This document shows, piece by piece, positions 1 through 64,000 of a stretch of DNA of 64,000 bases. The notes below the pieces were generated by a model. The model was not told where the DNA came from and did not search any database. It was given only the letters and a program-made list of their open reading frames with translations. The stretch spans positions 17,382 to 81,381 of the forward strand of contig NZ_AYYP01000022.1 of assembly GCF_001436215.1 (NCBI RefSeq). The letters are read 5' to 3'. The stretch is from Ligilactobacillus agilis DSM 20509 (GTDB lineage Bacteria; Bacillota; Bacilli; Lactobacillales; Lactobacillaceae). The position numbers and the translations under genes were made by a program. Position 1 is the first letter of the stretch, and the number at the start of each line of letters is the position of its first letter.

Positions 1-1
1 C

Positions 2-316
2 TTCATCAACATTAACCCGGACAAAATCGTGTTTAATTTAAATAGGGAAGAAAGTCGGTTAGCACAAAAACTTTTAGAGGCGCAAAAAATTGAGGCCCAG
101 GTTGTTCCAGACTGTGCTAAGGTTTCGATTGTTGGTGCCGGAATAATGGGAACCCCAGGGGTAACGGCTAAAATAGTAGCTGCCTTGTCTAAGCAAAAAA
201 TCCAAATTCTCCAAACAACTGATAGTTACACGACTATCTGGGTGCTAGTCAATGGTAAGGATTTAGTAGCGGCTGTTAACGCCTTGCACGATACTTTCCT
301 AGTTAAGGAAGCTTAA
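2..316 (+). CDS. Aspartokinase, C-terminal part (cut by window start)
   Basis: This is the last ~104 codons of an aspartate kinase whose 5' part lies outside the window. The frame is open from base 2, so the GTG at 29 is only an internal codon. It covers the C-terminal ACT regulatory domains, where effectors such as lysine or threonine bind. It contains the GTPGVTAK segment and the QTTDSYTTIWVLV strand. It aligns without gaps to the C-terminus of the complete aspartokinase at 840-2039, about 70-75% identical by eye, so the two are paralogs. The catalytic domain is not visible. A DUF3397-type gene follows after 2 nt, suggesting cotranscription. Confidence 0.9.
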   Translation, partial: FININPDKIVFNLNREESRLAQKLLEAQKIEAQVVPDCAKVSIVGAGIMGTPGVTAKIVAALSKQKIQILQTTDSYTTIWVLVNGKDLVAAVNALHDTFLVKEA

Positions 317-318
317 AG

Positions 319-678
319 ATGCTGATGAATCCGTTTATACAGTTAGTGGTTCTAATTTTATTAGCCTTGGTATTGTTCCTATTAAAAAAAAGGTTACGTT
401 TGTGGCCGAAAAAGCTATTAGTAATGGATATTATTAGCCCTCTGTACCTGGTTCCGCTTGCCTTTTTTAGTCAAGAAATCTGGGGACTTTCCCTAAGCTT
501 ATACCTCATTTTTAGCTTAGCCTTGCTAGGACTATTGATGACGCTTAAGCAAATCTTGGTTAAAGGGGATATCATTTTGAGCAGGTTTTTGAGACGTTAC
601 TGGTTATTGGTGGACTTAGTGCTTAGTTTAAGTTTGCTGGTGGTTTTGGTAAGCAGAATAATCGTGTTTTTTAACTGA
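319..678 (+). CDS. DUF3397-type integral membrane protein
   Basis: A 119-residue, very hydrophobic protein with about four predicted membrane segments (roughly residues 4-22, 35-52, 57-76, 93-115) separated by Lys/Arg-rich turns. Size and topology match the DUF3397 family, which in many lactobacilli lies just upstream of mraZ. No catalytic motif is visible and the function is unknown. It starts 2 nt after the upstream aspartokinase, with an AAGGAAG SD inside that gene's end. Here an aspartokinase gene separates it from mraZ. The family call comes from size, topology and position. Confidence 0.65.
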   Translation: MLMNPFIQLVVLILLALVLFLLKKRLRLWPKKLLVMDIISPLYLVPLAFFSQEIWGLSLSLYLIFSLALLGLLMTLKQILVKGDIILSRFLRRYWLLVDLVLSLSLLVVLVSRIIVFFN

Positions 679-719
679 AATGAAAAATTATGCATTAATG
701 GTTAATTAGCAATAAATAA

Positions 720-748
720 TTGCATTTTAATTAGTCACTCTGTATAAT
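720..748 (+). promoter_or_regulatory. Sigma-A promoter of the aspartokinase gene
   Basis: TTGCAT at 720-725 and a perfect TATAAT at 743-748, spaced 17 nt. Transcription would start near 755, giving a leader of about 85 nt. Confidence 0.7.
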
Positions 749-750
749 TA

Positions 751-790
751 AAAAGAGTTAAATCAGATTAAAAAGAGTTAAATCAGATTA
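751..790 (+). repeat. Tandem direct repeat, two 20-bp units
   Basis: Two identical 20-bp units, 751-770 and 771-790, each containing AAAGAGTTAAATCAGATT, lie directly after the -10 box. They span the predicted transcription start and early leader. A perfect CACTTTT/AAAAGTG inverted repeat follows at 796-811, before the SD (AGGGGTGAT, 822-830). Confidence 0.9.
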
Positions 791-839
791 AAAGACACTT
801 TTAAAAAAGTGAGATACTATTTAGGGGTGATTAAGGCTA

Positions 840-2039
840 ATGAAGATTATTGTAGATAAGTTTGGCGGGACGTCGGTCCAAGATGAAGAGGCGCGTAAGA
901 AAGCCATGGCCCACGTGGCTCACGCTGTGTCAGAGGGTTATAAGGTGGCCGTGGTTGTTTCAGCCATCGGAAGAAATGGCGCACCTTACGCTACAGATTC
1001 ACTTTTAAATCTAGTTGGTGGTGAAAAGACAGCTTTAAACGGACGTGAATTGGATATGCTGGTTTCGGTGGGAGAAGTAATCTCAACGGCAGTCTTTACC
1101 CAAATGCTCAAGCAAAATGGCTACAAGGCCACGGCTCTAACCGGTCCGGATGCTGGTTTTAGGACTAACAATGACTACCAAAATGCCAAGGTAATTGACG
1201 TGCAGACGGACAAGATTATGGCGGCCTTTGAAGAAGTAGACATTGTAGTTGTGGCTGGTTTCCAGGGCCTATCAAAGGAAGGGCACGTTACGACTTTGGG
1301 TCGGGGTGGTTCAGATACATCGGCAGCCCTGTTGGGTGCAGCCTTAGGGGCAGAGCGCTGTGATATCTTCACCGACGTTTCGGGGATGATGACAGGCGAT
1401 CCGCGGTTAGTCAAAAAGGCCCGCTTCTTAAAAGAAGTTTCTTACGAAGAAGTTGCCAATATGGCTCATGAAGGGGCGAAGGTTATTCACCCCCGGGCAG
1501 TAGAAGTAGCCCAACAAGCCCACCTACCACTAAGAATTAGGTCAACTTGGGATGGGGTTAATGAATTAGGGACCTTGATTTCCAATAGGAACCTCTCAAT
1601 CAGTCATTACCGGACGGTAACAGGGGTAGCCCACCAGGTAGGGTTAACTCAATTTAGCATTGCGACAAGTGATGTTACGGCAGACGAAGTGTTTAACTTA
1701 CTGGCAGCCAATAAGTTAAGTGTTGATTTCATCAACATTAGCCCCGATAGAATTGTTTTCAATTTGAATCGGGAACAAGGGGAGGCGGCACAGGCTTTAT
1801 TTACCAAGGAAAAAATTAAGGCTAAAGTAGTGGTAGATTGCGCTAAGGTTTCAGTAATTGGTGCGGGGATGCTAAATACTCCGGGGGTAACGGCCAAGAT
1901 GGTGGCGGCCTTATCCAAGCAAGAAATTCAAATCTTGCAAACAACCGATAGTGATACAACCATTTGGGTGTTAGTTCATGGCAAGGACTTACCAAAGGCA
2001 GTCAATGCATTACATGATACCTTTTTATTGAATGATTAA
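840..2039 (+). CDS. lysC: Aspartokinase (aspartate kinase)
   Basis: Catalyses ATP-dependent phosphorylation of L-aspartate, the first step toward lysine, mDAP, threonine and methionine. The 399 residues fit monofunctional Gram-positive aspartokinases. The N-terminal kinase domain opens with KFGGTSV (residues 8-14). GRGGSDTSA in the middle is the conserved ATP/aspartate-binding stretch. Two ACT domains fill the last ~140 residues, ending in QTTDSDTTIWVLV. It has its own promoter and ends in a strong terminator, so it is monocistronic. It is the second aspartokinase here; the paralogs may differ in feedback inhibition. With dapF, dapA and an mDAP-type MurE in the window, supply of wall mDAP is a likely role. 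Confidence 0.95.
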   Translation: MKIIVDKFGGTSVQDEEARKKAMAHVAHAVSEGYKVAVVVSAIGRNGAPYATDSLLNLVGGEKTALNGRELDMLVSVGEVISTAVFTQMLKQNGYKATALTGPDAGFRTNNDYQNAKVIDVQTDKIMAAFEEVDIVVVAGFQGLSKEGHVTTLGRGGSDTSAALLGAALGAERCDIFTDVSGMMTGDPRLVKKARFLKEVSYEEVANMAHEGAKVIHPRAVEVAQQAHLPLRIRSTWDGVNELGTLISNRNLSISHYRTVTGVAHQVGLTQFSIATSDVTADEVFNLLAANKLSVDFINISPDRIVFNLNREQGEAAQALFTKEKIKAKVVVDCAKVSVIGAGMLNTPGVTAKMVAALSKQEIQILQTTDSDTTIWVLVHGKDLPKAVNALHDTFLLND

Positions 2040-2059
2040 TAAATCAATAAGATTAGTAG

Positions 2060-2097
2060 GGTGAATTTTCGTGAGAAGACGAAAATTCACCTTTTTT
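2060..2097 (+). terminator. Rho-independent terminator after aspartokinase
   Basis: Perfect 13-bp stem (2060-2072 with 2079-2091), 6-nt loop, then six T. It separates the aspartokinase from the dcw operon. Confidence 0.93.
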
Positions 2098-2149
2098 GTC
2101 GTGGCCGATTTAATTGGCAGCCACAGTAAGTTTTCATTTTTAGGGTAAG

Positions 2150-2195
2150 GTGGGTTTTTCTAAATAAGATGTGGTTGAAAGTGGGGAATTGTGGT
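2150..2195 (+). promoter_or_regulatory. GTGG repeat array, candidate MraZ operator
   Basis: GTGG occurs at 2171, 2181 and 2191, exactly 10 bp apart, with a further GTGG at 2150, 21 bp upstream. MraZ proteins are known to bind TGGG-N5-type direct repeats with 10-bp periodicity upstream of mraZ. The last repeat overlaps the predicted -35 box, so binding should repress the operon. Confidence 0.7.
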
Positions 2196-2216
2196 ACTAT
2201 TTAATCATAGTATTAT
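2189..2216 (+). promoter_or_regulatory. Sigma-A promoter of the dcw operon
   Basis: TTGTGG (2189-2194) and TATTAT (2211-2216), spaced 16 nt. The -35 box sits in the last GTGG repeat. The leader to mraZ is about 35 nt. Confidence 0.6.
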
Positions 2217-2256
2217 TTTAAGCTAGGGTTACTATCGTAAAGGCTGGTGAAGACGA

Positions 2257-2688
2257 ATGTTCATGGGAGAATACCGGCATAGCTTGGACACTAAAGGGCG
2301 GTTGATTATCCCGGTCAAGTTTAGAGAAAAGTTAACGCCAACGTTCGTCTTGACGCGCGGAATGGATGGGTGCCTTTTTGGCTACCCACAGTCTGAATGG
2401 CAAAAGATAGCCACTAAGTTGCAAAGCTTACCCTTGACTAAAAAGGACGCCCGGGCATTTGTACGTTTCTTTTATGCAGCGGCCACGGAGTGTGAATTTG
2501 ATAAGCAAGGTAGGATTAACATCCCTAGTATGCTACGCCAGCATGCACAACTGACGAAAAAGTGCGTGATTGTTGGGGTTTCTAATCGGTTTGAAATTTG
2601 GGCTGAGGAAAACTGGCTTGATTTTTGTGAGCAAACCGCCACGGATTTTGATGAGATTGCTGAGAATATGATTGATTTTGAACTTTAA
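2257..2688 (+). CDS. mraZ: Transcriptional regulator MraZ
   Basis: 143 residues, the normal length. It has two SpoVT/AbrB-like swapped-hairpin repeats: the first starts [12 protein letters not shown], the second holds [15 protein letters not shown]. The DxKGR and DxQGR signatures are the family's DNA-binding loops. MraZ forms ring oligomers that bind repeats in its own promoter and tune the dcw operon; a matching repeat array lies just upstream. First gene of the cluster, followed after 9 nt by rsmH. Start: ATG 2257 follows a purine-rich AAGGCTGGTGAAG; a second ATG at 2263 is possible. Confidence 0.97.
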
Positions 2689-2697
2689 GGTGAGACG

Positions 2698-3642
2698 ATG
2701 ACAGAATTTGAACATGTAACGGTCCTATTAAATGAGGCAGTGGATAATTTAAATATAAAAGCTGACGGCATCTACGTTGACTGCACACTAGGTGGTGGCG
2801 GGCATAGTAGAAAGATTCTTGAACAGTTAGGGCCAAAGGGTCACCTCTATGCCTTTGATCAAGACCAAACAGCATTGGATTATAACCAGGAAAATTTACG
2901 TGATTGGCTAGTGGCTAAAAAGTTAACTTTAATTAAGAGTAACTTCCAACAGTTAAAGCAAAAGTTAGCTGAGCATGGGGTAAGTCATGTTGATGGAGTC
3001 TTATATGATTTAGGAGTATCTTCTCCACAATTTGATGTTGCTGAACGGGGTTTCTCATACCGCCAGGATGCAATTTTGGATATGCGGATGGATCAAAGTC
3101 AGGCTTTGACTGCCCGCAAGATTGTAAATGAATGGTCTTATGGTGAATTAGTACGAATTTTCACTAGATATGGCGAAGAAAAATTTACTAAGTCGATTGC
3201 AAGGCAAATTGAAAGAAAGCGTCAGGAAGAAGAAATTCAAACGACCGGTCAATTGGTGGAGCTAATTAAGGCGGGAATTCCAGCTAAGGCACGGCGTAAA
3301 GGTGGCCACCCTGCTAAAAAGGTTTTTCAAGCATTACGAATTGCGGTTAACAATGAGTTAGGAGTTTTGGAAGACTCATTAGGTCAAGCCCTCTCACTAT
3401 TGAATCCTCACGGACGAATAAGTGTCATCACCTTCCAATCCTTGGAGGATCGCCTGGTTAAGACGATGTTTAAGGAAAAAACTAGTTTGCCGGAATTACC
3501 AAGGGGCTTACCGGTCATTCCAAGTGAGTTGGAATTAGAGTATCGTTTAGTTAACCGTAAACCAATAACCCCTAATCAAGCTGAGTTAGAGGCTAACCAC
3601 CGAGCTCATTCCGCTAAGTTGCGGGTTATTGAGAAAGTATAG
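2698..3642 (+). CDS. rsmH: 16S rRNA (cytosine1402-N4)-methyltransferase
   Basis: Uses S-adenosylmethionine to methylate N4 of C1402 in 16S rRNA at the P site. 314 residues, the usual size. [13 protein letters not shown] at the N-terminus, the SAM-binding loop [10 protein letters not shown], and the [12 protein letters not shown] catalytic-site stretch are all present. [13 protein letters not shown] and ISFHS-like [10 protein letters not shown] lie near the C-terminus. Classical second dcw gene, 9 nt after mraZ. Its SD (AAGGTGAGA) overlaps the mraZ stop. Confidence 0.97.
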
Positions 3643-3666
3643 TTATTAGGTAGGGGAGTGATTTAA

Positions 3667-4029
3667 TTGGCACAACCGGCATTAAAAGAATGGACGGAAA
3701 CTACTAACCCAAGTCCAGTACATAAAATTAATAAGCAAAAAAGGCTAGCTAAAAAGGTGACACTTGTAGGTAAAGATTTTATTTATTTAGCTGCAGTGGT
3801 AATCATTGCTTTTGCGGTTATGACTTCCGTTGTTAAGTCAACAGTCGCACTGACAAATGCTCAACATGAGTTACAGACAATTAGAAAGCAACAAACTAAA
3901 CTTCAAGTTCAAAATACTAATGCCAAGCAAGAGATTAGTGAGTTATCTAGTCGGTCACGCTTGAGCAAAATTGCAGCTAGTGCGGGTTTAAAACTTAATG
4001 AATCTAGTACAAGGAATGTTACTAAATGA
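3667..4029 (+). CDS. ftsL: Cell division protein FtsL
   Basis: A 120-residue bitopic protein of the septal FtsL-DivIC-DivIB complex. It has a basic cytoplasmic tail (about residues 1-37), one membrane segment (about 38-58), and a short extracellular coiled coil (65-105, QHELQTIRKQQTKLQVQ). FtsL is poorly conserved, so the call rests on this architecture and its place between rsmH and the division PBP. It starts with TTG after TAGGGGAGTGATT. The last 4 nt overlap the next ATG, implying translational coupling. Confidence 0.9.
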   Translation: MAQPALKEWTETTNPSPVHKINKQKRLAKKVTLVGKDFIYLAAVVIIAFAVMTSVVKSTVALTNAQHELQTIRKQQTKLQVQNTNAKQEISELSSRSRLSKIAASAGLKLNESSTRNVTK

Positions 4030-6170
4030 ATATGAAAAATAAACGAACATTGAATAAGCAAAAAATGCAGTTAAAAAGAAAGCGACTAGGAATAGGCCTT
4101 TTTTTTACAGTATTCCTAATTTTTGTGATATTCATAGGGCGTTTTTTTTATGTAGGCGTTTTTCATAAAGTTGCAGGAATTGACCTAAATAAAAAAGTAG
4201 CGCAGTTATATGCTAACAAAACGCAAATCAAAGCTAAACGTGGGAGCATCTATGATACTAACGGGAATACAATTGCAGAGGATACCACCACGTACTCGGT
4301 TTATGTAGTTTTATCTAAGAGCGCGGTTTATTACGGGAAGCGCGCCTACTTGGCGGATAAGGATAAGGAAAAGGCTGCCCGGGTCTTAAGTAAGAATTTG
4401 CCCATTTCCTATGAGAAGGTTTACCAAATTTTAAATCCTGATAACCCAGATTTGTATCAGGTGGAACTTGGAACGGCAGGTAAAGGAATATCCTTAGAAA
4501 CTAAAAAAGCCATTGAGGCAGCCAATATTACCGGCATTAACTTTACCCCTACCGTAGCTAGACTTTACCCTAACGGTAACTTTGCCTCTTACTTTATTGG
4601 CTTAACTGCAACTATGAACAACGAGATTAGTGGCACAATGGGGATTGAAAAAGTTTATAATGACTTTTTGAAGGGAACTAATGGTACCCGTAGCTATATG
4701 AAGGATAACAGTGGCACAGAGATTCCGGGAACGAAATCTAAGTACAAGAAAGCCAAAAATGGGGCTGATGTTTACACGACCTTAGATTCCCAATTACAGG
4801 TTTATATGGAAAATTTACTGACGGCTGCGCAAAAGAAATACCAGCCGCAATCTATGACGGCAGTCTTAATGAATGCGAAAACAGGAGCAATTTTAGCTGC
4901 TAGCCAGCGCCCAACTTTTAATGCCCAAACCAAGAGTAACATTCCAGTTTGGAGAAATGAGCTGTTGGCGGAAACCTATGAGCCTGGATCGACTATGAAG
5001 ATTTTCACAACCGCAGCTGCCATTAATAGCGGTCATTATAATGGTAATGCTTACTACAATTCGGGAGCATTGACAATTGATGGTTCTAAAATTTACGATT
5101 GGAACCGGGCTGGTTGGGGAAGTATTACTTATGATCAAGCCTTTATTCGGTCTTCTAACGTAGGGATGGCTTTATTAGAGCAACAAATGGGTAAGAAACT
5201 TTGGTTAAATTATATCCAAAAGTTTGGCTTCCTAAAGGAAACTAATGCTGGCTTAGGCCCGGAATCTAAAGGAAGTATCTCCTACAATTATCCCATTGAG
5301 CAAGCTAATACTGCTTACGGTCAAGGGATAGACGTAACGGTCTTTCAAATGATGCAAGGTTTTAGTGCAATCGCCAATAACGGCAAAGAACTGCGACCTT
5401 ACATGATAAAGAAAATTGTTTCGGCTGACGGCAATAAAGTTTTGAAGCAAGAAGGTAAAAAGGTAATTGGGCAGCCTATAAAGGCGACGACTGCTAAGCA
5501 GGTACGAAACCTAATGACGCAGGTTGTAACCGATGAACATGGGACCGGGACCGCCTTTAAATCAGACCAATATGAAGTCGGGGTCAAAACGGGGACAGCC
5601 CAAATTGCCTCCCCTAGTGGGGGCGGTTACCTAACTGGAGATACAAATTATATCTTCTCCGTTGTAGGGATGGCTCCCATTGATAACCCTAAGTATATTT
5701 TATATATTACCGTCAAACAGCCGAAGACCTTTGCCGGCAAGACTTCAGGCGAAATGTTAGCCGAGGTCTTTAACCCGTTGATGGAACGGTCAATGAAAGA
5801 GACTGCAGCTTCTACAAGTAAAAAGGCGGTGACGATATCTAACTATAAGAACCAATCTAGTTCAGAGGTTGCCGAGAAGTTGCAAGCCGCTGGGTTGGTG
5901 GTAACAGTCTTAGGTAATAAAAAGCAGATACAAGCCCAGTCTACACCAGCCAACCAAGAATTATTTGTAGGTAGTAGGATTATTTTAAAGACTGGTGGCA
6001 CAATGACGATGCCAGATATTAAGGGCTGGTCACGCAGTGATGTCGTTAAACTAGCTACCATATTAGGATTAAAACTAAAAATTGTGGGAGCTGGATACGT
6101 AAGCGAGCAAAGTGTGGTTGCAAATAGTAATTTAAGTGGCGTCAAGGAATTGACGGTCAAACTCAGTTAA
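4026..6170 (+). CDS. ftsI: Division transpeptidase PBP2x/PBP2B type with PASTA domains
   Basis: Class B penicillin-binding protein that cross-links septal peptidoglycan. 714 residues: basic N-terminus, one membrane anchor (about 23-43), pedestal domain, then transpeptidase. All three active-site motifs are intact: S322-T-M-K (nucleophile S322), S376-S-N and K521-T-G-T. Two PASTA domains follow (about 598-655 and 656-714), as in streptococcal PBP2x and Bacillus SpoVD. It overlaps ftsL by 4 nt and is followed by murE. Loss of any motif would suggest resistance or inactivity; none is seen. Confidence 0.95.
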   Translation: MNMKNKRTLNKQKMQLKRKRLGIGLFFTVFLIFVIFIGRFFYVGVFHKVAGIDLNKKVAQLYANKTQIKAKRGSIYDTNGNTIAEDTTTYSVYVVLSKSAVYYGKRAYLADKDKEKAARVLSKNLPISYEKVYQILNPDNPDLYQVELGTAGKGISLETKKAIEAANITGINFTPTVARLYPNGNFASYFIGLTATMNNEISGTMGIEKVYNDFLKGTNGTRSYMKDNSGTEIPGTKSKYKKAKNGADVYTTLDSQLQVYMENLLTAAQKKYQPQSMTAVLMNAKTGAILAASQRPTFNAQTKSNIPVWRNELLAETYEPGSTMKIFTTAAAINSGHYNGNAYYNSGALTIDGSKIYDWNRAGWGSITYDQAFIRSSNVGMALLEQQMGKKLWLNYIQKFGFLKETNAGLGPESKGSISYNYPIEQANTAYGQGIDVTVFQMMQGFSAIANNGKELRPYMIKKIVSADGNKVLKQEGKKVIGQPIKATTAKQVRNLMTQVVTDEHGTGTAFKSDQYEVGVKTGTAQIASPSGGGYLTGDTNYIFSVVGMAPIDNPKYILYITVKQPKTFAGKTSGEMLAEVFNPLMERSMKETAASTSKKAVTISNYKNQSSSEVAEKLQAAGLVVTVLGNKKQIQAQSTPANQELFVGSRIILKTGGTMTMPDIKGWSRSDVVKLATILGLKLKIVGAGYVSEQSVVANSNLSGVKELTVKLS

Positions 6171-6183
6171 GAGGATGGATACA

Positions 6184-7638
6184 ATGTTAGCAAGTGAATT
6201 AATTAGTAAACTGAAGTTCAAAGAAGTTGAGAATTTTACGGATTTTGAGGTTGCTTTGGTAACTCAAGATACAAGGGAAGTTGTAGCAGATAGTATTTTT
6301 ATAGCAATAGCAGGTCATACAGTGGATGGCCATGCCTTTGTGGACCAGGCTTTACAAAGTGGTGCTAAACTCATCATTGCTCAAAAACCAATTAAGGTTG
6401 GCGTACCAGTCGTGTATGTTGAAAATACCTATAAGGCGATGGCTATCCTCAGCAGTGCCTTTTACAACTATCCTAGCCAAAAATTGCAAGTGATTGGAGT
6501 TACCGGGACTAATGGCAAAACAACGGTAACCCACATGATTGATGCTATTTTTAGGGACCAAGGTCAAAAAACTGGGTTAATTGGGACCATGTACCGGCGT
6601 ATCGGTGATGAGGTTTTAAAAACTAACAATACGACGCCAGATATTATTACTTTGCAAAGAACTTTAGCTAAGATGGCGACTGTTAACGTCAGCGAAGTTG
6701 CGATGGAAGTCTCTTCAGTCGCCTTGATTCAAGGTCGGGTCTGGGGGGTAGACTTTGATGTAGCGGTCTTTACTAATTTTAGTCAAGATCACCTAGACTA
6801 CCATAAGACTATGGCCAACTATGCTCATGCCAAGAGCTTGCTATTTGCACAATTAGGCAATAGCTATGGTGGCAAAGAAAAAGTGGCTGTTTTTAATTTA
6901 GATGACCCAATGAGCAAGAAGTTTATGCAAGACACCCCAGCTCAAGTATTGACTTACGGAATTGATAGTCCTGCCATGATTAGGGCAGAAAACATAGACA
7001 TCCATAGCCAGGGAACAGATTTTGATTTAGTCGTGTTCAAACAAAGGTATCACCTCCACGTTAAGACGGTTGGGTTATTTAACGTTTATAACCTACTAGC
7101 CGCTTTTGGTGCCGCCTATGTATCAGGAATAGCGACAGAAGATATTATTTCCGCCCTAACTAAATTTCCAGGGGTAAAAGGTCGGCTGCAACTGTTAAGT
7201 CATAAGCAAGTAAGCGTAATTGTTGACTATGCTCACACCCCCGATGGGTTATTAAATGCTTTGGAAACAATTAATGATTTTGCTAAAGGTAAAGTGTACT
7301 GTGTAGTTGGGTGTGGCGGTGACCGTGATCACGATAAGCGGCCTAAGATGGCTCAAATTGCAGTAGCAAACAGTGATTTAGCTGTATTCACCTCGGACAA
7401 TCCACGTACAGAAGACCCCCAAGCAATTATTGATGATATGTTAAAGGGCGTTGAAGCCGGGACTGCTAAAGTTATTGTAGACCGTAGTCAAGCCATTAGG
7501 TGGGCCCTAGAACAAGCACAACCCGGTGATGTGGTGTTAATTGCCGGTAAGGGACACGAAGATTACCAAATTATCGGCAAGCAAAAGTACCACTTTGATG
7601 ATGTAGAAGAAGTAACTAATTATTTTAAGCAAGCCTAG
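6184..7638 (+). CDS. murE: UDP-MurNAc-tripeptide synthetase, mDAP-adding
   Basis: Cytoplasmic ligase adding the third stem-peptide residue to UDP-MurNAc-L-Ala-D-Glu. ATP loop [10 protein letters not shown] and Mur-ligase HTPDGL are present. The selectivity motif is DNPR (D405-R408), as in mDAP-adding enzymes; lysine-adding MurE proteins lack this Arg. So the third residue is predicted to be mDAP. Start: I prefer ATG 6184 (484 residues), since AAGAGG at 6169-6174 is 9 nt upstream of it but abuts the ATG at 6175. The gene lies between the PBP and mraY as in Bacillus; as far as I recall, most lactobacilli have murE elsewhere. Confidence 0.95.
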
Positions 7639-7663
7639 TTTTTGTTATATAAGGAGAAAGATA

Positions 7664-8629
7664 ATGGATATTATAGCGATGTTAATCCCGTTAGTAGTTA
7701 GCTTTATTTTGACGACTTTATTTACCCCTTTGTTTATTAATTACGCGCATAAGAAAAAACAAGGGCAAATGATTAGAGAAGATGGCCCAACTTGGCATGC
7801 CAAAAAGTCGGGAACACCAACGATGGGGGGCTTTGTTTTTAACTTTGTCATTGTAATTACGGCCTTACTGACGGCATGGTTACAGGATAACCTCAATTCC
7901 GCCGTGATTATTTTAGCCTTCATCTTACTTTTATATGGCTTTTTAGGTTTTTTTGATGATTCAATCAAGCTATGGAAGAAGCAAAATGAGGGGCTAAAAC
8001 CTTGGCAAAAATTATTGGGTCAGATAGTAGGGGCCTTAATTTTTATGGGAGTTTACTTACACGAAGGCTTGCCCTTGTCATTAGCTTTAGGCGGATATGA
8101 GCTAAACATCGGTTTTATCTACGTATTATTTGTAATTTTTTGGTTAGTTGGTTTTTCTAACGCAGTAAACCTTACGGATGGAATTGATGGCTTAGTAGCA
8201 GGTCAAGCAACAATTGCCTTTGGTGCTTACGCTGTCATTGCGTATGTGCAAGCCCAGTATGCGGTGTTAACTTTCTGTTTAGCAGTGATGGGGGCATTAC
8301 TGGCTTTCCTAGGTTTTAACCATAAGCCAGCCAAAATTTTCATGGGTGACATGGGATCGTTAGCTTTAGGGGGAGCTTTAGCTGCTGTTTCTATTTTGCT
8401 CCACCATGAACTATCTCTTCTCCTAATTGGAATAATTTTTGTTTGTGAAACTGCGAGTGTGATGCTCCAAGTTGCCTATTTCAGAAAAACCGGTAAGCGG
8501 CTATTTAAAATGAGCCCCATTCACCACCATTTTGAGCTATCCGGCTGGAGTGAGTGGCGGATTGATTTAACCTTCTGGGGAGTTGGCTTACTTGCGGCAG
8601 TGATTGTTGATTTAATAGTTATACTTTAA
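7664..8629 (+). CDS. mraY: Phospho-N-acetylmuramoyl-pentapeptide transferase
   Basis: Integral membrane enzyme moving phospho-MurNAc-pentapeptide from UDP to undecaprenyl phosphate, making lipid I. 321 residues with about ten membrane segments. The conserved cytoplasmic loops are present: [14 protein letters not shown] (the Asp pair), [12 protein letters not shown], and FMGDMGS followed by SPIHHHFE. An AAGGAGAAAG SD lies 7 nt before the ATG. It follows murE and precedes murD, the order of lipid I synthesis. Confidence 0.98.
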
Positions 8630-8653
8630 TAAATAGATGGGAAGTCTTGTGTG

Positions 8654-10027
8654 ATGAAAAAGATTACTACTTATCAAGGAAAAAAAGTACTAGTGTTAGG
8701 ATTAGGTAAGAGCGGTATCAATGCGGCCGAGTTATTGGCTAAACTAGGTGCTAAGGTCACGGTTAATGATAAAAATGAACCAAGTGATTTAAACCAGGTA
8801 GCCGCTTTGGAAGCCCAAAATATCAAGGTGGTTACAGGCAGTCACCCACTTGCTTTATTAACAGATATAGATTTAATGGTTAAAAATCCTGGGATTCCAT
8901 ATACAAATGTTTTAGTGGCTGAAGCTCAAAAACGGGGGTTAAAAATTATAACTGAACCAGAATTGGCCTATGAAATTTTAGAGGGCCAAATGATTGCTAT
9001 TACTGGGACAAATGGGAAAACAACCACAACGACAATGATTACCCTAATGCTAAACCAAGCAAGTGCTAAGCAACATGCCTATAAGGCTGGTAATATCGGG
9101 ATTTCTGCCAGCAAACAAGCCCAAACGTTGGGGCAAGACGATATTTTGGTAACGGAGTTGTCTAGTTTCCAATTATTAGGAATTAGCGCTTTGCACCCTC
9201 ATATCGCGGTACTAACCAATATCTATGAAGCCCACACTGACTACCATGGCAGTAGGGAAAACTACGTTAAAGCCAAAATGAGAATTACCATGAATCAGAC
9301 GGCAGCTGATTACTTTGTTGTTAACTGGGACAACCCAGAGTGGCGCGAGCTTTCTAAACAAAGTCAAGCACAAGTCGTACCCTTTTCACGCAATAACCTA
9401 AGTCAAAAGGGAGCCTACCTAAAAGATGGTATCCTTTATTTCAGAGACAAAGCGATTATGGCAGCTACAGATATCAAGGTACCAGGGACACATAATGTTG
9501 AAAATGCGCTCGCTGCCTTAGCAGTCGCTAAGTTGATGGGAGTACCAACCGCAGCGATTGTGGAAGTATTGAAGACTTTTTCAGGGGTTAAACACAGGAC
9601 CCAGTACGTCCGGACTATCAATGACCGTAAATTTTATAATGACTCTAAGGCTACCAACATGGAGTCGACAGAAAAAGCCTTGGCTGGCTTTAAGCAACCG
9701 GTCGTTTTGCTAGCGGGGGGCTTAGATCGCGGATTTACGTTTGAAAAGTTAGTCCCATTCTTTAAGGATTTACGCGGGTTAGTTGTATTTGGACAAACCG
9801 CGGAATTAATTGCTCAGGCTGGGGAAGCAGCTGGAGTTAAGCATATTATTAAGACCAAAAATGCGGTAACGGCTGTTCCGTTAGCCTATCAATTAAGCCA
9901 ACCAGGAGATATCGTCTTATTATCACCTGCTTGTGCTAGTTGGGATCAGTGGAAGACGTTTGAAGAGCGCGGAGATAAATTTATTGAGGCAGTAACTAAA
10001 CTGGCCCAAGAAGTGGAGGAAAAGTAA
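8654..10027 (+). CDS. murD: UDP-N-acetylmuramoylalanine--D-glutamate ligase
   Basis: Adds D-glutamate to UDP-MurNAc-L-alanine in the cytoplasm. About 457 residues with an N-terminal Rossmann domain ([17 protein letters not shown]), the ATP loop [13 protein letters not shown], and a C-terminal domain beginning near [11 protein letters not shown], with NDSKATN and [11 protein letters not shown] 8651 directly precedes ATG 8654 and both are possible starts; GGGAAG at 8639-8644 suits either. Its stop shares one base with the murG start (TAATG), so the two are coupled. Confidence 0.97.
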
Positions 10028-11121
10028 TGCGGTTGTTAGTATCTGGTGGTGGGACCGGTGGTCATATCTACCCAGCCTTAGCTTTAATAGAGGCATTAAA
10101 GAAAAAAGATCCAACGGCAGAAGTATTATATGTTGGTACTACTCGGGGACTTGAGACGCGGATTGTGCCGGCTGCTGGGATTCCCTTAAAAACATTAAAG
10201 ATTCAAGGCTTTAAGCGCTCCTTGTCGTTAGAAAACCTAAAGACGGTTTACCTCTTTTTAAAGAGCGTGCATGAATCTAAGCGAATTATCAAAGAATTTA
10301 GGCCGGATGTAGTTATTGGAACTGGAGGTTATGTCTGTGGTGCGGTTGTGTACGCAGCTAGCAAGCTAAAAATTCCAACTATGATTCACGAACAAAATAG
10401 TGTTGCCGGGGTAACTAATAAATTCTTGAGCCATTTTGTAGATAAAATTGGAATTTGTTTTGAGGATGCAGCCAGCCAATTTCCTGAAAAGAAAGTTATT
10501 TTGACAGGAAACCCGCGGGCGCAGCAGGTGGCACTGATGAAAAAGACTGGGCGGTTGTACAGTGAATATGGCCTCGAAAAAAATAAGAAGACGGTGCTTA
10601 TTTTTGGGGGGTCCCAGGGAGCACGCAGAATCAATGAAGCTAGCACAGCCGCAATTTCTGCCTGGAAACAAGCAGACTATCAGGTCCTATTTGTTAGTGG
10701 TCAAGGTCACTATGAAAAAATTATGGCAAAGCTAGCTGATAAAAAACTACCTGAAAATGTGCACATCGTCCCTTATATCGCCGATATGCCAGCTATTTTA
10801 CCCGAAGTCGATTTAATCGTGGGACGCGCTGGTGCCACTAGTTTGGCGGAAATTACGGCCTTGGGTTTACCAGCTATTTTAATACCAAGTCCCTATGTAA
10901 CTAATGATCACCAAACTAAAAACGCCCAAAGCCTGGTAACTAGACAGGCAGCGGTCATGATTAAAGAAAGTGAGTTAGATGAAACTAGCTTGGTAGCTGC
11001 AATTAATAAATTGATGACCGATGATAAAGAGCGCATGCAAATGGCGGCTAACTGTAAACAAATGGGGATGCCTAATGCAGCAGACAAATTGTTAGCTGTT
11101 TTAGAAAGCCTAATCAAGTGA
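10027..11121 (+). CDS. murG: UDP-GlcNAc:lipid I N-acetylglucosaminyltransferase
   Basis: Peripheral membrane glycosyltransferase (GT28) adding GlcNAc to lipid I to give lipid II. 364 residues, normal length. The N-terminal glycine-rich loop [13 protein letters not shown] (G-loop 1) and TGGYVCG (loop 2) are present. FGGSQGA opens the C-terminal donor-binding half, and [20 protein letters not shown] is the UDP-GlcNAc site. It overlaps murD by one base. No murB follows, unlike Bacillus; the next gene is divIB. Confidence 0.98.
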
Positions 11122-11137
11122 GGTTAGGGGGGTTTTT

Positions 11138-11986
11138 TTGAAAAAAAAGGTAAACAAGCCAGTTACTAGTGAGGTAGAATTAACCCCTTGGGAAAAGGCC
11201 CAGGCAAAACGGGCAAAGCAACAAACCCAAAAATTTGCTAAGCAAAAGCAAAAAAAACGCCAAAAACGTAAGCTCCCCTTGCTAGCAGAGGTAAAACGAC
11301 GTCGGGTGGAGAAAACCGGGGGCAGCTTACTGGTTATTTTTGCTACGATTGCAATAGTCTCTTTGTACTTTATTTTGCCTATCAGTCGGGTAGCCCAAGT
11401 AAAGGTTGAACACCTGGCAACTAAAGATGCACAAGTAGTGGTTAAAGCCAGTAAGATTAAGCAACGCCAGACCCTATTATCAGTTTTATTGAATAAAAAT
11501 AAGGCGGAAAAAACAATTGTCACTAACGTGCCCTTTGTAAATAGGGCTAAGGTAACTATGGCTGGAAGTCAAATTGTCATCAAGGTTAACCAATTTCGGC
11601 GGGTGGCCTTTTTGGAAAAGGATAAGCACTATTATTCATTGAGGCAAAATGGCAGTACAAACCTAAGTGAAACGACTAATATATCCGGAAATGTTCCAGT
11701 AGTTGTATATAAAGCTAATGCCAACCTTACTTTATTAGCGCAACAATTAAATTTGTTGCCAAATAGGCTACTAGGAGCTATTTCCGAAATTCACTTTACC
11801 CCAACTAAGTCCGACCCTACCAAATTGTTACTTTATATGAATGATGGCAACCAGGTAATTGCTAATGCCGAAACGCTTGCTAAGAAGTTGGCTTATTATC
11901 CAAGCATTGTAGCTAAAATGAACTATCAAGGAATAATTGACCTAGAAGTAGGGGCATATTCATATCCTAAGAATAGTAATGAATAA
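11138..11986 (+). CDS. divIB: Cell division protein DivIB/FtsQ
   Basis: A bitopic membrane protein of 282 residues that joins FtsL and DivIC to regulate the septal synthase. It has a long, very basic cytoplasmic tail (about 1-60, rich in Lys and Gln), a single membrane segment (about 63-81), a POTRA domain starting at VAQVKVEHL, and a FtsQ/DivIB beta domain. TTG start at 11138 after AGGTTAGGGGGG; no ATG or GTG fits. About 160 nt then separate it from ftsA, which has promoter-like sequence. Confidence 0.92.
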   Translation: MKKKVNKPVTSEVELTPWEKAQAKRAKQQTQKFAKQKQKKRQKRKLPLLAEVKRRRVEKTGGSLLVIFATIAIVSLYFILPISRVAQVKVEHLATKDAQVVVKASKIKQRQTLLSVLLNKNKAEKTIVTNVPFVNRAKVTMAGSQIVIKVNQFRRVAFLEKDKHYYSLRQNGSTNLSETTNISGNVPVVVYKANANLTLLAQQLNLLPNRLLGAISEIHFTPTKSDPTKLLLYMNDGNQVIANAETLAKKLAYYPSIVAKMNYQGIIDLEVGAYSYPKNSNE

Positions 11987-12043
11987 CCTTAAGTTTTTTT
12001 TAGATAATTAAACAGACAACGATGGTAAAACACCTAACAAATG

Positions 12044-12052
12044 TGGTAAAAT
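12044..12052 (+). promoter_or_regulatory. Extended -10 promoter candidate before ftsA
   Basis: TGGTAAAAT (12044-12052) is an extended -10 without a clear -35. TGGTAAAA also occurs at 12023-12030, exactly 21 bp upstream. The rest of 11987-12150 is very AT-rich with other -10-like sites, so the start point is uncertain. Confidence 0.45.
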
Positions 12053-12150
12053 CTAATTATTAATACGAATATTTAATATACTTGTATAAGATAAAATGCA
12101 ATAAAAAGATATGCTTAAATAAAAGATTATTCGAGTAGGAGGCCTAATTG

Positions 12151-13503
12151 ATGGATAATTCTGGATTATATGTAGGATTGGACATCGGGACTACTTCGAT
12201 TAAAGTCATAATTGCTGAGTATGTGAAAGGGCAGCTTAATATTATTGGATCAGGAAATACGCTTTCTGCTGGCTTGAATCGAGGGGTCATCGTTGATATC
12301 GATCAAGTAGTAGATGCAATCAAAGATGCAGTAAAGCAAGCTGAAGATAAAGCAGGAGTTGACATTACTGACGTAATTGTTGGGTTACCAGCCAACATGC
12401 TTCAAATTGAAAAATGTCAAGGAATGATCTCTATCGGTGATGATGCTAACCGCGCTAAGGAAATTACCGACGAAGATGTTCAGAGGGTTACGGAAGCAGC
12501 CCTTGTGCAAAATTTACCCCCAGAACGTGATGTAATCGATATAGCTCCTGATGAGTTTGTTGTGGATGACTTTGAAGGTATTAGGGATCCCCGCGGAATG
12601 GTGGGAGTTCGCCTAGAAATGAAGGGGGTCATGTATACTGGCCCTAAAACAATTTTATATAACACTAAAAAGTGTGTGGAAAGAGCCGGCTTGAGGGTTC
12701 AAGAGATTGTGGTTGCCCCAATTGCAACCGCTCAATTGGCGCTAGACGAAGGCGAAAAGGATTTTGGCGCGATTGTGATTGACTTAGGCGGGGGCCAGAC
12801 CACCGCCGCAGTTGTTCATGATCACAAGTTAAAATATACATACGTCGACCAAGAAGGCGGCGACTTTGTAACGAGAGATATTTCCGTTGTTTTAAATACT
12901 TCCGTTGAAAATGCAGAGTCCCTAAAGCGAAACTACGGTTTGGCATTAGCTAGCGGTGCCTCTAGTGAAGAAACGTTTACAGTTCAAGTTGTCGGCAAGC
13001 AAGAGCCCCGGATGGTGACCGAAGAATTTTTGGCTCAGATTATCCAAGCTAGGTTAGAGCAAATTTTTGGCAAGATTGCTCAAGCCTTAGGTAAGGTTGG
13101 GGCTTTAGACTTACCAGGAGGGATAATTTTAACTGGTGGTATGGCCGACTTGCCGGGCATTGCCGAATTAGCGGAAGAAATTTTTGGAGTGAATGTACGC
13201 ATTTTTAGGTCAAATGAAATGGGGCTAAGAATTCCTTCTTACACCCAGGTATTGGGGTTAGTTACTTACGTTGCTTTACAAAATGAAGTAGCTTTGGTGG
13301 TAAAACATACCATTGATAAGAAGTTGGGAACTAGCAACGTTAATGCCTATAGAAATGAACAAGTTAAAGATAGGCAAGCAGAAGTGCAGTCAGAAGAACT
13401 AGATGATTACGAAGAAGCAGCGGATTATCCTAACGAAGAAAAGAAGGGTGGCTTCTTTAGCAAGATAAAAAATATGATGGCTGGCCTATTTGACGAGGAT
13501 TAA
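12151..13503 (+). CDS. ftsA: Cell division protein FtsA
   Basis: Actin-fold ATPase that tethers FtsZ filaments to the membrane. 450 residues. The phosphate-1 loop LDIGTTSIKV near the N-terminus, phosphate-2 IVIDLGGGQTTAAV and adenosine motif ILTGGMADLPG are present. After an acidic linker, the last ~17 residues (GGFFSKIKNMMAGLFDED) form the amphipathic membrane-targeting helix. Start ATG 12151 follows AGGAGG by 8 nt; the adjacent TTG 12148 is less well placed. ftsZ follows after 14 nt. Confidence 0.97.
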   Translation: MDNSGLYVGLDIGTTSIKVIIAEYVKGQLNIIGSGNTLSAGLNRGVIVDIDQVVDAIKDAVKQAEDKAGVDITDVIVGLPANMLQIEKCQGMISIGDDANRAKEITDEDVQRVTEAALVQNLPPERDVIDIAPDEFVVDDFEGIRDPRGMVGVRLEMKGVMYTGPKTILYNTKKCVERAGLRVQEIVVAPIATAQLALDEGEKDFGAIVIDLGGGQTTAAVVHDHKLKYTYVDQEGGDFVTRDISVVLNTSVENAESLKRNYGLALASGASSEETFTVQVVGKQEPRMVTEEFLAQIIQARLEQIFGKIAQALGKVGALDLPGGIILTGGMADLPGIAELAEEIFGVNVRIFRSNEMGLRIPSYTQVLGLVTYVALQNEVALVVKHTIDKKLGTSNVNAYRNEQVKDRQAEVQSEELDDYEEAADYPNEEKKGGFFSKIKNMMAGLFDED

Positions 13504-13517
13504 GGTGGAGGTAGAAT

Positions 13518-14759
13518 ATGAGTTTTGATATAACATTAGATTCAAATACAGAAGAAAGTCAAGCAGTTATTAAGGTAATTGGGGTAGGGGGCGCTGGTGG
13601 TAACGCCGTTAACCGCATGATTTCTGATAACGTTCAAGGGGTCGAATTCATCGTTGCTAATACCGATGTTCAAGCTTTAAAGAATTCTAACGCTGAGGTA
13701 AAAATTCAGTTAGGACCTAAATTGACACGGGGACTTGGTGCCGGAGCTAACCCTGATAAGGGCCAAAAGGCAGCGGAAGAAAGTGAAGAAGCAATTGCCC
13801 AAGCTTTAGAAGGTGCCGACATGATTTTTGTTACCGCCGGAATGGGTGGCGGTACAGGGACAGGAGCTGCACCGATTGTGGCTAAGATTGCCAAAGAACA
13901 AGGGGCACTTACTGTTGGGGTCGTTACCCGCCCATTTACCTTTGAAGGGCAAAGACGTGCAAAGTACGCCGCTGAAGGTGTTGCTCAATTAAAGGAAAAC
14001 GTCGACACCTTGGTAATTATTTCTAACGACCGTTTATTAGAAATTGTTGATAAGAATACCCCAATGTTAGAAGCCTTCCATGAAGCCGATAATGTTTTAC
14101 GGCAAGGTGTGCAAGGGATTTCTGATTTAATCACTTCTCCAGGTTATGTTAACTTGGACTTTGCCGATGTTAAGACTGTGATGGAAAACCAAGGGGCAGC
14201 CTTGATGGGAATCGGAACTGGCGAAGGCGATAACCGGATTGAAGAAGCTACTAAGCGGGCAATTTCTTCTTCATTACTGGAAGTATCAATTGATGGGGCA
14301 GAGCATGTCTTGCTTAACATCACCGGTGGTAGTGATTTATCACTATTTGAAGCACAAGCCGCTTCAGAAATTGTGACCCAAGCTGCTTCGAGCGATGTCA
14401 ACATTATCTTTGGGACTTCAATTAACGAAGAACTAGAAAATTCGGTGGTTGTAACTGTAATTGCAACTGGGATTGATAAAAAAAACGAAAGCAAAAAGCC
14501 TAAGCAAATTTTAAATGAACGTCCACGTGCGTCTAAGCAAGAGACGGATGGGGACACTGGTTCCAAGGACAAATTCAATGACTGGAATATAAGTCGTGAA
14601 CTTGATAATGGTCCTAAAGTTACCCCTAAGACTAGAACTAATCGCTTTGAAAATGTTGAAAAGACTCAGTTTGATGTCTTCGGCTCAGGTTCTGCTCAAT
14701 CAGTTGATAGTGATGATGACAATTTAGATACACCACCGTTTTTAAGACACCGTCATTAA
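13518..14759 (+). CDS. ftsZ: Cell division GTPase FtsZ
   Basis: Tubulin homolog that forms the Z-ring. 413 residues: [15 protein letters not shown] starts the GTP-binding domain, [12 protein letters not shown] is the tubulin signature, and the T7 loop [11 protein letters not shown] supplies the catalytic Asp. The C-terminal linker (about 320-395) is polar and variable. It ends in [10 protein letters not shown], the conserved peptide that binds FtsA and SepF, both encoded next door. A GGTGGAGG SD precedes the ATG. Confidence 0.99.
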
Positions 14760-14785
14760 AAAATGGATAGGGGGTGCTAAGAAAA

Positions 14786-15208
14786 ATGAATAATATGTTG
14801 AAGCGTTTTTTTGGTGATGACTATGACGAAGAAGATTACTATGAGGAAGATGAAACACCAGTTACTAGTAATTCAGATACTAGCCGTGATACTAAGGTGA
14901 TGTCATTGGTCGGTAAGAATAAAGGCCAAACAGTTGAAAAGAAAATCATGATTTTTGAACCACGGGTCTTTTCTGATGTGAAGCAAATTGCGCGGAGACT
15001 GTTAGCCGGTGAAGCGACCTTGGTTAATTTTCAAAGAATGGATGATGATAGTGCCCACCGCGTAGTCGATTTCCTTTCAGGGGTAGTCTTTGCAGTCGAC
15101 GGAGAAATTAGGCGGGTTGGTGAAACCATTTTTCTTTGTACTTCAAGTAGTTTCACGATTGAGGGCGATTTATCGGGCTTTGGTCAAAGTAAGAATAGTT
15201 TTAATTAG
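14786..15208 (+). CDS. sepF: Cell division protein SepF
   Basis: A Z-ring-associated protein that forms arcs on FtsZ bundles and can anchor them to the membrane. From ATG 14786 it has 140 residues: N-terminal amphipathic helix (MNNMLKRFFG), an acidic Asp/Glu/Tyr linker, and the SepF core (about 55-140; IFEPRVFSDVKQIA, LVNFQRMD, FLSGVVFAVDG). The GTG at 14774 lies within the AGGGGGTG SD, so ATG 14786 with 9-nt spacing is preferred. Second gene after ftsA in the usual Gram-positive order. Confidence 0.95.
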   Translation: MNNMLKRFFGDDYDEEDYYEEDETPVTSNSDTSRDTKVMSLVGKNKGQTVEKKIMIFEPRVFSDVKQIARRLLAGEATLVNFQRMDDDSAHRVVDFLSGVVFAVDGEIRRVGETIFLCTSSSFTIEGDLSGFGQSKNSFN

Positions 15209-15219
15209 GGAGTGACAAT

Positions 15220-15474
15220 TTGCTGTTTACCGTTATCATAAATTTATTTAGCTTATACGAATTGGCTCTAGTAGTCTATGTTTTGATGTCTTGGTTTCCA
15301 GGTGCATATCAGACTGGACTAGGAAGGTTTTTGGCTAGTATTTGTGAGCCATACTTAGAGATATTTCGCTTCATTCCGCCATTGGGGGGAATTGATTTTT
15401 CACCGCTAGTTGCTTTTTTTGCATTAGGAATTGTTGAAAAAGGGTTGCTATTTTTCTTAAGTTTAATTTTGTAA
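15220..15474 (+). CDS. YggT family membrane protein
   Basis: An 84-residue protein with two hydrophobic spans (about 3-24 and 58-80) and the YggT signature between them (YVLMSWFPGAYQTGLGRFLASICEPYL, ending in FRFIPPLGGIDFSPL). The family (YlmG in Bacillus) is found in the sepF-ylmH neighbourhood of Gram-positives and in photosynthetic lineages; it is implicated in division or nucleoid organisation, without a known activity. It starts with TTG at 15220 after AGGGAGTG, 11 nt after sepF. Confidence 0.9.
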   Translation: MLFTVIINLFSLYELALVVYVLMSWFPGAYQTGLGRFLASICEPYLEIFRFIPPLGGIDFSPLVAFFALGIVEKGLLFFLSLIL

Positions 15475-15486
15475 GAGGTAAAAACG

Positions 15487-16272
15487 ATGGTAAACCCTAC
15501 AATCTATCAACATTTTCGGGTGGAAGAAAGACCCTTGGTCGATGAGTTTATGGCTTTAATCGCGCAAGCGCAAACTGAGTACCGTCCAATCTTGACGCAC
15601 TTTCTAAATCCAAGGGAACGTTATATCATCCAAACGTTACTGGGAAATAGTGACGAGCTAAAACTTGAGGCTCGTGGTGGCTATTTAGCGGCCGAGCGAA
15701 AGCGAATGTTAATTTTTCCAAGTTACTATGAACCACAAGCAAGTGACTTTGAAGTAACTCCGCTAGAGATAAGCTATCCGCAAAAGTTTGCGGAACTAAG
15801 CCATGGCCAAATTTTAGGTACTTTAGTGAATAGTGGTTTAAATCGAAATGTAATTGGAGATATTATTACAGATGGTGAGCGTTGGCAAGTATTTACACAA
15901 ACTAACATGAAGGATTACTTTCAAAGCCAAATTGAAAGAATTGCCAAGATTAAGGTTAAGTTAGTTGAATTAGATCAAGCGCAAGTCATTGAGCCTTTGG
16001 ATGAATGGCAACAAGCTAGTATAACGGTAACTTCCCTTAGGCTAGATGCAATAATTGCGAGTTGCTATCATATCTCGAGGCAACGGGCGAAAGAATTAAT
16101 CAAAAGTCGTAAGGTCCAACTTAATTGGATGCTAATTGAAAAGGCTGACTATACTTTGGACTCGTACGATATCATTTCTGTCAGAGGTCACGGCAGAATT
16201 CGTTTAGATGAAGTGTTAGGAACGTCTAAAAAAGGTAAATTACGTTTAGGCGTATCCATATTAGGTAAATAA
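15487..16272 (+). CDS. ylmH: YlmH family S4-domain RNA-binding protein
   Basis: 261 residues. The N-terminal ~170 form the YlmH/photosystem II S4-like domain. The C-terminal S4 domain (about 178-245) carries SLRLDAIIASCYHISRQRAKELIKSRKVQLNW, a typical RNA-binding fold. Bacillus YlmH binds ribosomes and has been linked to rescue of stalled peptides and to division. It starts at ATG 15487 after AAGAGGT and lies between yggT and divIVA as in Bacillus. Confidence 0.93.
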   Translation: MVNPTIYQHFRVEERPLVDEFMALIAQAQTEYRPILTHFLNPRERYIIQTLLGNSDELKLEARGGYLAAERKRMLIFPSYYEPQASDFEVTPLEISYPQKFAELSHGQILGTLVNSGLNRNVIGDIITDGERWQVFTQTNMKDYFQSQIERIAKIKVKLVELDQAQVIEPLDEWQQASITVTSLRLDAIIASCYHISRQRAKELIKSRKVQLNWMLIEKADYTLDSYDIISVRGHGRIRLDEVLGTSKKGKLRLGVSILGK

Positions 16273-16306
16273 TTATGTAGTCATTACATACTTGGAGGTG
16301 TTGGGG

Positions 16307-17029
16307 ATGGCATTGACCCCATTAGATATTCATAATAAAGAATTTCATGTAAAGTTGCGTGGTTACGATCAAGATGAAGTAAATGACTTCTTGGATCAAG
16401 TTATTAAGGATTATGAGCAAGCGTTAAAAGAAAATGAACGTTTAACAGATAGCCTTAAGCAAAATCAAGAAAAGCTTAAGTACTTTAATGATTTGAAGGA
16501 CTCCCTTAACCAATCAATTATTGTGGCCCAAGAAGCAGCTGACAAGGTTAAGGCAAACTCACAGCGAGAAGCTGAAATTATTAACCGGGAAGCGCAAAAG
16601 CAAGGTCAAGATATTATTGACCAAGCCAACGAAAAGGCGCGTCATATCCTAGATGAAGCTTCTAAGAAGGCTAAGAAGTTAGCGGTAGAAACCGATGATT
16701 TACGCAAACAAGCAAGAATCTTTAGACAAAAACTCCAAGTAATGATGGAATCTCAACTTGAAGTGGTTAAAGGTAGCGAATGGGATGAAATCTTGAAGCA
16801 AGGCGACACAAGTAGCTTTGAAGAAATTCAAGAAGCAATTCGTAAGGATGAAAGTCTTGACAAAGACGGCAGTTCAGAAGTACAATCAGTTGCAGATGAT
16901 ATTTCATTTTCTAATGGAGACTCACAAACTGACACTGAAAATGATAATGAAACGGTTGTCGTTTTCCCAGATGCTAGTGATGACACTGATGATAATGAAT
17001 TTGCAGATAATGTTTATATTAATAATTAA
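16307..17029 (+). CDS. divIVA: Cell division initiation protein DivIVA
   Basis: Coiled-coil scaffold that binds curved membrane at the septum and poles. 240 residues from ATG 16307, which follows GGAGGTG by 6 nt; the upstream in-frame TTG (16292) has no SD. The N-terminal MALTPLDIHNKEF and RGYDQDEVNDFLDQV are the conserved lipid-binding segment. Long coiled coils cover about 30-80 and 90-165. The tail (about 185-240) is acidic and rich in Asp, Ser and Asn. Last gene of the division cluster, followed by the ileS T-box. Confidence 0.96.
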   Translation: MALTPLDIHNKEFHVKLRGYDQDEVNDFLDQVIKDYEQALKENERLTDSLKQNQEKLKYFNDLKDSLNQSIIVAQEAADKVKANSQREAEIINREAQKQGQDIIDQANEKARHILDEASKKAKKLAVETDDLRKQARIFRQKLQVMMESQLEVVKGSEWDEILKQGDTSSFEEIQEAIRKDESLDKDGSSEVQSVADDISFSNGDSQTDTENDNETVVVFPDASDDTDDNEFADNVYINN

Positions 17030-17039
17030 TTAGAAGAAC

Positions 17040-17253
17040 GCGAGGGTTTATCTTAGACAATAGCGAGCCAATGGTTGGTGGAAGATTGGTAGTTGGCGGA
17101 TAAACACTTATCATCTTTATAAATACTAGGCTGAACTAATAGTAAGCGTGGTCGGCTCATTACCGTTATCAAATGGTTAAGATGAACTTGTTAAAGTTTA
17201 AATTTGGGTGGTACCACGGTAAGATCTCGTCCCTTGTGATGAGGTCTTTTTTT
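17040..17253 (+). promoter_or_regulatory. T-box leader of ileS
   Basis: The T-box core GGGTGGTACCACGG (17206-17219) precedes a terminator (stem 17223-17231 with 17239-17246, then T-run to 17253). Upstream lies a long Stem I region with the AGCGAGCC-type distal bulge near 17063. ATC triplets at 17110-17112 and 17113-17115 are candidate specifier codons, matching isoleucine. Uncharged tRNA-Ile would stabilise the antiterminator and permit ileS transcription. Element limits are approximate. Confidence 0.93.
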
Positions 17254-17289
17254 GTACCACTGAGTTATTAAAAGAGAGGAAGGCTGTCT

Positions 17290-20085
17290 ATGCGAGTTAA
17301 AGACACATTAAATTTAGGTAAGACTAAATTTCCAATGCGGGGTAACTTACCAGTTCGTGAATTAGAACGGCAAAAGGCTTGGGAAGAAAATAAAGTATAC
17401 CAACAAAGACAAAAATTAAACGAAGGTAAACCTAGTTTTGTTTTACACGATGGACCTCCATATGCTAATGGTAACATCCACATGGGCCACGCTTTAAACA
17501 AAATTTCTAAGGATATTATTGTACGTTCTAAGTCAATGATGGGCTTTAGGGCACCTTATGTTCCTGGTTGGGATACACACGGTTTGCCAATCGAACAACA
17601 GCTAAAAAAGGCTGGGGTTGACCGTAAGGCAATGAGTGTTGCTGAATTTAGGGAAAAATGTCGTGAATATGCCCTAGAACAAGTCGATAAGCAACGGACT
17701 GACTTTAAACGCTTAGGGGTAGCCGGTGAATGGGATAACCCTTACGTAACCTTAGACCCTAAGTTTGAAGCAGCTCAAATTCGGGTCTTTGGCAAGATGG
17801 CCGAAAAAGGTTTAATCTACAAGGGTAAAAAACCAGTCTTTTGGTCTTGGTCATCCGAATCAGCTTTAGCTGAAGCAGAAGTTGAGTACCATGACGTAAC
17901 TTCTCCATCCGCTTTTTATGGTGAACAAGTTGTGGATGGTAAAGGAGTCTTAGACACAGATACCTACATGGTGGTTTGGACTACTACCCCTTGGACTATT
18001 CCTGGTTCTGAAGGGATTACGATTGATCCTAACTTTAATTATTCTGTTGTTAAACCAGCAGGCAGCGACAAGAAATATTTACTAGCCACTGAATTAGTTA
18101 AGCAAAACGCTGAACTCTTTGGCTGGGAAAGTTATGAAGAAGTTAAGGTTGTTAAAGGTAAAGAATTAGACAAGGTATTGGCACAACATCCATTTTACCC
18201 TGACCGGAAGTTAGTCACGATGTTGGGCGACTTCGTTACTTTAGATGCTGGGACCGGGTTAGTCCACACGGCTCCTGGTTTTGGGGAAGACGACTTTAAC
18301 GTAGGGATGAAATACGGTTTAGATATCTTTGTTCCTGTTGATGACAAAGGTTACCTAACTGAAGAAGCCGGGCCTGACTTTGCCGGAGTCTTTTATGAAG
18401 ATGCTAACGAAATTTCACTAGCTAAATTAAAAGAAGCTGGGCTACTTTTAAAGACTATGGACTATGAACATAGTTACCCATTTGACTGGCGGACTAAAAA
18501 GCCAATTATCTTCAGAGCTACTCCACAATGGTTTGCATCCGTTGATAAGATTAGGGATGAAATTTTAGCTGCGATTGATGAAGTTAAGTTCTTCCCAGAT
18601 TGGGGTCAAAAACGACTTCACAATATGATTCGTGACCGGGGTGATTGGGTTATCTCACGGCAACGCGTTTGGGGTGTGCCTTTACCAATCTTTTATGCCG
18701 AAGATGGTGAAGCAATCATGACCAAGGAAACCATCGAACACGTGGCTAAGTTAGTGGAAGAATTTGGTTCTAATGTTTGGTTTGAACGTGAAGCTAAAGA
18801 CTTACTACCTGAAGGCTTCACAAGCGAACATTCACCTAATGGGGTCTTTGTTAAGGAAACAGATATCATGGACGTTTGGTTCGATTCTGGTAGTTCCCAC
18901 CAAGGGGTATTAGCTTTACGTGATTACCTAAAATACCCATCAGATATGTACCTTGAAGGTTCAGACCAATATCGTGGTTGGTTTAACTCAAGTTTGATTA
19001 CAAGTGTGGCTGTTTCGGGTAAAGCTCCTTATAAACAAGTCCTATCACAAGGGTTCACGCTTGATGGTAAGGGCCACAAGATGAGTAAGTCCTTGGGTAA
19101 CACCATCGTTCCAAGTGAAGTAATTGACAAGATGGGGGCCGAAATCATCAGACTTTGGGTTCTAAGTGTTGATTCTTCTGCGGACGTCCGGGTTTCAATG
19201 GGCAGTTTCCAACAAATTTCTGAAAGCTACCGGAAATTCAGAAACACCATGCGCTTCTTGTTAGCAAATACTAGTGACTTTGATCCTAAGAAGGACACGG
19301 TTGCATACAAAGACTTAGAATCCCTAGATAAGTATATGTTAGTTTTAACTAATAAATTTACTAAGGAAGTTCTAGATGCTTATGCTAACTATGACTTCAT
19401 GACGATTTACAAAAAGTTAATCAACTTCTTAACTACGGAGTTATCAGCTTTCTACTTAGATATTGCTAAGGATGTAGTTTATATCGAGGCAGCAGCTAGC
19501 CAGAAGAGACGTTCAATGCAAACAGTTCTTTACGAAGTAGCTGTTCGCTTAGCTAAGCTAATGACACCTGTAATGCCACACACTACTGAAGAAGTTTGGG
19601 AATATCTAAAAGAACCAGAAGAATACGCTCAATTATCAGAGATGCCAGCAGTTGAATACTATGATGGACAAGACCAATTGGTTGAAAATTGGACTCGCTT
19701 CATGAAGGTTCGTTCTGATGTCTTGAAAGCTTTAGAAGAAGCACGGAATGCTAAGTTAATTGGGAAGTCATTTGAAGCCCATGTTAACCTTTATGTTTCT
19801 GAAGGGGTTAAGGCTGAACTAGATAGCCTCAATACTAATTTACGGCAAGTCTTAATTGTATCTGCTTTGGATGTGTTACCACTTGAAGAAGCACCAGCGG
19901 ATGCATTAAAACTCGACGCGGTTACTGTTAAGGTAGAACATGCCAGCGGCGAAGTTTGCCCACGGTGCCGGATGATTAAAGAAGATGTCGGTGCAGATCA
20001 AGACTTACCTAGGTTGTGTGCTCACTGTGCTCAAATCGTACGGGCTAACTACCCAGAAGCTGTAAGTGCTGGTTTAGAGGATTAA
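17290..20085 (+). CDS. ileS: Isoleucyl-tRNA synthetase
   Basis: Class I synthetase charging tRNA-Ile. 931 residues, standard bacterial length. HMGH (64-67) is the HIGH motif and KMSKS (597-601) the second ATP motif. The editing CP1 domain lies between ([12 protein letters not shown]). The C-terminal zinc finger CPRCR/CAHC is complete. This type, with zinc finger, is the mupirocin-sensitive bacterial form by family knowledge. ATG 17290 follows AGAGAGGAAGG. Expression is controlled by the upstream T-box. Confidence 0.98.
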
Positions 20086-20102
20086 TAGTATTTGATTAGT
20101 AA

Positions 20103-20140
20103 AAACAAACCTTGGCTTTAATTGCTGAGGTTTGTTTTTT
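20103..20140 (+). terminator. Terminator after ileS
   Basis: 10-bp stem AAACAAACCT (20103-20112) with AGGTTTGTTT (20128-20137), followed by T residues. Confidence 0.9.
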
Positions 20141-20168
20141 GCTCAAATTAGGGCTAAGGTTGGAATAC

Positions 20169-20197
20169 TTCACACTGGAATTGTTTTTTGTTAAGAT
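20169..20197 (+). promoter_or_regulatory. Sigma-A promoter of the dapF operon
   Basis: TTCACA (20169-20174) and TAAGAT (20192-20197), spaced 17 nt. The leader to dapF is about 30 nt. Confidence 0.6.
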
Positions 20198-20235
20198 GGA
20201 GTAAGTAATAAATTTCGCTTAAGAGGTATTGTAAA

Positions 20236-21213
20236 ATGAAGATGTTGAAAGTTCATGGTTCAAATAATGATTTTTTTATTTTACCAGCCGCTAATTTAAC
20301 GAAGCCTTTGAGTGAAGCTGAGTTAAAGTTACTAGCCCAAAAGCTTTGTGATAGAAAAAGTGGATTACATGGTGGGGCCGACGGGGTTTTGTATGTAACC
20401 CCTGGTCATGATGCTAGCGTAGCTGGAAAGATGCGGGTAATTAACGCTGATGGTAGTGAAGCAAGTATGTGTGGGAATGGTTTACGGACCGTAGCGCGTT
20501 ATTTGAGTACGCAAACCGGGTTAACTGATTTTAAAGTGGAGACCATGCACGCTGATTTAGAAGTAAAAGCAGCTCCTGCATTTGCCAAGGGAGTACCCGC
20601 ATTTGATGTTGAGATTTCACCAGTCAGCTTTAAAGCAAAAGATTTGCTAATGCATATTGATAAGGAACAACTAATTAATGAAACTGTTCCCCAGTTAGGA
20701 AGCAATTTGAAGTTCACTGCCGTGGCAGTGCCTAACCCGCACTTAATTAGTTTTGTTGACCATGAAACTTTAATGGGGGAAGAACTAGGTCGGATTGCTA
20801 CCTACTTGAATGATGGTCAAAATCCACTCTTCCCTGATGGGGTTAACGTCAGCTTTGTAGAGGTGTTAGCAACTAACAAAATTTTTGTTAGAACTTACGA
20901 ACGAGGGGTTGGTTATACCAACGCTTGTGGGACAGCAATGTCTGCTTCTAGCTTAGTTTACTCACTACTTTATCCAGAAACTTCCGTGGAAGACTTAATC
21001 ACGGTAATAAATCCAGGCGGAATGGTAAAGACTAAGGTTCATCAACGTCAAGATGGGTCATACTGGATGTCACTGATTGGGAATGCAAGCTTTGTAGCCG
21101 AAGTTGAACTTGAACAAGCTGATGCTATGCAAGGTGACTTTACTAAGGCAACTTGGAATGAAACTGGAGAACAAGCGGCATATGAAGAATTTGTCGCTAA
21201 CTTAAAAAAGTAG
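20236..21213 (+). CDS. dapF: Diaminopimelate epimerase
   Basis: Converts LL-diaminopimelate to meso-DAP, the direct substrate of an mDAP-type MurE. 325 residues, longer than the ~275 of E. coli DapF. Both catalytic cysteines are present: C79 in SMCGNGLRT and C231 in TNACGTAMSA. The N-terminus MKMLKVHGSNNDFF matches the family. First gene of an operon with the nudix gene, mtnN and cysteine desulfurase. With dapA and two aspartokinases in the window it supports a mDAP-containing wall. Confidence 0.96.
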   Translation: MKMLKVHGSNNDFFILPAANLTKPLSEAELKLLAQKLCDRKSGLHGGADGVLYVTPGHDASVAGKMRVINADGSEASMCGNGLRTVARYLSTQTGLTDFKVETMHADLEVKAAPAFAKGVPAFDVEISPVSFKAKDLLMHIDKEQLINETVPQLGSNLKFTAVAVPNPHLISFVDHETLMGEELGRIATYLNDGQNPLFPDGVNVSFVEVLATNKIFVRTYERGVGYTNACGTAMSASSLVYSLLYPETSVEDLITVINPGGMVKTKVHQRQDGSYWMSLIGNASFVAEVELEQADAMQGDFTKATWNETGEQAAYEEFVANLKK

Positions 21214-21222
21214 GTGGTCATG

Positions 21223-21759
21223 ATGGACTTTGAGGAAAAAGTAATCTCTAACCAAAATTTATACGACGGTGCCATTTTGAAATTAGACTTAGAAACGGTC
21301 AGTCTGCCGGATGGACGTCAAGCCAAGAGAGAAATTGTTCGCCATCAAGGTGCTGTCGGCATAATTGCAATAACTCCGGCTAATAAAATCGTGTTAATTC
21401 GGCAATGGCGTGCACCTTTAGGTCAAGTTACCCTGGAAATACCGGCAGGGAAAATTGAACCGGGAGAAACACCTAGTCAAACTGCGGTTAGGGAACTAAA
21501 TGAGGAAACAAGGTTTCAAGCTGAAAAGCTAGAACTACTAACTGAGTTTTATACTTCACCAGGCTTTGCTGATGAAAAGATGTATCTTTACCATGCCGTT
21601 AATTTGCAGGCAGTAGCTGATAAACTAGCTCAAGATGACGATGAGTTTTTGCAATTGGAAGAACTGACTTTAGCTGAAGTTCAAGCTCAGATTGCAGCGG
21701 GAACGATTTGTGATGCCAAAACCCTAATGGCAATTATGATATGGCAGGCGATGCAATAG
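21223..21759 (+). CDS. Nudix hydrolase, ADP-ribose pyrophosphatase-like
   Basis: 178 residues from ATG 21223 (AGGTGG 5 nt upstream; GTG 21214 is inside that SD). The Nudix box reads GKIEPGE, seven residues, then RELNEETRF. The metal-binding REUxEE is intact, but the usual Gly near the end is Arg. The upstream VRQWRAPLGQVTLEIPAG pattern resembles ADP-ribose pyrophosphatases (NudF/YqkG), which cleave ADP-ribose to AMP and ribose-5-phosphate. Substrate is inferred from family resemblance. Confidence 0.9.
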   Translation: MDFEEKVISNQNLYDGAILKLDLETVSLPDGRQAKREIVRHQGAVGIIAITPANKIVLIRQWRAPLGQVTLEIPAGKIEPGETPSQTAVRELNEETRFQAEKLELLTEFYTSPGFADEKMYLYHAVNLQAVADKLAQDDDEFLQLEELTLAEVQAQIAAGTICDAKTLMAIMIWQAMQ

Positions 21760-21945
21760 ATGACAGAAGAACAAGTAGAAACCAAGGCTGAAAATCTAAG
21801 TCGGACAGAGATGCGTAAGCAACAAAAAGAGCTCTTAGAGGAGGCCAAGATAACCAAACTAAAACGGCGCCTTAACTATGTCATTGCCTTTTTAGTGACG
21901 GTATTAATCTTGATTTTGTTGTTTATGCGTTTTATTAATTTTTAG
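21760..21945 (+). CDS. Small single-span membrane protein, unknown
   Basis: A 61-residue protein: charged N-terminal half rich in Glu, Lys and Gln (about 1-38, probable coiled coil), then one membrane segment (about 39-58) ending MRFINF. No function is recognised. ATG 21760 follows the nudix stop directly (ATAGATG), and its end overlaps the mtnN SD. This tight packing supports it as a real translated gene in the dapF-mtnN-desulfurase operon. It may be a membrane adaptor, but nothing in the sequence shows the partner. Confidence 0.7.
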   Translation: MTEEQVETKAENLSRTEMRKQQKELLEEAKITKLKRRLNYVIAFLVTVLILILLFMRFINF

Positions 21946-21957
21946 GTGGTAGATTTA

Positions 21958-22641
21958 ATGAAATATGGAATTATTTGTGCGATGGAAGAAGAAATCAAGG
22001 CATTACGCGCACAGTTAACGAATGCTAATGAAGAAAACATTGCCAATATGATTTTTTATAGTGGGCAAATTAATGACCACGAAGTGGTATTGGTGCGGGC
22101 AGGAATTGGTAAAGTTCAAGCTGGGGTAACGACAGCCTTTTTAATTGAAAACTTCAAGGTTGACGCTGTGATTAATTCAGGGTCAGCTGGTGGAATTGGA
22201 ACTGGCTTGGCTGTAGGAGACCTAGTGCTTTCTACCGGGGCCGCTTACCATGATGCTTCGGCGACTGTCTTTGGCTATAAACCGGGCCAACTACCACAGC
22301 AACCACAAATTTTTGAAGCTAATCAAGAATTGTTGCAAGCCGTTAGTGAAGCGGCAAGCCAAGCAGGTTTACAGGTAAAACCTGGTTTAATCGTGACTGG
22401 TGATCAGTTTGTTTCTTCTCAAGCCCAAATTGCGGCAATTAAGGAAATTTATCCACAAGCACTATGTTGTGAGATGGAAGGGGCAGCGGTAGCTCAAGTG
22501 GCCTACCAATTTGATAAGCCTTTCTTAATTGTCCGGGCAATGTCGGACGTTGGGGATGAAGACGCCGGTCAAAGTTTTGATGAATTTATTATTGATGCAG
22601 GTAAGAAGTCGGCGCAAATGATTCTTAACTTACTTGCTTAG
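21958..22641 (+). CDS. mtnN: 5'-methylthioadenosine/S-adenosylhomocysteine nucleosidase
   Basis: Cleaves MTA and SAH to adenine plus methylthioribose or S-ribosylhomocysteine, in the activated-methyl cycle. 227 residues from ATG 21958 (AGGTGG 8 nt upstream; GTG 21946 lies inside the SD). Typical motifs: IICAMEEEI, SGSAGGIGTGLAVGD, CCEMEGAAVAQVA (purine-binding Glu/Met) and VRAMSDVGDEDA (catalytic Asp). It recycles products of SAM-dependent enzymes such as RsmH and RsmD. Confidence 0.97.
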   Translation: MKYGIICAMEEEIKALRAQLTNANEENIANMIFYSGQINDHEVVLVRAGIGKVQAGVTTAFLIENFKVDAVINSGSAGGIGTGLAVGDLVLSTGAAYHDASATVFGYKPGQLPQQPQIFEANQELLQAVSEAASQAGLQVKPGLIVTGDQFVSSQAQIAAIKEIYPQALCCEMEGAAVAQVAYQFDKPFLIVRAMSDVGDEDAGQSFDEFIIDAGKKSAQMILNLLA

Positions 22642-22656
22642 TAGGGATGATATTAA

Positions 22657-23808
22657 ATGAATTATATATACTTAGATAATGCTGGAACCACCCCCATGGC
22701 ACCAGAGGTTATTGCGGAAATGACTACGAAGATGGAAACAACCTTCGGTAATGCTTCTGCGGTCAATTATTATGGTCGCCAGGCGCGTTTTGTTTTAGAT
22801 ACCAGCCGTCATTTAATCGCACAATCAATTAATGCCCAAAATGACAACGAGATTGTTTTTACTAGTGGTGGGACGGAAAGTGATAATACGGCTATTATTC
22901 AAACGGCTTTAGCCCGTAAGAGTGAAGGGCGGCATATTATTACCAGTGTAGTTGAACACGAGGCGGTCTTAAAGCCAATGGCTTATTTAGAAGAAATCGG
23001 TTTTGAGGTTACTTACTTACCAGTTGATGAAAATGGGCTGATTTCAATTACAGACCTCAAAAAAGCTTTACGGCCAGATACCATTTTGGTCTCAATTATG
23101 ATGGGGAACAATGAGGTGGGGGCCAGGATGCCAATTCATGAAATCGGTCAAGTAGTGGCCGCTTCTAACGCTTGGTTCCATACTGATTGTGTTCAAACTT
23201 ATGGATTGCTTGAGATTGATGTTCAGGCAGATAAGATTGATTTACTTTCTACTTCAGCTCATAAACTAAATGGACCTAAATTCATGGGTTTTTTGTACCG
23301 GCGTGATGGGCTCAACTTTAAACCCTTATTAAAAGGGGGAGACCAAGAATTAAAGTGGCGTGCCGGCACTGAAAATATTCCTGCCATTGCTGGTTTTGCT
23401 AAAGCAGTTGAGTTGGCTAACCAAAATAAGGCTAAACATCGGCAGGATTATTTAGCTTTTAAACAACAATTTATTGACGAACTTACGGCTTTAGGAATCG
23501 AATTTGAAGTTAACGGTAAGCATAACGAAGATGAATTACCCCATGTTTTAAGTATCTGGTTTAAGGGTTGTCCAGCCGATGTGTTACTGACCAACTTGGA
23601 TTTAGCTGGGGTATCTGCCGCTGCTGGTTCAGCATGTACAGCGGGCTCGCTCGAACCATCCCATGTTTTGACGGCGATGTATGGAAAAGACAGTCCGCGG
23701 GTAAGTCAGTCGTTACGTTTTAGTTTTGGAATTACCAATACCAAGGACGAAATTAGTCAAACTGTAGCGGCCCTCGCTAAGATAATTGGGCGCTTAAAAA
23801 GAAAGTAG
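22657..23808 (+). CDS. Cysteine desulfurase (IscS/NifS/YrvO type)
   Basis: PLP-dependent enzyme that takes sulfur from cysteine as a persulfide. 383 residues. K203 in SAHKLNGPK is the PLP-binding lysine, and C327 in GSACTAGS is the persulfide cysteine in a group I IscS-like loop. The neighbouring DUF1831 and mnmA genes, with no suf genes here, suggest it is the dedicated donor for tRNA 2-thiouridine, like Bacillus YrvO. It is 15 nt after mtnN and 9 nt before the DUF1831 gene. Confidence 0.95.
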   Translation: MNYIYLDNAGTTPMAPEVIAEMTTKMETTFGNASAVNYYGRQARFVLDTSRHLIAQSINAQNDNEIVFTSGGTESDNTAIIQTALARKSEGRHIITSVVEHEAVLKPMAYLEEIGFEVTYLPVDENGLISITDLKKALRPDTILVSIMMGNNEVGARMPIHEIGQVVAASNAWFHTDCVQTYGLLEIDVQADKIDLLSTSAHKLNGPKFMGFLYRRDGLNFKPLLKGGDQELKWRAGTENIPAIAGFAKAVELANQNKAKHRQDYLAFKQQFIDELTALGIEFEVNGKHNEDELPHVLSIWFKGCPADVLLTNLDLAGVSAAAGSACTAGSLEPSHVLTAMYGKDSPRVSQSLRFSFGITNTKDEISQTVAALAKIIGRLKRK

Positions 23809-23817
23809 GGAAATATT

Positions 23818-24159
23818 ATGGCATATACAGAGGTAGCAAAAGTTTTAGGAGCACAGGATAGTTACCGGCTTTCACCTGAAATTAAAAGATATTCATTGCG
23901 GGATGTGGGCTTTGTTGAAACAAAGGGAGGCAAGTTTCAACTAGAACGTTCATTGGATCCTAATACTCCGTTTGGTCAAGCCTTTAAGTTAAAGGTAGTG
24001 GTCGATGCTAGCCTAAAGAAGTTTAAATTGGCAACAGTTACTGCTAACGGCTTGAAGGAAGTTAACGTTTTTACTGGTAAAAATGCTGAGGTTAACGTTG
24101 AACAATTAAACTTTATTTTGGCCGACTTAGTAGCGCATAATATTTTAGTTAAACTATAG
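23818..24159 (+). CDS. DUF1831 family protein
   Basis: 113 residues, soluble, no signal peptide or membrane span. Matches DUF1831 (small alpha/beta protein of lactobacilli) by size and position behind the desulfurase; the family call is from context and length. It contains no cysteine at all, so it cannot itself carry persulfide sulfur. Genes of this type lie between a cysteine desulfurase and mnmA in lactobacilli, suggesting an adaptor or regulator of tRNA thiolation. The function is not known. The operon ends after it. Confidence 0.8.
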   Translation: MAYTEVAKVLGAQDSYRLSPEIKRYSLRDVGFVETKGGKFQLERSLDPNTPFGQAFKLKVVVDASLKKFKLATVTANGLKEVNVFTGKNAEVNVEQLNFILADLVAHNILVKL

Positions 24160-24165
24160 TACGAA

Positions 24166-24212
24166 GGGCTATTCATCCTCGTTTCAAATTACGAAGATGA
24201 ATGGCCCTTTTT
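24166..24212 (+). terminator. Terminator after the DUF1831 gene
   Basis: Long stem from GGGCTATTCATCCTCG (24166-24181) with its near-complement ending ATGGCCC, including wobble pairs, then a T-run to 24212. Confidence 0.9.
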
Positions 24213-24223
24213 AAGCTGACAGC

Positions 24224-24252
24224 TTGCAGAAAAGAACTTTTATTAGTATAAT
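24224..24252 (+). promoter_or_regulatory. Sigma-A promoter of mnmA
   Basis: TTGCAG (24224-24229) and perfect TATAAT (24247-24252), spaced 17 nt. The leader is about 60 nt and contains the palindrome AGATTC-A-GAATCT (24285-24297). Confidence 0.8.
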
Positions 24253-24319
24253 AGCTCTTACTGGATAAGCGACCTTCAAATCGTAGATTCAGAATCTGAA
24301 AGAAATGATGGTGACTTAA

Positions 24320-25447
<1,128 letters not shown>

Positions 25448-25477
25448 GCTTAAGAGTAAGTCTTAACGGGACTAATT

Positions 25478-25511
25478 AAATCTACGTTTAGTTATTAAAC
25501 GTAGATTTTTT
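25478..25511 (+). terminator. Terminator after mnmA
   Basis: Perfect 13-bp stem (25478-25490 with 25496-25508), 5-nt loop, T-rich tail. Confidence 0.93.
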
Positions 25512-25537
25512 ATTTACCCCAAAAAAGGGGGTGGTGT

Positions 25538-25566
25538 TTGAAGCCAAAGCTTATTTCTAGTAAAAT
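25538..25566 (+). promoter_or_regulatory. Sigma-A promoter of the phosphatase-TPR-recD2 operon
   Basis: TTGAAG (25538-25543) and TAAAAT (25561-25566), spaced 17 nt. Leader about 30 nt. Confidence 0.7.
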
Positions 25567-25601
25567 AAAGGGTATTAGATAAGATGAAGGAAGTTTTTTA
25601 A

Positions 25602-26255
25602 GTGACTAAACTATATTTTGTTAGACATGGTAAAACTGAATGGAATTTAGAAGGTAGATACCAAGGGGCTAAGGGGGATTCCCCCCTATTAGGACAATCG
25701 TATGCTGAAATCGAGCAGTTAGCAACTTATTTGAAGCAATTTAAGTTTGCCAAAATTTATACTAGTCCCATCAAACGGGCTAGGGTTACGGCTCAAAAAT
25801 TAGCTGCTAGTCTAGACCAAAATGTTAAGCTAGAGATTAATGATGCCTTTAAGGAATTTAACTTGGGCCAAATGGAAGGAATGTATTTTACAGACTGTGA
25901 GCGCCTTTTTCCTGAGGAGGTAGATGCTTTTAGAAACCATCCCGACAAATACGATGCAACCAAAATTGGGGGCGAGTCTTTTGAAGAGGTTTTCGCTAGG
26001 ATGACCCCTAAAGTAAAGGAGATTTGTCGGCGCTATCCTAACGAAAACGTAATTATCGTTAGTCATGGGGCAGCCTTATGTGCTGAAATTAGGCACTTAC
26101 TGGGAGTACCTTTAGAGCAATTGCGAGCTAAGGGGGGCCTCAATAATACTAGCACTACTATTTTGCAAACGAATGATGGTGAACATTTTAAATGCTTAGC
26201 CTGGAATAAACATGATTATCTTAAAAGAAAATTAGATAAAACAGATATGGTTTAG
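25602..26255 (+). CDS. Histidine phosphatase (phosphoglycerate mutase-like)
   Basis: 217 residues of the histidine phosphatase superfamily. The catalytic motif is FVRHGKTEWNLEGRYQG at the N-terminus, with a second His in VIIVSHGAAL and Glu in FNLGQMEG. The length and lack of the long dPGM insert argue against a glycolytic enzyme; it is more like a broad phosphatase (PhoE/GpmB group). The substrate cannot be read from the sequence. GTG start at 25602 after GAAGGAAG. First gene of an operon with the TPR gene and recD2. Confidence 0.9.
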   Translation: MTKLYFVRHGKTEWNLEGRYQGAKGDSPLLGQSYAEIEQLATYLKQFKFAKIYTSPIKRARVTAQKLAASLDQNVKLEINDAFKEFNLGQMEGMYFTDCERLFPEEVDAFRNHPDKYDATKIGGESFEEVFARMTPKVKEICRRYPNENVIIVSHGAALCAEIRHLLGVPLEQLRAKGGLNNTSTTILQTNDGEHFKCLAWNKHDYLKRKLDKTDMV

Positions 26256-26264
26256 GTGGAAGAA

Positions 26265-26942
26265 ATGACAAAACGTGAAGAAAAAGAAAAGCAGGCTCAA
26301 GTAGCACTTAAGCAGTTAATCGCTCAAGTAGACCAAGATCCTTATAATCCCGAAGCATATTACCAACTAGGGATGGCTTTGACGGAAATGAAAAGTTATC
26401 CGCAGGCCGAAGAACTTTTCAAAAAAGCCTTGAATGTGTTTGAGGGGCAAGCAGATAAGCAGGCATTGTTACATTATGGTTTAGGTAACGTCTTTTATGC
26501 CAGTGAGTTTTATCCAGAGGCACTTAAAGAATTTCAAGCGGTTAAGGATAGTAAGTTGGCTAACGAGGCGTTATTGATGTTGGCTCAGACTAACTATGCG
26601 CAAAAGCAATATCAATCCTGTGTAGCTTTTGCTTTAACGGTTTTTGAACAAGATGCTACTAATACGACTGCCCTAAAATTAGTAGCTGATAGTTTAATGG
26701 CCTTGGGTAGTTTTGCAGAGGCAAAGCAATATTACCAAAAATTTTTGGAGCTTAGTCCAGCTAATGTGGAAGTCCTGTTCTCATTAGGTTTAGTTAAGCT
26801 GGTACTAGGCGAAGATGCCAAAGGTTTATTTACCAAAGTAAAACAAAGCGATGCCAAGTATTATGCTAAAATGCAAACCCGTCTCCAAGAGGTAGAGGCC
26901 TTCATAAAGAAAACCCAACCAAAGGATAAAGCAGGTGATTAA
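26265..26942 (+). CDS. Tetratricopeptide-repeat protein
   Basis: 225 residues from ATG 26265 (AGGTGG 5 nt upstream; GTG 26256 is within the SD). The N-terminus is Lys/Glu-rich, followed by about four TPR-like helix pairs (for example NPEAYYQLGMALTEMKSYPQAEELF and PANVEVLFSLGLVKL). Cytoplasmic, no enzymatic motif. TPRs mediate protein-protein binding; the partner is unknown. It overlaps recD2 by 8 nt, so the two are translationally coupled. This gene pairing is common in lactobacilli as far as I recall. Confidence 0.85.
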   Translation: MTKREEKEKQAQVALKQLIAQVDQDPYNPEAYYQLGMALTEMKSYPQAEELFKKALNVFEGQADKQALLHYGLGNVFYASEFYPEALKEFQAVKDSKLANEALLMLAQTNYAQKQYQSCVAFALTVFEQDATNTTALKLVADSLMALGSFAEAKQYYQKFLELSPANVEVLFSLGLVKLVLGEDAKGLFTKVKQSDAKYYAKMQTRLQEVEAFIKKTQPKDKAGD

Positions 26943-29349
26943 AACGGAGGAGCTAAATTTATTTGCTGGAAATTCCACTGCTACAAATAAGTCCTTAGTG
27001 GGAGTAGTAAAACATATTTTGTTCGAAGCTCAAGATACCTTTTATAAGGTACTAGTGGTTAAAGCCCTCGAGCATGATTTTGAATGGGCTAAAAGTCAGA
27101 TTACGGTAGTGGGAAACTTTAGTGATATTAAGGAGGGAGGCCGCTATCGTTTTTTTGGAAGGCTAGTGGCTCATCCTACCTACGGCGAGCAGTTTAGGGT
27201 TGATAATTATCAATTAGAGGTTGCAACGACTGCAGAGGGCTTGATTGCCTACTTTGCTAGTGAAAATTTTCCTGGAATTGGTAAGAAAACGGCAGCGAAG
27301 ATTGTAGCTAAGTTAGGAACTGATGCCATTAGCAAAATTCTCGCTTCCCAAAGCGTACTGGCTGATCTAGCCCTAAGTGCCAAACAACGCCAAACTATTG
27401 TTGAGGTCTTGCAGGCCAATAATGGGATGGAGCAAATTATCGTTGGCTTAAATAGTTTTGGCTTTTCGGGAAATTTAGCAAATAAAGTCTATAATGCTTA
27501 TCATGAACAGGCGTTGGATATTATTCATGAAAATCCCTACCGCTTAGCGCGGGATATTAGCGGGATTAGTTTTTCAAGGGCTGATCAAATTGCCGAGGAA
27601 TTAGGCTTTGCAAGCAATGACCCTAACCGAATTGAGGCCGCCATTTTTCAAGTTTTATACGAAGCAAATGACCAAGAAGGCCATACTTATCTCACGCTTA
27701 GACAAGTTGTAAGTGAAGCTCAGGCTTACTTAGAAGCGGGGCGTAACGAGGAAATTGATCCAAACGAGATTGCCGATATGATGATTAAGTTGGCTGAGCA
27801 AAGGAAAATTGTTCCCGAAGGAAAGCTAGTCTACCTCAAGCGTAATTACTACGCCGAATTGAAAATAGCCGAAAACTGTTACCGCCTGGTGAAGGATAAG
27901 GACCAACCGGAATTTTCGGCAACAAAATTAGCTCATGCCCTAAGAATTGTTGAAAAAAAATTAGGAATTGACTATGACCATGACCAACTTGAAGCTATCA
28001 AGGCGGCTATAGTTGCGCCAGTCTTTTTACTGACAGGTGGTCCCGGGACTGGTAAAACCACTATCATTAAGGGGATTATTGAAGCCTACTGCCTATTATA
28101 TGACTTAAATCCCCAAGCAATTAAGTTAGCCGCACCCACAGGCCGGGCGGCCAAAAGAATGAGTGAAGTCACTGGCTTAACGGCAAGTACAATCCACCGG
28201 TTATTAGGTCTAAACGGTAACGAGGAAGATGAATTTGAACCTAAGGAGGTTACGGGTAATTTACTAATTGTGGATGAAAGTTCTATGGTAGATACCCACT
28301 TGATGGAAACCTTGCTCGAAGCGATTCCGAGTGGGATGCAGGTTATTTTGGTAGGGGACAGAAATCAGTTACCTTCAGTTGGGGCAGGACAAGTTTTCTC
28401 CGATTTATTAGATAGCGACGTTTTACCTAAGAAGGAATTGAGTAAAATTTATCGTCAAGGTGAAGGCTCAACCATTGTGACGCTAGCTCATAAGGTTCAG
28501 GAAGGAAAGCTACCCGCTGATTTGCTAGTTAAACAAGCAGATAGATCTTTTATCAACTGTCAACCAAACCAAGTTCCACAAGTGATAGAGCAGGTCGTCA
28601 AAATTGCCTTAGCTAAGGGAATCAAGCAAGACGAAATTCAACTGCTAGCCCCGATGTATAAGGGAATAGCAGGGGTAGATGCGTTAAATGAGTTGATTCA
28701 AGGAATTTTTAATCCAAGAAAGGCTAATAAAAAAGAGGTCACCTATTTAAATCAGCAGTTTCGCATTGGTGATAGGGTGTTACACCTAGTCAATAACCCG
28801 GAAGAAAATATCTTTAACGGTGATATTGGCAAGATTGTGGGGATTGAGGATTCTAAAAAAGAGCAACAGTTAATTGTGGCATTTGATAGTAATGAAGTTA
28901 CCTTCGATACTAAAAACTGGAATAATTTAAGGCTAGCTTACTGCCTATCGATTCATAAGTCGCAAGGAAGTGAGTTTCCTGTGGTGATTTTACCGTTGGT
29001 ACGCCAATTTTCACGAATGTTGACCCGCAATTTACTGTATACGGCCATAACTAGGGCTAAACAAAAGCTAATCATGGTTGGAGATCCCAGTGCATTTAAA
29101 CTTAGCGTGGAAACTCTCTCCTTAAACCGGCAGACTAGTTTAAAGCAGAGACTGACGGAGGTTTTTGAAACTGACCAAAGTCGCAAAGAGGATGCGGATA
29201 CAGTTCAAGTAGCAGCTGAGCAGACAACCGAAGGGCAAGTTACTCAAGAAAGAATTTTAACGATGGCATTAATTGAGGGCAATCAAATTGAACCTTTGAT
29301 TGGACTTGATGGGTTAAGCCCTTATGATTTTATGGAAAAGGTTAACTAA
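26935..29349 (+). CDS. recD2: RecD2-type DNA helicase
   Basis: SF1B 5'-3' helicase, 804 residues, close to Bacillus RecD2 (~800). The N-terminal domain has tandem helix-hairpin-helix elements (FPGIGKKTAAKI). Walker A is GGPGTGKTT, Walker B is LLIVDESSMVD, with VGDRNQLPSVGAG and the C-terminal LSIHKSQGSEFP (motif V). RecBC genes are absent here, as expected for RecD2, which acts alone in repair and fork metabolism. GTG start at 26935 overlaps the TPR gene. Confidence 0.96.
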   Translation: MIKTEELNLFAGNSTATNKSLVGVVKHILFEAQDTFYKVLVVKALEHDFEWAKSQITVVGNFSDIKEGGRYRFFGRLVAHPTYGEQFRVDNYQLEVATTAEGLIAYFASENFPGIGKKTAAKIVAKLGTDAISKILASQSVLADLALSAKQRQTIVEVLQANNGMEQIIVGLNSFGFSGNLANKVYNAYHEQALDIIHENPYRLARDISGISFSRADQIAEELGFASNDPNRIEAAIFQVLYEANDQEGHTYLTLRQVVSEAQAYLEAGRNEEIDPNEIADMMIKLAEQRKIVPEGKLVYLKRNYYAELKIAENCYRLVKDKDQPEFSATKLAHALRIVEKKLGIDYDHDQLEAIKAAIVAPVFLLTGGPGTGKTTIIKGIIEAYCLLYDLNPQAIKLAAPTGRAAKRMSEVTGLTASTIHRLLGLNGNEEDEFEPKEVTGNLLIVDESSMVDTHLMETLLEAIPSGMQVILVGDRNQLPSVGAGQVFSDLLDSDVLPKKELSKIYRQGEGSTIVTLAHKVQEGKLPADLLVKQADRSFINCQPNQVPQVIEQVVKIALAKGIKQDEIQLLAPMYKGIAGVDALNELIQGIFNPRKANKKEVTYLNQQFRIGDRVLHLVNNPEENIFNGDIGKIVGIEDSKKEQQLIVAFDSNEVTFDTKNWNNLRLAYCLSIHKSQGSEFPVVILPLVRQFSRMLTRNLLYTAITRAKQKLIMVGDPSAFKLSVETLSLNRQTSLKQRLTEVFETDQSRKEDADTVQVAAEQTTEGQVTQERILTMALIEGNQIEPLIGLDGLSPYDFMEKVN

Positions 29350-29390
29350 ACAAAATCCCCCTTTAACTTAGCGTTAGGGGGGATTTTGTT
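29349..29390. terminator. Bidirectional terminator between recD2 and the lipid kinase
   Basis: 13-bp perfect stem AACAAAATCCCCC (29349-29361) with its complement (29378-29390). A and T runs on the two outer sides serve convergent genes. It overlaps the last bases of both genes. Confidence 0.85.
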
Positions 29391-30366
29391 AGGCTGATTT
29401 TTCTTGGGAATCAGTCGGTGTTAGCGCGGTAAACCAAAATGGATACTTGCTAGCTTTAAAGAAAATATCATAGTATTTATTTCCTTGCTCTTGACCATCA
29501 ATTTGGCCAAACTCTAAAGAATTAATAATCAAATGAATATCCTTTTCTTTATAGTGGTGTACCGATGGAAGTTTAAGTTGCTTGCGGAAATAAATTAAGA
29601 TGCTTAACAACAGGAACTTAAAGAAATTCATGTTATCGGCGATAATCAAATCTAATTTATGGTCACCTGCGTTGGCCACGGGTGAAAGGGCGATATTTTT
29701 CTTGAAATAAGGGTGGTTGGCGACGTTGACAAGAAAAGCATGCTTGTAAAATTCATACTTACTCCCAATTCGCACTGTGACATTAAAAGCCTCTTGGTTA
29801 ACATAAGCCTCAAAAACATTCCAAATGTAAGAGAAAATGCCCAAATGAAACTTTTGGAGGTACTTATGGTGTGGAGCGTGTGCATTAAGACTGACAATGT
29901 AGGCGTCAATCCCAATCCCAAAGTCATTGAGGAAGTAACCGGTCTGATTATGGGTTGTTTCCTCAAAGAAGCCAATGTCAAAATAGCTAGCCTTATCTGT
30001 GGTTAAAACCTGTTCTAGTGCGGTAAGAGGATCAAAGCTGATGCCAATTCCCTGGGCAAAGCCATTATTATTGCCAGAGGGGATAAAGGCTAAGGGAACG
30101 TCGTAGTCTAACTTGGCCGCCTTAATCCCGTTTAAAGTTTCGTTTAGGGTACCGTCACCGCCAACCACTAAGATTACAGTTTTAGTCAGTTCTGAAGTGG
30201 CTGTTTTTTTGACAAAGGAATAAGCTAAGTCTTTAGCATTATTGTTAGTGAGTTGGTAAGTGTAGGAAACTTGCCGCTCAGTCAGTTTTTGCTTGACTAG
30301 TTGCCAGTTTTTCTTACCTTGGCCATCGTTTGCATCTTCATTAACGATAACGAAAAAGTTTTTCAC
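29389..30366 (-). CDS. Diacylglycerol/lipid kinase family protein
   Basis: 325 residues of the DagK/YegS fold. The catalytic GGDGTLNETLNG motif lies near residue 82; NDFGIGIDAYIV and the C-terminal QIDGQEQG complete the signature. These soluble kinases phosphorylate diacylglycerol (or related lipids) for phospholipid turnover; the substrate is inferred. GTG start after GGAGG (9 nt). It is downstream of the rnjA-rpoY genes on the same strand, separated by 168 nt with a hairpin. Confidence 0.9.
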   Translation of the reverse strand: MKNFFVIVNEDANDGQGKKNWQLVKQKLTERQVSYTYQLTNNNAKDLAYSFVKKTATSELTKTVILVVGGDGTLNETLNGIKAAKLDYDVPLAFIPSGNNNGFAQGIGISFDPLTALEQVLTTDKASYFDIGFFEETTHNQTGYFLNDFGIGIDAYIVSLNAHAPHHKYLQKFHLGIFSYIWNVFEAYVNQEAFNVTVRIGSKYEFYKHAFLVNVANHPYFKKNIALSPVANAGDHKLDLIIADNMNFFKFLLLSILIYFRKQLKLPSVHHYKEKDIHLIINSLEFGQIDGQEQGNKYYDIFFKASKYPFWFTALTPTDSQEKSA

Positions 30367-30457
30367 GCCTGGATGCCTCCAATTAAATTAAGTAGGTCTC
30401 TAAAATTAACTAACAGTAAGTTTTGCCCGTAAAATGTTAGTAATCTTAACCAAGGAG

Positions 30458-30502
30458 GGACAACTGCTAAAATAACTTAGTTTTTAGCAGTTGCCCCTGG
30501 TT
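30458..30502 (-). other. Long hairpin between rnjA and the lipid kinase gene
   Basis: Extended inverted repeat: AACCA outer arm, ACTGCTAAAA/TTTTAGCAGT inner arm. In the minus-strand transcript it lies just after rnjA. It has no U-run after the stem, so it may be a weak terminator, a stabilising 3' end, or an attenuator before the kinase gene. Confidence 0.55.
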
Positions 30503-30534
30503 ATTATGATTAGCAATTATTGGGAAAACTTTGA

Positions 30535-32211
30535 TTACAATGTGACTAACATAGGTAATATCATAGGGTGTCTTTCCGTTTGTTCAAATAAGAAGTTCTG
30601 TAAGTCGCCGATAATAGCATCGCGCAACATAGCTTCAGTGACTTTATCATTTTTCAGAGTCCGTCTAATCGTTCTAAATAGGCGTCTGCGTCCTTGGTTG
30701 ATTAATTCACCCGATTCCCGCATATAAATGAAACCACGGGAGAGTAAATCTGGTCCTGCAAGGATTTCGCGCTTCTTCATATCGATTGTAGCCACTACCA
30801 CAACCAAACCTTCTTCTGAAAGGATGCGCCGATCACGTAAGACAACGTTTCCGATATCACCAACACCTGAACCATCAACGTAAACGTCGGCGGCATTAAA
30901 GTGACCTGCAATGCGAGCGGAATCTTTAGTAAGTGCCAGGACATCACCATTTTCCAGGATAAAGGAATTTTCGGTTGGCACTCCGCATTTTTCTGCTAGC
31001 TCAGTATGAATTTTAAGCATCCGGTATTCGCCGTGGACAGGCATGAAGAATTTAGGTTGCATTAACCGCAACATTAATTTCTGTTCTTCTTGTCCACCGT
31101 GACCGGAAGCATGGATGTTGTTCACTTTACCATGAATAACGGTTGCACCTGCTTCTTCTAGTTCATTAATCACCTTGTTGACACTCAAAGTGTTACCAGG
31201 AATAGGGGAACTAGAGAAAACGACGGTATCACCAGGTTGAATGGCCACTTGGCGATGGGTTCCATTAGCGATGCGACTAAGGGCAGCCATAGGTTCCCCT
31301 TGTGAACCGGTACATAAAATCATGACCTTGTTAGCTGGAAGGCTATTGATTTCCCGGGCGTCGACTAAGGCATCATCTGGGATGTCGAGGTAGCCGAGTT
31401 CACGGCCATTAACAATAGCGGCTTCCATACTACGTCCAAAGACGACAATTTTTCGGCCCTTATTAACCGCTGCAGAGGCTGCCTGTTGGATTCTAGAAAT
31501 ATTTGAGGCAAAGGTCGCAAATATAATCCGGCCTTCGACTTTTTCAAAAATACGGCGAATAGAACGCCCAACCCAACGTTCAGACTTGGTGAAGTTAGGA
31601 ACTTCAGCGTTGGTACTATCAGAAAGGAGACACAAAACACCCTCAGATCCTAATTTAGCCATCTTTTGGAGATTAGGTGGCTGATTAGTAACAGGAGTTA
31701 GGTCAAACTTATAATCCCCGGTGCAAACAATCGTACCAGAAGGAGTTTTAACAGCCACTCCTAAGGTATCAGGGATAGAGTGAGTCGTTCTGAAAAAGCT
31801 AATGCTGGTTTTCCTAAACTTTAAGACAGTGTCTTCGTTAATTTCATGTAACTCAGTTGTTCTAAGCAAGCCATGTTCTTCTAGTTTACTTTTGATTAAA
31901 GCTAAAGCTAGTGGCCCGGCGTAGATAGGAATATTAACCTTTTTTAATAAATAAGGAATTCCCCCAATATGGTCTTCGTGCCCGTGGGTAATCACTAACG
32001 CTTTAATTTTTTGCTGGTTTGCTACTAAATACTGGTAGTCAGGAATGACGTAATCGATCCCAAGCAAGTCATCTTCGGGAAACTTAATTCCGGCATCGAC
32101 GACGATAATTTCATCTTGGAATTGGATACCATAGGTGTTTTTACCGATTTCACCTAAACCACCAATAGCAAAAACAGCCGTTTCGTTATTTTTAACATTT
32201 AGCTTTTTCAT
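30535..32211 (-). CDS. rnjA: Ribonuclease J1
   Basis: Metallo-beta-lactamase/beta-CASP ribonuclease with endo- and 5'-exonuclease activity, central to mRNA decay and rRNA maturation. 558 residues. The catalytic zinc motif HGHEDHIGG is intact, with THSIPDTLG and the beta-[15 protein letters not shown]-terminal KH-like domain. It follows rpoY by 1 nt on the minus strand, the Bacillus arrangement. A second, divergent paralog is encoded at 50915-52612. Gene product is cytoplasmic, in complex with RNase J2. Confidence 0.97.
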
Positions 32212-32212
32212 G

Positions 32213-32425
32213 CTAAAACTCCGTAAGTTTGAAGTTAGGACTTTCTTTTTCGTATGCTAACGTTGCTTCGTCCAAGCCTTCAATAAATTCAACGTTGTAT
32301 TCTGTATTTGATTCAACGAGTAAGCGAGCATTAACTTCACTGTCAGTGTCTAGGTATAAGACCTCAGTGTTTTCTCGTCTTGGGTTAACCTTTTTTGATG
32401 GTTGGTAATATACTTTAAAAATCAT
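32213..32425 (-). CDS. rpoY: RNA polymerase epsilon subunit RpoY
   Basis: A 70-residue auxiliary RNA polymerase subunit of low-GC Gram-positives (DUF1447), related to phage Gp2. [25 protein letters not shown] and the acidic remainder match the family. It is translated just ahead of rnjA (1-nt gap), with an AAGGAGAATTAATT SD. The minus-strand promoter candidate is the extended -10 at 32522-32530. Confidence 0.95.
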
Positions 32426-32521
32426 TAATTAATTCTCCTTCATAATTCTAATTAGATTGGGGGAAATTCCCATTAAAAATAAATTTTCCGAACAAAGATT
32501 GCTTACACAATAATTACATAC

Positions 32522-32530
32522 ATTTTAGCA
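32522..32530 (-). promoter_or_regulatory. Extended -10 promoter candidate for rpoY-rnjA
   Basis: On the minus strand TGCTAAAAT (TGn plus TAAAAT) about 100 nt before rpoY. The leader between carries a GGGAATTTCCC palindrome (32461-32471 on the plus strand). Confidence 0.5.
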
Positions 32531-32648
32531 TAGATTAACTTTTAAGTATAGGGAGTTAATTTTACAAACTACTAAAAGTAACTATTTCGTAGCCAAAGTA
32601 AATGGCATATAATAAAAGTAACTAGGTAAAGGACGTGAAAGATAGAAG

Positions 32649-33119
32649 ATGGGTAAGATAATCCTAGTAATACTTTGTTTACTTGTTATAGCTATCTTTT
32701 TGAAAGTTAGGCAACTGTGGAAAAGGAAGCGCGCTTTTAAGTTAGTGGAAACATTAAGTCAAGAACAAACCGACAAAATTATTAGGTTAGTCTTGATAAA
32801 GGAAGGACTTATTACCGAAGACCAAGAGGTTAGTTCAACCGTTCTTTCTGATATCTGGGGGCAGGGAGTATTGGTCTTTAGTTATGAATTGGTTGTGCAA
32901 ACCAATGATGGTGATTTAAGTGCAACTAGACGCCAATTTGTAAAAGATTTACAGACTGTTTGTTCTGCGCAAAAACTCCAAGGCTTGCCCGGTTATCCCC
33001 CACTAATGGTGACTGATTTTTGGGTAGATGAACGCCAAAGCTTGCATATCGATGTGGCTAACATTGCAAACAAGGCTACCGCTCAATACGTGCATGATAT
33101 TAACAAAGTAGAGCAATAA
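32649..33119 (+). CDS. Membrane-anchored protein of unknown function
   Basis: 156 residues: one N-terminal membrane segment (about 3-20) followed by a Lys/Arg cluster (KVRQLWKRKRAF), so the N-terminus is probably outside and the ~125-residue domain cytoplasmic. The domain is a mixed alpha/beta soluble region with no motif I recognise and one cysteine (in VCSAQK). A TATAAT at 32608-32613 lies upstream. It stands alone between divergent rpoY and convergent def. No function is assigned. Confidence 0.7.
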   Translation: MGKIILVILCLLVIAIFLKVRQLWKRKRAFKLVETLSQEQTDKIIRLVLIKEGLITEDQEVSSTVLSDIWGQGVLVFSYELVVQTNDGDLSATRRQFVKDLQTVCSAQKLQGLPGYPPLMVTDFWVDERQSLHIDVANIANKATAQYVHDINKVEQ

Positions 33120-33165
33120 AATAGGCTAGTGCCGTAGTAAGCAAATTACTAAGCACTAGCCTATT
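33120..33165. terminator. Bidirectional terminator between the unknown protein gene and def
   Basis: Outer 13-bp perfect stem (33120-33132 with 33153-33165) and an inner TAGTAA/TTACTA stem. A- and T-rich flanks on both sides suit convergent genes. Confidence 0.85.
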
Positions 33166-33177
33166 AATTTAATATGG

Positions 33178-33735
33178 TTACTCTAATAAAAGCATGTCGT
33201 CGGTAGTTGCAAACGGATTATCCTTATTAATATGGTCATAAAATAAGATTCCGTTAAGGTGATCAATTTCGTGTTGAACGACAATTGCCGGATAATCCTT
33301 CAAACGTTCAATATGTTCTTGCCCGTCTAAGTCATACCAACGCAGTTTAATCTTGTCATGTCTTGGAACGTAACCAGGAACTTCCCGGTCAACGGAAAGA
33401 CAGCCTTCCCCTTCACTCAAAGCAATCATTTGAACGGATTCACTTAGGATGGTCGGGTTTATTAACACGTGTTTGAAGATAGCCGGTTGGCCTTCTTCGC
33501 CCGGAACTAGGACGGCGGTCATCCGCAGGGATTTATCAACCTGGGGAGCAGCTAAGCCGACCCCAGCCCGTAATTTATATTTTTCCGCCAGTTCAGGATT
33601 TTGACTATTTTCCAAGAATTCCATCATTTCCTGAGCCAAAGTTTTAATTTCAGCTGTTAAAGGGAAGGTAACCTTTTGAGCCCGTGCCCGTAAAGTGGGA
33701 TTACCTTCACGGATAATATCATCCATGGTAATCAA
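33178..33735 (-). CDS. def: Peptide deformylase
   Basis: Removes the N-formyl group from nascent proteins. 185 residues. Motif 1 [11 protein letters not shown], motif 2 EGCLSVD (metal cysteine), and motif 3 [12 protein letters not shown] (HExxH) are intact; the spacing suits the type II deformylase of Gram-positives. The start is read as TTG 33735 because GGAGG lies 10 nt upstream; ATG 33726 is too far from it. Convergent with the unknown membrane protein gene. Confidence 0.97.
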
Positions 33736-33831
33736 AGTAAATCAACCTCCAATAATAGTTTCAAGATAATCATAGCATATTTTATCGAGAATAGGTTAAA
33801 TCTAGCTTGATAATCACCGCTTTAGTGGATA

Positions 33832-33840
33832 TGGTATAAT
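33832..33840 (+). promoter_or_regulatory. Extended -10 promoter before the UPF0223 gene
   Basis: TGGTATAAT, a TGn extended -10 box; no good -35 at 17 nt. Confidence 0.6.
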
Positions 33841-33873
33841 TTAGGTAAAAATTAAGCATGGGGATTGACAGCA

Positions 33874-34149
33874 ATGAGAAATAACGTTGAGTATCCATTA
33901 TTAGCGGAGTGGACAACGACTGAAATTATTAAGGTTAGTGAGTTTTATTTGCAAATTGAACAGGCAAATACAGTCGGAATTGACCGAGTAAAGCTCCTTA
34001 AAACATACCAAGATTATTTAAAAATTGTGCCAGCCAAGATGGTGCAAAAACAAATCGATAAGCAATTTGAAGCGGCGAGTGGTTATAGTATTTACCGAAC
34101 CATTCAAGCCGCTAAGCAGGGTACAAAGAAAATGGTGAAAATTAATTGA
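33874..34149 (+). CDS. UPF0223 family protein
   Basis: 91 residues from ATG 33874, with a GGGGA SD 9 nt upstream (TTG 33865 abuts it). The N-terminus matches the UPF0223 family (YktA in Bacillus), helical small proteins of unknown function. LLKTYQDYLKIVPAKMVQKQIDKQF and the C-terminal SGYSIYRTIQAAK are typical. An inositol-monophosphatase-family gene follows after 16 nt, as in Bacillus (yktA-yktC neighbourhood). Confidence 0.9.
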   Translation: MRNNVEYPLLAEWTTTEIIKVSEFYLQIEQANTVGIDRVKLLKTYQDYLKIVPAKMVQKQIDKQFEAASGYSIYRTIQAAKQGTKKMVKIN

Positions 34150-34165
34150 GAAAGAAGGAATCTAT

Positions 34166-34942
34166 GTGTCGTGGCAAGCAATTGATAACGAGGTAAAAAG
34201 TTGGCTCAAGCAGGCACGCAAATTAATTTTGACAAAGATGGATTCAGATTTGCAGGTAAGTACTAAGTCCGGCCCTAATGACTTGGTGACCAATTTAGAT
34301 AAGCAAGTCGAACAATTTTATATTAGCCAGATTAAGCAAAAGTTTAAGCACTCTAGGATTTTAGGGGAAGAATCTTGCAAAGAAGAAGGGTTGCTAAGTT
34401 TTGATGGCTTATTTTGGGTGATTGATCCAATTGATGGAACCATGAATTTTGTTAAGGAAAAGGAAAATTTTGCCAGCATGATTGCGATTTATAAGCAGGG
34501 CAAGCCATATATAGCATACATTTACGACGTTATGAAAGATCGACTGGTGTGGGGAGGACCAGCACTGGGAGCGGTCTATTGTAATCAAACGCAGCTACCG
34601 GCACCTAAACAACACGCCTTAAAAGATGGTTTAGTAGCTATCAGTTGTCCCATGGTGCTAGCTAATTACCGTAACGTTGTGGAAGTGATTAAGGCAAGCT
34701 CCGGTTGTCGGATGGTGGGTAGTGCAGGCATCGAGTTTATTAACCTCATCTTAGGTAAGCACTGTGCATATCTATCTTACCTCCGGCCTTGGGATTTTTT
34801 GCCCGGTAAGATTTTAGGAGAAACTTTAGGATTATCTGTGAAAACGATTGACGATGAGAAAGTAGATGTGGTATCATCTAGTGTTGTATTAGTAGCTACA
34901 AAGTCAGCGCATACTGAGATAATTGAGCTTGTCAATCGGTAG
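34166..34942 (+). CDS. Inositol monophosphatase family protein
   Basis: 258 residues of the Mg-dependent inositol monophosphatase fold. The GEES segment gives the metal Glu, and WVIDPIDGTMNF is the DPxDGT motif with metal Asp residues. The C-terminal WDFLPGKILGE stands for the usual WDxAAG: the Asp is kept but Ala is replaced by Pro. Substrate is unknown; relatives act on inositol phosphate, NADP or PAP. GTG start at 34166 after AAGAAGGAA. Confidence 0.88.
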   Translation: MSWQAIDNEVKSWLKQARKLILTKMDSDLQVSTKSGPNDLVTNLDKQVEQFYISQIKQKFKHSRILGEESCKEEGLLSFDGLFWVIDPIDGTMNFVKEKENFASMIAIYKQGKPYIAYIYDVMKDRLVWGGPALGAVYCNQTQLPAPKQHALKDGLVAISCPMVLANYRNVVEVIKASSGCRMVGSAGIEFINLILGKHCAYLSYLRPWDFLPGKILGETLGLSVKTIDDEKVDVVSSSVVLVATKSAHTEIIELVNR

Positions 34943-34951
34943 GTAATGGTT

Positions 34952-34983
34952 AGTTGGAAGTATTAGATTTCCAGCTATTTTTA
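34952..34983 (+). terminator. Terminator before typA
   Basis: Stem AGTTGGAA (34952-34959) with TTCCAGCT (34969-34976), wobble pair included, then ATTTTTA. Confidence 0.75.
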
Positions 34984-35084
34984 TCCTAACTATTGAAAAT
35001 AAATTTTTGGTTTTCATAACTTTTGAAAAATGAAAGTGCGTGCCTGTGTTTGTAGCAGATCGATTTTGAAGGGAAGAAAAAACA

Positions 35085-36926
35085 TTGAAAACACGTGATG
35101 ATATTCGTAACGTTGCTATTATTGCTCACGTTGACCACGGAAAAACAACTTTGGTCAACGAATTGCTCAAGCAATCGGATACATTAGATGAACATACTGA
35201 AATTGGTGACCGTGCCTTAGATTCAAACGATATTGAAAAGGAACGTGGAATCACAATTCTTTCTAAGAATACCGCTGTTAGATATAAAGATAAACAAATT
35301 AACATTTTAGATACCCCAGGACACGCTGACTTCGGTGGTGAAGTTGAACGAATCATGAAAATGGTTGACGGGGTGTTGTTGATTGTCGATGCCTTTGAAG
35401 GGACAATGCCTCAAACTCGGTTTGTGTTAAAGAAAGCCTTGGATCAACACTTAACACCAATCGTTATTATCAACAAGGTTGACCGTCCTGGCGCTCGCCC
35501 AGAAGAAGTTGTGGATGAAGTCTTAGACTTATTTATCGAATTAGGTGCGGACGAAGAACAATTAGAATTCCCTGTTGTTTATGCTTCAGCTATGAATGGG
35601 ACTTCCTCGTTTGATTCCGATCCTGCTAAGCAAGAACACACAATGGACCCAATCTTCAATACCATTTTAGATACTATTCCAGCCCCAGTAGACAACTCAG
35701 ACGAACCACTTCAATTCCAAGTGGCAATGTTAGACTATAACGAATTCGTTGGTCGGGTTGGGATTGGTCGTGTTTTCCGCGGTAAGATTAAAGTCGGTGA
35801 CCAAGTTACGGTTATGAAGTTGGACGGTAGCCAACAAAACTTCCGGGTTACTAAGTTGTTCGGGTTCTTTGGCTTGAAACGCTTAGAAATTCAAGAAGCT
35901 AAGGCTGGGGACTTAATCGCTGTTTCAGGGATGGACGACATCTTTGTTGGTGAAACGGTCTGCCCAGTTGATCATCCAGAAGCTTTACCAGTTTTACGGA
36001 TTGATGCACCAACCTTGCAAATGACTTTCATGACTAATGATTCCCCATTTGTCGGCCGCGAAGGTGACCACGTTACTGCGCGGAAGTTAGAAGATCGCTT
36101 GAAGGTGCAATTACACACAGATGTTTCTTTACGGGTTGAAGATACTGATTCTCCGGATGCATGGATTGTTTCAGGCCGTGGGGAATTACACTTGTCAATC
36201 TTAATTGAAACATTGCGTCGTGAAGGCTTTGAATTGGCCGTATCACGTCCTAAGGTTATCTACCGTGAGATTGATGGAACCTTATGTGAACCATTTGAAA
36301 GTGTTATTATTGATACACCTGATGAATACTCTGGTTCCGTAATCGATTCAATGGCTCAACGTAAAGGTGAAATGTTGAACATGGAAACAGGTAATAACGG
36401 CCAAACCCGCTTGACTTTCTCAACACCAACCCGGGGATTAATCGGTTATGATTCACAATTCTTATCAATGACCCGTGGTTATGGGATTTTGAACCATACC
36501 TTTGCTGAATATAAGCCAGTCATCAGAAACTGGGAACCAGGTAGAAGAAATGGTGCGTTAGTTTCTATTAACCAAGGTAAGGCTACAACCTACGCTATTA
36601 TGGGGGTTGAAGGCCGCGGAACTATCTTTGTTGACCCAGGGATGGAAGTTTATGAAGGGATGATTGTTGGTCAATCTTCACGTGAACGTGATATCTCCGT
36701 TAACATTACCAAGGGTAAGAACATGACTAACGTTCGTTCTTCTAACAAGGACCAAACTGCAACTATCAAGAAACCAACTCACTTGACTTTGGAAGAATCA
36801 CTTGAATTCTTGAATGAAGATGAATTGTTGGAAATCACTCCAGAATCAATTCGCTTACGGAAACGGATTTTGGAAACAAATGCCCGTGAAAAGGCGGCTA
36901 AGGCAGCTAAGAAGGCAACTAAATAA
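35085..36926 (+). CDS. typA: Translational GTPase TypA/BipA
   Basis: 613-residue ribosome-binding GTPase related to EF-G, used in stress and low-temperature growth. G1 [11 protein letters not shown]2 with ERGITI, G3 DTPGHADFGGE, and G4 NKVD are present. Domains III and V and the TypA-specific C-terminal domain follow (TFSTPTRGLIGYDSQF). TTG start at 35085, about 10 nt after GAAGGGAAG. It is monocistronic: terminators flank both sides. Confidence 0.97.
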   Translation: MKTRDDIRNVAIIAHVDHGKTTLVNELLKQSDTLDEHTEIGDRALDSNDIEKERGITILSKNTAVRYKDKQINILDTPGHADFGGEVERIMKMVDGVLLIVDAFEGTMPQTRFVLKKALDQHLTPIVIINKVDRPGARPEEVVDEVLDLFIELGADEEQLEFPVVYASAMNGTSSFDSDPAKQEHTMDPIFNTILDTIPAPVDNSDEPLQFQVAMLDYNEFVGRVGIGRVFRGKIKVGDQVTVMKLDGSQQNFRVTKLFGFFGLKRLEIQEAKAGDLIAVSGMDDIFVGETVCPVDHPEALPVLRIDAPTLQMTFMTNDSPFVGREGDHVTARKLEDRLKVQLHTDVSLRVEDTDSPDAWIVSGRGELHLSILIETLRREGFELAVSRPKVIYREIDGTLCEPFESVIIDTPDEYSGSVIDSMAQRKGEMLNMETGNNGQTRLTFSTPTRGLIGYDSQFLSMTRGYGILNHTFAEYKPVIRNWEPGRRNGALVSINQGKATTYAIMGVEGRGTIFVDPGMEVYEGMIVGQSSRERDISVNITKGKNMTNVRSSNKDQTATIKKPTHLTLEESLEFLNEDELLEITPESIRLRKRILETNAREKAAKAAKKATK

Positions 36927-36934
36927 TAATTAAG

Positions 36935-36986
36935 AAAAGATATGCTTAGATGGTTATATTGACTACTAGGCATATCTTTTTCTTTT
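36935..36986 (+). terminator. Terminator after typA
   Basis: Stem AAAAGATATGCTTAG with CTAGGCATATCTTTTT, followed by a T-rich tail. Confidence 0.88.
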
Positions 36987-37095
36987 TCCGCAGTAATTCG
37001 CTTGCAAGTTACTCTCATAGCAAATTATAATAGGAACATAAGGATAATTATTTTTAAATTAGTTTCTACTAGCACAACGGTACTCTTCGTCTTTA

Positions 37096-37104
37096 TGGTA
37101 TAAT
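37096..37104 (+). promoter_or_regulatory. Extended -10 promoter of ftsW
   Basis: TGGTATAAT (37096-37104). Transcription should start near 37111, only a few bases before a strong GGAGGGAGG SD-like sequence (37114-37122). Confidence 0.6.
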
Positions 37105-37168
37105 TTTGCTAATGGAGGGAGGAATTATTCGGTTAATTTTTTGGATTAGCCGGTTAGTAATAGTTAGT

Positions 37169-38377
37169 ATGAATAATTTAAAAAATAAACTGAAATACTT
37201 TGATTTATATTTATTTATTCCTTACATAGTCTTAAGCATTATTGGAATCATTATGGTTTACTCGGCGAGTTCTATCAACCAGGCCTACAGTGGCCTCAAA
37301 AGTAATTATTATTTGGTCAGACAAATTATTTTTTTATTTATTGGGTTGATTTTCTTCTTTGTGGCTAGCCACATGAACCAACGCATATGGGTAAGAAAGA
37401 TTAATATTGCTGCTTTTTATGTAATAGTGTTCTTAGGGCTAGTGGTGGCTGTGTTTTTTAATAAGGCTATTAATGGGGCTAAAGGTTGGATTAATCTCGG
37501 CTTGTTTAGTATTCAACCAGCCGAAGTTTGTAAATTACTTTTAGCAATTTGGCTAGCCCGCTATTTTGCTAAGCAGGAACAAGGAAAACTTAGGGGAATG
37601 CATTACCATCCTATCAAATCGAATGGTTGGTTAATAGCGGGTATTTTCCCCTTACTCGGATTGATTTTGATAACCCCTGATTTGGGGAGTTTAGTAATCA
37701 ATAGTGCGATTATCTTCGTGATAATCTTAGCCGCTAACGATTGGTCGTCATCCCAAAAGATAATGGCCTTAGTGGGGAGTTTAGTACTCTTTTATGGAAT
37801 AATTAATGTCTTAAGGTTTTGGAATCCATTTAGCGGAAGTAGGTTAGCCTATGTTTACCAACGATTTGTTGCTTACTTTGATCCTTTTAAGGTAGCGACT
37901 TCCAGTGGGAAACAACTCGTCAATTCTTATTACGCTTTAAGTAATGGGGGCTTGCTTGGACGTGGTTTGGGAAATAGTATTCAAAAACGGGGTTACCTCC
38001 CTGAACCGTATACCGACTTTATTTTATCGATAATTGCTGAAGAGTTAGGCTTTATCGGAGTCTTGGTTGTATTGGGCCTCTTATTATGGCTTACACTGAG
38101 GATATTTTTAGTCGGGATTCGTTCAACTAACACCTATAACTCACTTTTTTGTTATGGGATTGGAACCTTTATGTTTGTTGAAACTTCCCTAAATGTAGGG
38201 GCTGTATGTGGTTTGCTACCGATTACGGGTGTGACCTTACCCTTTGTTTCTTATGGTGGTTCTTCAATGCTAGTATTGTCAGTTGCATTAGGAATGGTGG
38301 TGAATATTTCAGTTAGTCAAAGGAGAAATATGGAGTTTGACCCCTTATTAAAGCCAAGAAGGGGTAAACGAAAGTAG
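37169..38377 (+). CDS. ftsW: Cell division protein FtsW (SEDS glycosyltransferase)
   Basis: SEDS-family septal peptidoglycan polymerase that works with the division PBP. From ATG 37169 there are 402 residues, about ten membrane segments, and the conserved PDLGS, QPAEVCKLLLAIWLA (Q-PxE-K pattern) and GVTLPFVSYGGSSM motifs. Homology to FtsW begins at MNNLKNKLKYFD. That ATG has no SD; the frame stays open upstream to 37106. The strong SD at 37114-37122 would instead suit an ATT codon at 37124 or 37127, adding about 15 residues. ftsW is absent from the dcw cluster and lies next to pyc here. Confidence 0.93.
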   Translation: MNNLKNKLKYFDLYLFIPYIVLSIIGIIMVYSASSINQAYSGLKSNYYLVRQIIFLFIGLIFFFVASHMNQRIWVRKINIAAFYVIVFLGLVVAVFFNKAINGAKGWINLGLFSIQPAEVCKLLLAIWLARYFAKQEQGKLRGMHYHPIKSNGWLIAGIFPLLGLILITPDLGSLVINSAIIFVIILAANDWSSSQKIMALVGSLVLFYGIINVLRFWNPFSGSRLAYVYQRFVAYFDPFKVATSSGKQLVNSYYALSNGGLLGRGLGNSIQKRGYLPEPYTDFILSIIAEELGFIGVLVVLGLLLWLTLRIFLVGIRSTNTYNSLFCYGIGTFMFVETSLNVGAVCGLLPITGVTLPFVSYGGSSMLVLSVALGMVVNISVSQRRNMEFDPLLKPRRGKRK

Positions 38378-38416
38378 TTGTGTGCTAAGTGGTTTGACGG
38401 AAAGTGGTGTTAAATA

Positions 38417-41400
38417 ATGAAAAAAATCTTAGTCGCTAACCGTGGCGAAATTGCTGTTAGAATTATCCGGGCTTGTCATGAGTTGAATTTAAAGACCGTA
38501 GCTGTTTATGCTAAGGAAGATGAGTATGGAATTCATCGCTTTAAGGCTGATGAAGCATACTTGATTGGTCAAGGTAAAAAGCCAATTGAAGCATATTTGG
38601 ATATGGATGACATTATTAGGGTAGCCAAGATGACGGGCGCAGATGCCATTCATCCGGGTTATGGTTTCTTGTCTGAAAATGAAGAGTTTGCAGAAAAATG
38701 TGCTGCTGCCGGGATAACATTTATCGGGCCGTCAGTACGCCAATTAGCCATTTTTGGGGATAAAATTGAGGCTAAGGAAGTGGCTCATAAAGCGGGCTTA
38801 AAGACAATTCCAGGAAGCAATGCGCCGGTTAAGTCGATTGTTGAGGTTAGGGAATTTGCTAACAAGTATGGTTATCCAATTATGGTTAAAGCTGCCCTAG
38901 GTGGTGGTGGTCGCGGGATGCGGATTGTCCGCGACGACGAAGAGTTAGAAGAAGCATATAACCGTGCTAGAAGTGAAGCAATGCAGTCATTTGGTGACGA
39001 TGAACTGTATGTCGAGAAGTACCTATTGAATCCTAAGCATATTGAAGTTCAAATCTTAGGAGATAAACATGGTAATGTTTTGCACCTATTTGAACGTGAT
39101 TGCTCAGTGCAAAGACGGAATCAAAAAGTGATTGAATTTGCACCAAGTATTTCCTTATCCGAAGAACGGCGGCAAGAAATTTGCCAAGCAGCGGTTCGCC
39201 TAGCTAAGAGTGTTAACTATCAAAACGCAGGGACGGTTGAATTCTTAGTGACGGACGATGATTTTTATTTCATCGAAGTTAACCCCCGTATCCAGGTTGA
39301 ACACACAACCACCGAAATGATTACGGAAATTGATATTGTCCAAGCGCAAATTCAGATTGCGGATGGCAAGGACTTGTTTAAAGATTTACATTTACCAAAA
39401 CAAGAGGATATGTCTTATCGTGGGGTCGCAATCCAATGTCGGATTACAACCGAAGATCCTGAGAATAATTTCATGCCTGATACTGGTAAGATTGAAACTT
39501 ATCGGTCACCAGGTGGGTTTGGGGTACGGTTGGATGGTGGTAATGCCTACACAGGGGCGGTTATCACCCCATACTTTGACTCCTTGTTGGTAAAAGCTTG
39601 TGTTCAGGCTCGAAATTTCCCAGAAGCAGTTGCTAAGATGGACCGGGTCTTAACTGAATTTCAAATTCGGGGAGTTAAGACTAACATTGAGTTCATGCAA
39701 AAAGTCTTAAACCACCCAACCTTCCAAAAGGGACAAGCCCACACCACTTTTGTTGACCATACTCCTGAATTGTTCCACTTTGAAAGAAAGCCAAGCACCA
39801 CTAACCACTTATTGAAGTATATTTCTGATGTAACGGTTAACGGTTTCCCAGGGACAACTCACCATAAGAAAGTCTTTGTTCCTGATATTAAGCTGGAAAC
39901 CGACTTTGAAGAAACACCAGCTAAGGAAAATGCCAAGTCAGTCTTTGACCGTAACGGGGTTGAAGCAGCTATGAATTGGGTCAAGCAACAAGAAAAGGTT
40001 TTAATTACGGATACAACTATGCGTGATGCTCACCAAAGTTTATTTGCTACCCGGATGCGGACTAAGGATATGTTGCCTGTAATTGAAAACTACGAAAAGG
40101 CCTTTCCAAATGTGTTCTCCGCTGAAGTTTGGGGTGGGGCAACCTTTGATGTGGCTTACCGCTTCTTAAATGAAGATCCATGGGAACGTTTGAAGATTAT
40201 GAGAAAGCAGATGCCACATACGCTCTTGCAGATGTTACTTCGTGGTTCAAATGCGGTTGGTTATAAGAATTATCCAGATAATGTGTTGAAGGAATTTATT
40301 AGCCGCTCTGCCCAAAATGGGGTAGATGTCTTTAGGGTCTTCGATAGCTTGAACTGGGTTGTGCAAATGGAAAAACCAATTGAGTTTGTTCGCGATGTTG
40401 GTAAGATTGCCGAAGGAACGATGTGCTACACTGGTGACATTTTAAATCCAGCTGAACGTAAGTATAGCTTAGATTACTACCGCTCCTTAGCTCATGATTT
40501 AGTGGGAGCCGGGTCACAAATCATCGGTATTAAGGATATGGCTGGGCTGCTGAAGCCAAAAGCCGCTTATGAATTGGTAAGTGCCTTGAAAGCTGATTTA
40601 GATGTACCAATTCATTTGCATACGCACGATACGACTGGTAACGGGGTAGCAACTTTAGTAGAAGCAACCCGTGCAGGAGTGGACGTAGTCGATGTGGCTG
40701 CTAGTTCGCTGTCAGGAACGACTAGTCAACCAAGTATGTCTAGTTTCTACTATGCCCTCGAAGGAAACAAGCGCCAACCAGACATGAATATGACTAACGT
40801 TGAAAAGGTAAACCGTTACTGGGGTGGGATTAAGCCATTCTACCAAGACTTTATGAATGGAACGACTTCCCCACAAACGGATATCTATCAAACAGAAATG
40901 CCTGGGGGCCAATACTCCAACTTACAACAACAAGCTAAGGCATTGGGCATTGAGGACTTTGAATTAGTCAAGAAAACTTATCGTGAAGTTAATGAACTTT
41001 TAGGTGACATTATTAAGGTGACACCTAGTTCTAAAGTCGTGGGTGATTTTGCAATCTTTATGATTCAAAATAACCTGAACTCAGAAAATATCTTTAAGCT
41101 AGGTAAAACCCTAGACTTCCCAGAGTCTGTAGTTGACTTCTTTGCCGGTGACATTGGCCAACCTGTTGGTGGTTTCCCTGAAAAGCTTCAAAAATTAGTG
41201 CTTAAAGACCGCAAACCAATTACGGTTCGTCCAGGGAGCTTAGCAGCCCCAGTTGACTTTGACCGCGTAAAGAGTGAATTAGCAGAGAAGATTAAGCATG
41301 ACCCTACGCCAGAAGAAGTCTTATCTTACATTTTATATCCAGAAGTCTTCTTGGGGTATGAAGCCAACGTTGAACGCTTTGGTTCTATGTACGCCTTAGA

Positions 41401-41851
41401 TACAACGACCTTCTACCAAGGGATGCGTCCTGGAGAAACGGTTCACATTGACTTTGCTCCTGGACGTTCCATCATCGTTCGACTTGATTCTATTTCAACC
41501 GCTGATGATGCCGGTAACCGGAGTATCTTCTACTCGTTGAATGGTCAAACAATTCAAATCATGATTCACGATAAGAGTAAGGAAGCTAAGGTCAAGAGTA
41601 TTCCTAAGGCAGAACCAACCAATCCAAACCACGTTGGGGCAACTTTAAGTGGATCTGTTTTGGAAATGTTAGTTGAAAAAGGTCAGGTTGTTAAGAAGGG
41701 CACGCCATTAGTAGTTACCGAAGCAATGAAGATGGAAACAACTATTAAGGCGCCGTTTGACGGAAAGGTAACCCATATCTATGTCAAGGATGGCGATGTC
41801 TTAGAAAGCCAAGACTTATTGCTAGAACTAACCCCGGTTAAATCAAAATAG
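38417..41851 (+). CDS. pyc: Pyruvate carboxylase
   Basis: Biotin enzyme turning pyruvate and bicarbonate into oxaloacetate, feeding aspartate synthesis, which the aspartokinase-mDAP route draws on. 1144 residues. Order: biotin carboxylase (1-450, KAALGGGGRGMR and EVNPRIQVEH), carboxyltransferase (about 530-800, TMRDAHQSL, DTTGNG), conserved C-terminal domain, biotinyl domain with EAMKMET; K1105 is the biotinylated lysine. A GTG-AG weak SD precedes the ATG. Follows ftsW, ends at a terminator. Confidence 0.98.
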   Translation: MKKILVANRGEIAVRIIRACHELNLKTVAVYAKEDEYGIHRFKADEAYLIGQGKKPIEAYLDMDDIIRVAKMTGADAIHPGYGFLSENEEFAEKCAAAGITFIGPSVRQLAIFGDKIEAKEVAHKAGLKTIPGSNAPVKSIVEVREFANKYGYPIMVKAALGGGGRGMRIVRDDEELEEAYNRARSEAMQSFGDDELYVEKYLLNPKHIEVQILGDKHGNVLHLFERDCSVQRRNQKVIEFAPSISLSEERRQEICQAAVRLAKSVNYQNAGTVEFLVTDDDFYFIEVNPRIQVEHTTTEMITEIDIVQAQIQIADGKDLFKDLHLPKQEDMSYRGVAIQCRITTEDPENNFMPDTGKIETYRSPGGFGVRLDGGNAYTGAVITPYFDSLLVKACVQARNFPEAVAKMDRVLTEFQIRGVKTNIEFMQKVLNHPTFQKGQAHTTFVDHTPELFHFERKPSTTNHLLKYISDVTVNGFPGTTHHKKVFVPDIKLETDFEETPAKENAKSVFDRNGVEAAMNWVKQQEKVLITDTTMRDAHQSLFATRMRTKDMLPVIENYEKAFPNVFSAEVWGGATFDVAYRFLNEDPWERLKIMRKQMPHTLLQMLLRGSNAVGYKNYPDNVLKEFISRSAQNGVDVFRVFDSLNWVVQMEKPIEFVRDVGKIAEGTMCYTGDILNPAERKYSLDYYRSLAHDLVGAGSQIIGIKDMAGLLKPKAAYELVSALKADLDVPIHLHTHDTTGNGVATLVEATRAGVDVVDVAASSLSGTTSQPSMSSFYYALEGNKRQPDMNMTNVEKVNRYWGGIKPFYQDFMNGTTSPQTDIYQTEMPGGQYSNLQQQAKALGIEDFELVKKTYREVNELLGDIIKVTPSSKVVGDFAIFMIQNNLNSENIFKLGKTLDFPESVVDFFAGDIGQPVGGFPEKLQKLVLKDRKPITVRPGSLAAPVDFDRVKSELAEKIKHDPTPEEVLSYILYPEVFLGYEANVERFGSMYALDTTTFYQGMRPGETVHIDFAPGRSIIVRLDSISTADDAGNRSIFYSLNGQTIQIMIHDKSKEAKVKSIPKAEPTNPNHVGATLSGSVLEMLVEKGQVVKKGTPLVVTEAMKMETTIKAPFDGKVTHIYVKDGDVLESQDLLLELTPVKSK

Positions 41852-41870
41852 AAAATGACCGTGGCTAAAA

Positions 41871-41914
41871 AGTATTGAACTAGTTATTTGCTAGCTAGCT
41901 CAATGCTTTTTTTG
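41871..41914 (+). terminator. Terminator after pyc
   Basis: AGTATTGA (41871-41878) pairs with TCAATGCT (41900-41907), with an inner CTAG/CTAG pair, then T7. Confidence 0.85.
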
Positions 41915-41921
41915 TTATAAT
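41913..41921 (+). promoter_or_regulatory. Extended -10 promoter before ylbG
   Basis: TGTTATAAT, a TGn extended -10 that directly follows the pyc terminator. No good -35 is present. The leader is about 85 nt. Confidence 0.6.
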
Positions 41922-42011
41922 TAACAAGAAAGTTCGAGCGCAATCTTTGCGCAGGTAATGGTTGGCTTAAAGTTAACTAAGATAATTTAGGAAGAAAGGT
42001 AGCTGGCTAAA

Positions 42012-42308
42012 GTGGCGTTTGAGGTAAGAAAACGACAGGGAGTCTTTGTTTATTTATATCATTTAAAGCAAAGTAAGCAGTTAAGAAAGTATGGTAGTAT
42101 TCAATACGTTTCTCGCAAAATGAAGTACGTCTTACTTTACTTAGACCGTAGTCAAGTTGAAGAAACGGTGGCTAAGCTTAAGCAACTTAGGTATGTTAAA
42201 GAAGTGCTAGTATCTAAGCGGCCTGAGCTCCCAACTAATTTTGATAACTCGTTGGGGAAATTTAAATTAACCGAAGAAGATCAAGAAAAATTTAGAGATA
42301 AAGAGTGA
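42012..42308 (+). CDS. ylbG: YlbG family protein (DUF2129)
   Basis: 98 residues. FEVRKRQGVFVYLYHLKQSKQLRKYGSI and YVSRKMKYVLLYLD match the YlbG family, small cytoplasmic proteins of unknown function in low-GC Gram-positives. It starts with GTG at 42012 after AGGAAGAAAGGT, and rsmD follows after 7 nt. In Bacillus the ylbG-rsmD(ylbH)-coaD-ylbL order is the same. Not a known enzyme; no active-site motif is seen. Confidence 0.93.
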   Translation: MAFEVRKRQGVFVYLYHLKQSKQLRKYGSIQYVSRKMKYVLLYLDRSQVEETVAKLKQLRYVKEVLVSKRPELPTNFDNSLGKFKLTEEDQEKFRDKE

Positions 42309-42315
42309 GATTAAG

Positions 42316-42876
42316 ATGAGAATTATTGCAGGTGAATTTGGGGGGCGTCGTCTGAAAGCTGTTCCTGGTATGAAAACCCGACCAACAACGGATAAGATTA
42401 AGGAGTCAATGTTTAATATTATCGGTCCTTACTTTGATGGCGGGAGAGCGCTTGACCTCTTTGCAGGTAGCGGTGGCTTAAGTATTGAGGCCGTTTCTCG
42501 CGGTGTTGACCAAGCTGTTTTAATTGATAGACAATACCAGGCGATTAAAACGATTAAGGAAAATATTGCGGTTACTAAAAATGAAGCCGCATTTACCGTT
42601 ATTAAAGGGGATGCTAAGAAGGTAATTTACCAATTAGCGCAGAAGAAAGAACAGTTTAATTACGTCTTTTTAGATCCGCCTTACAAGCAACAAGAAATTC
42701 TAAAGATGATAGCAGAGCTAGTTCAATTAGAGTTACTAGCTCCTAATGCTTTAATTGTTTGTGAAACCGACCAAAATGCAAACTTACCGATGAGTTTAGC
42801 GGGATTTAGTTGCTACAAGCAAGTCGATTATGGGATTACGGAGCTAACTTTTTATGTTTATCAGGGGGAAGTTTAA
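42316..42876 (+). CDS. rsmD: 16S rRNA (guanine966-N2)-methyltransferase
   Basis: SAM-dependent enzyme that methylates G966 of 16S rRNA. 186 residues. MRIIAGEFGGRRLKAVPGMKTRPTTDKIKESMFNI is the family N-terminus, DLFAGSGGLSIEAVSRG the SAM loop, and FLDPPYK the catalytic DPPY. Its stop shares bases with the coaD start (TAATG), a coupled pair. Confidence 0.96.
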   Translation: MRIIAGEFGGRRLKAVPGMKTRPTTDKIKESMFNIIGPYFDGGRALDLFAGSGGLSIEAVSRGVDQAVLIDRQYQAIKTIKENIAVTKNEAAFTVIKGDAKKVIYQLAQKKEQFNYVFLDPPYKQQEILKMIAELVQLELLAPNALIVCETDQNANLPMSLAGFSCYKQVDYGITELTFYVYQGEV

Positions 42877-43361
42877 TGAAAGCAGTTTTTCCGGGAAGTT
42901 TTGACCCCTTAACTAATGGCCACCTTGATTTAATTAAGCGTGCTAGTGGCTTGTTTGAAGAAGTAATCGTGGCAATTGCGACGAATACGGCCAAACAACC
43001 TTTATTCAGTCCCCAAGAAAAAATGACCTTAGTAAATAGCGCCATTAAGGGTTTGCCAAACGTTTCGGCGGTTGCAATCCCTTCGGACTTAACGGTTAAT
43101 GTGGCGCGTAAACTAGGGGCCAAGGCGATTGTGCGCGGAGTTAGGAATGTACAAGATTTTGAATACGAACAAGGAATTGCCGCAATGAACAAACAGTTAG
43201 CCCCTGATTTGGAAACAATCCTGTTGTTTGCACGACCAGAATACACCCTCTTGTCTTCAAGTTTAATTAAGGAAGTAGCAAGATTTCACGGGGACTTAGC
43301 CAAGTTTGTTCCGGCTGAAGTGGGACTAGCGCTAAAAAAGAAGATGGAAAGTGATGACTAA
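42876..43361 (+). CDS. coaD: Phosphopantetheine adenylyltransferase
   Basis: Adenylates 4'-phosphopantetheine, the penultimate step of coenzyme A synthesis. The ATG at 42876 overlaps the rsmD stop by one base; 161 residues matches the family, whereas the open frame back to 42810 is a shadow of rsmD. PGSFDPLTNGHLDLI holds the nucleotidyltransferase T/HxGH motif. RGVRNVQDFEYE and SSSLIKEVARFHGD are conserved. It overlaps the next gene by 8 nt. Confidence 0.97.
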   Translation: MKAVFPGSFDPLTNGHLDLIKRASGLFEEVIVAIATNTAKQPLFSPQEKMTLVNSAIKGLPNVSAVAIPSDLTVNVARKLGAKAIVRGVRNVQDFEYEQGIAAMNKQLAPDLETILLFARPEYTLLSSSLIKEVARFHGDLAKFVPAEVGLALKKKMESDD

Positions 43362-44373
43362 GCTTTTGACTAAAAAAGTAAGGTATCTAATCCTACTTTT
43401 AGTGGGGTTATTACTAATATTGTTTTTGCCTCTCCCTTATTACATTGAGCTTCCTGGGAAGGCAGTTCCTGTTAGCGACTACCTTACGGTAACAAGACCT
43501 AGTCCTAAAAAGAAGGCGGGTGAATTGCGCCTAGTTTATGTTTCTTTATACCGGGCAAGTCCAGCTACTTACCTTTGGTCTTATACTAACCGGTTTGCTA
43601 GCCGAATTCCGACTAAGGAAATTACCGGCGAAAATAATAATAGTGACTATAATAAAATTCAAGCCTACTATATGCAAGATGCGCTTAACGAAGCAGAGTA
43701 TGTGGCCTTAAAAGCAGCCCACTATCAAGTTAAACGTAAGTATCAAGGCATTTATGTAATGTCGCTTCTAAAAAACTCCACTTTTAAAGGTAAATTACAA
43801 GTTGGGGATGTGATTACTGCAATTAACGGTAAGACTTACCAGTCAAGCGGGGAATTTGTAAAGGCGGTCCAAAGGTTGAAGTACGGCAGCCGGGTGCAAG
43901 TTTCCTATTTACGTAATCAGACGCCAAAAGTAAGTTGGGGTAGAATTGTTAAATTGGCTGGAAGTAATAAAACTGGCTTAGGTATCAGTTTAGCCGATAA
44001 AAGCCGGATTCAAACGCCAGTAAGTTTCAAGACTAATGTAGACGATATTGGCGGACCATCCGCTGGGTTGATGTTTAGCCTGGAACTCTATAATCAGTTG
44101 ACCTCTAAGCAGCTACTAAGGGGGCGTAACGTTGCGGGCACGGGAACGATTAGTGCGGATGGTAAGGTCGGTCCCATTGGTGGGGTTGATAAAAAAGTTA
44201 TTGCTAGCGCCAAGGCTAAGGCTGATATTTTCTTTGTGCCTGCTCAATCAGAGCCGGGGGCTATTAGTAACTATCAATTGGCTAAAAAGACGGCCAAGCA
44301 AATTAAAACTAAAATGAAAATCGTGCCGGTAGCGAGTTTTTCAGAGGCAGTAACTTATTTAGAAGAAAATTAA
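43354..44373 (+). CDS. PDZ and Lon-type membrane protease (SepM/YlbL)
   Basis: 339 residues: N-terminal membrane segment (about 8-26) then an extracellular PDZ domain (LQVGDVITAINGK, about 145-200), and a Lon-type C-terminal protease domain. The catalytic Ser/Lys dyad is S236 in GGPSAGL and K280 or K281 in GGVDKKV. In streptococci SepM processes competence peptides; here it precedes comE, but the substrate is inferred only by homology. GTG 43351 and ATG 43354 adjoin; either may start. Confidence 0.9.
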   Translation: MTKLLTKKVRYLILLLVGLLLILFLPLPYYIELPGKAVPVSDYLTVTRPSPKKKAGELRLVYVSLYRASPATYLWSYTNRFASRIPTKEITGENNNSDYNKIQAYYMQDALNEAEYVALKAAHYQVKRKYQGIYVMSLLKNSTFKGKLQVGDVITAINGKTYQSSGEFVKAVQRLKYGSRVQVSYLRNQTPKVSWGRIVKLAGSNKTGLGISLADKSRIQTPVSFKTNVDDIGGPSAGLMFSLELYNQLTSKQLLRGRNVAGTGTISADGKVGPIGGVDKKVIASAKAKADIFFVPAQSEPGAISNYQLAKKTAKQIKTKMKIVPVASFSEAVTYLEEN

Positions 44374-44380
44374 TCTGACG

Positions 44381-44420
44381 AGCTGTGATAAATTTGAAAA
44401 AATTTATTGCAGCTTTTTTT
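44381..44420 (+). terminator. Terminator before comEA
   Basis: Long stem: AGCTG/CAGCT outer arm, ATAAATTT/AAATTTAT inner arm, then T7. Confidence 0.93.
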
Positions 44421-44438
44421 GATTAAAAAAAACAAATC

Positions 44439-44458
44439 GCGTCTTTTTTGCGTATCTT
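44439..44458 (+). promoter_or_regulatory. Possible competence-sigma (cin-box-like) promoter of comEA
   Basis: TTTTTTGCGTATC precedes comEA with no TATAAT-like -10. It matches the streptococcal cin-box TACGAATA at 5 of 8 positions after a T-run, with an mRNA start plausible near the comEA SD. The lactobacillus consensus was not available to me. Confidence 0.35.
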
Positions 44459-44480
44459 AAATATGAAGGGAGGAAAAAAG

Positions 44481-45176
44481 ATGTTAACGGAGCTAATGGA
44501 ATTTTGGGAAGAAAATAAGTTCAAGCTATGTTTGCTAGGAATAGTCCTTTTACTTGGAGGGGGGTATTTTGCTTGGAATAGGGTTACTAAGCCAGGTGAG
44601 GATAGTTTGATGGCAGTAACTAGTTCAAGTGGAGTTAGTAGTCAACTAAGCGCAACCGTTAGTCAATTTAGCCAAAATAAAACTGCTACAAGAATATACG
44701 TTGATGTAAAGGGGGCGGTAAAAAAGCCGGGGGTTTACCAGGTTCCGGCAAACGTTAGGGTTAATTATGTCTTAGCCAAAGCGGGGGGGTTAACTGCTGA
44801 TGCTGACTTAAAACAGGTGAACCTGGCGAGTCAGCTAGTAGATCAGATGATTGTCTACATTCCTCAACAAGGAGAGACTCCGGAGATAAACAGTCCAATT
44901 TTAATTAAAAACCAAGCAGCCTCGGCAGAGACGGAGGCTACTAGCGAAGTTGCTGGAACTGAAGGCCAAGGAGAAACTGATGCAAGTAAGATTAATTTGA
45001 ATACAGCTACAAAAGAACAGCTAATGGAATTAACCGGAATAGGTGATAAAAAAGCGGAGCAAATAATTGCTTACAGACAAGAGCATGGAAAGTTTAACAG
45101 CATTGATGACCTCAAAAATGTTTCGGGGATTGGAGACAAAACCTTTGCTTCCATCTCTAGTCGACTAACGGTGTGA
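44481..45176 (+). CDS. comEA: Competence DNA receptor ComEA
   Basis: Membrane-anchored DNA-binding protein of the uptake machine. 231 residues from ATG 44481, 7 nt after AAGGGAGG; the frame upstream to 44448 is spurious. One membrane span (about 16-33), a Ser/Thr-rich stretch, an SLBB domain (about 72-128, VDVKGAVKKPGVYQV), then a Glu-rich linker and a C-terminal helix-hairpin-helix pair (LTGIGDKKAEQIIAYR, VSGIGDKTF) that binds DNA without sequence preference. Confidence 0.95.
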   Translation: MLTELMEFWEENKFKLCLLGIVLLLGGGYFAWNRVTKPGEDSLMAVTSSSGVSSQLSATVSQFSQNKTATRIYVDVKGAVKKPGVYQVPANVRVNYVLAKAGGLTADADLKQVNLASQLVDQMIVYIPQQGETPEINSPILIKNQAASAETEATSEVAGTEGQGETDASKINLNTATKEQLMELTGIGDKKAEQIIAYRQEHGKFNSIDDLKNVSGIGDKTFASISSRLTV

Positions 45177-45177
45177 A

Positions 45178-45186
45178 TGTTATACT
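45178..45186 (+). promoter_or_regulatory. Extended -10 promoter candidate before comEB
   Basis: TGTTATACT, TGn plus TATACT, between comEA and comEB; comEB may therefore also be expressed outside competence. Confidence 0.45.
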
Positions 45187-45216
45187 ATGAATTAAGAATT
45201 TAGTGAGGTGAATCTA

Positions 45217-45705
45217 ATGACTGAAAAAAGAATCCCTTGGGACCAATACTTTATGTTGCAAGCAGTATTGCTATCCTTACGGAGTACTTGCAATCGGTTG
45301 GCCGTAGGGGCTATTTTAGTACGGGATAAGCGGATAATAGCCGGTGGTTACAATGGCTCTGTTTCGGGGGATGATCATTGTTTAGATGCAGGTTGCTATA
45401 TCGTTGACGGTCACTGTTTGCGGACGATTCATGCTGAAATGAACGCCGTGTTACAATGTGCTAAATTTGGGGTAGCGACCGCTGATGCCGAAGTATACGT
45501 AACGGATTTTCCATGTTTACAGTGCACAAAGATGCTATTACAAGCAGGGATTAAAAAGATATATTACCTGCGCAATTATCACAATGATGATTATGCTGTT
45601 AGGTTGTTAAAATTAAAAAATGTGGCTGTTTCTCAAGTTAAAATTGATAAGGAATACTTGCACATGGTCGCCGCTAGTCAATTAAAGATTTCCTTAGATG
45701 ACTAG
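45217..45705 (+). CDS. comEB: ComE operon protein 2 (dCMP deaminase family)
   Basis: 162 residues from ATG 45217, 6 nt after GTGAGGTG. Zinc-dependent deaminase fold: HAEMNAVLQCA gives the His/Glu pair, PCLQCTKML the two zinc cysteines. Members deaminate dCMP to dUMP; ComEB lies in com operons of Bacillus but is dispensable for uptake there. Its stop carries the SD for comEC (AGGAG inside TAGGAG). Confidence 0.93.
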   Translation: MTEKRIPWDQYFMLQAVLLSLRSTCNRLAVGAILVRDKRIIAGGYNGSVSGDDHCLDAGCYIVDGHCLRTIHAEMNAVLQCAKFGVATADAEVYVTDFPCLQCTKMLLQAGIKKIYYLRNYHNDDYAVRLLKLKNVAVSQVKIDKEYLHMVAASQLKISLDD

Positions 45706-45713
45706 GAGTTCTT

Positions 45714-47966
45714 CTGCTAGAACTTAGTTTATTTTTAGCGGCACTAAGTGCGATTTCACTCAGTTTTTTATGGCTTAATTTCACATGGCTTGGTCTTAGT
45801 ATCTGGTTATTACTACTGGTTAGAATGGTTTGTTTGAAGCAACCACGAATTCTAATAGGGAACCTAGTATTTGCGCTGTGTTTTTCACTAAGTGTCATTA
45901 ACTTTCAAAGAAGTTTTCAAAGTAAAATTTATCCAAAGCAGACACCCATAACGGGGCAACTGCAGGTGTATGCTGATCAAACTAAGGTCAATGGCAATCT
46001 AGTGACGTTGGAAGCCTACTGTCCGCAGATAAAACAAAAGGTCCAAGCCTTTTACCAATTAAAGAATCAAGACCAGCAGCAATGGTGGCTTGAAAATCAG
46101 GCAAACTTGCAAGTTGACTTTACTGGTAAAATTAACGGAATTAATGTTCCTACGAACGAAAACGAATTTGATTACCGTCGTTTTTGTGAAACAAAGAAGA
46201 TTGCCAATTCGATTTATATTCAAGCAGCTAGTCCGCAGCCTGAGAAAAAACCAGGCTTAGTGGGGCAACTTCATGAGGTGCGCAGGAGGTTGATGCTTTA
46301 TTTTGCCCGCTTACCACAGCCGTTGGGAAATTACGCCGCGGTCTTATTGATAGGTTATCAACCCCAAGTCTTCGCTGATACCTTAGACCAAATTCGTAAT
46401 TTAGGGCTCTTATACCTATTTTGTCTATCGGGCATGCATGTTTTTTACCTGCTGTTAGTTATTAAGCGAATCTGTAGGTTAGTAAAACTAAGTCAAGAAG
46501 CTACTAATTTACTGACTTTATGTATCATTCCAATCTACGCCCTCCTGGGAGGAGCATCGTTAAGCCTATTAAGAGCAAGTGGGATGGTTTTTATAGCCAA
46601 TTTAATGAAATTGTTAGGGGTTCGGCCTTGGAATTCGTTGAATTCATGGTCACTAGTTGTGCTCGTCAATTTACTAGTTAATCCTGCAGTCGTCTTTAGT
46701 TTAGGTGCCCAGTTAAGTTACTTATTAACCTTGATGATTTTAATTGCCCCTAAGCTTAGTGATATTAAGTTAGGTGTTTATTTAAATCTACTTAGTTTAC
46801 CCTTAATCTTATGGCAAACATACAAGTGGAATTTACTGACGATGGCGCTGACTATTTTAATAATCCCCATTTTTGAATGGTTGATTTTACCAAGCGTAGT
46901 TTTGGGAACTATGTGTCATTGGTTAAGGCCGCTGTGCAACCAAGTTTTAACTGCTTGTAGCCTGGGTTTTGCCTTGTTAAAACGGCTGCCAATGGAAGTC
47001 GTTTTTGGAAAACCGCCGTTAACTATAGTTTGTTTTTGGCTAGGGTTAACGTTATTGCTATTGGTTAAACCAAAGAAAAGGTTAGTTATCTGTTTATTGC
47101 TGACCTATGGGTTAACCTTTATGATGATTCACTTGCCCCTTACAAGTGAAGTGGTTTATTTCGATGTAGGTCAAGGAGACGCAACCTTGATTAGAGATAA
47201 ATTTAACCGGACGGTGACGTTAATTGATACAGGTGGTAAGGTGGCATTTACCAAGGAAAAATGGCAAGTCCGGCAAAGTAAGACGGCGGGGCAGACCGTG
47301 ATTGCTAATTACTTATTGAGTAAAGGGGTCGGGCGGATTGATCAGCTGGTTTTGACTCACCAAGATAGTGATCACGTGGGTAATTTTCCGAGCCTAAGTC
47401 AAGTAATAACAATCAAGCAGATTTTTATTCCGGCCGGGATGGAGAAGTTACCTTCGTTTCAAGGGCGGGTGCGACAAGCAAGGTTAAGTCAAACTAAGAT
47501 TTGGCCGGTAACGGTTGGTAATTCCGCCACCTTAAGGCAAGTTAAACTGTTACACCCGTTTACGGCAGGAAAGGGAACCAATGAATGTTCGCTGGTTTTA
47601 TGGTACAATTTAAAACGGACTAGTTACTTGTTTATGGGAGATCTAGATCGTGCTAATGAGTTAGTGTTGCTAGCAAAGTATCCTAATTTAACTGCAACGG
47701 TCTTGAAGGTGGGCCACCATGGTAGCAAAACTTCATCTGATCCTAGGTTCATAGGCAAAATTAAGCCGCAGTTAGTGATTATTTCTGCGGGCAGACACAA
47801 TCGTTATGGTCACCCCCACCCAGAGACGCTTGCTACTTTGGCTGCGGCTAACATTCCCTATCGTTTGACAGCTCAGCGGGGGATGATAAAGATAGAGACC
47901 GATTTTTTCGGAACTAAGTTAGTCGATTTTGCCCAGCAGACAGGTACTAGTAGCTTTTTGGATTAG
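45714..47966 (+). CDS. comEC: ComEC/Rec2 DNA channel protein, probable CTG start
   Basis: Forms the membrane channel for single-stranded DNA uptake. About 750 residues: N-terminal membrane region, the competence domain with several spans, and a C-terminal metallo-beta-lactamase domain (VGQGDATLI, LTHQDSDHVGN, VGHHGSKTSSDP). The frame is open from 45702 with no ATG, GTG or TTG before ATG 45825, and that ATG lacks an SD. AGGAG at 45704-45708 is 5 nt before CTG 45714. From CTG, two hydrophobic segments precede ATG 45825, as ComEC proteins usually have. If the true start is 45825 the protein loses these. Confidence 0.85.
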   Translation: MLELSLFLAALSAISLSFLWLNFTWLGLSIWLLLLVRMVCLKQPRILIGNLVFALCFSLSVINFQRSFQSKIYPKQTPITGQLQVYADQTKVNGNLVTLEAYCPQIKQKVQAFYQLKNQDQQQWWLENQANLQVDFTGKINGINVPTNENEFDYRRFCETKKIANSIYIQAASPQPEKKPGLVGQLHEVRRRLMLYFARLPQPLGNYAAVLLIGYQPQVFADTLDQIRNLGLLYLFCLSGMHVFYLLLVIKRICRLVKLSQEATNLLTLCIIPIYALLGGASLSLLRASGMVFIANLMKLLGVRPWNSLNSWSLVVLVNLLVNPAVVFSLGAQLSYLLTLMILIAPKLSDIKLGVYLNLLSLPLILWQTYKWNLLTMALTILIIPIFEWLILPSVVLGTMCHWLRPLCNQVLTACSLGFALLKRLPMEVVFGKPPLTIVCFWLGLTLLLLVKPKKRLVICLLLTYGLTFMMIHLPLTSEVVYFDVGQGDATLIRDKFNRTVTLIDTGGKVAFTKEKWQVRQSKTAGQTVIANYLLSKGVGRIDQLVLTHQDSDHVGNFPSLSQVITIKQIFIPAGMEKLPSFQGRVRQARLSQTKIWPVTVGNSATLRQVKLLHPFTAGKGTNECSLVLWYNLKRTSYLFMGDLDRANELVLLAKYPNLTATVLKVGHHGSKTSSDPRFIGKIKPQLVIISAGRHNRYGHPHPETLATLAAANIPYRLTAQRGMIKIETDFFGTKLVDFAQQTGTSSFLD

Positions 47967-47996
47967 ATTTTAAATTAAAAGAAAGTTGATATTTTG

Positions 47997-49019
47997 ATGA
48001 AAGTAAGTGAATTGGAAAAAAAGCTAGCTCAAGGTGAGTGTGCGCCGGTTTACCTAGTTTTAGGTGCCGAGGAATATAGCATTAACCAAGCCAAAGAAGC
48101 TTTTTTAAAATTAGTTCCTAAAGAAGAGCGGGAGTTTAACGTGGGGGCCTACGACATGGAGACGACGCCTTTAGTTGAAGCTTTGAACGACGCTTTAGAG
48201 ATTCCATTTTTTGGCGATAAGAGGTTGGTTTTTGTTAAGCGCCCCTTATTTTTGACGGCTGAGAGTAAAAAAAGTAAGGTAGAGCATGATATAGATGGGC
48301 TAATGAACTATTTAGATAATCCGGAGCCAACTACTGTCTTAGTATTTTTAGCCCCTTATGTTAAGTTAGACGAGCGTAAAAAGGTTACGAAGAAATTAAA
48401 AAAGGCCGCGGTACTAGTTGATGCAGCGCCTGCAAGTGAGGGTGAAATTCGTCAAAGGTTAAAAGAAGAATTACAAGCAAAGGGATATACAATTACTGCT
48501 GAGGCGCTTGAAGAATTGCTTGTGCGTACGGATGCTAATTTGACCCGGATAATGGCTGAATTACCCAAGTTGACCTTGTTAGCAATGGAAACAAGAGAAA
48601 TTACGGTAGCTCAAGTTGAGCGGATGGTAACTCGGTCACTAGAACAAAATGTTTTTAAACTAGTTGATTTAGTGCTAGCTAAAAAAGTTCAGGCAGCCTT
48701 AGGTTTATACCATGACTTGCTAGAGCAAAAAGAAGAGCCGTTAAAGTTAAATGCGATTTTGCTAGGGCAATTTAGGTTGTTAATCCAAATTCAAGTCCTC
48801 GCTGCTAAAGGTTACGCACAAGGAAACATCGCGCAAGTATTAAAGGCGCACCCATACCGGGTAAAGATTGCCTTAAGAAACATTAGGCAGTATCGGTTTG
48901 CCCTAAAAGATTTAGCCAGCGCCTATTTAGGGTTAGTTGCAGTGGAAAAGAAGCTTAAATCAACCCAACAGGAAGCGGAGCTATTGTTTCAACTGTTTAT
49001 GTTGGAATATGTAAAATAA
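47997..49019 (+). CDS. holA: DNA polymerase III subunit delta
   Basis: Clamp-loader wrench subunit, 340 residues from ATG 47997 (TTG 47994 adjoins). The N-terminal nucleotide-binding-like domain has YLVLGAEEYSINQAK and PFFGDKRLVFVKRP. The helical C-terminus matches the family (VFKLVDLVLAKK, LLGQFRLLIQI). Nothing suggests a fused gamma/tau. It follows comEC, as in Bacillus, and shares a bidirectional terminator with rpsT. Confidence 0.95.
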   Translation: MKVSELEKKLAQGECAPVYLVLGAEEYSINQAKEAFLKLVPKEEREFNVGAYDMETTPLVEALNDALEIPFFGDKRLVFVKRPLFLTAESKKSKVEHDIDGLMNYLDNPEPTTVLVFLAPYVKLDERKKVTKKLKKAAVLVDAAPASEGEIRQRLKEELQAKGYTITAEALEELLVRTDANLTRIMAELPKLTLLAMETREITVAQVERMVTRSLEQNVFKLVDLVLAKKVQAALGLYHDLLEQKEEPLKLNAILLGQFRLLIQIQVLAAKGYAQGNIAQVLKAHPYRVKIALRNIRQYRFALKDLASAYLGLVAVEKKLKSTQQEAELLFQLFMLEYVK

Positions 49020-49052
49020 AAAAAGCTAGGAACATTCGTTCCTAGCTTTTTT
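49019..49052. terminator. Bidirectional terminator between holA and rpsT
   Basis: AAGCTAGGAAC (49023-49033) with GTTCCTAGCTT (49038-49048), flanked by A-run and T-run, serving convergent genes. Confidence 0.9.
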
Positions 49053-49060
49053 ATGCTTTC

Positions 49061-49315
49061 TTACTTGGCTAAGCGAGCAGCCATACGTGACTTGTCACGA
49101 GCAGCCTTGTTAGCCTTGATAAGACCCTTTGATAAGGCCTTGTCAACTGCAGAAACAGCAGCACGGTATAATTCTTCCGTGTTTTCTGCACCAGCAGTCT
49201 TAGCTTTTTCGAATTTCTTGATAGCAGTACGCATTTGACTTAATTGTGCTGAGTTTTTTGCGTTAGCTTTTTCGTTTGTTCTTACACGTTCGATAGCGGA
49301 TTTAATAATTGGCAT
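49061..49315 (-). CDS. rpsT: 30S ribosomal protein S20
   Basis: 84 residues, highly basic, starting [11 protein letters not shown] at ATG 49315, 7 nt after GGAGGTG. An upstream frame to 49366 is not translated by SD criteria. bS20 binds 16S rRNA early in small-subunit assembly. [18 protein letters not shown] and the C-terminal [22 protein letters not shown] are family-typical. Transcribed from a TTGCAT-17-TATAAT minus-strand promoter (49375-49403), and divergent from rpsO. Confidence 0.97.
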
Positions 49316-49374
49316 CAATTTCACCTCCGGTAAATGATTCCGAAACGGTATCATATAAATTTTCAACAGTAATC

Positions 49375-49403
49375 ATTATACAAGAGGCATGAAAACAATG
49401 CAA
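49375..49403 (-). promoter_or_regulatory. Sigma-A promoter of rpsT
   Basis: Minus strand: TTGCAT (plus 49398-49403) and TATAAT (plus 49375-49380), spaced 17 nt. Confidence 0.75.
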
Positions 49404-49420
49404 TAAAAAAATACGATAAG

Positions 49421-49442
49421 TGTCAAGAAAATTTCCTTGACA
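49421..49442. repeat. Interrupted palindrome between rpsT and rpsO
   Basis: Perfect 7-bp arms TGTCAAG and CTTGACA (49421-49427, 49436-49442) separated by 8 nt, lying between the divergent rpsT and rpsO promoters. Possible operator. Confidence 0.7.
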
Positions 49443-49462
49443 TCAGATTGTCAATTTAAAGC

Positions 49463-49491
49463 TTGTAATTTAATTACTAATCTAGTAAAAT
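49463..49491 (+). promoter_or_regulatory. Sigma-A promoter of rpsO
   Basis: TTGTAA (49463-49468) and TAAAAT (49486-49491), spaced 17 nt. The leader is about 95 nt. Confidence 0.7.
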
Positions 49492-49514
49492 TATTAGGTA
49501 CGGTAAAAAAGTAC

Positions 49515-49585
49515 TAGACCCCTAACTTAGTTTGGCGACGACACCGACGACTTACTCGGTTTGGGGCAACATTTTGAAAGGTGGA
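49515..49585 (+). promoter_or_regulatory. Structured rpsO leader, candidate S15 autoregulatory RNA
   Basis: CCCC (49519-49522) pairs with GGGG (49563-49566), enclosing ACCGA (49543-49547) with TCGGT (49556-49560). The fold lies just before the SD. S15 leaders in other bacteria bind S15 through such junctions; function here is inferred. Confidence 0.45.
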
Positions 49586-49592
49586 TAAAATT

Positions 49593-49847
49593 ATGACAAA
49601 AAGTGAAATCATGGCAAAGTATGCTCGTCACGAAGGTGACACAGGTTCAGCAGAAGTACAAATTGCTTTATTAACAGCTGACATCAACAAGTTAAACGAA
49701 CACATTCGTCAACACAAGAAGGACTTCGCTTCACAACGTGGTTTGATGAAGAAGATTGGTCACCGTCGTAACTTATTAGCATACTTACGTAAGACTGACG
49801 TACAACGTTACCGTGAATTAATCAAGAGCTTAGGTTTACGTCGTTAA
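49593..49847 (+). CDS. rpsO: 30S ribosomal protein S15
   Basis: Binds the central domain of 16S rRNA and bridges to 23S. From ATG 49593 it has 84 residues, with AAAGGTGG 8 nt upstream. [43 protein letters not shown] and the C-terminal LIKSLGLRR are canonical. The N-terminus is about 5-6 residues shorter than most relatives (YARHEG starts at residue 10); GTG 49581 lies inside the SD and is unlikely. Confidence 0.96.
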
Positions 49848-49857
49848 TAAAATTTTT

Positions 49858-49892
49858 AAGGCAGCAGGGTCTAATGGCTTTGCTGCCTTTTT
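49858..49892 (+). terminator. Terminator after rpsO
   Basis: AAGGCAGCA (49858-49866) with TGCTGCCTT (49881-49889), T-run. Confidence 0.92.
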
Positions 49893-49923
49893 AATTGAGA
49901 AAATCGCTTATTAGTTAAGAATA

Positions 49924-49932
49924 TGGTATAAT
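49924..49932 (+). promoter_or_regulatory. Extended -10 promoter of dapA
   Basis: TGGTATAAT; no clear -35. The leader to dapA is about 90 nt and has nested hairpins at 49962-49998. Confidence 0.65.
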
Positions 49933-49961
49933 TAACCTTCAGTGATATACGAATAAGCGAC

Positions 49962-49998
49962 TTTCTCACAAGCACGTCATTACTGACGATTTGAGAAA
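49962..49998 (+). other. Nested hairpin in the dapA leader
   Basis: Outer TTTCTCA (49962-49968) pairs with TGAGAAA (49992-49998); inner CGTCA (49975-49979) pairs with TGACG (49984-49988). Not a terminator (no T-run) and not recognisable as a lysine riboswitch. Confidence 0.6.
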
Positions 49999-50028
49999 AT
50001 AGCAAGTAAAGCTAAGGAAGGTAACGAG

Positions 50029-50901
50029 ATGAAGTTTGACAATACAGAAATTTTAACCGCAATGGTTACTCCCTTTGATGAAAAGGGTGAACTTAGTTTA
50101 ACAAGATTGGAGAAATTAATTAATCATTTATTGGCTACAGGTACTGAAGGGTTATTAGTAAATGGGACGACGGGTGAAGGCCCAACCCTAGAACATGATG
50201 AAAAGCTAGCCTTAATCAAAGCAGCGGCTAAAATTATTGCTGGCCGGGTACCATTGATGGTTGGCACTGGTTCCAATAATACTAAGCAGACAATCGCCTT
50301 TACCAAGGAAGTAGCTGCTATTGAGGGTGTAGATGCAGCCTTAGTGGTAGTTCCTTACTATAATAAGCCCAACCAAAAGGGGATGATTGCCCACTTTGAA
50401 GCCGTGGCTGACGCGAGTGATTTACCAATTTTTATCTACAATATTCCTGGCAGGACTGGAGTGACAATGGAAGTTGCTACCGTAGCCAAATTGGCACAGC
50501 ATCCTAATATCATTGGAATTAAGGATTGCACGGGCAATGTGGGGTTAGCTAAGTTAGTAGAACAAACTCCGGCTGACTTTTTAGTTTACTCAGGAGAAGA
50601 TGCTGATGCGTTGGCTGCTAAAGCAGTAGGGGCTCAGGGAATTATTTCTGTGGCGAGCCACATTTATGGCTTAGAAATGCAAGCAATGTATCAAGCTCTA
50701 GCTAAGGGTAATTTAGCGGAAGCAGCTAGTTTGATGAGGGCTTTAACACCTAAGATGGAAACTCTTTTCTCTTATCCATCACCAACCCCTGTCAAAGCTG
50801 CGCTAAATCATCTTGGCATTGAGGTGGGAGCGACACGCTTACCATTACTAGCTTTGAATGACGTTGAAACAAAAGAAGTATTAGCAAAATTAGAACTCTA
50901 A
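50029..50901 (+). CDS. dapA: 4-hydroxy-tetrahydrodipicolinate synthase
   Basis: Condenses aspartate semialdehyde with pyruvate, the committed step of lysine and mDAP synthesis. 290 residues. K165 in GIKDCTGN is the Schiff-base lysine. VNGTTGEGPTL supplies the catalytic Thr, and YNIPGRTG the Tyr and Arg. Supports, with dapF and the mDAP-type MurE, an in-house mDAP route. It is followed by rnjB after 13 nt (AAGGAGGG SD), as in many Gram-positives. Confidence 0.96.
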   Translation: MKFDNTEILTAMVTPFDEKGELSLTRLEKLINHLLATGTEGLLVNGTTGEGPTLEHDEKLALIKAAAKIIAGRVPLMVGTGSNNTKQTIAFTKEVAAIEGVDAALVVVPYYNKPNQKGMIAHFEAVADASDLPIFIYNIPGRTGVTMEVATVAKLAQHPNIIGIKDCTGNVGLAKLVEQTPADFLVYSGEDADALAAKAVGAQGIISVASHIYGLEMQAMYQALAKGNLAEAASLMRALTPKMETLFSYPSPTPVKAALNHLGIEVGATRLPLLALNDVETKEVLAKLEL

Positions 50902-50914
50902 AAGGAGGGTTATG

Positions 50915-52612
50915 ATGGCGAATATAAAGATAATCCCTTTAGGCGGGGTACGTGAAAATGCTAAAAACATGTACGCTGTCGAGGTAGCCGATAGTATTTT
51001 TATCTTGGATTGCGGGTTAAAATATCCCGAAAATGAATTATTAGGGATTGACATTGTGATTCCAGATTTTACCTATCTGCGTGAAAATGCTAATAAGATT
51101 GTGGGGGTCTTTTTAACCCACGGACACGCTGATGCAATCGGTGCTTTACCATATTTTGTGTCTGAATTTAATGTGCCTGTATTTGGTTCCGAGTTGACAA
51201 TCGCATTGGCTAAGATTGCCTGCGAAAACGAAGAGCAAGCACGTAAGTTTAAAGATTTCCACATTATTAATGCGGAAACAGAGATTGATTTTACCAGTGC
51301 AACGGTATCCTTTTTCAAAACGACGCACTCAATCCCTGAATCATTGGGGATTGTCCTCAAAACGACTGAGGGAAATATCGTTTATACCGGTGACTTTAAG
51401 TTTGATCAGACTGCAACGCGGGGCTATCAAACGGATTTAGGTCGACTGGCTTCGCTAGGACAAGAAGGGGTATTGGCCCTCTTAAGTGATTCCGCCAACG
51501 CTGAAAATCCTAAGGAAATCGTTAATGAACACGAAATCTATGATTTCATCAGTGAAACCTTTGAATACCGGCGGGGTAGAATTATTGTGGCCTGTGTAGC
51601 ATCTAACATTTTGCGGGTGCAACAAATTTTTGACGCGGCTGCAGCTAATGAACGCAAGGTCGCTTTAACAGGACATGACGTTGAAAAAGTGGTTAGAACT
51701 GCTATGAAACGGGGCAAGTTAACCTTACCGACCGATGACATTTTAGTTAGTCTAGACGAAATTAAGAAATTACCTGATGAACAGGTGGTTATCTTAGAAA
51801 CGGGGCGTTCGGGTGAGCCGTTAAAATCATTGCAAAAAATGGCTTTAGGCCGGCATCGCCATATCAACATCCATGAAGGCGACCTGGTGTTTATCACCAC
51901 TACTCCTTCTCACGCAGTAGAAACAATGGTGGCTAAGACCCGGGATATGATTTACCGTGCTGGCGGGGACGTCAAGGCAATTTCTGATGAATTTAACTCC
52001 TCTGGTCACGCAAGCCGAAATGATTTGCAACTGTTGTTAAACTTATTGCACCCACAATATCTTATCCCAGTCCAAGGTGAGTACCGCTTGCTAGCAGCTA
52101 ACGCGCAATGGGCAAGAGAACTGGGGATGGCTGCTGAAAACATCTTCATCCTAGCTAAGGGTGACGTTGCTGAGTATAGTAATGGCAAGATGCTAGTAGT
52201 TGGCTCTGTTGAGGCCGGTAATACCATGATTGATGGTTTAGGTGTAGGGGATATCGGTAATATTGTCTTACGTGATCGCAAGATTTTATCAGAAGATGGT
52301 ATTTTTATTGCGGTAGTAACGATTGACCGGCGCAAGAAAAAGATTGTCGACAGTCCTAAAATTACCTCACGCGGCTTTGTTTACGTTAAGACTAGCCGCG
52401 ACTTAATGGCAGAAAGTGCTGAAATTGTGACCAAGGTTGTGCAAAGTAATTTAGATAATAAGGAGTTTGATTGGAGTCATTTAAAGCAAGATGTGCGGGA
52501 ACAATTAAATCACTTCTTATATGAGCAAACCAAGCGGCACCCTGTGATTTTGCCGGTAATTATGGAAATTAACCAATATCACGGTCATAAAAAAGCTAAG
52601 AATAAGAATTAA
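50915..52612 (+). CDS. rnjB: Ribonuclease J2
   Basis: Metallo-beta-lactamase/beta-CASP protein paralogous to RNase J1 (30535-32211). 565 residues from ATG 50915 (SD AAGGAGGG 5 nt upstream). The zinc motif is HGHADAIG, with Ala where J1 has the last His (HGHEDHIG). The beta-CASP GHASRNDLQ also differs from J1's GHGGQEEQ. RNase J2 proteins are known to be weak or structural partners of J1, consistent with these losses. Follows dapA and probably shares its transcript. Confidence 0.94.
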   Translation: MANIKIIPLGGVRENAKNMYAVEVADSIFILDCGLKYPENELLGIDIVIPDFTYLRENANKIVGVFLTHGHADAIGALPYFVSEFNVPVFGSELTIALAKIACENEEQARKFKDFHIINAETEIDFTSATVSFFKTTHSIPESLGIVLKTTEGNIVYTGDFKFDQTATRGYQTDLGRLASLGQEGVLALLSDSANAENPKEIVNEHEIYDFISETFEYRRGRIIVACVASNILRVQQIFDAAAANERKVALTGHDVEKVVRTAMKRGKLTLPTDDILVSLDEIKKLPDEQVVILETGRSGEPLKSLQKMALGRHRHINIHEGDLVFITTTPSHAVETMVAKTRDMIYRAGGDVKAISDEFNSSGHASRNDLQLLLNLLHPQYLIPVQGEYRLLAANAQWARELGMAAENIFILAKGDVAEYSNGKMLVVGSVEAGNTMIDGLGVGDIGNIVLRDRKILSEDGIFIAVVTIDRRKKKIVDSPKITSRGFVYVKTSRDLMAESAEIVTKVVQSNLDNKEFDWSHLKQDVREQLNHFLYEQTKRHPVILPVIMEINQYHGHKKAKNKN

Positions 52613-52620
52613 TTAACTGC

Positions 52621-52670
52621 AAAGCTGTGGTAAAAGCGGGTAAGGTACCTTCGTTTTTATCGCAGCTTTA
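52621..52670 (+). terminator. Probable terminator after rnjB
   Basis: AAAGCTG (52621 region) pairs with CAGCTTT (52663-52669) around an AAGGTACCTT inner stem. The T-tail is short. Confidence 0.6.
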
Positions 52671-52681
52671 TTGTCAAAGGG

Positions 52682-53578
52682 GTGAGTGCGATTAGTATTA
52701 GTGAATTTGAACAGGCGCAAACCTGTTATGAAAAGAAGGATTACCTTAAGGCCAAACAAATTTTGAGTAAGCTATATTTGCAAAAGCAAACCTTGCGGAC
52801 CAATTATATGTTATTTCAAACCTTAGTGGCTACCGCCGATTACAGCGCGGCCTATCAATTAGCAAGTGATTATTTAAACGATTATTTAGCTAGAAATGGG
52901 TGGTTTAAACAGTACCTCCAAGTCGGGGTCAAGGGCGGGCAAAATATTAAGTTATGGCAGCTAGTTAGCCAAATAAGCCCCTACCTTAATGAGGCTGAAC
53001 AAACGCTAGTGGTAAAAACGCTCCTTGAAACTGGAGAAGATACTCAGTTAAGTAAAAGTTTTAGTCACCTAGGGGCCTTTGAGTTAAAGCAACAAAGAAG
53101 AATATATCAAGATGCCTATAGTTTAGCCAAGGAGGTCTGGCTACAAGGTGTGATTCCGATTTTAGTCGACCAAGATGTGCACCCTCTAATTAGAAATACG
53201 GCCTTGAGTGATTTACAAAAACTAGCTTACTCCAAGCCGGTTAAAATTAGAACCTTCTTTGAAGAGGAACTAGAATTAGTTCCAAGCCAGTTAGTAGCAT
53301 TTGAAGATGATCCGGCAGTTCAAGCACAAGAGCAGTTGTTTGCAAAAAAAGTCAATGAAGGTAAGTTAGATGCGCTTTGGCAGCAGGCGGAATTAAAATT
53401 AGTATTAATGCTGCTATATCCTGACTTTACCAAGGCTAAAAACTTGCTAGGAGACTACCAACAATGGTATTATCTGTTAGTGGACGAAAATAGTAAGGCT
53501 ACGCTTGAAAAACAAGTAATGATACTAAGGAAAAAGGTCGAGAAAAGTTTAGCCACTTGGGAAAAAGCCTGGCAGTAA
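52682..53578 (+). CDS. TPR-type protein of unknown function
   Basis: 298 residues with TPR-like helical repeats in the first half (EQAQTCYEKKDYLKAKQILSK, ATADYSAAYQLASDYLNDYL) and a charged helical second half. No enzymatic motif; function unknown. It sits between rnjB and tuf. The start is doubtful: GTG 52682 lies within the AAAGGGGTGA SD-like sequence, and the best-spaced codon after that SD is ATT 52691. TPR regions suggest a scaffold role. Confidence 0.78.
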   Translation: MSAISISEFEQAQTCYEKKDYLKAKQILSKLYLQKQTLRTNYMLFQTLVATADYSAAYQLASDYLNDYLARNGWFKQYLQVGVKGGQNIKLWQLVSQISPYLNEAEQTLVVKTLLETGEDTQLSKSFSHLGAFELKQQRRIYQDAYSLAKEVWLQGVIPILVDQDVHPLIRNTALSDLQKLAYSKPVKIRTFFEEELELVPSQLVAFEDDPAVQAQEQLFAKKVNEGKLDALWQQAELKLVLMLLYPDFTKAKNLLGDYQQWYYLLVDENSKATLEKQVMILRKKVEKSLATWEKAWQ

Positions 53579-53607
53579 TTTTTTTCAACAAATTTTTCAT
53601 TTAAGTA

Positions 53608-53636
53608 TTTACAAAGTTAATTAGCCTCTATATAAT
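53608..53636 (+). promoter_or_regulatory. Sigma-A promoter P1 of tuf
   Basis: TTTACA (53608-53613) and TATAAT (53631-53636), spaced 17 nt. The leader contains hairpin CTTTCTTA/TAAGAAAG (53650-53680). Confidence 0.8.
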
Positions 53637-53683
53637 AGTTCAAGGAATTCTTTCTTAACGAGCTAAGCTAGCTAAGAAAGGCT

Positions 53684-53711
53684 TGGTTTTCTCTTAGGAA
53701 AGTAGTATAAT
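53684..53711 (+). promoter_or_regulatory. Sigma-A promoter P2 of tuf
   Basis: TTGGTT (53684-53689) and TATAAT (53706-53711), spaced 16 nt, downstream of P1. Confidence 0.6.
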
Positions 53712-53783
53712 AAAAATTAAAGGATTATCGTCAATTTTGATATTGAGGGTATTTCTTGCAAAATATCAGGAGGTTCGTTTTAA

Positions 53784-54971
53784 ATGGCAAAAGAACATTA
53801 CGAAAGAACAAAACCCCACGTTAACATTGGTACAATCGGCCACGTTGACCACGGTAAAACTACTTTAACAGCAGCTATCACAAAGGTTTTAGCTGAAAAA
53901 GGATTGGCAGAAGCTTCTGACTACGCTTCTATCGATGCTGCTCCAGAAGAACGTGAACGTGGTATCACTATCAACACTGCCCACGTTGAATACGAAACAG
54001 AAACTCGTCACTACGCTCACATTGACGCTCCAGGACACGCTGACTACGTTAAGAACATGATCACTGGTGCTGCTCAAATGGATGGTGCTATCTTAGTTGT
54101 TGCTGCTACTGATGGTCCTATGCCACAAACTCGTGAACACATCTTGTTAGCTCGCCAAGTTGGTGTTGAATACATCGTTGTATTCTTGAACAAGTGCGAC
54201 TTAGTTGACGATGAAGAATTGTTAGACTTAGTTGAAATGGAAGTTCGTGACTTATTATCAGAATACGACTTCCCTGGTGATGACATTCCTGTTGTCCGTG
54301 GTTCTGCATTGAAGGCTCTTGAAGGCGATGCAGAAGCTGAAAAGCAAATCGAAGAATTAATGAACGTTGTTGACGAATACATCCCAACTCCAGAACGTCC
54401 AACTGACAAGCCATTCTTGATGCCTGTTGAAGATGTCTTCACTATCACAGGTCGTGGTACTGTTGCTTCTGGTCGTATCGACCGTGGTACAGTTAAAGTT
54501 GGTGACGAAGTTGAAATCGTTGGTTTGAAAGACGATGTTGTTAAGACAACTGTTACTGGTGTTGAAATGTTCCGTAAGACACTTGACGAAGGTGAAGCCG
54601 GCGATAACATCGGTGCTTTACTTCGTGGTGTTGACCGTACACAAGTTGAACGTGGTCAAGTTTTAGCTAAGCCAGGCTCAATCCAAACTCACAAGAAGTT
54701 CAAGGGTGAAGTTTATGTCTTAACTAAAGAAGAAGGTGGACGTCACACTCCATTCTTCTCAAACTACCGTCCACAATTCTACTTCCACACAACTGACGTT
54801 ACAGGTGTTATCGAATTACCTGAAGGTGTGGAAATGGTTATGCCTGGGGACAACGTTACATTTACTGTTGAATTGATCGCTCCAGTTGCCATCGAAAAAG
54901 GTCTTAAGTTCACTGTTCGTGAAGGTGGCCGTACTGTTGGTGCCGGTGTCGTTTCAGAAATCGACGACTAA
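53784..54971 (+). CDS. tuf: Elongation factor Tu
   Basis: Delivers aminoacyl-tRNA to the ribosome. 395 residues. [10 protein letters not shown] (P-loop), [16 protein letters not shown] are the G motifs, followed by domains 2 and 3 ([23 protein letters not shown]). SD AGGAGG. Codons are strongly biased (GGT, GTT, GAA, CGT), typical of a highly expressed gene. Single tuf in this window, standing alone rather than in str, with its own two promoters. Confidence 0.99.
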
Positions 54972-54993
54972 TACTAACGTAATGTTTTATAAG

Positions 54994-55022
54994 AAACTCG
55001 GAATTTATGTTCCGAGTTTTTT
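54994..55022 (+). terminator. Terminator after tuf
   Basis: AAACTCGGAA stem (54994-55003) with TTCCGAGTTT, then T-run. Confidence 0.92.
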
Positions 55023-55047
55023 ATTTGCTTAAAATGGGTGCAAAACA

Positions 55048-55076
55048 TTTACAAATAAGGTTTTCTAGGGTAAACT
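55048..55076 (+). promoter_or_regulatory. Sigma-A promoter of tig
   Basis: TTTACA (55048-55053) and TAAACT (55071-55076), spaced 17 nt. Leader about 45 nt. Confidence 0.7.
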
Positions 55077-55128
55077 TAATTAGTATGCAATTAATAATTG
55101 TAGAAAATATTTGCTCGGAGGGAAAATA

Positions 55129-56442
55129 ATGTCTGCAAAATGGGAAAAACAAGAAGGCACTAACGAAGGTAAACTTACTTTTGAAATTGCGCCTGAACAA
55201 GTTAAAGAAGGTTTAGACATCGCTTTTAACCGTGTCAAGAAATCATTAAACGTACCTGGTTTCCGGAAGGGAAAGGTTCCTCGTCAAATCTTTAACAAGA
55301 TGTATGGTGAAGAAGCTTTATACCAAGATGCTTTAAACGCTGTTTTACCAGCCGCTTATGAAGCTGCTATCAAGGAAACTGACATCAAGCCAGTTGCTCA
55401 ACCTGAAATTGATGTTGAATCAATGGAAAAGGAATCAGCTTGGGTCTTAACAGCTAAGGTTACTGTTCAACCAGAAGTTGAATTAGGCCAATACAAGGAT
55501 CTTGAAGTAACTAAGCAAAACACTGAAGTTACTGATGAAGATGTAGACGCAGAATTAAAGCGTCGTCAACAACAACAAGCTGAATTAGTTTTGAAGGAAG
55601 ATGCACCAGCTGAAAATGGTGATACAGTGGTTATCGACTTTGAAGGTAAAGTTGATGGTGAAGCCTTCGATGGTGGTTCAGCACAAAACCATTCATTAGA
55701 ATTAGGTTCAAACACATTTATCCCAGGCTTTGAAGATCAATTAGTTGGTCACAAAGCTGGTGAAACTGTGGAAGTTAAAGTTACTTTCCCAGAAGACTAC
55801 CAAGCAGAAGACTTACAAGGTAAGGATGCTGTCTTCACTACTACAATTCACGAAGTTAAGACTAAGGAATTACCAGCCTTAGATGATGAATTTGCTAAGG
55901 ACGTTGATGAAGAAGTTGAAACTTTAGTTGAATTGAAGGCTAAGATTAAGGAAGAATTAGCTAAGAACAAGGCAGAATTTGCTAAGAACCAAGTTCAAGA
56001 AGAAGCAATTGCTGCTGCAGTTAAGAATGCAACTATCGGTGAAATTCCTGCTGCTATGATTGAAGACGATGTTCAACGTCAATTAGATCAATACTTAAGT
56101 GGGATGCAACAACAAGGTATTAGCCCAGAAATGTACTACCAATTAACTGGGACTAAGGAAGAAGACTTACGCAAGCAATTTGAAGATGGTGCTGAAGAAC
56201 GCGTTAAGACTAACCTTGTTTTAGAAGCAGTTGTTGCTGCAGAAGGTTTGAAGGCTTCTGAAGAAGAAATCAACAACGAAATTAAGAATTTAGCAGCGCA
56301 ATACAATATGGATGAAAAGGCAGTTCGCTCTGCTTTATCAGACGACATGCTTGACCACGACATTTCTGTTCGTAAAGCAGTAGAATTGATTGCTGATTCT
56401 GCTAAGCAAACTCTTGAACCAAAAGAAGAAGCTAACGACTAA
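55129..56442 (+). CDS. tig: Trigger factor
   Basis: Ribosome-associated chaperone and prolyl isomerase. 437 residues from ATG 55129, 6 nt after GGAGGG; the earlier TTG frame start is spurious. Order: ribosome-binding domain with GFRKGKVPR (the FRK ribosome signature), FKBP-type PPIase (about 160-245, [17 protein letters not shown]), helical C-terminal arms. Highly expressed codon use, like tuf upstream. Confidence 0.98.
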
Positions 56443-56476
56443 TTAGTAGCATTTATTAGTAAAGGTTAGTATAATA

Positions 56477-56520
56477 AACGCCTGGGTGTGGTGAAATTCC
56501 ATTATACCTGGGCGTTTTTT
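56477..56520 (+). terminator. Terminator after tig
   Basis: AACGCC with GGCGTT, inner GGT with ACC, then T6. Confidence 0.88.
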
Positions 56521-56560
56521 AGTGAAAATAAGCTAAGCATTAGCCTTTCTTGAAAATGTC

Positions 56561-56569
56561 TGTTAGAAT
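56561..56569 (+). promoter_or_regulatory. Extended -10 promoter candidate of clpX
   Basis: TGTTAGAAT (TGn plus TAGAAT), about 45 nt before clpX. Confidence 0.4.
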
Positions 56570-56611
56570 GGATTTAATTAGTATTTGAAAGAAATATAGG
56601 GTGGTAAAGAA

Positions 56612-57847
56612 ATGTACGAAAATACAGATAATAATGGCCCCGTAACTTGTTCTTTTTGTGGTAAATCAGAAACACAAGTAAACAGCATGATTTCAGGACC
56701 AGGGGTTTATATTTGTAATGAGTGTGTTGAACTTGCACAATCAATCATTGAAAGTGAATCAAAGGCTCAAGTTCAAGAAGAGTTAACGGAAGTACCAACT
56801 CCTAAGGAAATTGTTGATATTTTGAATCAGTATGTGATTGGGCAAGAAGAAGCTAAGCGGACCTTAGCTGTGGCAGTATATAATCATTACAAGCGGATTA
56901 ACTCTAATATCGAAGCCGACGAAACTGAACTACAGAAGTCTAATATCTGTTTGGTTGGTCCGACTGGTTCAGGGAAAACATTCCTTGCCCAAAGTCTAGC
57001 TAAGATTTTAAACGTTCCCTTTGCCATTGCTGATGCAACTACCTTGACCGAAGCAGGTTACGTAGGGGAAGACGTTGAAAATATTCTCTTGAAGTTATTG
57101 CAAAATGCGGATTATGATGTTGAACGTGCAGAACGCGGAATTATCTATATCGATGAAATCGATAAGATTGCCAAGAAGAGCGAAAATGTCTCGATTACGC
57201 GGGATGTTTCGGGTGAAGGAGTTCAACAGGCCTTGCTTAAGATTCTTGAAGGAACAATCGCTAACGTACCACCACAAGGTGGCAGAAAGCATCCACAACA
57301 AGAATTCATTCAGATTGATACGACCAATATCCTCTTTATTGTTGGGGGAGCGTTTGATGGCATCGAAACGATGGTGAAGAATCGTTTGGGTGAAAAGACC
57401 ATTGGGTTTGGCACAGATTCTAAGCAACAATTCGATGAATCAAAGAGTGTAATGCAACAAATTATCCCCGAAGACTTATTAAAATTTGGGTTGATTCCTG
57501 AATTTATTGGCCGGTTGCCAATCTTAACCGCCTTAGAAAAATTGACCGAAGATGATTTAGTGCGAATCTTGACTGAACCAAAGAATGCATTAGTTAAGCA
57601 ATACACTAAGCTAGTAGAGCTTGACGGTGTGAAACTTAAATTTGAAGCTCCTGCTTTGAAGGAAGTTGCGCGCTTAGCAATCGAAAGAAATACGGGGGCC
57701 CGGGGGTTACGTTCGATTATTGAAAATACCATGCGGGACATCATGTTTGATATTCCAAGCCGGGAAGATATTGAGGAAGTCATCATCACGAAGGCAACGG
57801 TTGATGGGACGCGTAAACCCAAGGTGGTTAAGAAAAAGGTTGGCTAG
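56612..57847 (+). CDS. clpX: ClpX ATPase subunit of ClpXP protease
   Basis: AAA+ unfoldase that feeds substrates to ClpP. 411 residues. N-terminal zinc domain (CSFCGKSE with CNEC), Walker A GPTGSGKT, Walker [11 protein letters not shown], sensor-2 [11 protein letters not shown], and IGF-type ClpP-binding loop IGFGTD. clpP is not in the window. It follows tig, the usual Gram-positive order. Confidence 0.98.
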
Positions 57848-57859
57848 TTATAAGTAAAC

Positions 57860-57901
57860 ACAAGTTTTTTTAATGAAGAATACGGATTATTTAAAACTTG
57901 T
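57860..57901 (+). other. Hairpin after clpX
   Basis: ACAAGTTTT (57860-57868) pairs with AAAACTTGT (57893-57901), a 9-bp stem with a large loop. The T-run lies within it, so terminator function is uncertain. Confidence 0.5.
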
Positions 57902-57924
57902 TACTTTAATTTCAATTCTTTTTT

Positions 57925-57933
57925 TGGTATGAT
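57925..57933 (+). promoter_or_regulatory. Extended -10 promoter of gnd
   Basis: TGGTATGAT (TGn plus TATGAT), about 40 nt before gnd. Confidence 0.5.
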
Positions 57934-57972
57934 TAGCTAAGTAAATGTAGTAATTATGCGGGAGGTTTCAAA

Positions 57973-59394
57973 ATGGATAAACCACAAATTGGTGTCATCG
58001 GAATGGCTGTTATGGGGAAGAATTTGGCTTTAAATATTGAAAGCCGGGGCTACACAGTGGCTGTTTATAACCGGACTGGTTCAAAGACAGAAAAAGTTGT
58101 AGCTGATCACCCAGACAAGAACTTGGTACCAAGTTATACAATCGAAGACTTTGTTAAATCACTAGAAAAGCCAAGACGAATTATTATGATGGTTAAGGCT
58201 GGTAAAGCAACTGACGCAACTATCAAGCAATTAATGCCTTACCTTGAAAAGGGTGACGTTTTAATTGATGGTGGTAATACCTTCTTTGAAGATACCATTC
58301 GCCGTAACCAAGAATTAGACAATTCTGATATTAACTTCATCGGTATGGGTGTTTCTGGTGGTGAAAAGGGCGCCTTAGAAGGACCATCATTGATGCCAGG
58401 TGGTCAAAAGGAAGCATACGACCTTGTCGCTCCAATTTTAGAACAAATTGCTGCTAAGGCTGAAGACGGTAAGCCATGTGTAACTTACATTGGGCCTAAT
58501 GGTGCAGGGCACTATGTTAAGATGGTTCATAACGGGATTGAATACGGTGATATGGAATTAATCGCGGAATCATATAACTTGTTACGCAACGTATTGGGCT
58601 TGTCTAACGAAGAGATTGCCAAGATTTTCGAAGACTGGCGGTCTTCAGAGTTAAACAGTTACTTAATCGATATCACCGCTGACATCCTTACTCGTAAGGA
58701 TGACTTAGGTAGTGATAAACCAATCGTTGACATGATTTTGGACCGGGCTGGTAATAAGGGGACTGGTAAGTGGAGTTCCCAAAGTGCATTGGAATTAGGG
58801 GTACCACAATCCTTAATTACTGAATCAGTATATGCCCGCTATATTTCTACCTTTAAGGACGAACGGGTAGCTGCTAGTGAAGTTTTACCAGCACCTAAAG
58901 CTACAATCGGTGAATTAGATAAGCAAGCTTACATTGAAAAAATCCGCAAGGCATTGTACTTTAGCAAGATTATGTCATATGCACAAGGGTTTGAACAATT
59001 ACGCTTGGCTTCAGAACACTATGATTGGGATTTGAAGTTTGGCCAATTGGCAATGATTTGGCGTGAAGGCTGCATTATTCGGGCCCAATTCCTTCAAAAG
59101 ATTACGGATGCCTTTGAACGTAATGCGGATTTGAAGAACTTGATGTTAGATGACTACTTCAAGGATATTACCGCTAAGTACCAAGATGCCGTTAGAGATG
59201 TGGCTGCCTTAGCAATTAAAGCCGGCGTTGCTTGCCCTGGTTTTACAGCTGCAATTACCTACTACGATCAATATCGTTCTGCAGTCTTACCTGCTAATAT
59301 TATCCAAGCTCAACGTGACTACTTTGGTGCTCATACTTATGAACGGACTGACCGTGAAGGTAGCTTCCACTACGAATGGTATCACGAAGAATAA
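57973..59394 (+). CDS. gnd: 6-phosphogluconate dehydrogenase (decarboxylating)
   Basis: Oxidises 6-phosphogluconate to ribulose-5-phosphate with NADP, in the pentose phosphate or phosphoketolase route. 473 residues. [17 protein letters not shown] is the nucleotide loop; [19 protein letters not shown] and [18 protein letters not shown] hold substrate and catalytic Lys residues. It is essential for heterofermentative growth, but homofermenters carry it too, so fermentation type is not proved. Monocistronic. Confidence 0.98.
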
Positions 59395-59414
59395 AAATTG
59401 ATGTTTAAACAAGA

Positions 59415-59443
59415 AGAGCTAGTTGTTAGGGCTGGCTCTTTTT
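59415..59443 (+). terminator. Terminator after gnd
   Basis: AGAGCTAG with CTGGCTCT (one wobble), then T5. Confidence 0.82.
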
Positions 59444-59514
59444 GCTTTAATTGGGATTTTTTAATGAATTTGTCCTACTAATGAGAATTATATATAGGAA
59501 AACCGGCAATAAAA

Positions 59515-59523
59515 TGGTAAAAT
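59515..59523 (+). promoter_or_regulatory. Extended -10 promoter of the two-component operon
   Basis: TGGTAAAAT (TGn plus TAAAAT), about 70 nt before the response regulator. Confidence 0.45.
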
Positions 59524-59593
59524 TGCAAATGTAGGTTAAAGAAAAGTAATAATCCAAACAAAAAGTTAATTAAAATTAGGAGGAAAACAATTA

Positions 59594-60280
59594 ATGAGTA
59601 AAATTTTGATTATCGAAGATGAAAAAAACCTTGCTCGTTTTGTCGAATTAGAATTACAACACGAAGGCTACGACACATTTGCATGCAAAAATGGGCGTGA
59701 AGGCTTAGAGGTAGCGCTAGAAAAAGATTGGGATGCAATTTTACTAGACTTAATGTTGCCAGAATTAAACGGGTTAGAAGTCTGCCGTCGTGTCCGCCAA
59801 GTAAAAAACACCCCAATTATTATGATGACTGCGCGCGACTCCGTTATTGACCGGGTTTCTGGCTTGGACCATGGTGCAGACGATTATATTGTTAAGCCAT
59901 TTGCAATCGAAGAATTATTGGCTCGTTTACGCGCGGTATTACGACGGGTAGATTTAGAAAGCGAACAAAATGCTTCTAAGCAAACAACCGTTACTTACCG
60001 TGACTTAACGATTGAAAAGGAAAACCGCGTGGTTCGTCGTGGTGATGAAATTATTGAATTAACTAAGCGTGAATACGAGTTATTATTAGCTTTGATGGAA
60101 AATGTTAACGTGGTCTTGGCACGTGACGTTTTACTTAAGAAGGTTTGGGGCTACGAGACTCAAATTGAAACAAATGTGGTAGATGTATATATCCGTTATC
60201 TACGCAACAAAATTGATCGACCAGGTGAAGATAGCTACATCCAAACTGTGCGTGGAACAGGATATGTAATGCGTTCCTAA
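59594..60280 (+). CDS. OmpR/PhoB-type response regulator (ArlR/CsrR-like)
   Basis: 228 residues. N-terminal receiver domain with E8-D9 and phospho-acceptor D52 (LLDLMLPE), T-loop MMTARDS and K in VKPF. C-terminal winged helix (about 130-225, YRDLTIEKENRVVRRGDEIIELTKREYELL, VDVYIRYLRNKID). It is a cytoplasmic transcription factor controlled by the adjacent kinase. The sequence is of the ArlR/CsrR group; target genes cannot be read from here. SD GGAGGAAAA. Confidence 0.93.
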   Translation: MSKILIIEDEKNLARFVELELQHEGYDTFACKNGREGLEVALEKDWDAILLDLMLPELNGLEVCRRVRQVKNTPIIMMTARDSVIDRVSGLDHGADDYIVKPFAIEELLARLRAVLRRVDLESEQNASKQTTVTYRDLTIEKENRVVRRGDEIIELTKREYELLLALMENVNVVLARDVLLKKVWGYETQIETNVVDVYIRYLRNKIDRPGEDSYIQTVRGTGYVMRS

Positions 60281-60281
60281 G

Positions 60282-61793
60282 ATGGAAGTAAGAAAAACTC
60301 CCCGCGAGGATAAGCACTTTTTTTCCCTGAAGTTAAAATGGTCGGTGGCGACAGGGCTAGGAGTGTTATTGATTTTCTTGGTCTTTTCGGTGCTACTTTA
60401 TCAAAGTTTTTCCAGCTTGTTATTGCGGCAAGAACAGCAGTATGCTAGTGAAGCATTATCGACTGCTATCAATAAGCTGGCTGTCAACGATAATGAACTT
60501 ACGGCAGATAAAGTTAGGACTGATTTAAGTTCGGCTTTGGCAGAAGTTAGATCAACAGCGCGCCCATCAGTATTGTATAGTGATTCGGTCTTTGTGACTT
60601 TATCGCGTAAAAATATTGGTTTGAGTGTGTATAACCTGTCAGGGGATGAAATTTTTGCCTCGCGTAAGGTGCCTGTTAAGTTTCATAAGGATGGTTCTAA
60701 TGTCGATCATCTAACTAAAATTGATGGGGTTAGTGTTTTTGTGACTAGCCAAGTGGTCAAGTCCAAAGCCACCCACCAAGTGATTGGTTATGTTCAAGTT
60801 ACCAATAGGTTGATTGACTATGAGAACACCAAGCGTAAGTTAATGTTAATCTTCCTTGTCTTTGGACTTACCGCTGCATTGGCGAGTGGGATGTTAGCCT
60901 ATGGTTTATCTTCATGGCTCTTACGTCCGGTTGATCTTCTAAATGAGACAATCGGTAAGATTAATGACGACGAAGAAGGGGACGCCTTGGCCAATGTCCG
61001 GGTACCGGTCTTAAACCAACACGATGAATTATCTGAGCTGAGTTTACTATTTAACGACATGTTAGATCGGATGCAACGCTACATCGAACAGCAGCAGCAA
61101 TTTGTTGAGGACGTCTCCCATGAGTTGCGGACTCCTGTGGCCATCATTCAAGGCCATTTAGACCTGTTGAATCGCTGGGGAAAAGACGACCCTGAGATTT
61201 TAAGTGAATCGATTGCCGCTTCCTTACAAGAAATTACCCGCATGAAGAGTTTGGTCCAAGAGATGTTAGACTTGTCGCGGGCCGAACAAGTGGAAGTTCA
61301 GTTTGCCCAAGAGGAGACAGATGCACGTGAGGTCGGGTTGCAAGTCTTTAATAACTTTCAAATGATACATCCCGAATTTACTTTTGTGCTTGATAATGAC
61401 TTGAAAAAACCAACCATTACCAAGATTTATCGGAATCACTTAGAACAAGTTCTAATTATTTTGCTGGATAATGCGGTTAAGTATTCACGGGAGCGCAAGG
61501 AAGTTCATATGACGATGGCGAAAGACCAACGCCACGTTCAAATAGTAGTTCAAGATTTTGGTGAAGGTATTTCTGAAGAAAACCTAGCTAAGATATTTGA
61601 CCGCTTCTACCGGGTTGATAAAGCACGTAGTCGTGACAAGGGTGGTAATGGCTTAGGCTTAGCGATTGCTCGCAGACTAATTGAAGGTTATCATGGTAAA
61701 TTAGCTGTTGAAAGTGTTGTTAACCAGGGGTCTGTTTTTAGAATAACGTTACCTTTGGTTACAGAACCTAAAGAAACTGAAAATAAAGCTTAA
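60282..61793 (+). CDS. Sensor histidine kinase (ArlS/CsrS-like)
   Basis: 503-residue membrane kinase: one N-terminal span (about 20-42), an extracellular sensor domain (about 43-185), second span (about 186-212), HAMP linker, HisKA with phospho-acceptor H280 in VSHELRTPVA, then HATPase_c with N-box LIILLDNAVKYS and G-boxes DFGEGISEENL, GGNGLGLAIA. ATG 60282 is one base after the regulator stop with no SD, so translation is probably coupled. Signal is unknown. Confidence 0.93.
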   Translation: MEVRKTPREDKHFFSLKLKWSVATGLGVLLIFLVFSVLLYQSFSSLLLRQEQQYASEALSTAINKLAVNDNELTADKVRTDLSSALAEVRSTARPSVLYSDSVFVTLSRKNIGLSVYNLSGDEIFASRKVPVKFHKDGSNVDHLTKIDGVSVFVTSQVVKSKATHQVIGYVQVTNRLIDYENTKRKLMLIFLVFGLTAALASGMLAYGLSSWLLRPVDLLNETIGKINDDEEGDALANVRVPVLNQHDELSELSLLFNDMLDRMQRYIEQQQQFVEDVSHELRTPVAIIQGHLDLLNRWGKDDPEILSESIAASLQEITRMKSLVQEMLDLSRAEQVEVQFAQEETDAREVGLQVFNNFQMIHPEFTFVLDNDLKKPTITKIYRNHLEQVLIILLDNAVKYSRERKEVHMTMAKDQRHVQIVVQDFGEGISEENLAKIFDRFYRVDKARSRDKGGNGLGLAIARRLIEGYHGKLAVESVVNQGSVFRITLPLVTEPKETENKA

Positions 61794-61829
61794 AAAAATC
61801 CGATTCCCATTTGGGAGTCGGATTTTTTT
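61792..61829. terminator. Bidirectional terminator between the kinase and yidC genes
   Basis: CCGATTCCCA (61799-61808 region) pairs with TGGGAGTCGG, flanked by A7 and T7 runs, serving convergent genes. Confidence 0.92.
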
Positions 61830-61840
61830 AGTGCTACTTT

Positions 61841-62767
61841 TTACTTATGCTTATGTCTTTGCTTACCGGCATTGCGCTTTCGATTATGGGTTTTAGGAGC
61901 ACTAGCCTTAGCTGGTTGCTTAACGACAGTTGGTTGGCTTTCTTTAGCAATCACCGTTTTAGCAGGCTTGGCTTTAAGTTCTGCTTCAATGTTAGCCCGA
62001 ATGCGCGGACGCATGATGTTAATTAACAGAGTTTGGATACATGCGAAAATCCCCCCAACAAAGAAGTAAAGTCCTAAACCGGCTGGAGAAATGTAAGTCA
62101 TAAAGGCCAACATTACGGGGCTGACAATCATCATAGAAGACATTTGCTTCTTTTGTTCTTCGGAAACGCCTTGAAGTGACAACCAGCCTTGGAGTGCGTA
62201 GATTAAGAAAGTCAAAATCACAAAGGTAAAACTTCGTTGCCCCAAGTTAATTCCGTAAAAGGTCGACTTAGATAGTAATTCGGAATACTGGATAGCGGCA
62301 TAGAGGGCGGCAAAGATTGGCATTTGGATAAGCAATGGTAAGCAACCAATTCCGCCCGTCATCGAAATGTTGTTTTCTTTGTATAAGGCCATCATTTCTT
62401 GACTAATTTGGGCACGCTCTTCAGGGGTTTTGGCTTCCTTTTGACGCTTTTGGATATCATTTAATTGCGGTCTAATTGAGCCGAGTTTTTCTTGTTGAAT
62501 CGTGCTCTTTTTTAACTGACTGAGCATAACCGGCATCAAAACTAAGCGGACAATAAAGGTGATTAAGATAATTGCCCAACCGTAGCTATTACCGCTCCCC
62601 CCTAGCCAGTTAGAGAGGGCATCCATAATATGTTGTGTTGGGACAGCTAACTTTTCATACACGAAACCGTATGGTTTACCACTAGCTGTTCGTTGGACAC
62701 AGCCACTTAGAAATAGGCTGACCATGACGAATAGTGAGCCTAATGTTAAATATTTTTTTCTTTTCAT
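61841..62767 (-). CDS. yidC: Membrane protein insertase YidC/OxaA
   Basis: Inserts and folds membrane proteins. 308 residues. Lipoprotein signal peptide with lipobox LSGC, Cys at 23. Then five membrane spans in the 60-kDa-inner-membrane-protein domain (WAIILITFIVRLVLMPVML with the conserved Arg, GCLPLLIQMPIFAALYAAI). The C-terminal tail is strongly basic (HNRKRNAGKQRHKHK), which favours ribosome binding. No Jag/SpoIIIJ partner gene adjoins. Confidence 0.96.
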   Translation of the reverse strand: MKRKKYLTLGSLFVMVSLFLSGCVQRTASGKPYGFVYEKLAVPTQHIMDALSNWLGGSGNSYGWAIILITFIVRLVLMPVMLSQLKKSTIQQEKLGSIRPQLNDIQKRQKEAKTPEERAQISQEMMALYKENNISMTGGIGCLPLLIQMPIFAALYAAIQYSELLSKSTFYGINLGQRSFTFVILTFLIYALQGWLSLQGVSEEQKKQMSSMMIVSPVMLAFMTYISPAGLGLYFFVGGIFACIQTLLINIMRPRIRANIEAELKAKPAKTVIAKESQPTVVKQPAKASAPKTHNRKRNAGKQRHKHK

Positions 62768-62858
62768 TGTTCATTCCCTTTCAAAATAGACTACCGTCTT
62801 TAACTATACTGTAAGCTTGTTTTTTTTGCAATCGCGGTAGGCTGAGAAAAGGGAATTT

Positions 62859-63134
62859 TTAATAAAATTCGACCCGAAAATCTTGATAGTCCTTAGGTTT
62901 CATTTCGGTGACCGAAACGTGGTCAACGTGTCCGGCTGGACTGGGCCCAGCTTTAATCTGGCTGATGAATTTATATAGGGTTAGCGGTTCTGCTTGGGCT
63001 TCGATGTAAACAGAGCCATCAACTCGATTTTTGACAAAACCGACTACGCCTAGTTCGTCAGCCACCTGCTTGGTCATATAGCGAAAACCGACACCTTGTA
63101 CGATGCCAAAGACAGTTAACTTTGCAGCTTGCAT
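62859..63134 (-). CDS. acyP: Acylphosphatase
   Basis: Hydrolyses acyl phosphates. 91 residues. GIVQGVGFRYMTKQVADELGVVGFVKNRVDGSV holds the signature VxGVGFR, with the catalytic Arg and the Asn of VKNR. It lies 91 nt upstream of yidC on the same strand. SD GGGAGGG and ATG. Confidence 0.96.
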   Translation of the reverse strand: MQAAKLTVFGIVQGVGFRYMTKQVADELGVVGFVKNRVDGSVYIEAQAEPLTLYKFISQIKAGPSPAGHVDHVSVTEMKPKDYQDFRVEFY

Positions 63135-63237
63135 AGCAATCCCTCCCGTATGCTTGTTTACCTTTATACTAACACATGCTAAGTGAAATGTGGCATAATA
63201 GAAAAAGATTATTCTTTATAGAAAGCAGGACAAATAA

Positions 63238-64000
63238 ATGAAAATCGGAATTGATAAGATTGGCTTTGCCACTTCTAATTTGTATGTTGATATGACAGAA
63301 CTGGCAGAGGCACGAAATGTTGATCCCAATAAATATTTAATCGGAATTGGTCAAAGTAAAATGGCAGTAATTCCGCCTAGTCAAGACGTGGTTACCCTGG
63401 CTGCTAGTGCTGCTAGTAAAATCTTAACGGCCGACGACAAAGACCAGGTAGAACTAGTCTTGTTTGCAACCGAATCTGGGGTAGATAATTCTAAGTCTGC
63501 AGCTGCTTATCTCAGTGAATTACTAGGTTTAAAGGCCAATATTCGGGCAATCGAATTAAAACAAGCTTGTTATGGAGCCACGGCCGGCCTCCAACTTGCC
63601 AAGGGACACATTGCACTAAATCCGCAAAGCAAGGTACTAGTTATTGGGGCAGATATTGCTCGCTATGGGTTAAATACGCCTGGTGAGCCAACCCAAGGGG
63701 GCGGGGCAGTTGCACTGTTAGTGACTGCTAACCCTAGGATTTTGGCATTAGAAGAGGATGCCAGCTACTTAACTAAAGACATTATGGATTTCTGGAGACC
63801 CTTAGGGCATATGGAAGCTTTAGTAGATGGTAAATATTCTTCTAATGTTTATTTGGACTTTTTCCAAGAAGTTTTTTCCGCTTACCAATCAAAGACCGGC
63901 TTACAGTTACAGGATTTTGCTGCCCTCTTATTCCACTTACCTTATACCAAGATGGGCTTGAAGGCCTTGCGCTTAGCGATTGAAGGAGCAGATGATCAGA
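63238..64000 (+). CDS. mvaS: Hydroxymethylglutaryl-CoA synthase (cut by window end)
   Basis: Condenses acetyl-CoA with acetoacetyl-CoA to HMG-CoA, second step of the mevalonate pathway, which makes isoprenoids such as the undecaprenyl carrier used by MraY. 254 residues are visible; the 3' end lies outside the window. Catalytic residues are all present at positions matching the Enterococcus enzyme numbering: E79 (ATESG), C111 (KQACYGA), H233 (LFHLPY). ATG 63238 follows AAGCAGGA. Divergent from acyP. Confidence 0.96.
   Translation, partial: MKIGIDKIGFATSNLYVDMTELAEARNVDPNKYLIGIGQSKMAVIPPSQDVVTLAASAASKILTADDKDQVELVLFATESGVDNSKSAAAYLSELLGLKANIRAIELKQACYGATAGLQLAKGHIALNPQSKVLVIGADIARYGLNTPGEPTQGGGAVALLVTANPRILALEEDASYLTKDIMDFWRPLGHMEALVDGKYSSNVYLDFFQEVFSAYQSKTGLQLQDFAALLFHLPYTKMGLKALRLAIEGADDQ

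Follow-up and report, generated by a model that had tools for sequence, protein, structure and literature searches.

Where does translation of comEC begin in Ligilactobacillus agilis DSM 20509, given that its frame offers no ATG, GTG or TTG until two hydrophobic segments have been encoded? The gene lies on the plus strand of our window, the whole stretch of 64,000 nucleotides analysed here (from a genome of 2.06 Mb in 72 contigs), in the order comEA (44448–45176, longest reading from TTG 44448), comEB (45217–45705, from ATG 45217, with a GTG at 45208), comEC (ending at 47966) and holA. The product of comEC is the ComEC/Rec2 DNA-import channel: it scores 222 bits against TIGR00361 (cut-off 190) and matches PF03772, PF00753 and PF13567 (Competence and Lactamase_B domains); the comEB protein scores 273 bits against TIGR02571 (cut-off 219). 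The comEC frame is closed upstream by TGA 45699–45701 and open from 45702, and its first canonical codon is ATG 45825–45827; translation must therefore start either at ATG 45825 or in the interval from 45702 to the first membrane helix. The original prediction placed the start at CTG 45714–45716, 5 nt behind a Shine–Dalgarno-like AGGAG (45704–45708) that overlaps the comEB stop TAG (45703–45705), and its reading of frame, motif and available codons is correct. Our analysis favours a near-cognate comEC start, probably reached by re-initiation after comEB and yielding little ComEC, a reading to which we assign a probability of about 0.78 on the strength of sequence comparison.

A 41-codon open stretch and one AGGAG prove little by themselves, and it is the comparison with relatives that exceeds chance. 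No NTG codon other than CTG 45714 occurs from 45702 to the first helix, and a comEC read from this CTG spans 45714–47966 (750 amino acids and the stop at 47964–47966). On our tree L. agilis groups with L. salivarius (L008) and L019 (SH-aLRT 90, not starred), and both of these carry an in-frame TTG in the column of the L. agilis CTG in a 10-sequence alignment; L030 has the same junction as L008, and L031 the same as L013 (L. ruminis). When the first 45 residues are compared without gaps, L. salivarius aligns clearly best at offset 0 (49, next 23), and offset 1 scores slightly above offset 0 against L019 (29, 27). Alignment of N-termini had been proposed as a test of the CTG start, and its outcome supports that start because the TTG of the two nearest relatives falls in the CTG column and not at ATG 45825. 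Counting against it, two further genus members (L015 and L016) resemble L. agilis in that their first canonical codon, an ATG, lies well downstream. On this comparison, L. agilis comEC is very probably initiated at CTG 45714, presumably with formyl-methionine.

The L. agilis CTG appears to be one case of a family habit, a near-cognate comEC start at the comEB stop. We gathered junctions at the levels of genus, family, order and class. Of 244 loci with a comEB match, 192 remained once loci without an adjoining comEC and repeats of one junction had been removed, and 189 once L077 and L112 had been dropped as short and L027 as having no alignable N-terminus. (Both short loci have ATT near the comEB stop.) Under a strict definition, no in-frame ATG, GTG or TTG after the upstream stop up to and including the “FPA” column of the first transmembrane segment (TM1), a canonical start is missing from 61 of the 108 Lactobacillaceae with comEC behind comEB, in 13 of the 19 genera sampled, and from 73 of all 189 genomes; as 60 of the Lactobacillaceae genomes were hand-picked across genera, these counts do not describe a random sample. 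A looser first definition had given 67/108 and 86/189, and miscounted four genomes of family f17. Some of the 61 have a canonical codon directly after the TM1 column. By genus, the canonical start is absent in g1 (17/24), g3 (6/6), g5 (3/7), g6 (2/6), g14 (4/6), g21 (3/6), g23 (7/7), g26 (3/3), g30 (11/14), g31 (1/1), g32 (2/2), g34 (1/1) and g36 (1/1), and no copy lacks it in g16 (0/9), g20 (0/2), g24 (0/3), g25 (0/2), g33 (0/4) or g38 (0/4). Outside the Lactobacillaceae it is missing in f3 (5/13), f8 (4/9), f11 (2/8) and f7 (1/8), and in none of the 43 genomes of the remaining families.

The codons that would serve as starts vary. If the start is assigned to the near-cognate codon closest to one alignment column, the 61 genomes divide into ATT (32), ATA (10), ATC (8), ACG (7) and CTG (4). 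The junctions include TAAATTAAAAAT (g23, g3), TAATT (g1, g23) and ATAA or ATAG (g30). The start codon is clearest where there is a single candidate, as in L. agilis and g23; several Ligilactobacillus species have ATA, ATT or ACG in succession, and L006 and L009 would need ACG. In column 41, ATT, ATC or ATA occurs in 50 of the 66 genomes outside Ligilactobacillus with no canonical start at or upstream of it, versus 23 of the 63 with a canonical start upstream (p 8e-6, uncorrected for kinship). Within Ligilactobacillus only 2 of 18 have such a codon there, a count on which we do not lean; we think that the start in this genus is perhaps a few codons earlier. The family f8, perhaps the Listeriaceae (our guess), has purine-rich leaders followed by ATC GAG CGA: the apparent start behind the leader is ATC in L206, L207, L211, L212 and L219 and ATA in L209 and L210, with an in-frame GTG also upstream in L209, L210 and L212, while in L213 this position holds ATG. 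On the family tree the state without a canonical start is present in both deep halves, and no fewer than 13 changes are needed to account for it. The missing canonical start is thus a recurrent feature of many species, and comparison of their junctions argues that a near-cognate comEC start is conserved.

Neither sequence quality nor a general habit of these genomes explains the pattern, since canonical starts are universal in two control genes, comEB (111 of 111 Lactobacillaceae loci) and holA (28 of 28 Ligilactobacillus records, two of them named records that repeat genus genomes). The disputed stretch itself behaves as a reading frame. In 22 within-genus pairs (19 in Lactobacillaceae; L. 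agilis, having no close enough partner, was excluded), differences fall on codon positions 1, 2 and 3 in the ratio 78:38:116 (420 codons, p 1e-7), compared with 2123:1158:3754 in the rest of comEC; the likeness of the two patterns indicates that the stretch evolves as coding in the comEC frame, and the segment after the near-cognate codon is thus probably translated in the relatives.

This coding pattern also bears on the possibility that these species no longer have a comEC start and that the gene is degenerating in them, an alternative that we consider very improbable. The gene is indeed broken in two genomes, G010 and G014, and L. sakei did not yield natural transformants (PMC3364868). However, most genomes have full-length comEC frames, the disputed stretch has the same third-position bias as the rest of the gene, H549, D551, D553 and H554 are invariant in 13 Ligilactobacillus ComEC sequences, and the near-cognate state is found in both deep halves of the tree. 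The two broken copies differ in kind: comEC of G014 (L025/L029) is split into two separate open frames, and that of G010 (L027/L028) has a TAA inside the match and lacks its 5′ part. Another locus, L003 (G025), has an out-of-frame ATG with a long T run behind it just before comEC, where slippage or a run-length error could matter.

ATG 45825, with the open frame upstream of it an untranslated leader, has in its favour that it is the first canonical in-frame start, and yet it is a very improbable one. It would be residue 38 counted from the CTG, and a protein beginning there would lose the whole segment of residues 1–37 (45714–45824). The two hydrophobic segments noticed in this stretch are seen as helices at residues 2–21 and 25–40 in an AlphaFold prediction read from the CTG on a 13-sequence genus alignment (mean pLDDT 82.5; 84–91 in the first four blocks of ten residues, which hold the predicted helices of the disputed segment), so a start at the ATG would cost the protein helix 1, almost the whole of helix 2 and the first 18 residues of the DUF4131 match. 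It would also remove Arg37 (45822–45824), the residue encoded just before the ATG, which is nearly invariant in the 13-sequence genus alignment. Ligilactobacillus comEC copies with an intact 5′ end retain the upstream helices, and the equivalent stretch evolves as coding in relatives. The Shine–Dalgarno duplex is weaker at the ATG (−2.7 kcal/mol) than at the CTG (−6.8 kcal/mol). We rejected ATG 45825 on the TTG column, Arg37 and the predicted helices.

No start codon would be needed at all if frameshifting or stop-codon readthrough fused ComEB to ComEC, and 13 of the 61 genomes without a canonical start do have the two genes in one frame across the comEB stop. However, comEC lies in one other frame in 39 and in the third in 9; the two g32 species are in different frames and both keep ATT; and the TGA directly upstream of the comEB stop in L. 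agilis leaves few bases for a slip. That comEC may stand in any frame relative to comEB speaks against fusion, which we rejected as a very remote prospect. Initiation at another near-cognate codon, such as ATT 45753 within the open segment, or spread over several codons, is just as improbable, for this ATT falls within predicted helix 1, beyond the column in which the relatives have their TTG.

How, then, might ribosomes find a near-cognate start? Although comEC occurs in all three frames relative to comEB, its starts stay near the comEB stop: the assigned starts lie at −8 to +21 nt from it in all 61 genomes without a canonical start, and the L. agilis CTG lies at +11. Re-initiation after comEB at a weak near-cognate start is in our judgement the likely mechanism, at odds somewhat better than even. 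Ribosomes would finish comEB at UAG, held in L. agilis by AGGAG, and would re-initiate a few bases downstream at the weak start codon; synthesis of ComEC would then require translation of comEB and would reach only a small part of the comEB rate, and discrimination by IF3 against such codons would lower it further. The geometry in L. agilis and in the family fits such coupling, which the original prediction had also proposed. Re-initiation in an E. coli reporter was down to background once the gap reached 40 nt (PMC2268962). The same paper describes how excess IF3 lowers both initiation at non-canonical codons and re-initiation without a Shine–Dalgarno sequence. As IF3 affects both features, comEC combines two IF3-sensitive ones, and by analogy ComEC itself would respond to IF3. 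The geometry of stop and start is the same as in coupled gene pairs with NTGA (−4) or TAATG (−1) (PMC12548453); unlike those pairs, the comEC junctions ATAA/ATAG and TAATT lack the G of the start codon.

Two further devices, strong Shine–Dalgarno sequences and RNA structure, were considered and rejected as shared family traits. Across the family the near-cognate sites pair with the ribosome no more strongly than random positions (mean −2.46 vs. −2.22 kcal/mol), and a duplex of −6 kcal/mol or better is present at 15% of them vs. 13% of random positions within comEB in the family set. Extended Shine–Dalgarno motifs are found in parts of g1 and g30 and are absent from g23, g32 and most of g14 and g26; with a family mean not above random, an extended motif of the kind present in the S. 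aureus cases discussed below is not a property of the comEC sites as a whole. The RNA of 45660–45780 in L. agilis has a strong predicted structure that encloses AGGAG and CTG (−33 kcal/mol, z −3.07, the third lowest of 90 windows), including a predicted hairpin at 45706–45725 with the CTG in its loop and the GAG of the Shine–Dalgarno-like motif in its stem. Family junctions fold alike with and without a canonical start (mean z −0.86, n=47, vs. −0.80, n=61), which speaks against a conserved structural switch; the predicted hairpin, which is not a family trait, may add to coupling in L. agilis.

A near-cognate start would not be foreign to this cell. The start of infC, which encodes IF3 and begins with AUU or AUA, is a conserved near-cognate start like that of comEC, and it has a reason in feedback. 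In L. agilis infC has ATA behind GGAGGTGA, as in all 21 Ligilactobacillus loci read (of 26; 5 were missed by the search pattern), and the genus probably starts infC with ATA. The next in-frame infC ATG follows five codons after the ATA in L263 (G000) and the 20 other genus loci, and in L250 and L252 the ATA is also preceded by an in-frame TTG and GTG. The ATA of L. agilis stands at the place of the AUA mapped as the infC start in S. aureus (PMC13009471), which makes it probable that near-cognate initiation is used elsewhere in the cell. The two genes differ in setting: infC stands behind GGAGGTGA, whereas comEC often has no Shine–Dalgarno sequence, sits on the stop of the preceding gene and varies its codon by species.

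The proposed comEC start would also resemble those of pcnB, cvfC1, ccpN and rnhC, near-cognate starts that limit yield. E. coli pcnB is said to owe its limited yield to an AUU start. In S. aureus, cvfC1 (AUU) and ccpN (AUA) are limited in this way, and near-cognate starts give about 10% of the AUG yield in poor medium and, for ccpN in rich medium, up to 30% (PMC13009471); L. monocytogenes rnhC starts with ATC (PMC13068326). The S. aureus cases have extended Shine–Dalgarno motifs, whereas no such motif precedes comEC in g23, g32 and most of g14 and g26. Analogy with the starts measured in S. aureus and L. monocytogenes (PMC13009471, PMC13068326) leads us to infer that ComEC is kept low, and the absence of a normal start in over half of the relatives examined suggests that it is made in small amounts. 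In L. monocytogenes comEC itself is among 39 genes with a flexible start codon (PMC13068326); this variation resembles the ATC and ATA of the f8 loci and may concern the same site.

A natural contrast is offered by Lactobacillaceae in which comEC does not follow comEB. In 30 of 31 such loci comEA is the upstream gene (32 genomes were searched, G071 and G103 had no locus, and L014 was added; the copy of L276 lacks its 5′ end and was not counted as readable, and the second tree was built without L276, L294 and L297). All 30 readable copies behind comEA have ATG, GTG or TTG before or in TM1, and in 16 of them the distance of the first such codon to the comEA stop is −4, −1 or 0 nt. A canonical start is thus missing from 61/108 copies behind comEB vs. 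0/30 readable copies behind comEA, although the Fisher p of this contrast takes no account of kinship, and with only four or five independent changes of neighbour on the tree a sign test cannot reach significance. In L014 (G015) no comEB stands between comEA and comEC, and comEC has an in-frame GTG. The contrast suggests that weak comEC starts accompany comEB as the upstream gene, perhaps because translation of comEB may not be confined to competence. More speculatively, and we regard this as doubtful, the comEC start codon of Lactobacillaceae might be an attenuator tuned to the preceding gene: behind comEB, AUU, AUA, AUC or CUG would allow only trace, IF3-sensitive ComEC, and behind comEA comparable stop/start overlaps would use AUG, GUG or UUG.

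Our literature search, with subscription journals mostly outside its reach, recognised no report of a near-cognate comEC start in lactobacilli, and among the texts that it covered comEC and “non-canonical start codon” occurred together only in the L. monocytogenes report (PMC13068326). Retention of a near-cognate start is known from few genes (infC, pcnB, cvfC1, ccpN and rnhC being those named here). To these comEC would add a gene with the trait in much of a bacterial family, and its junctions would serve as natural replicates of AUU, AUA, AUC, CUG, GUG, UUG and AUG at about one position, some of them without a Shine–Dalgarno sequence. Gene finders limited to ATG, GTG and TTG would truncate ComEC in these species by starting it too far downstream. 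The finding also touches on L. sakei, in which sigH induction raised comEC mRNA and gave no transformation (PMC3364868): weak translation of ComEC is one possible cause among many, and a near-cognate comEC start makes the puzzle testable at the level of the codon. If the tentative attenuator reading were true, re-initiation at near-cognate codons would act widely as a translational brake on DNA uptake, and would be among the reasons for which induction of com genes in a lactobacillus gave no transformation.
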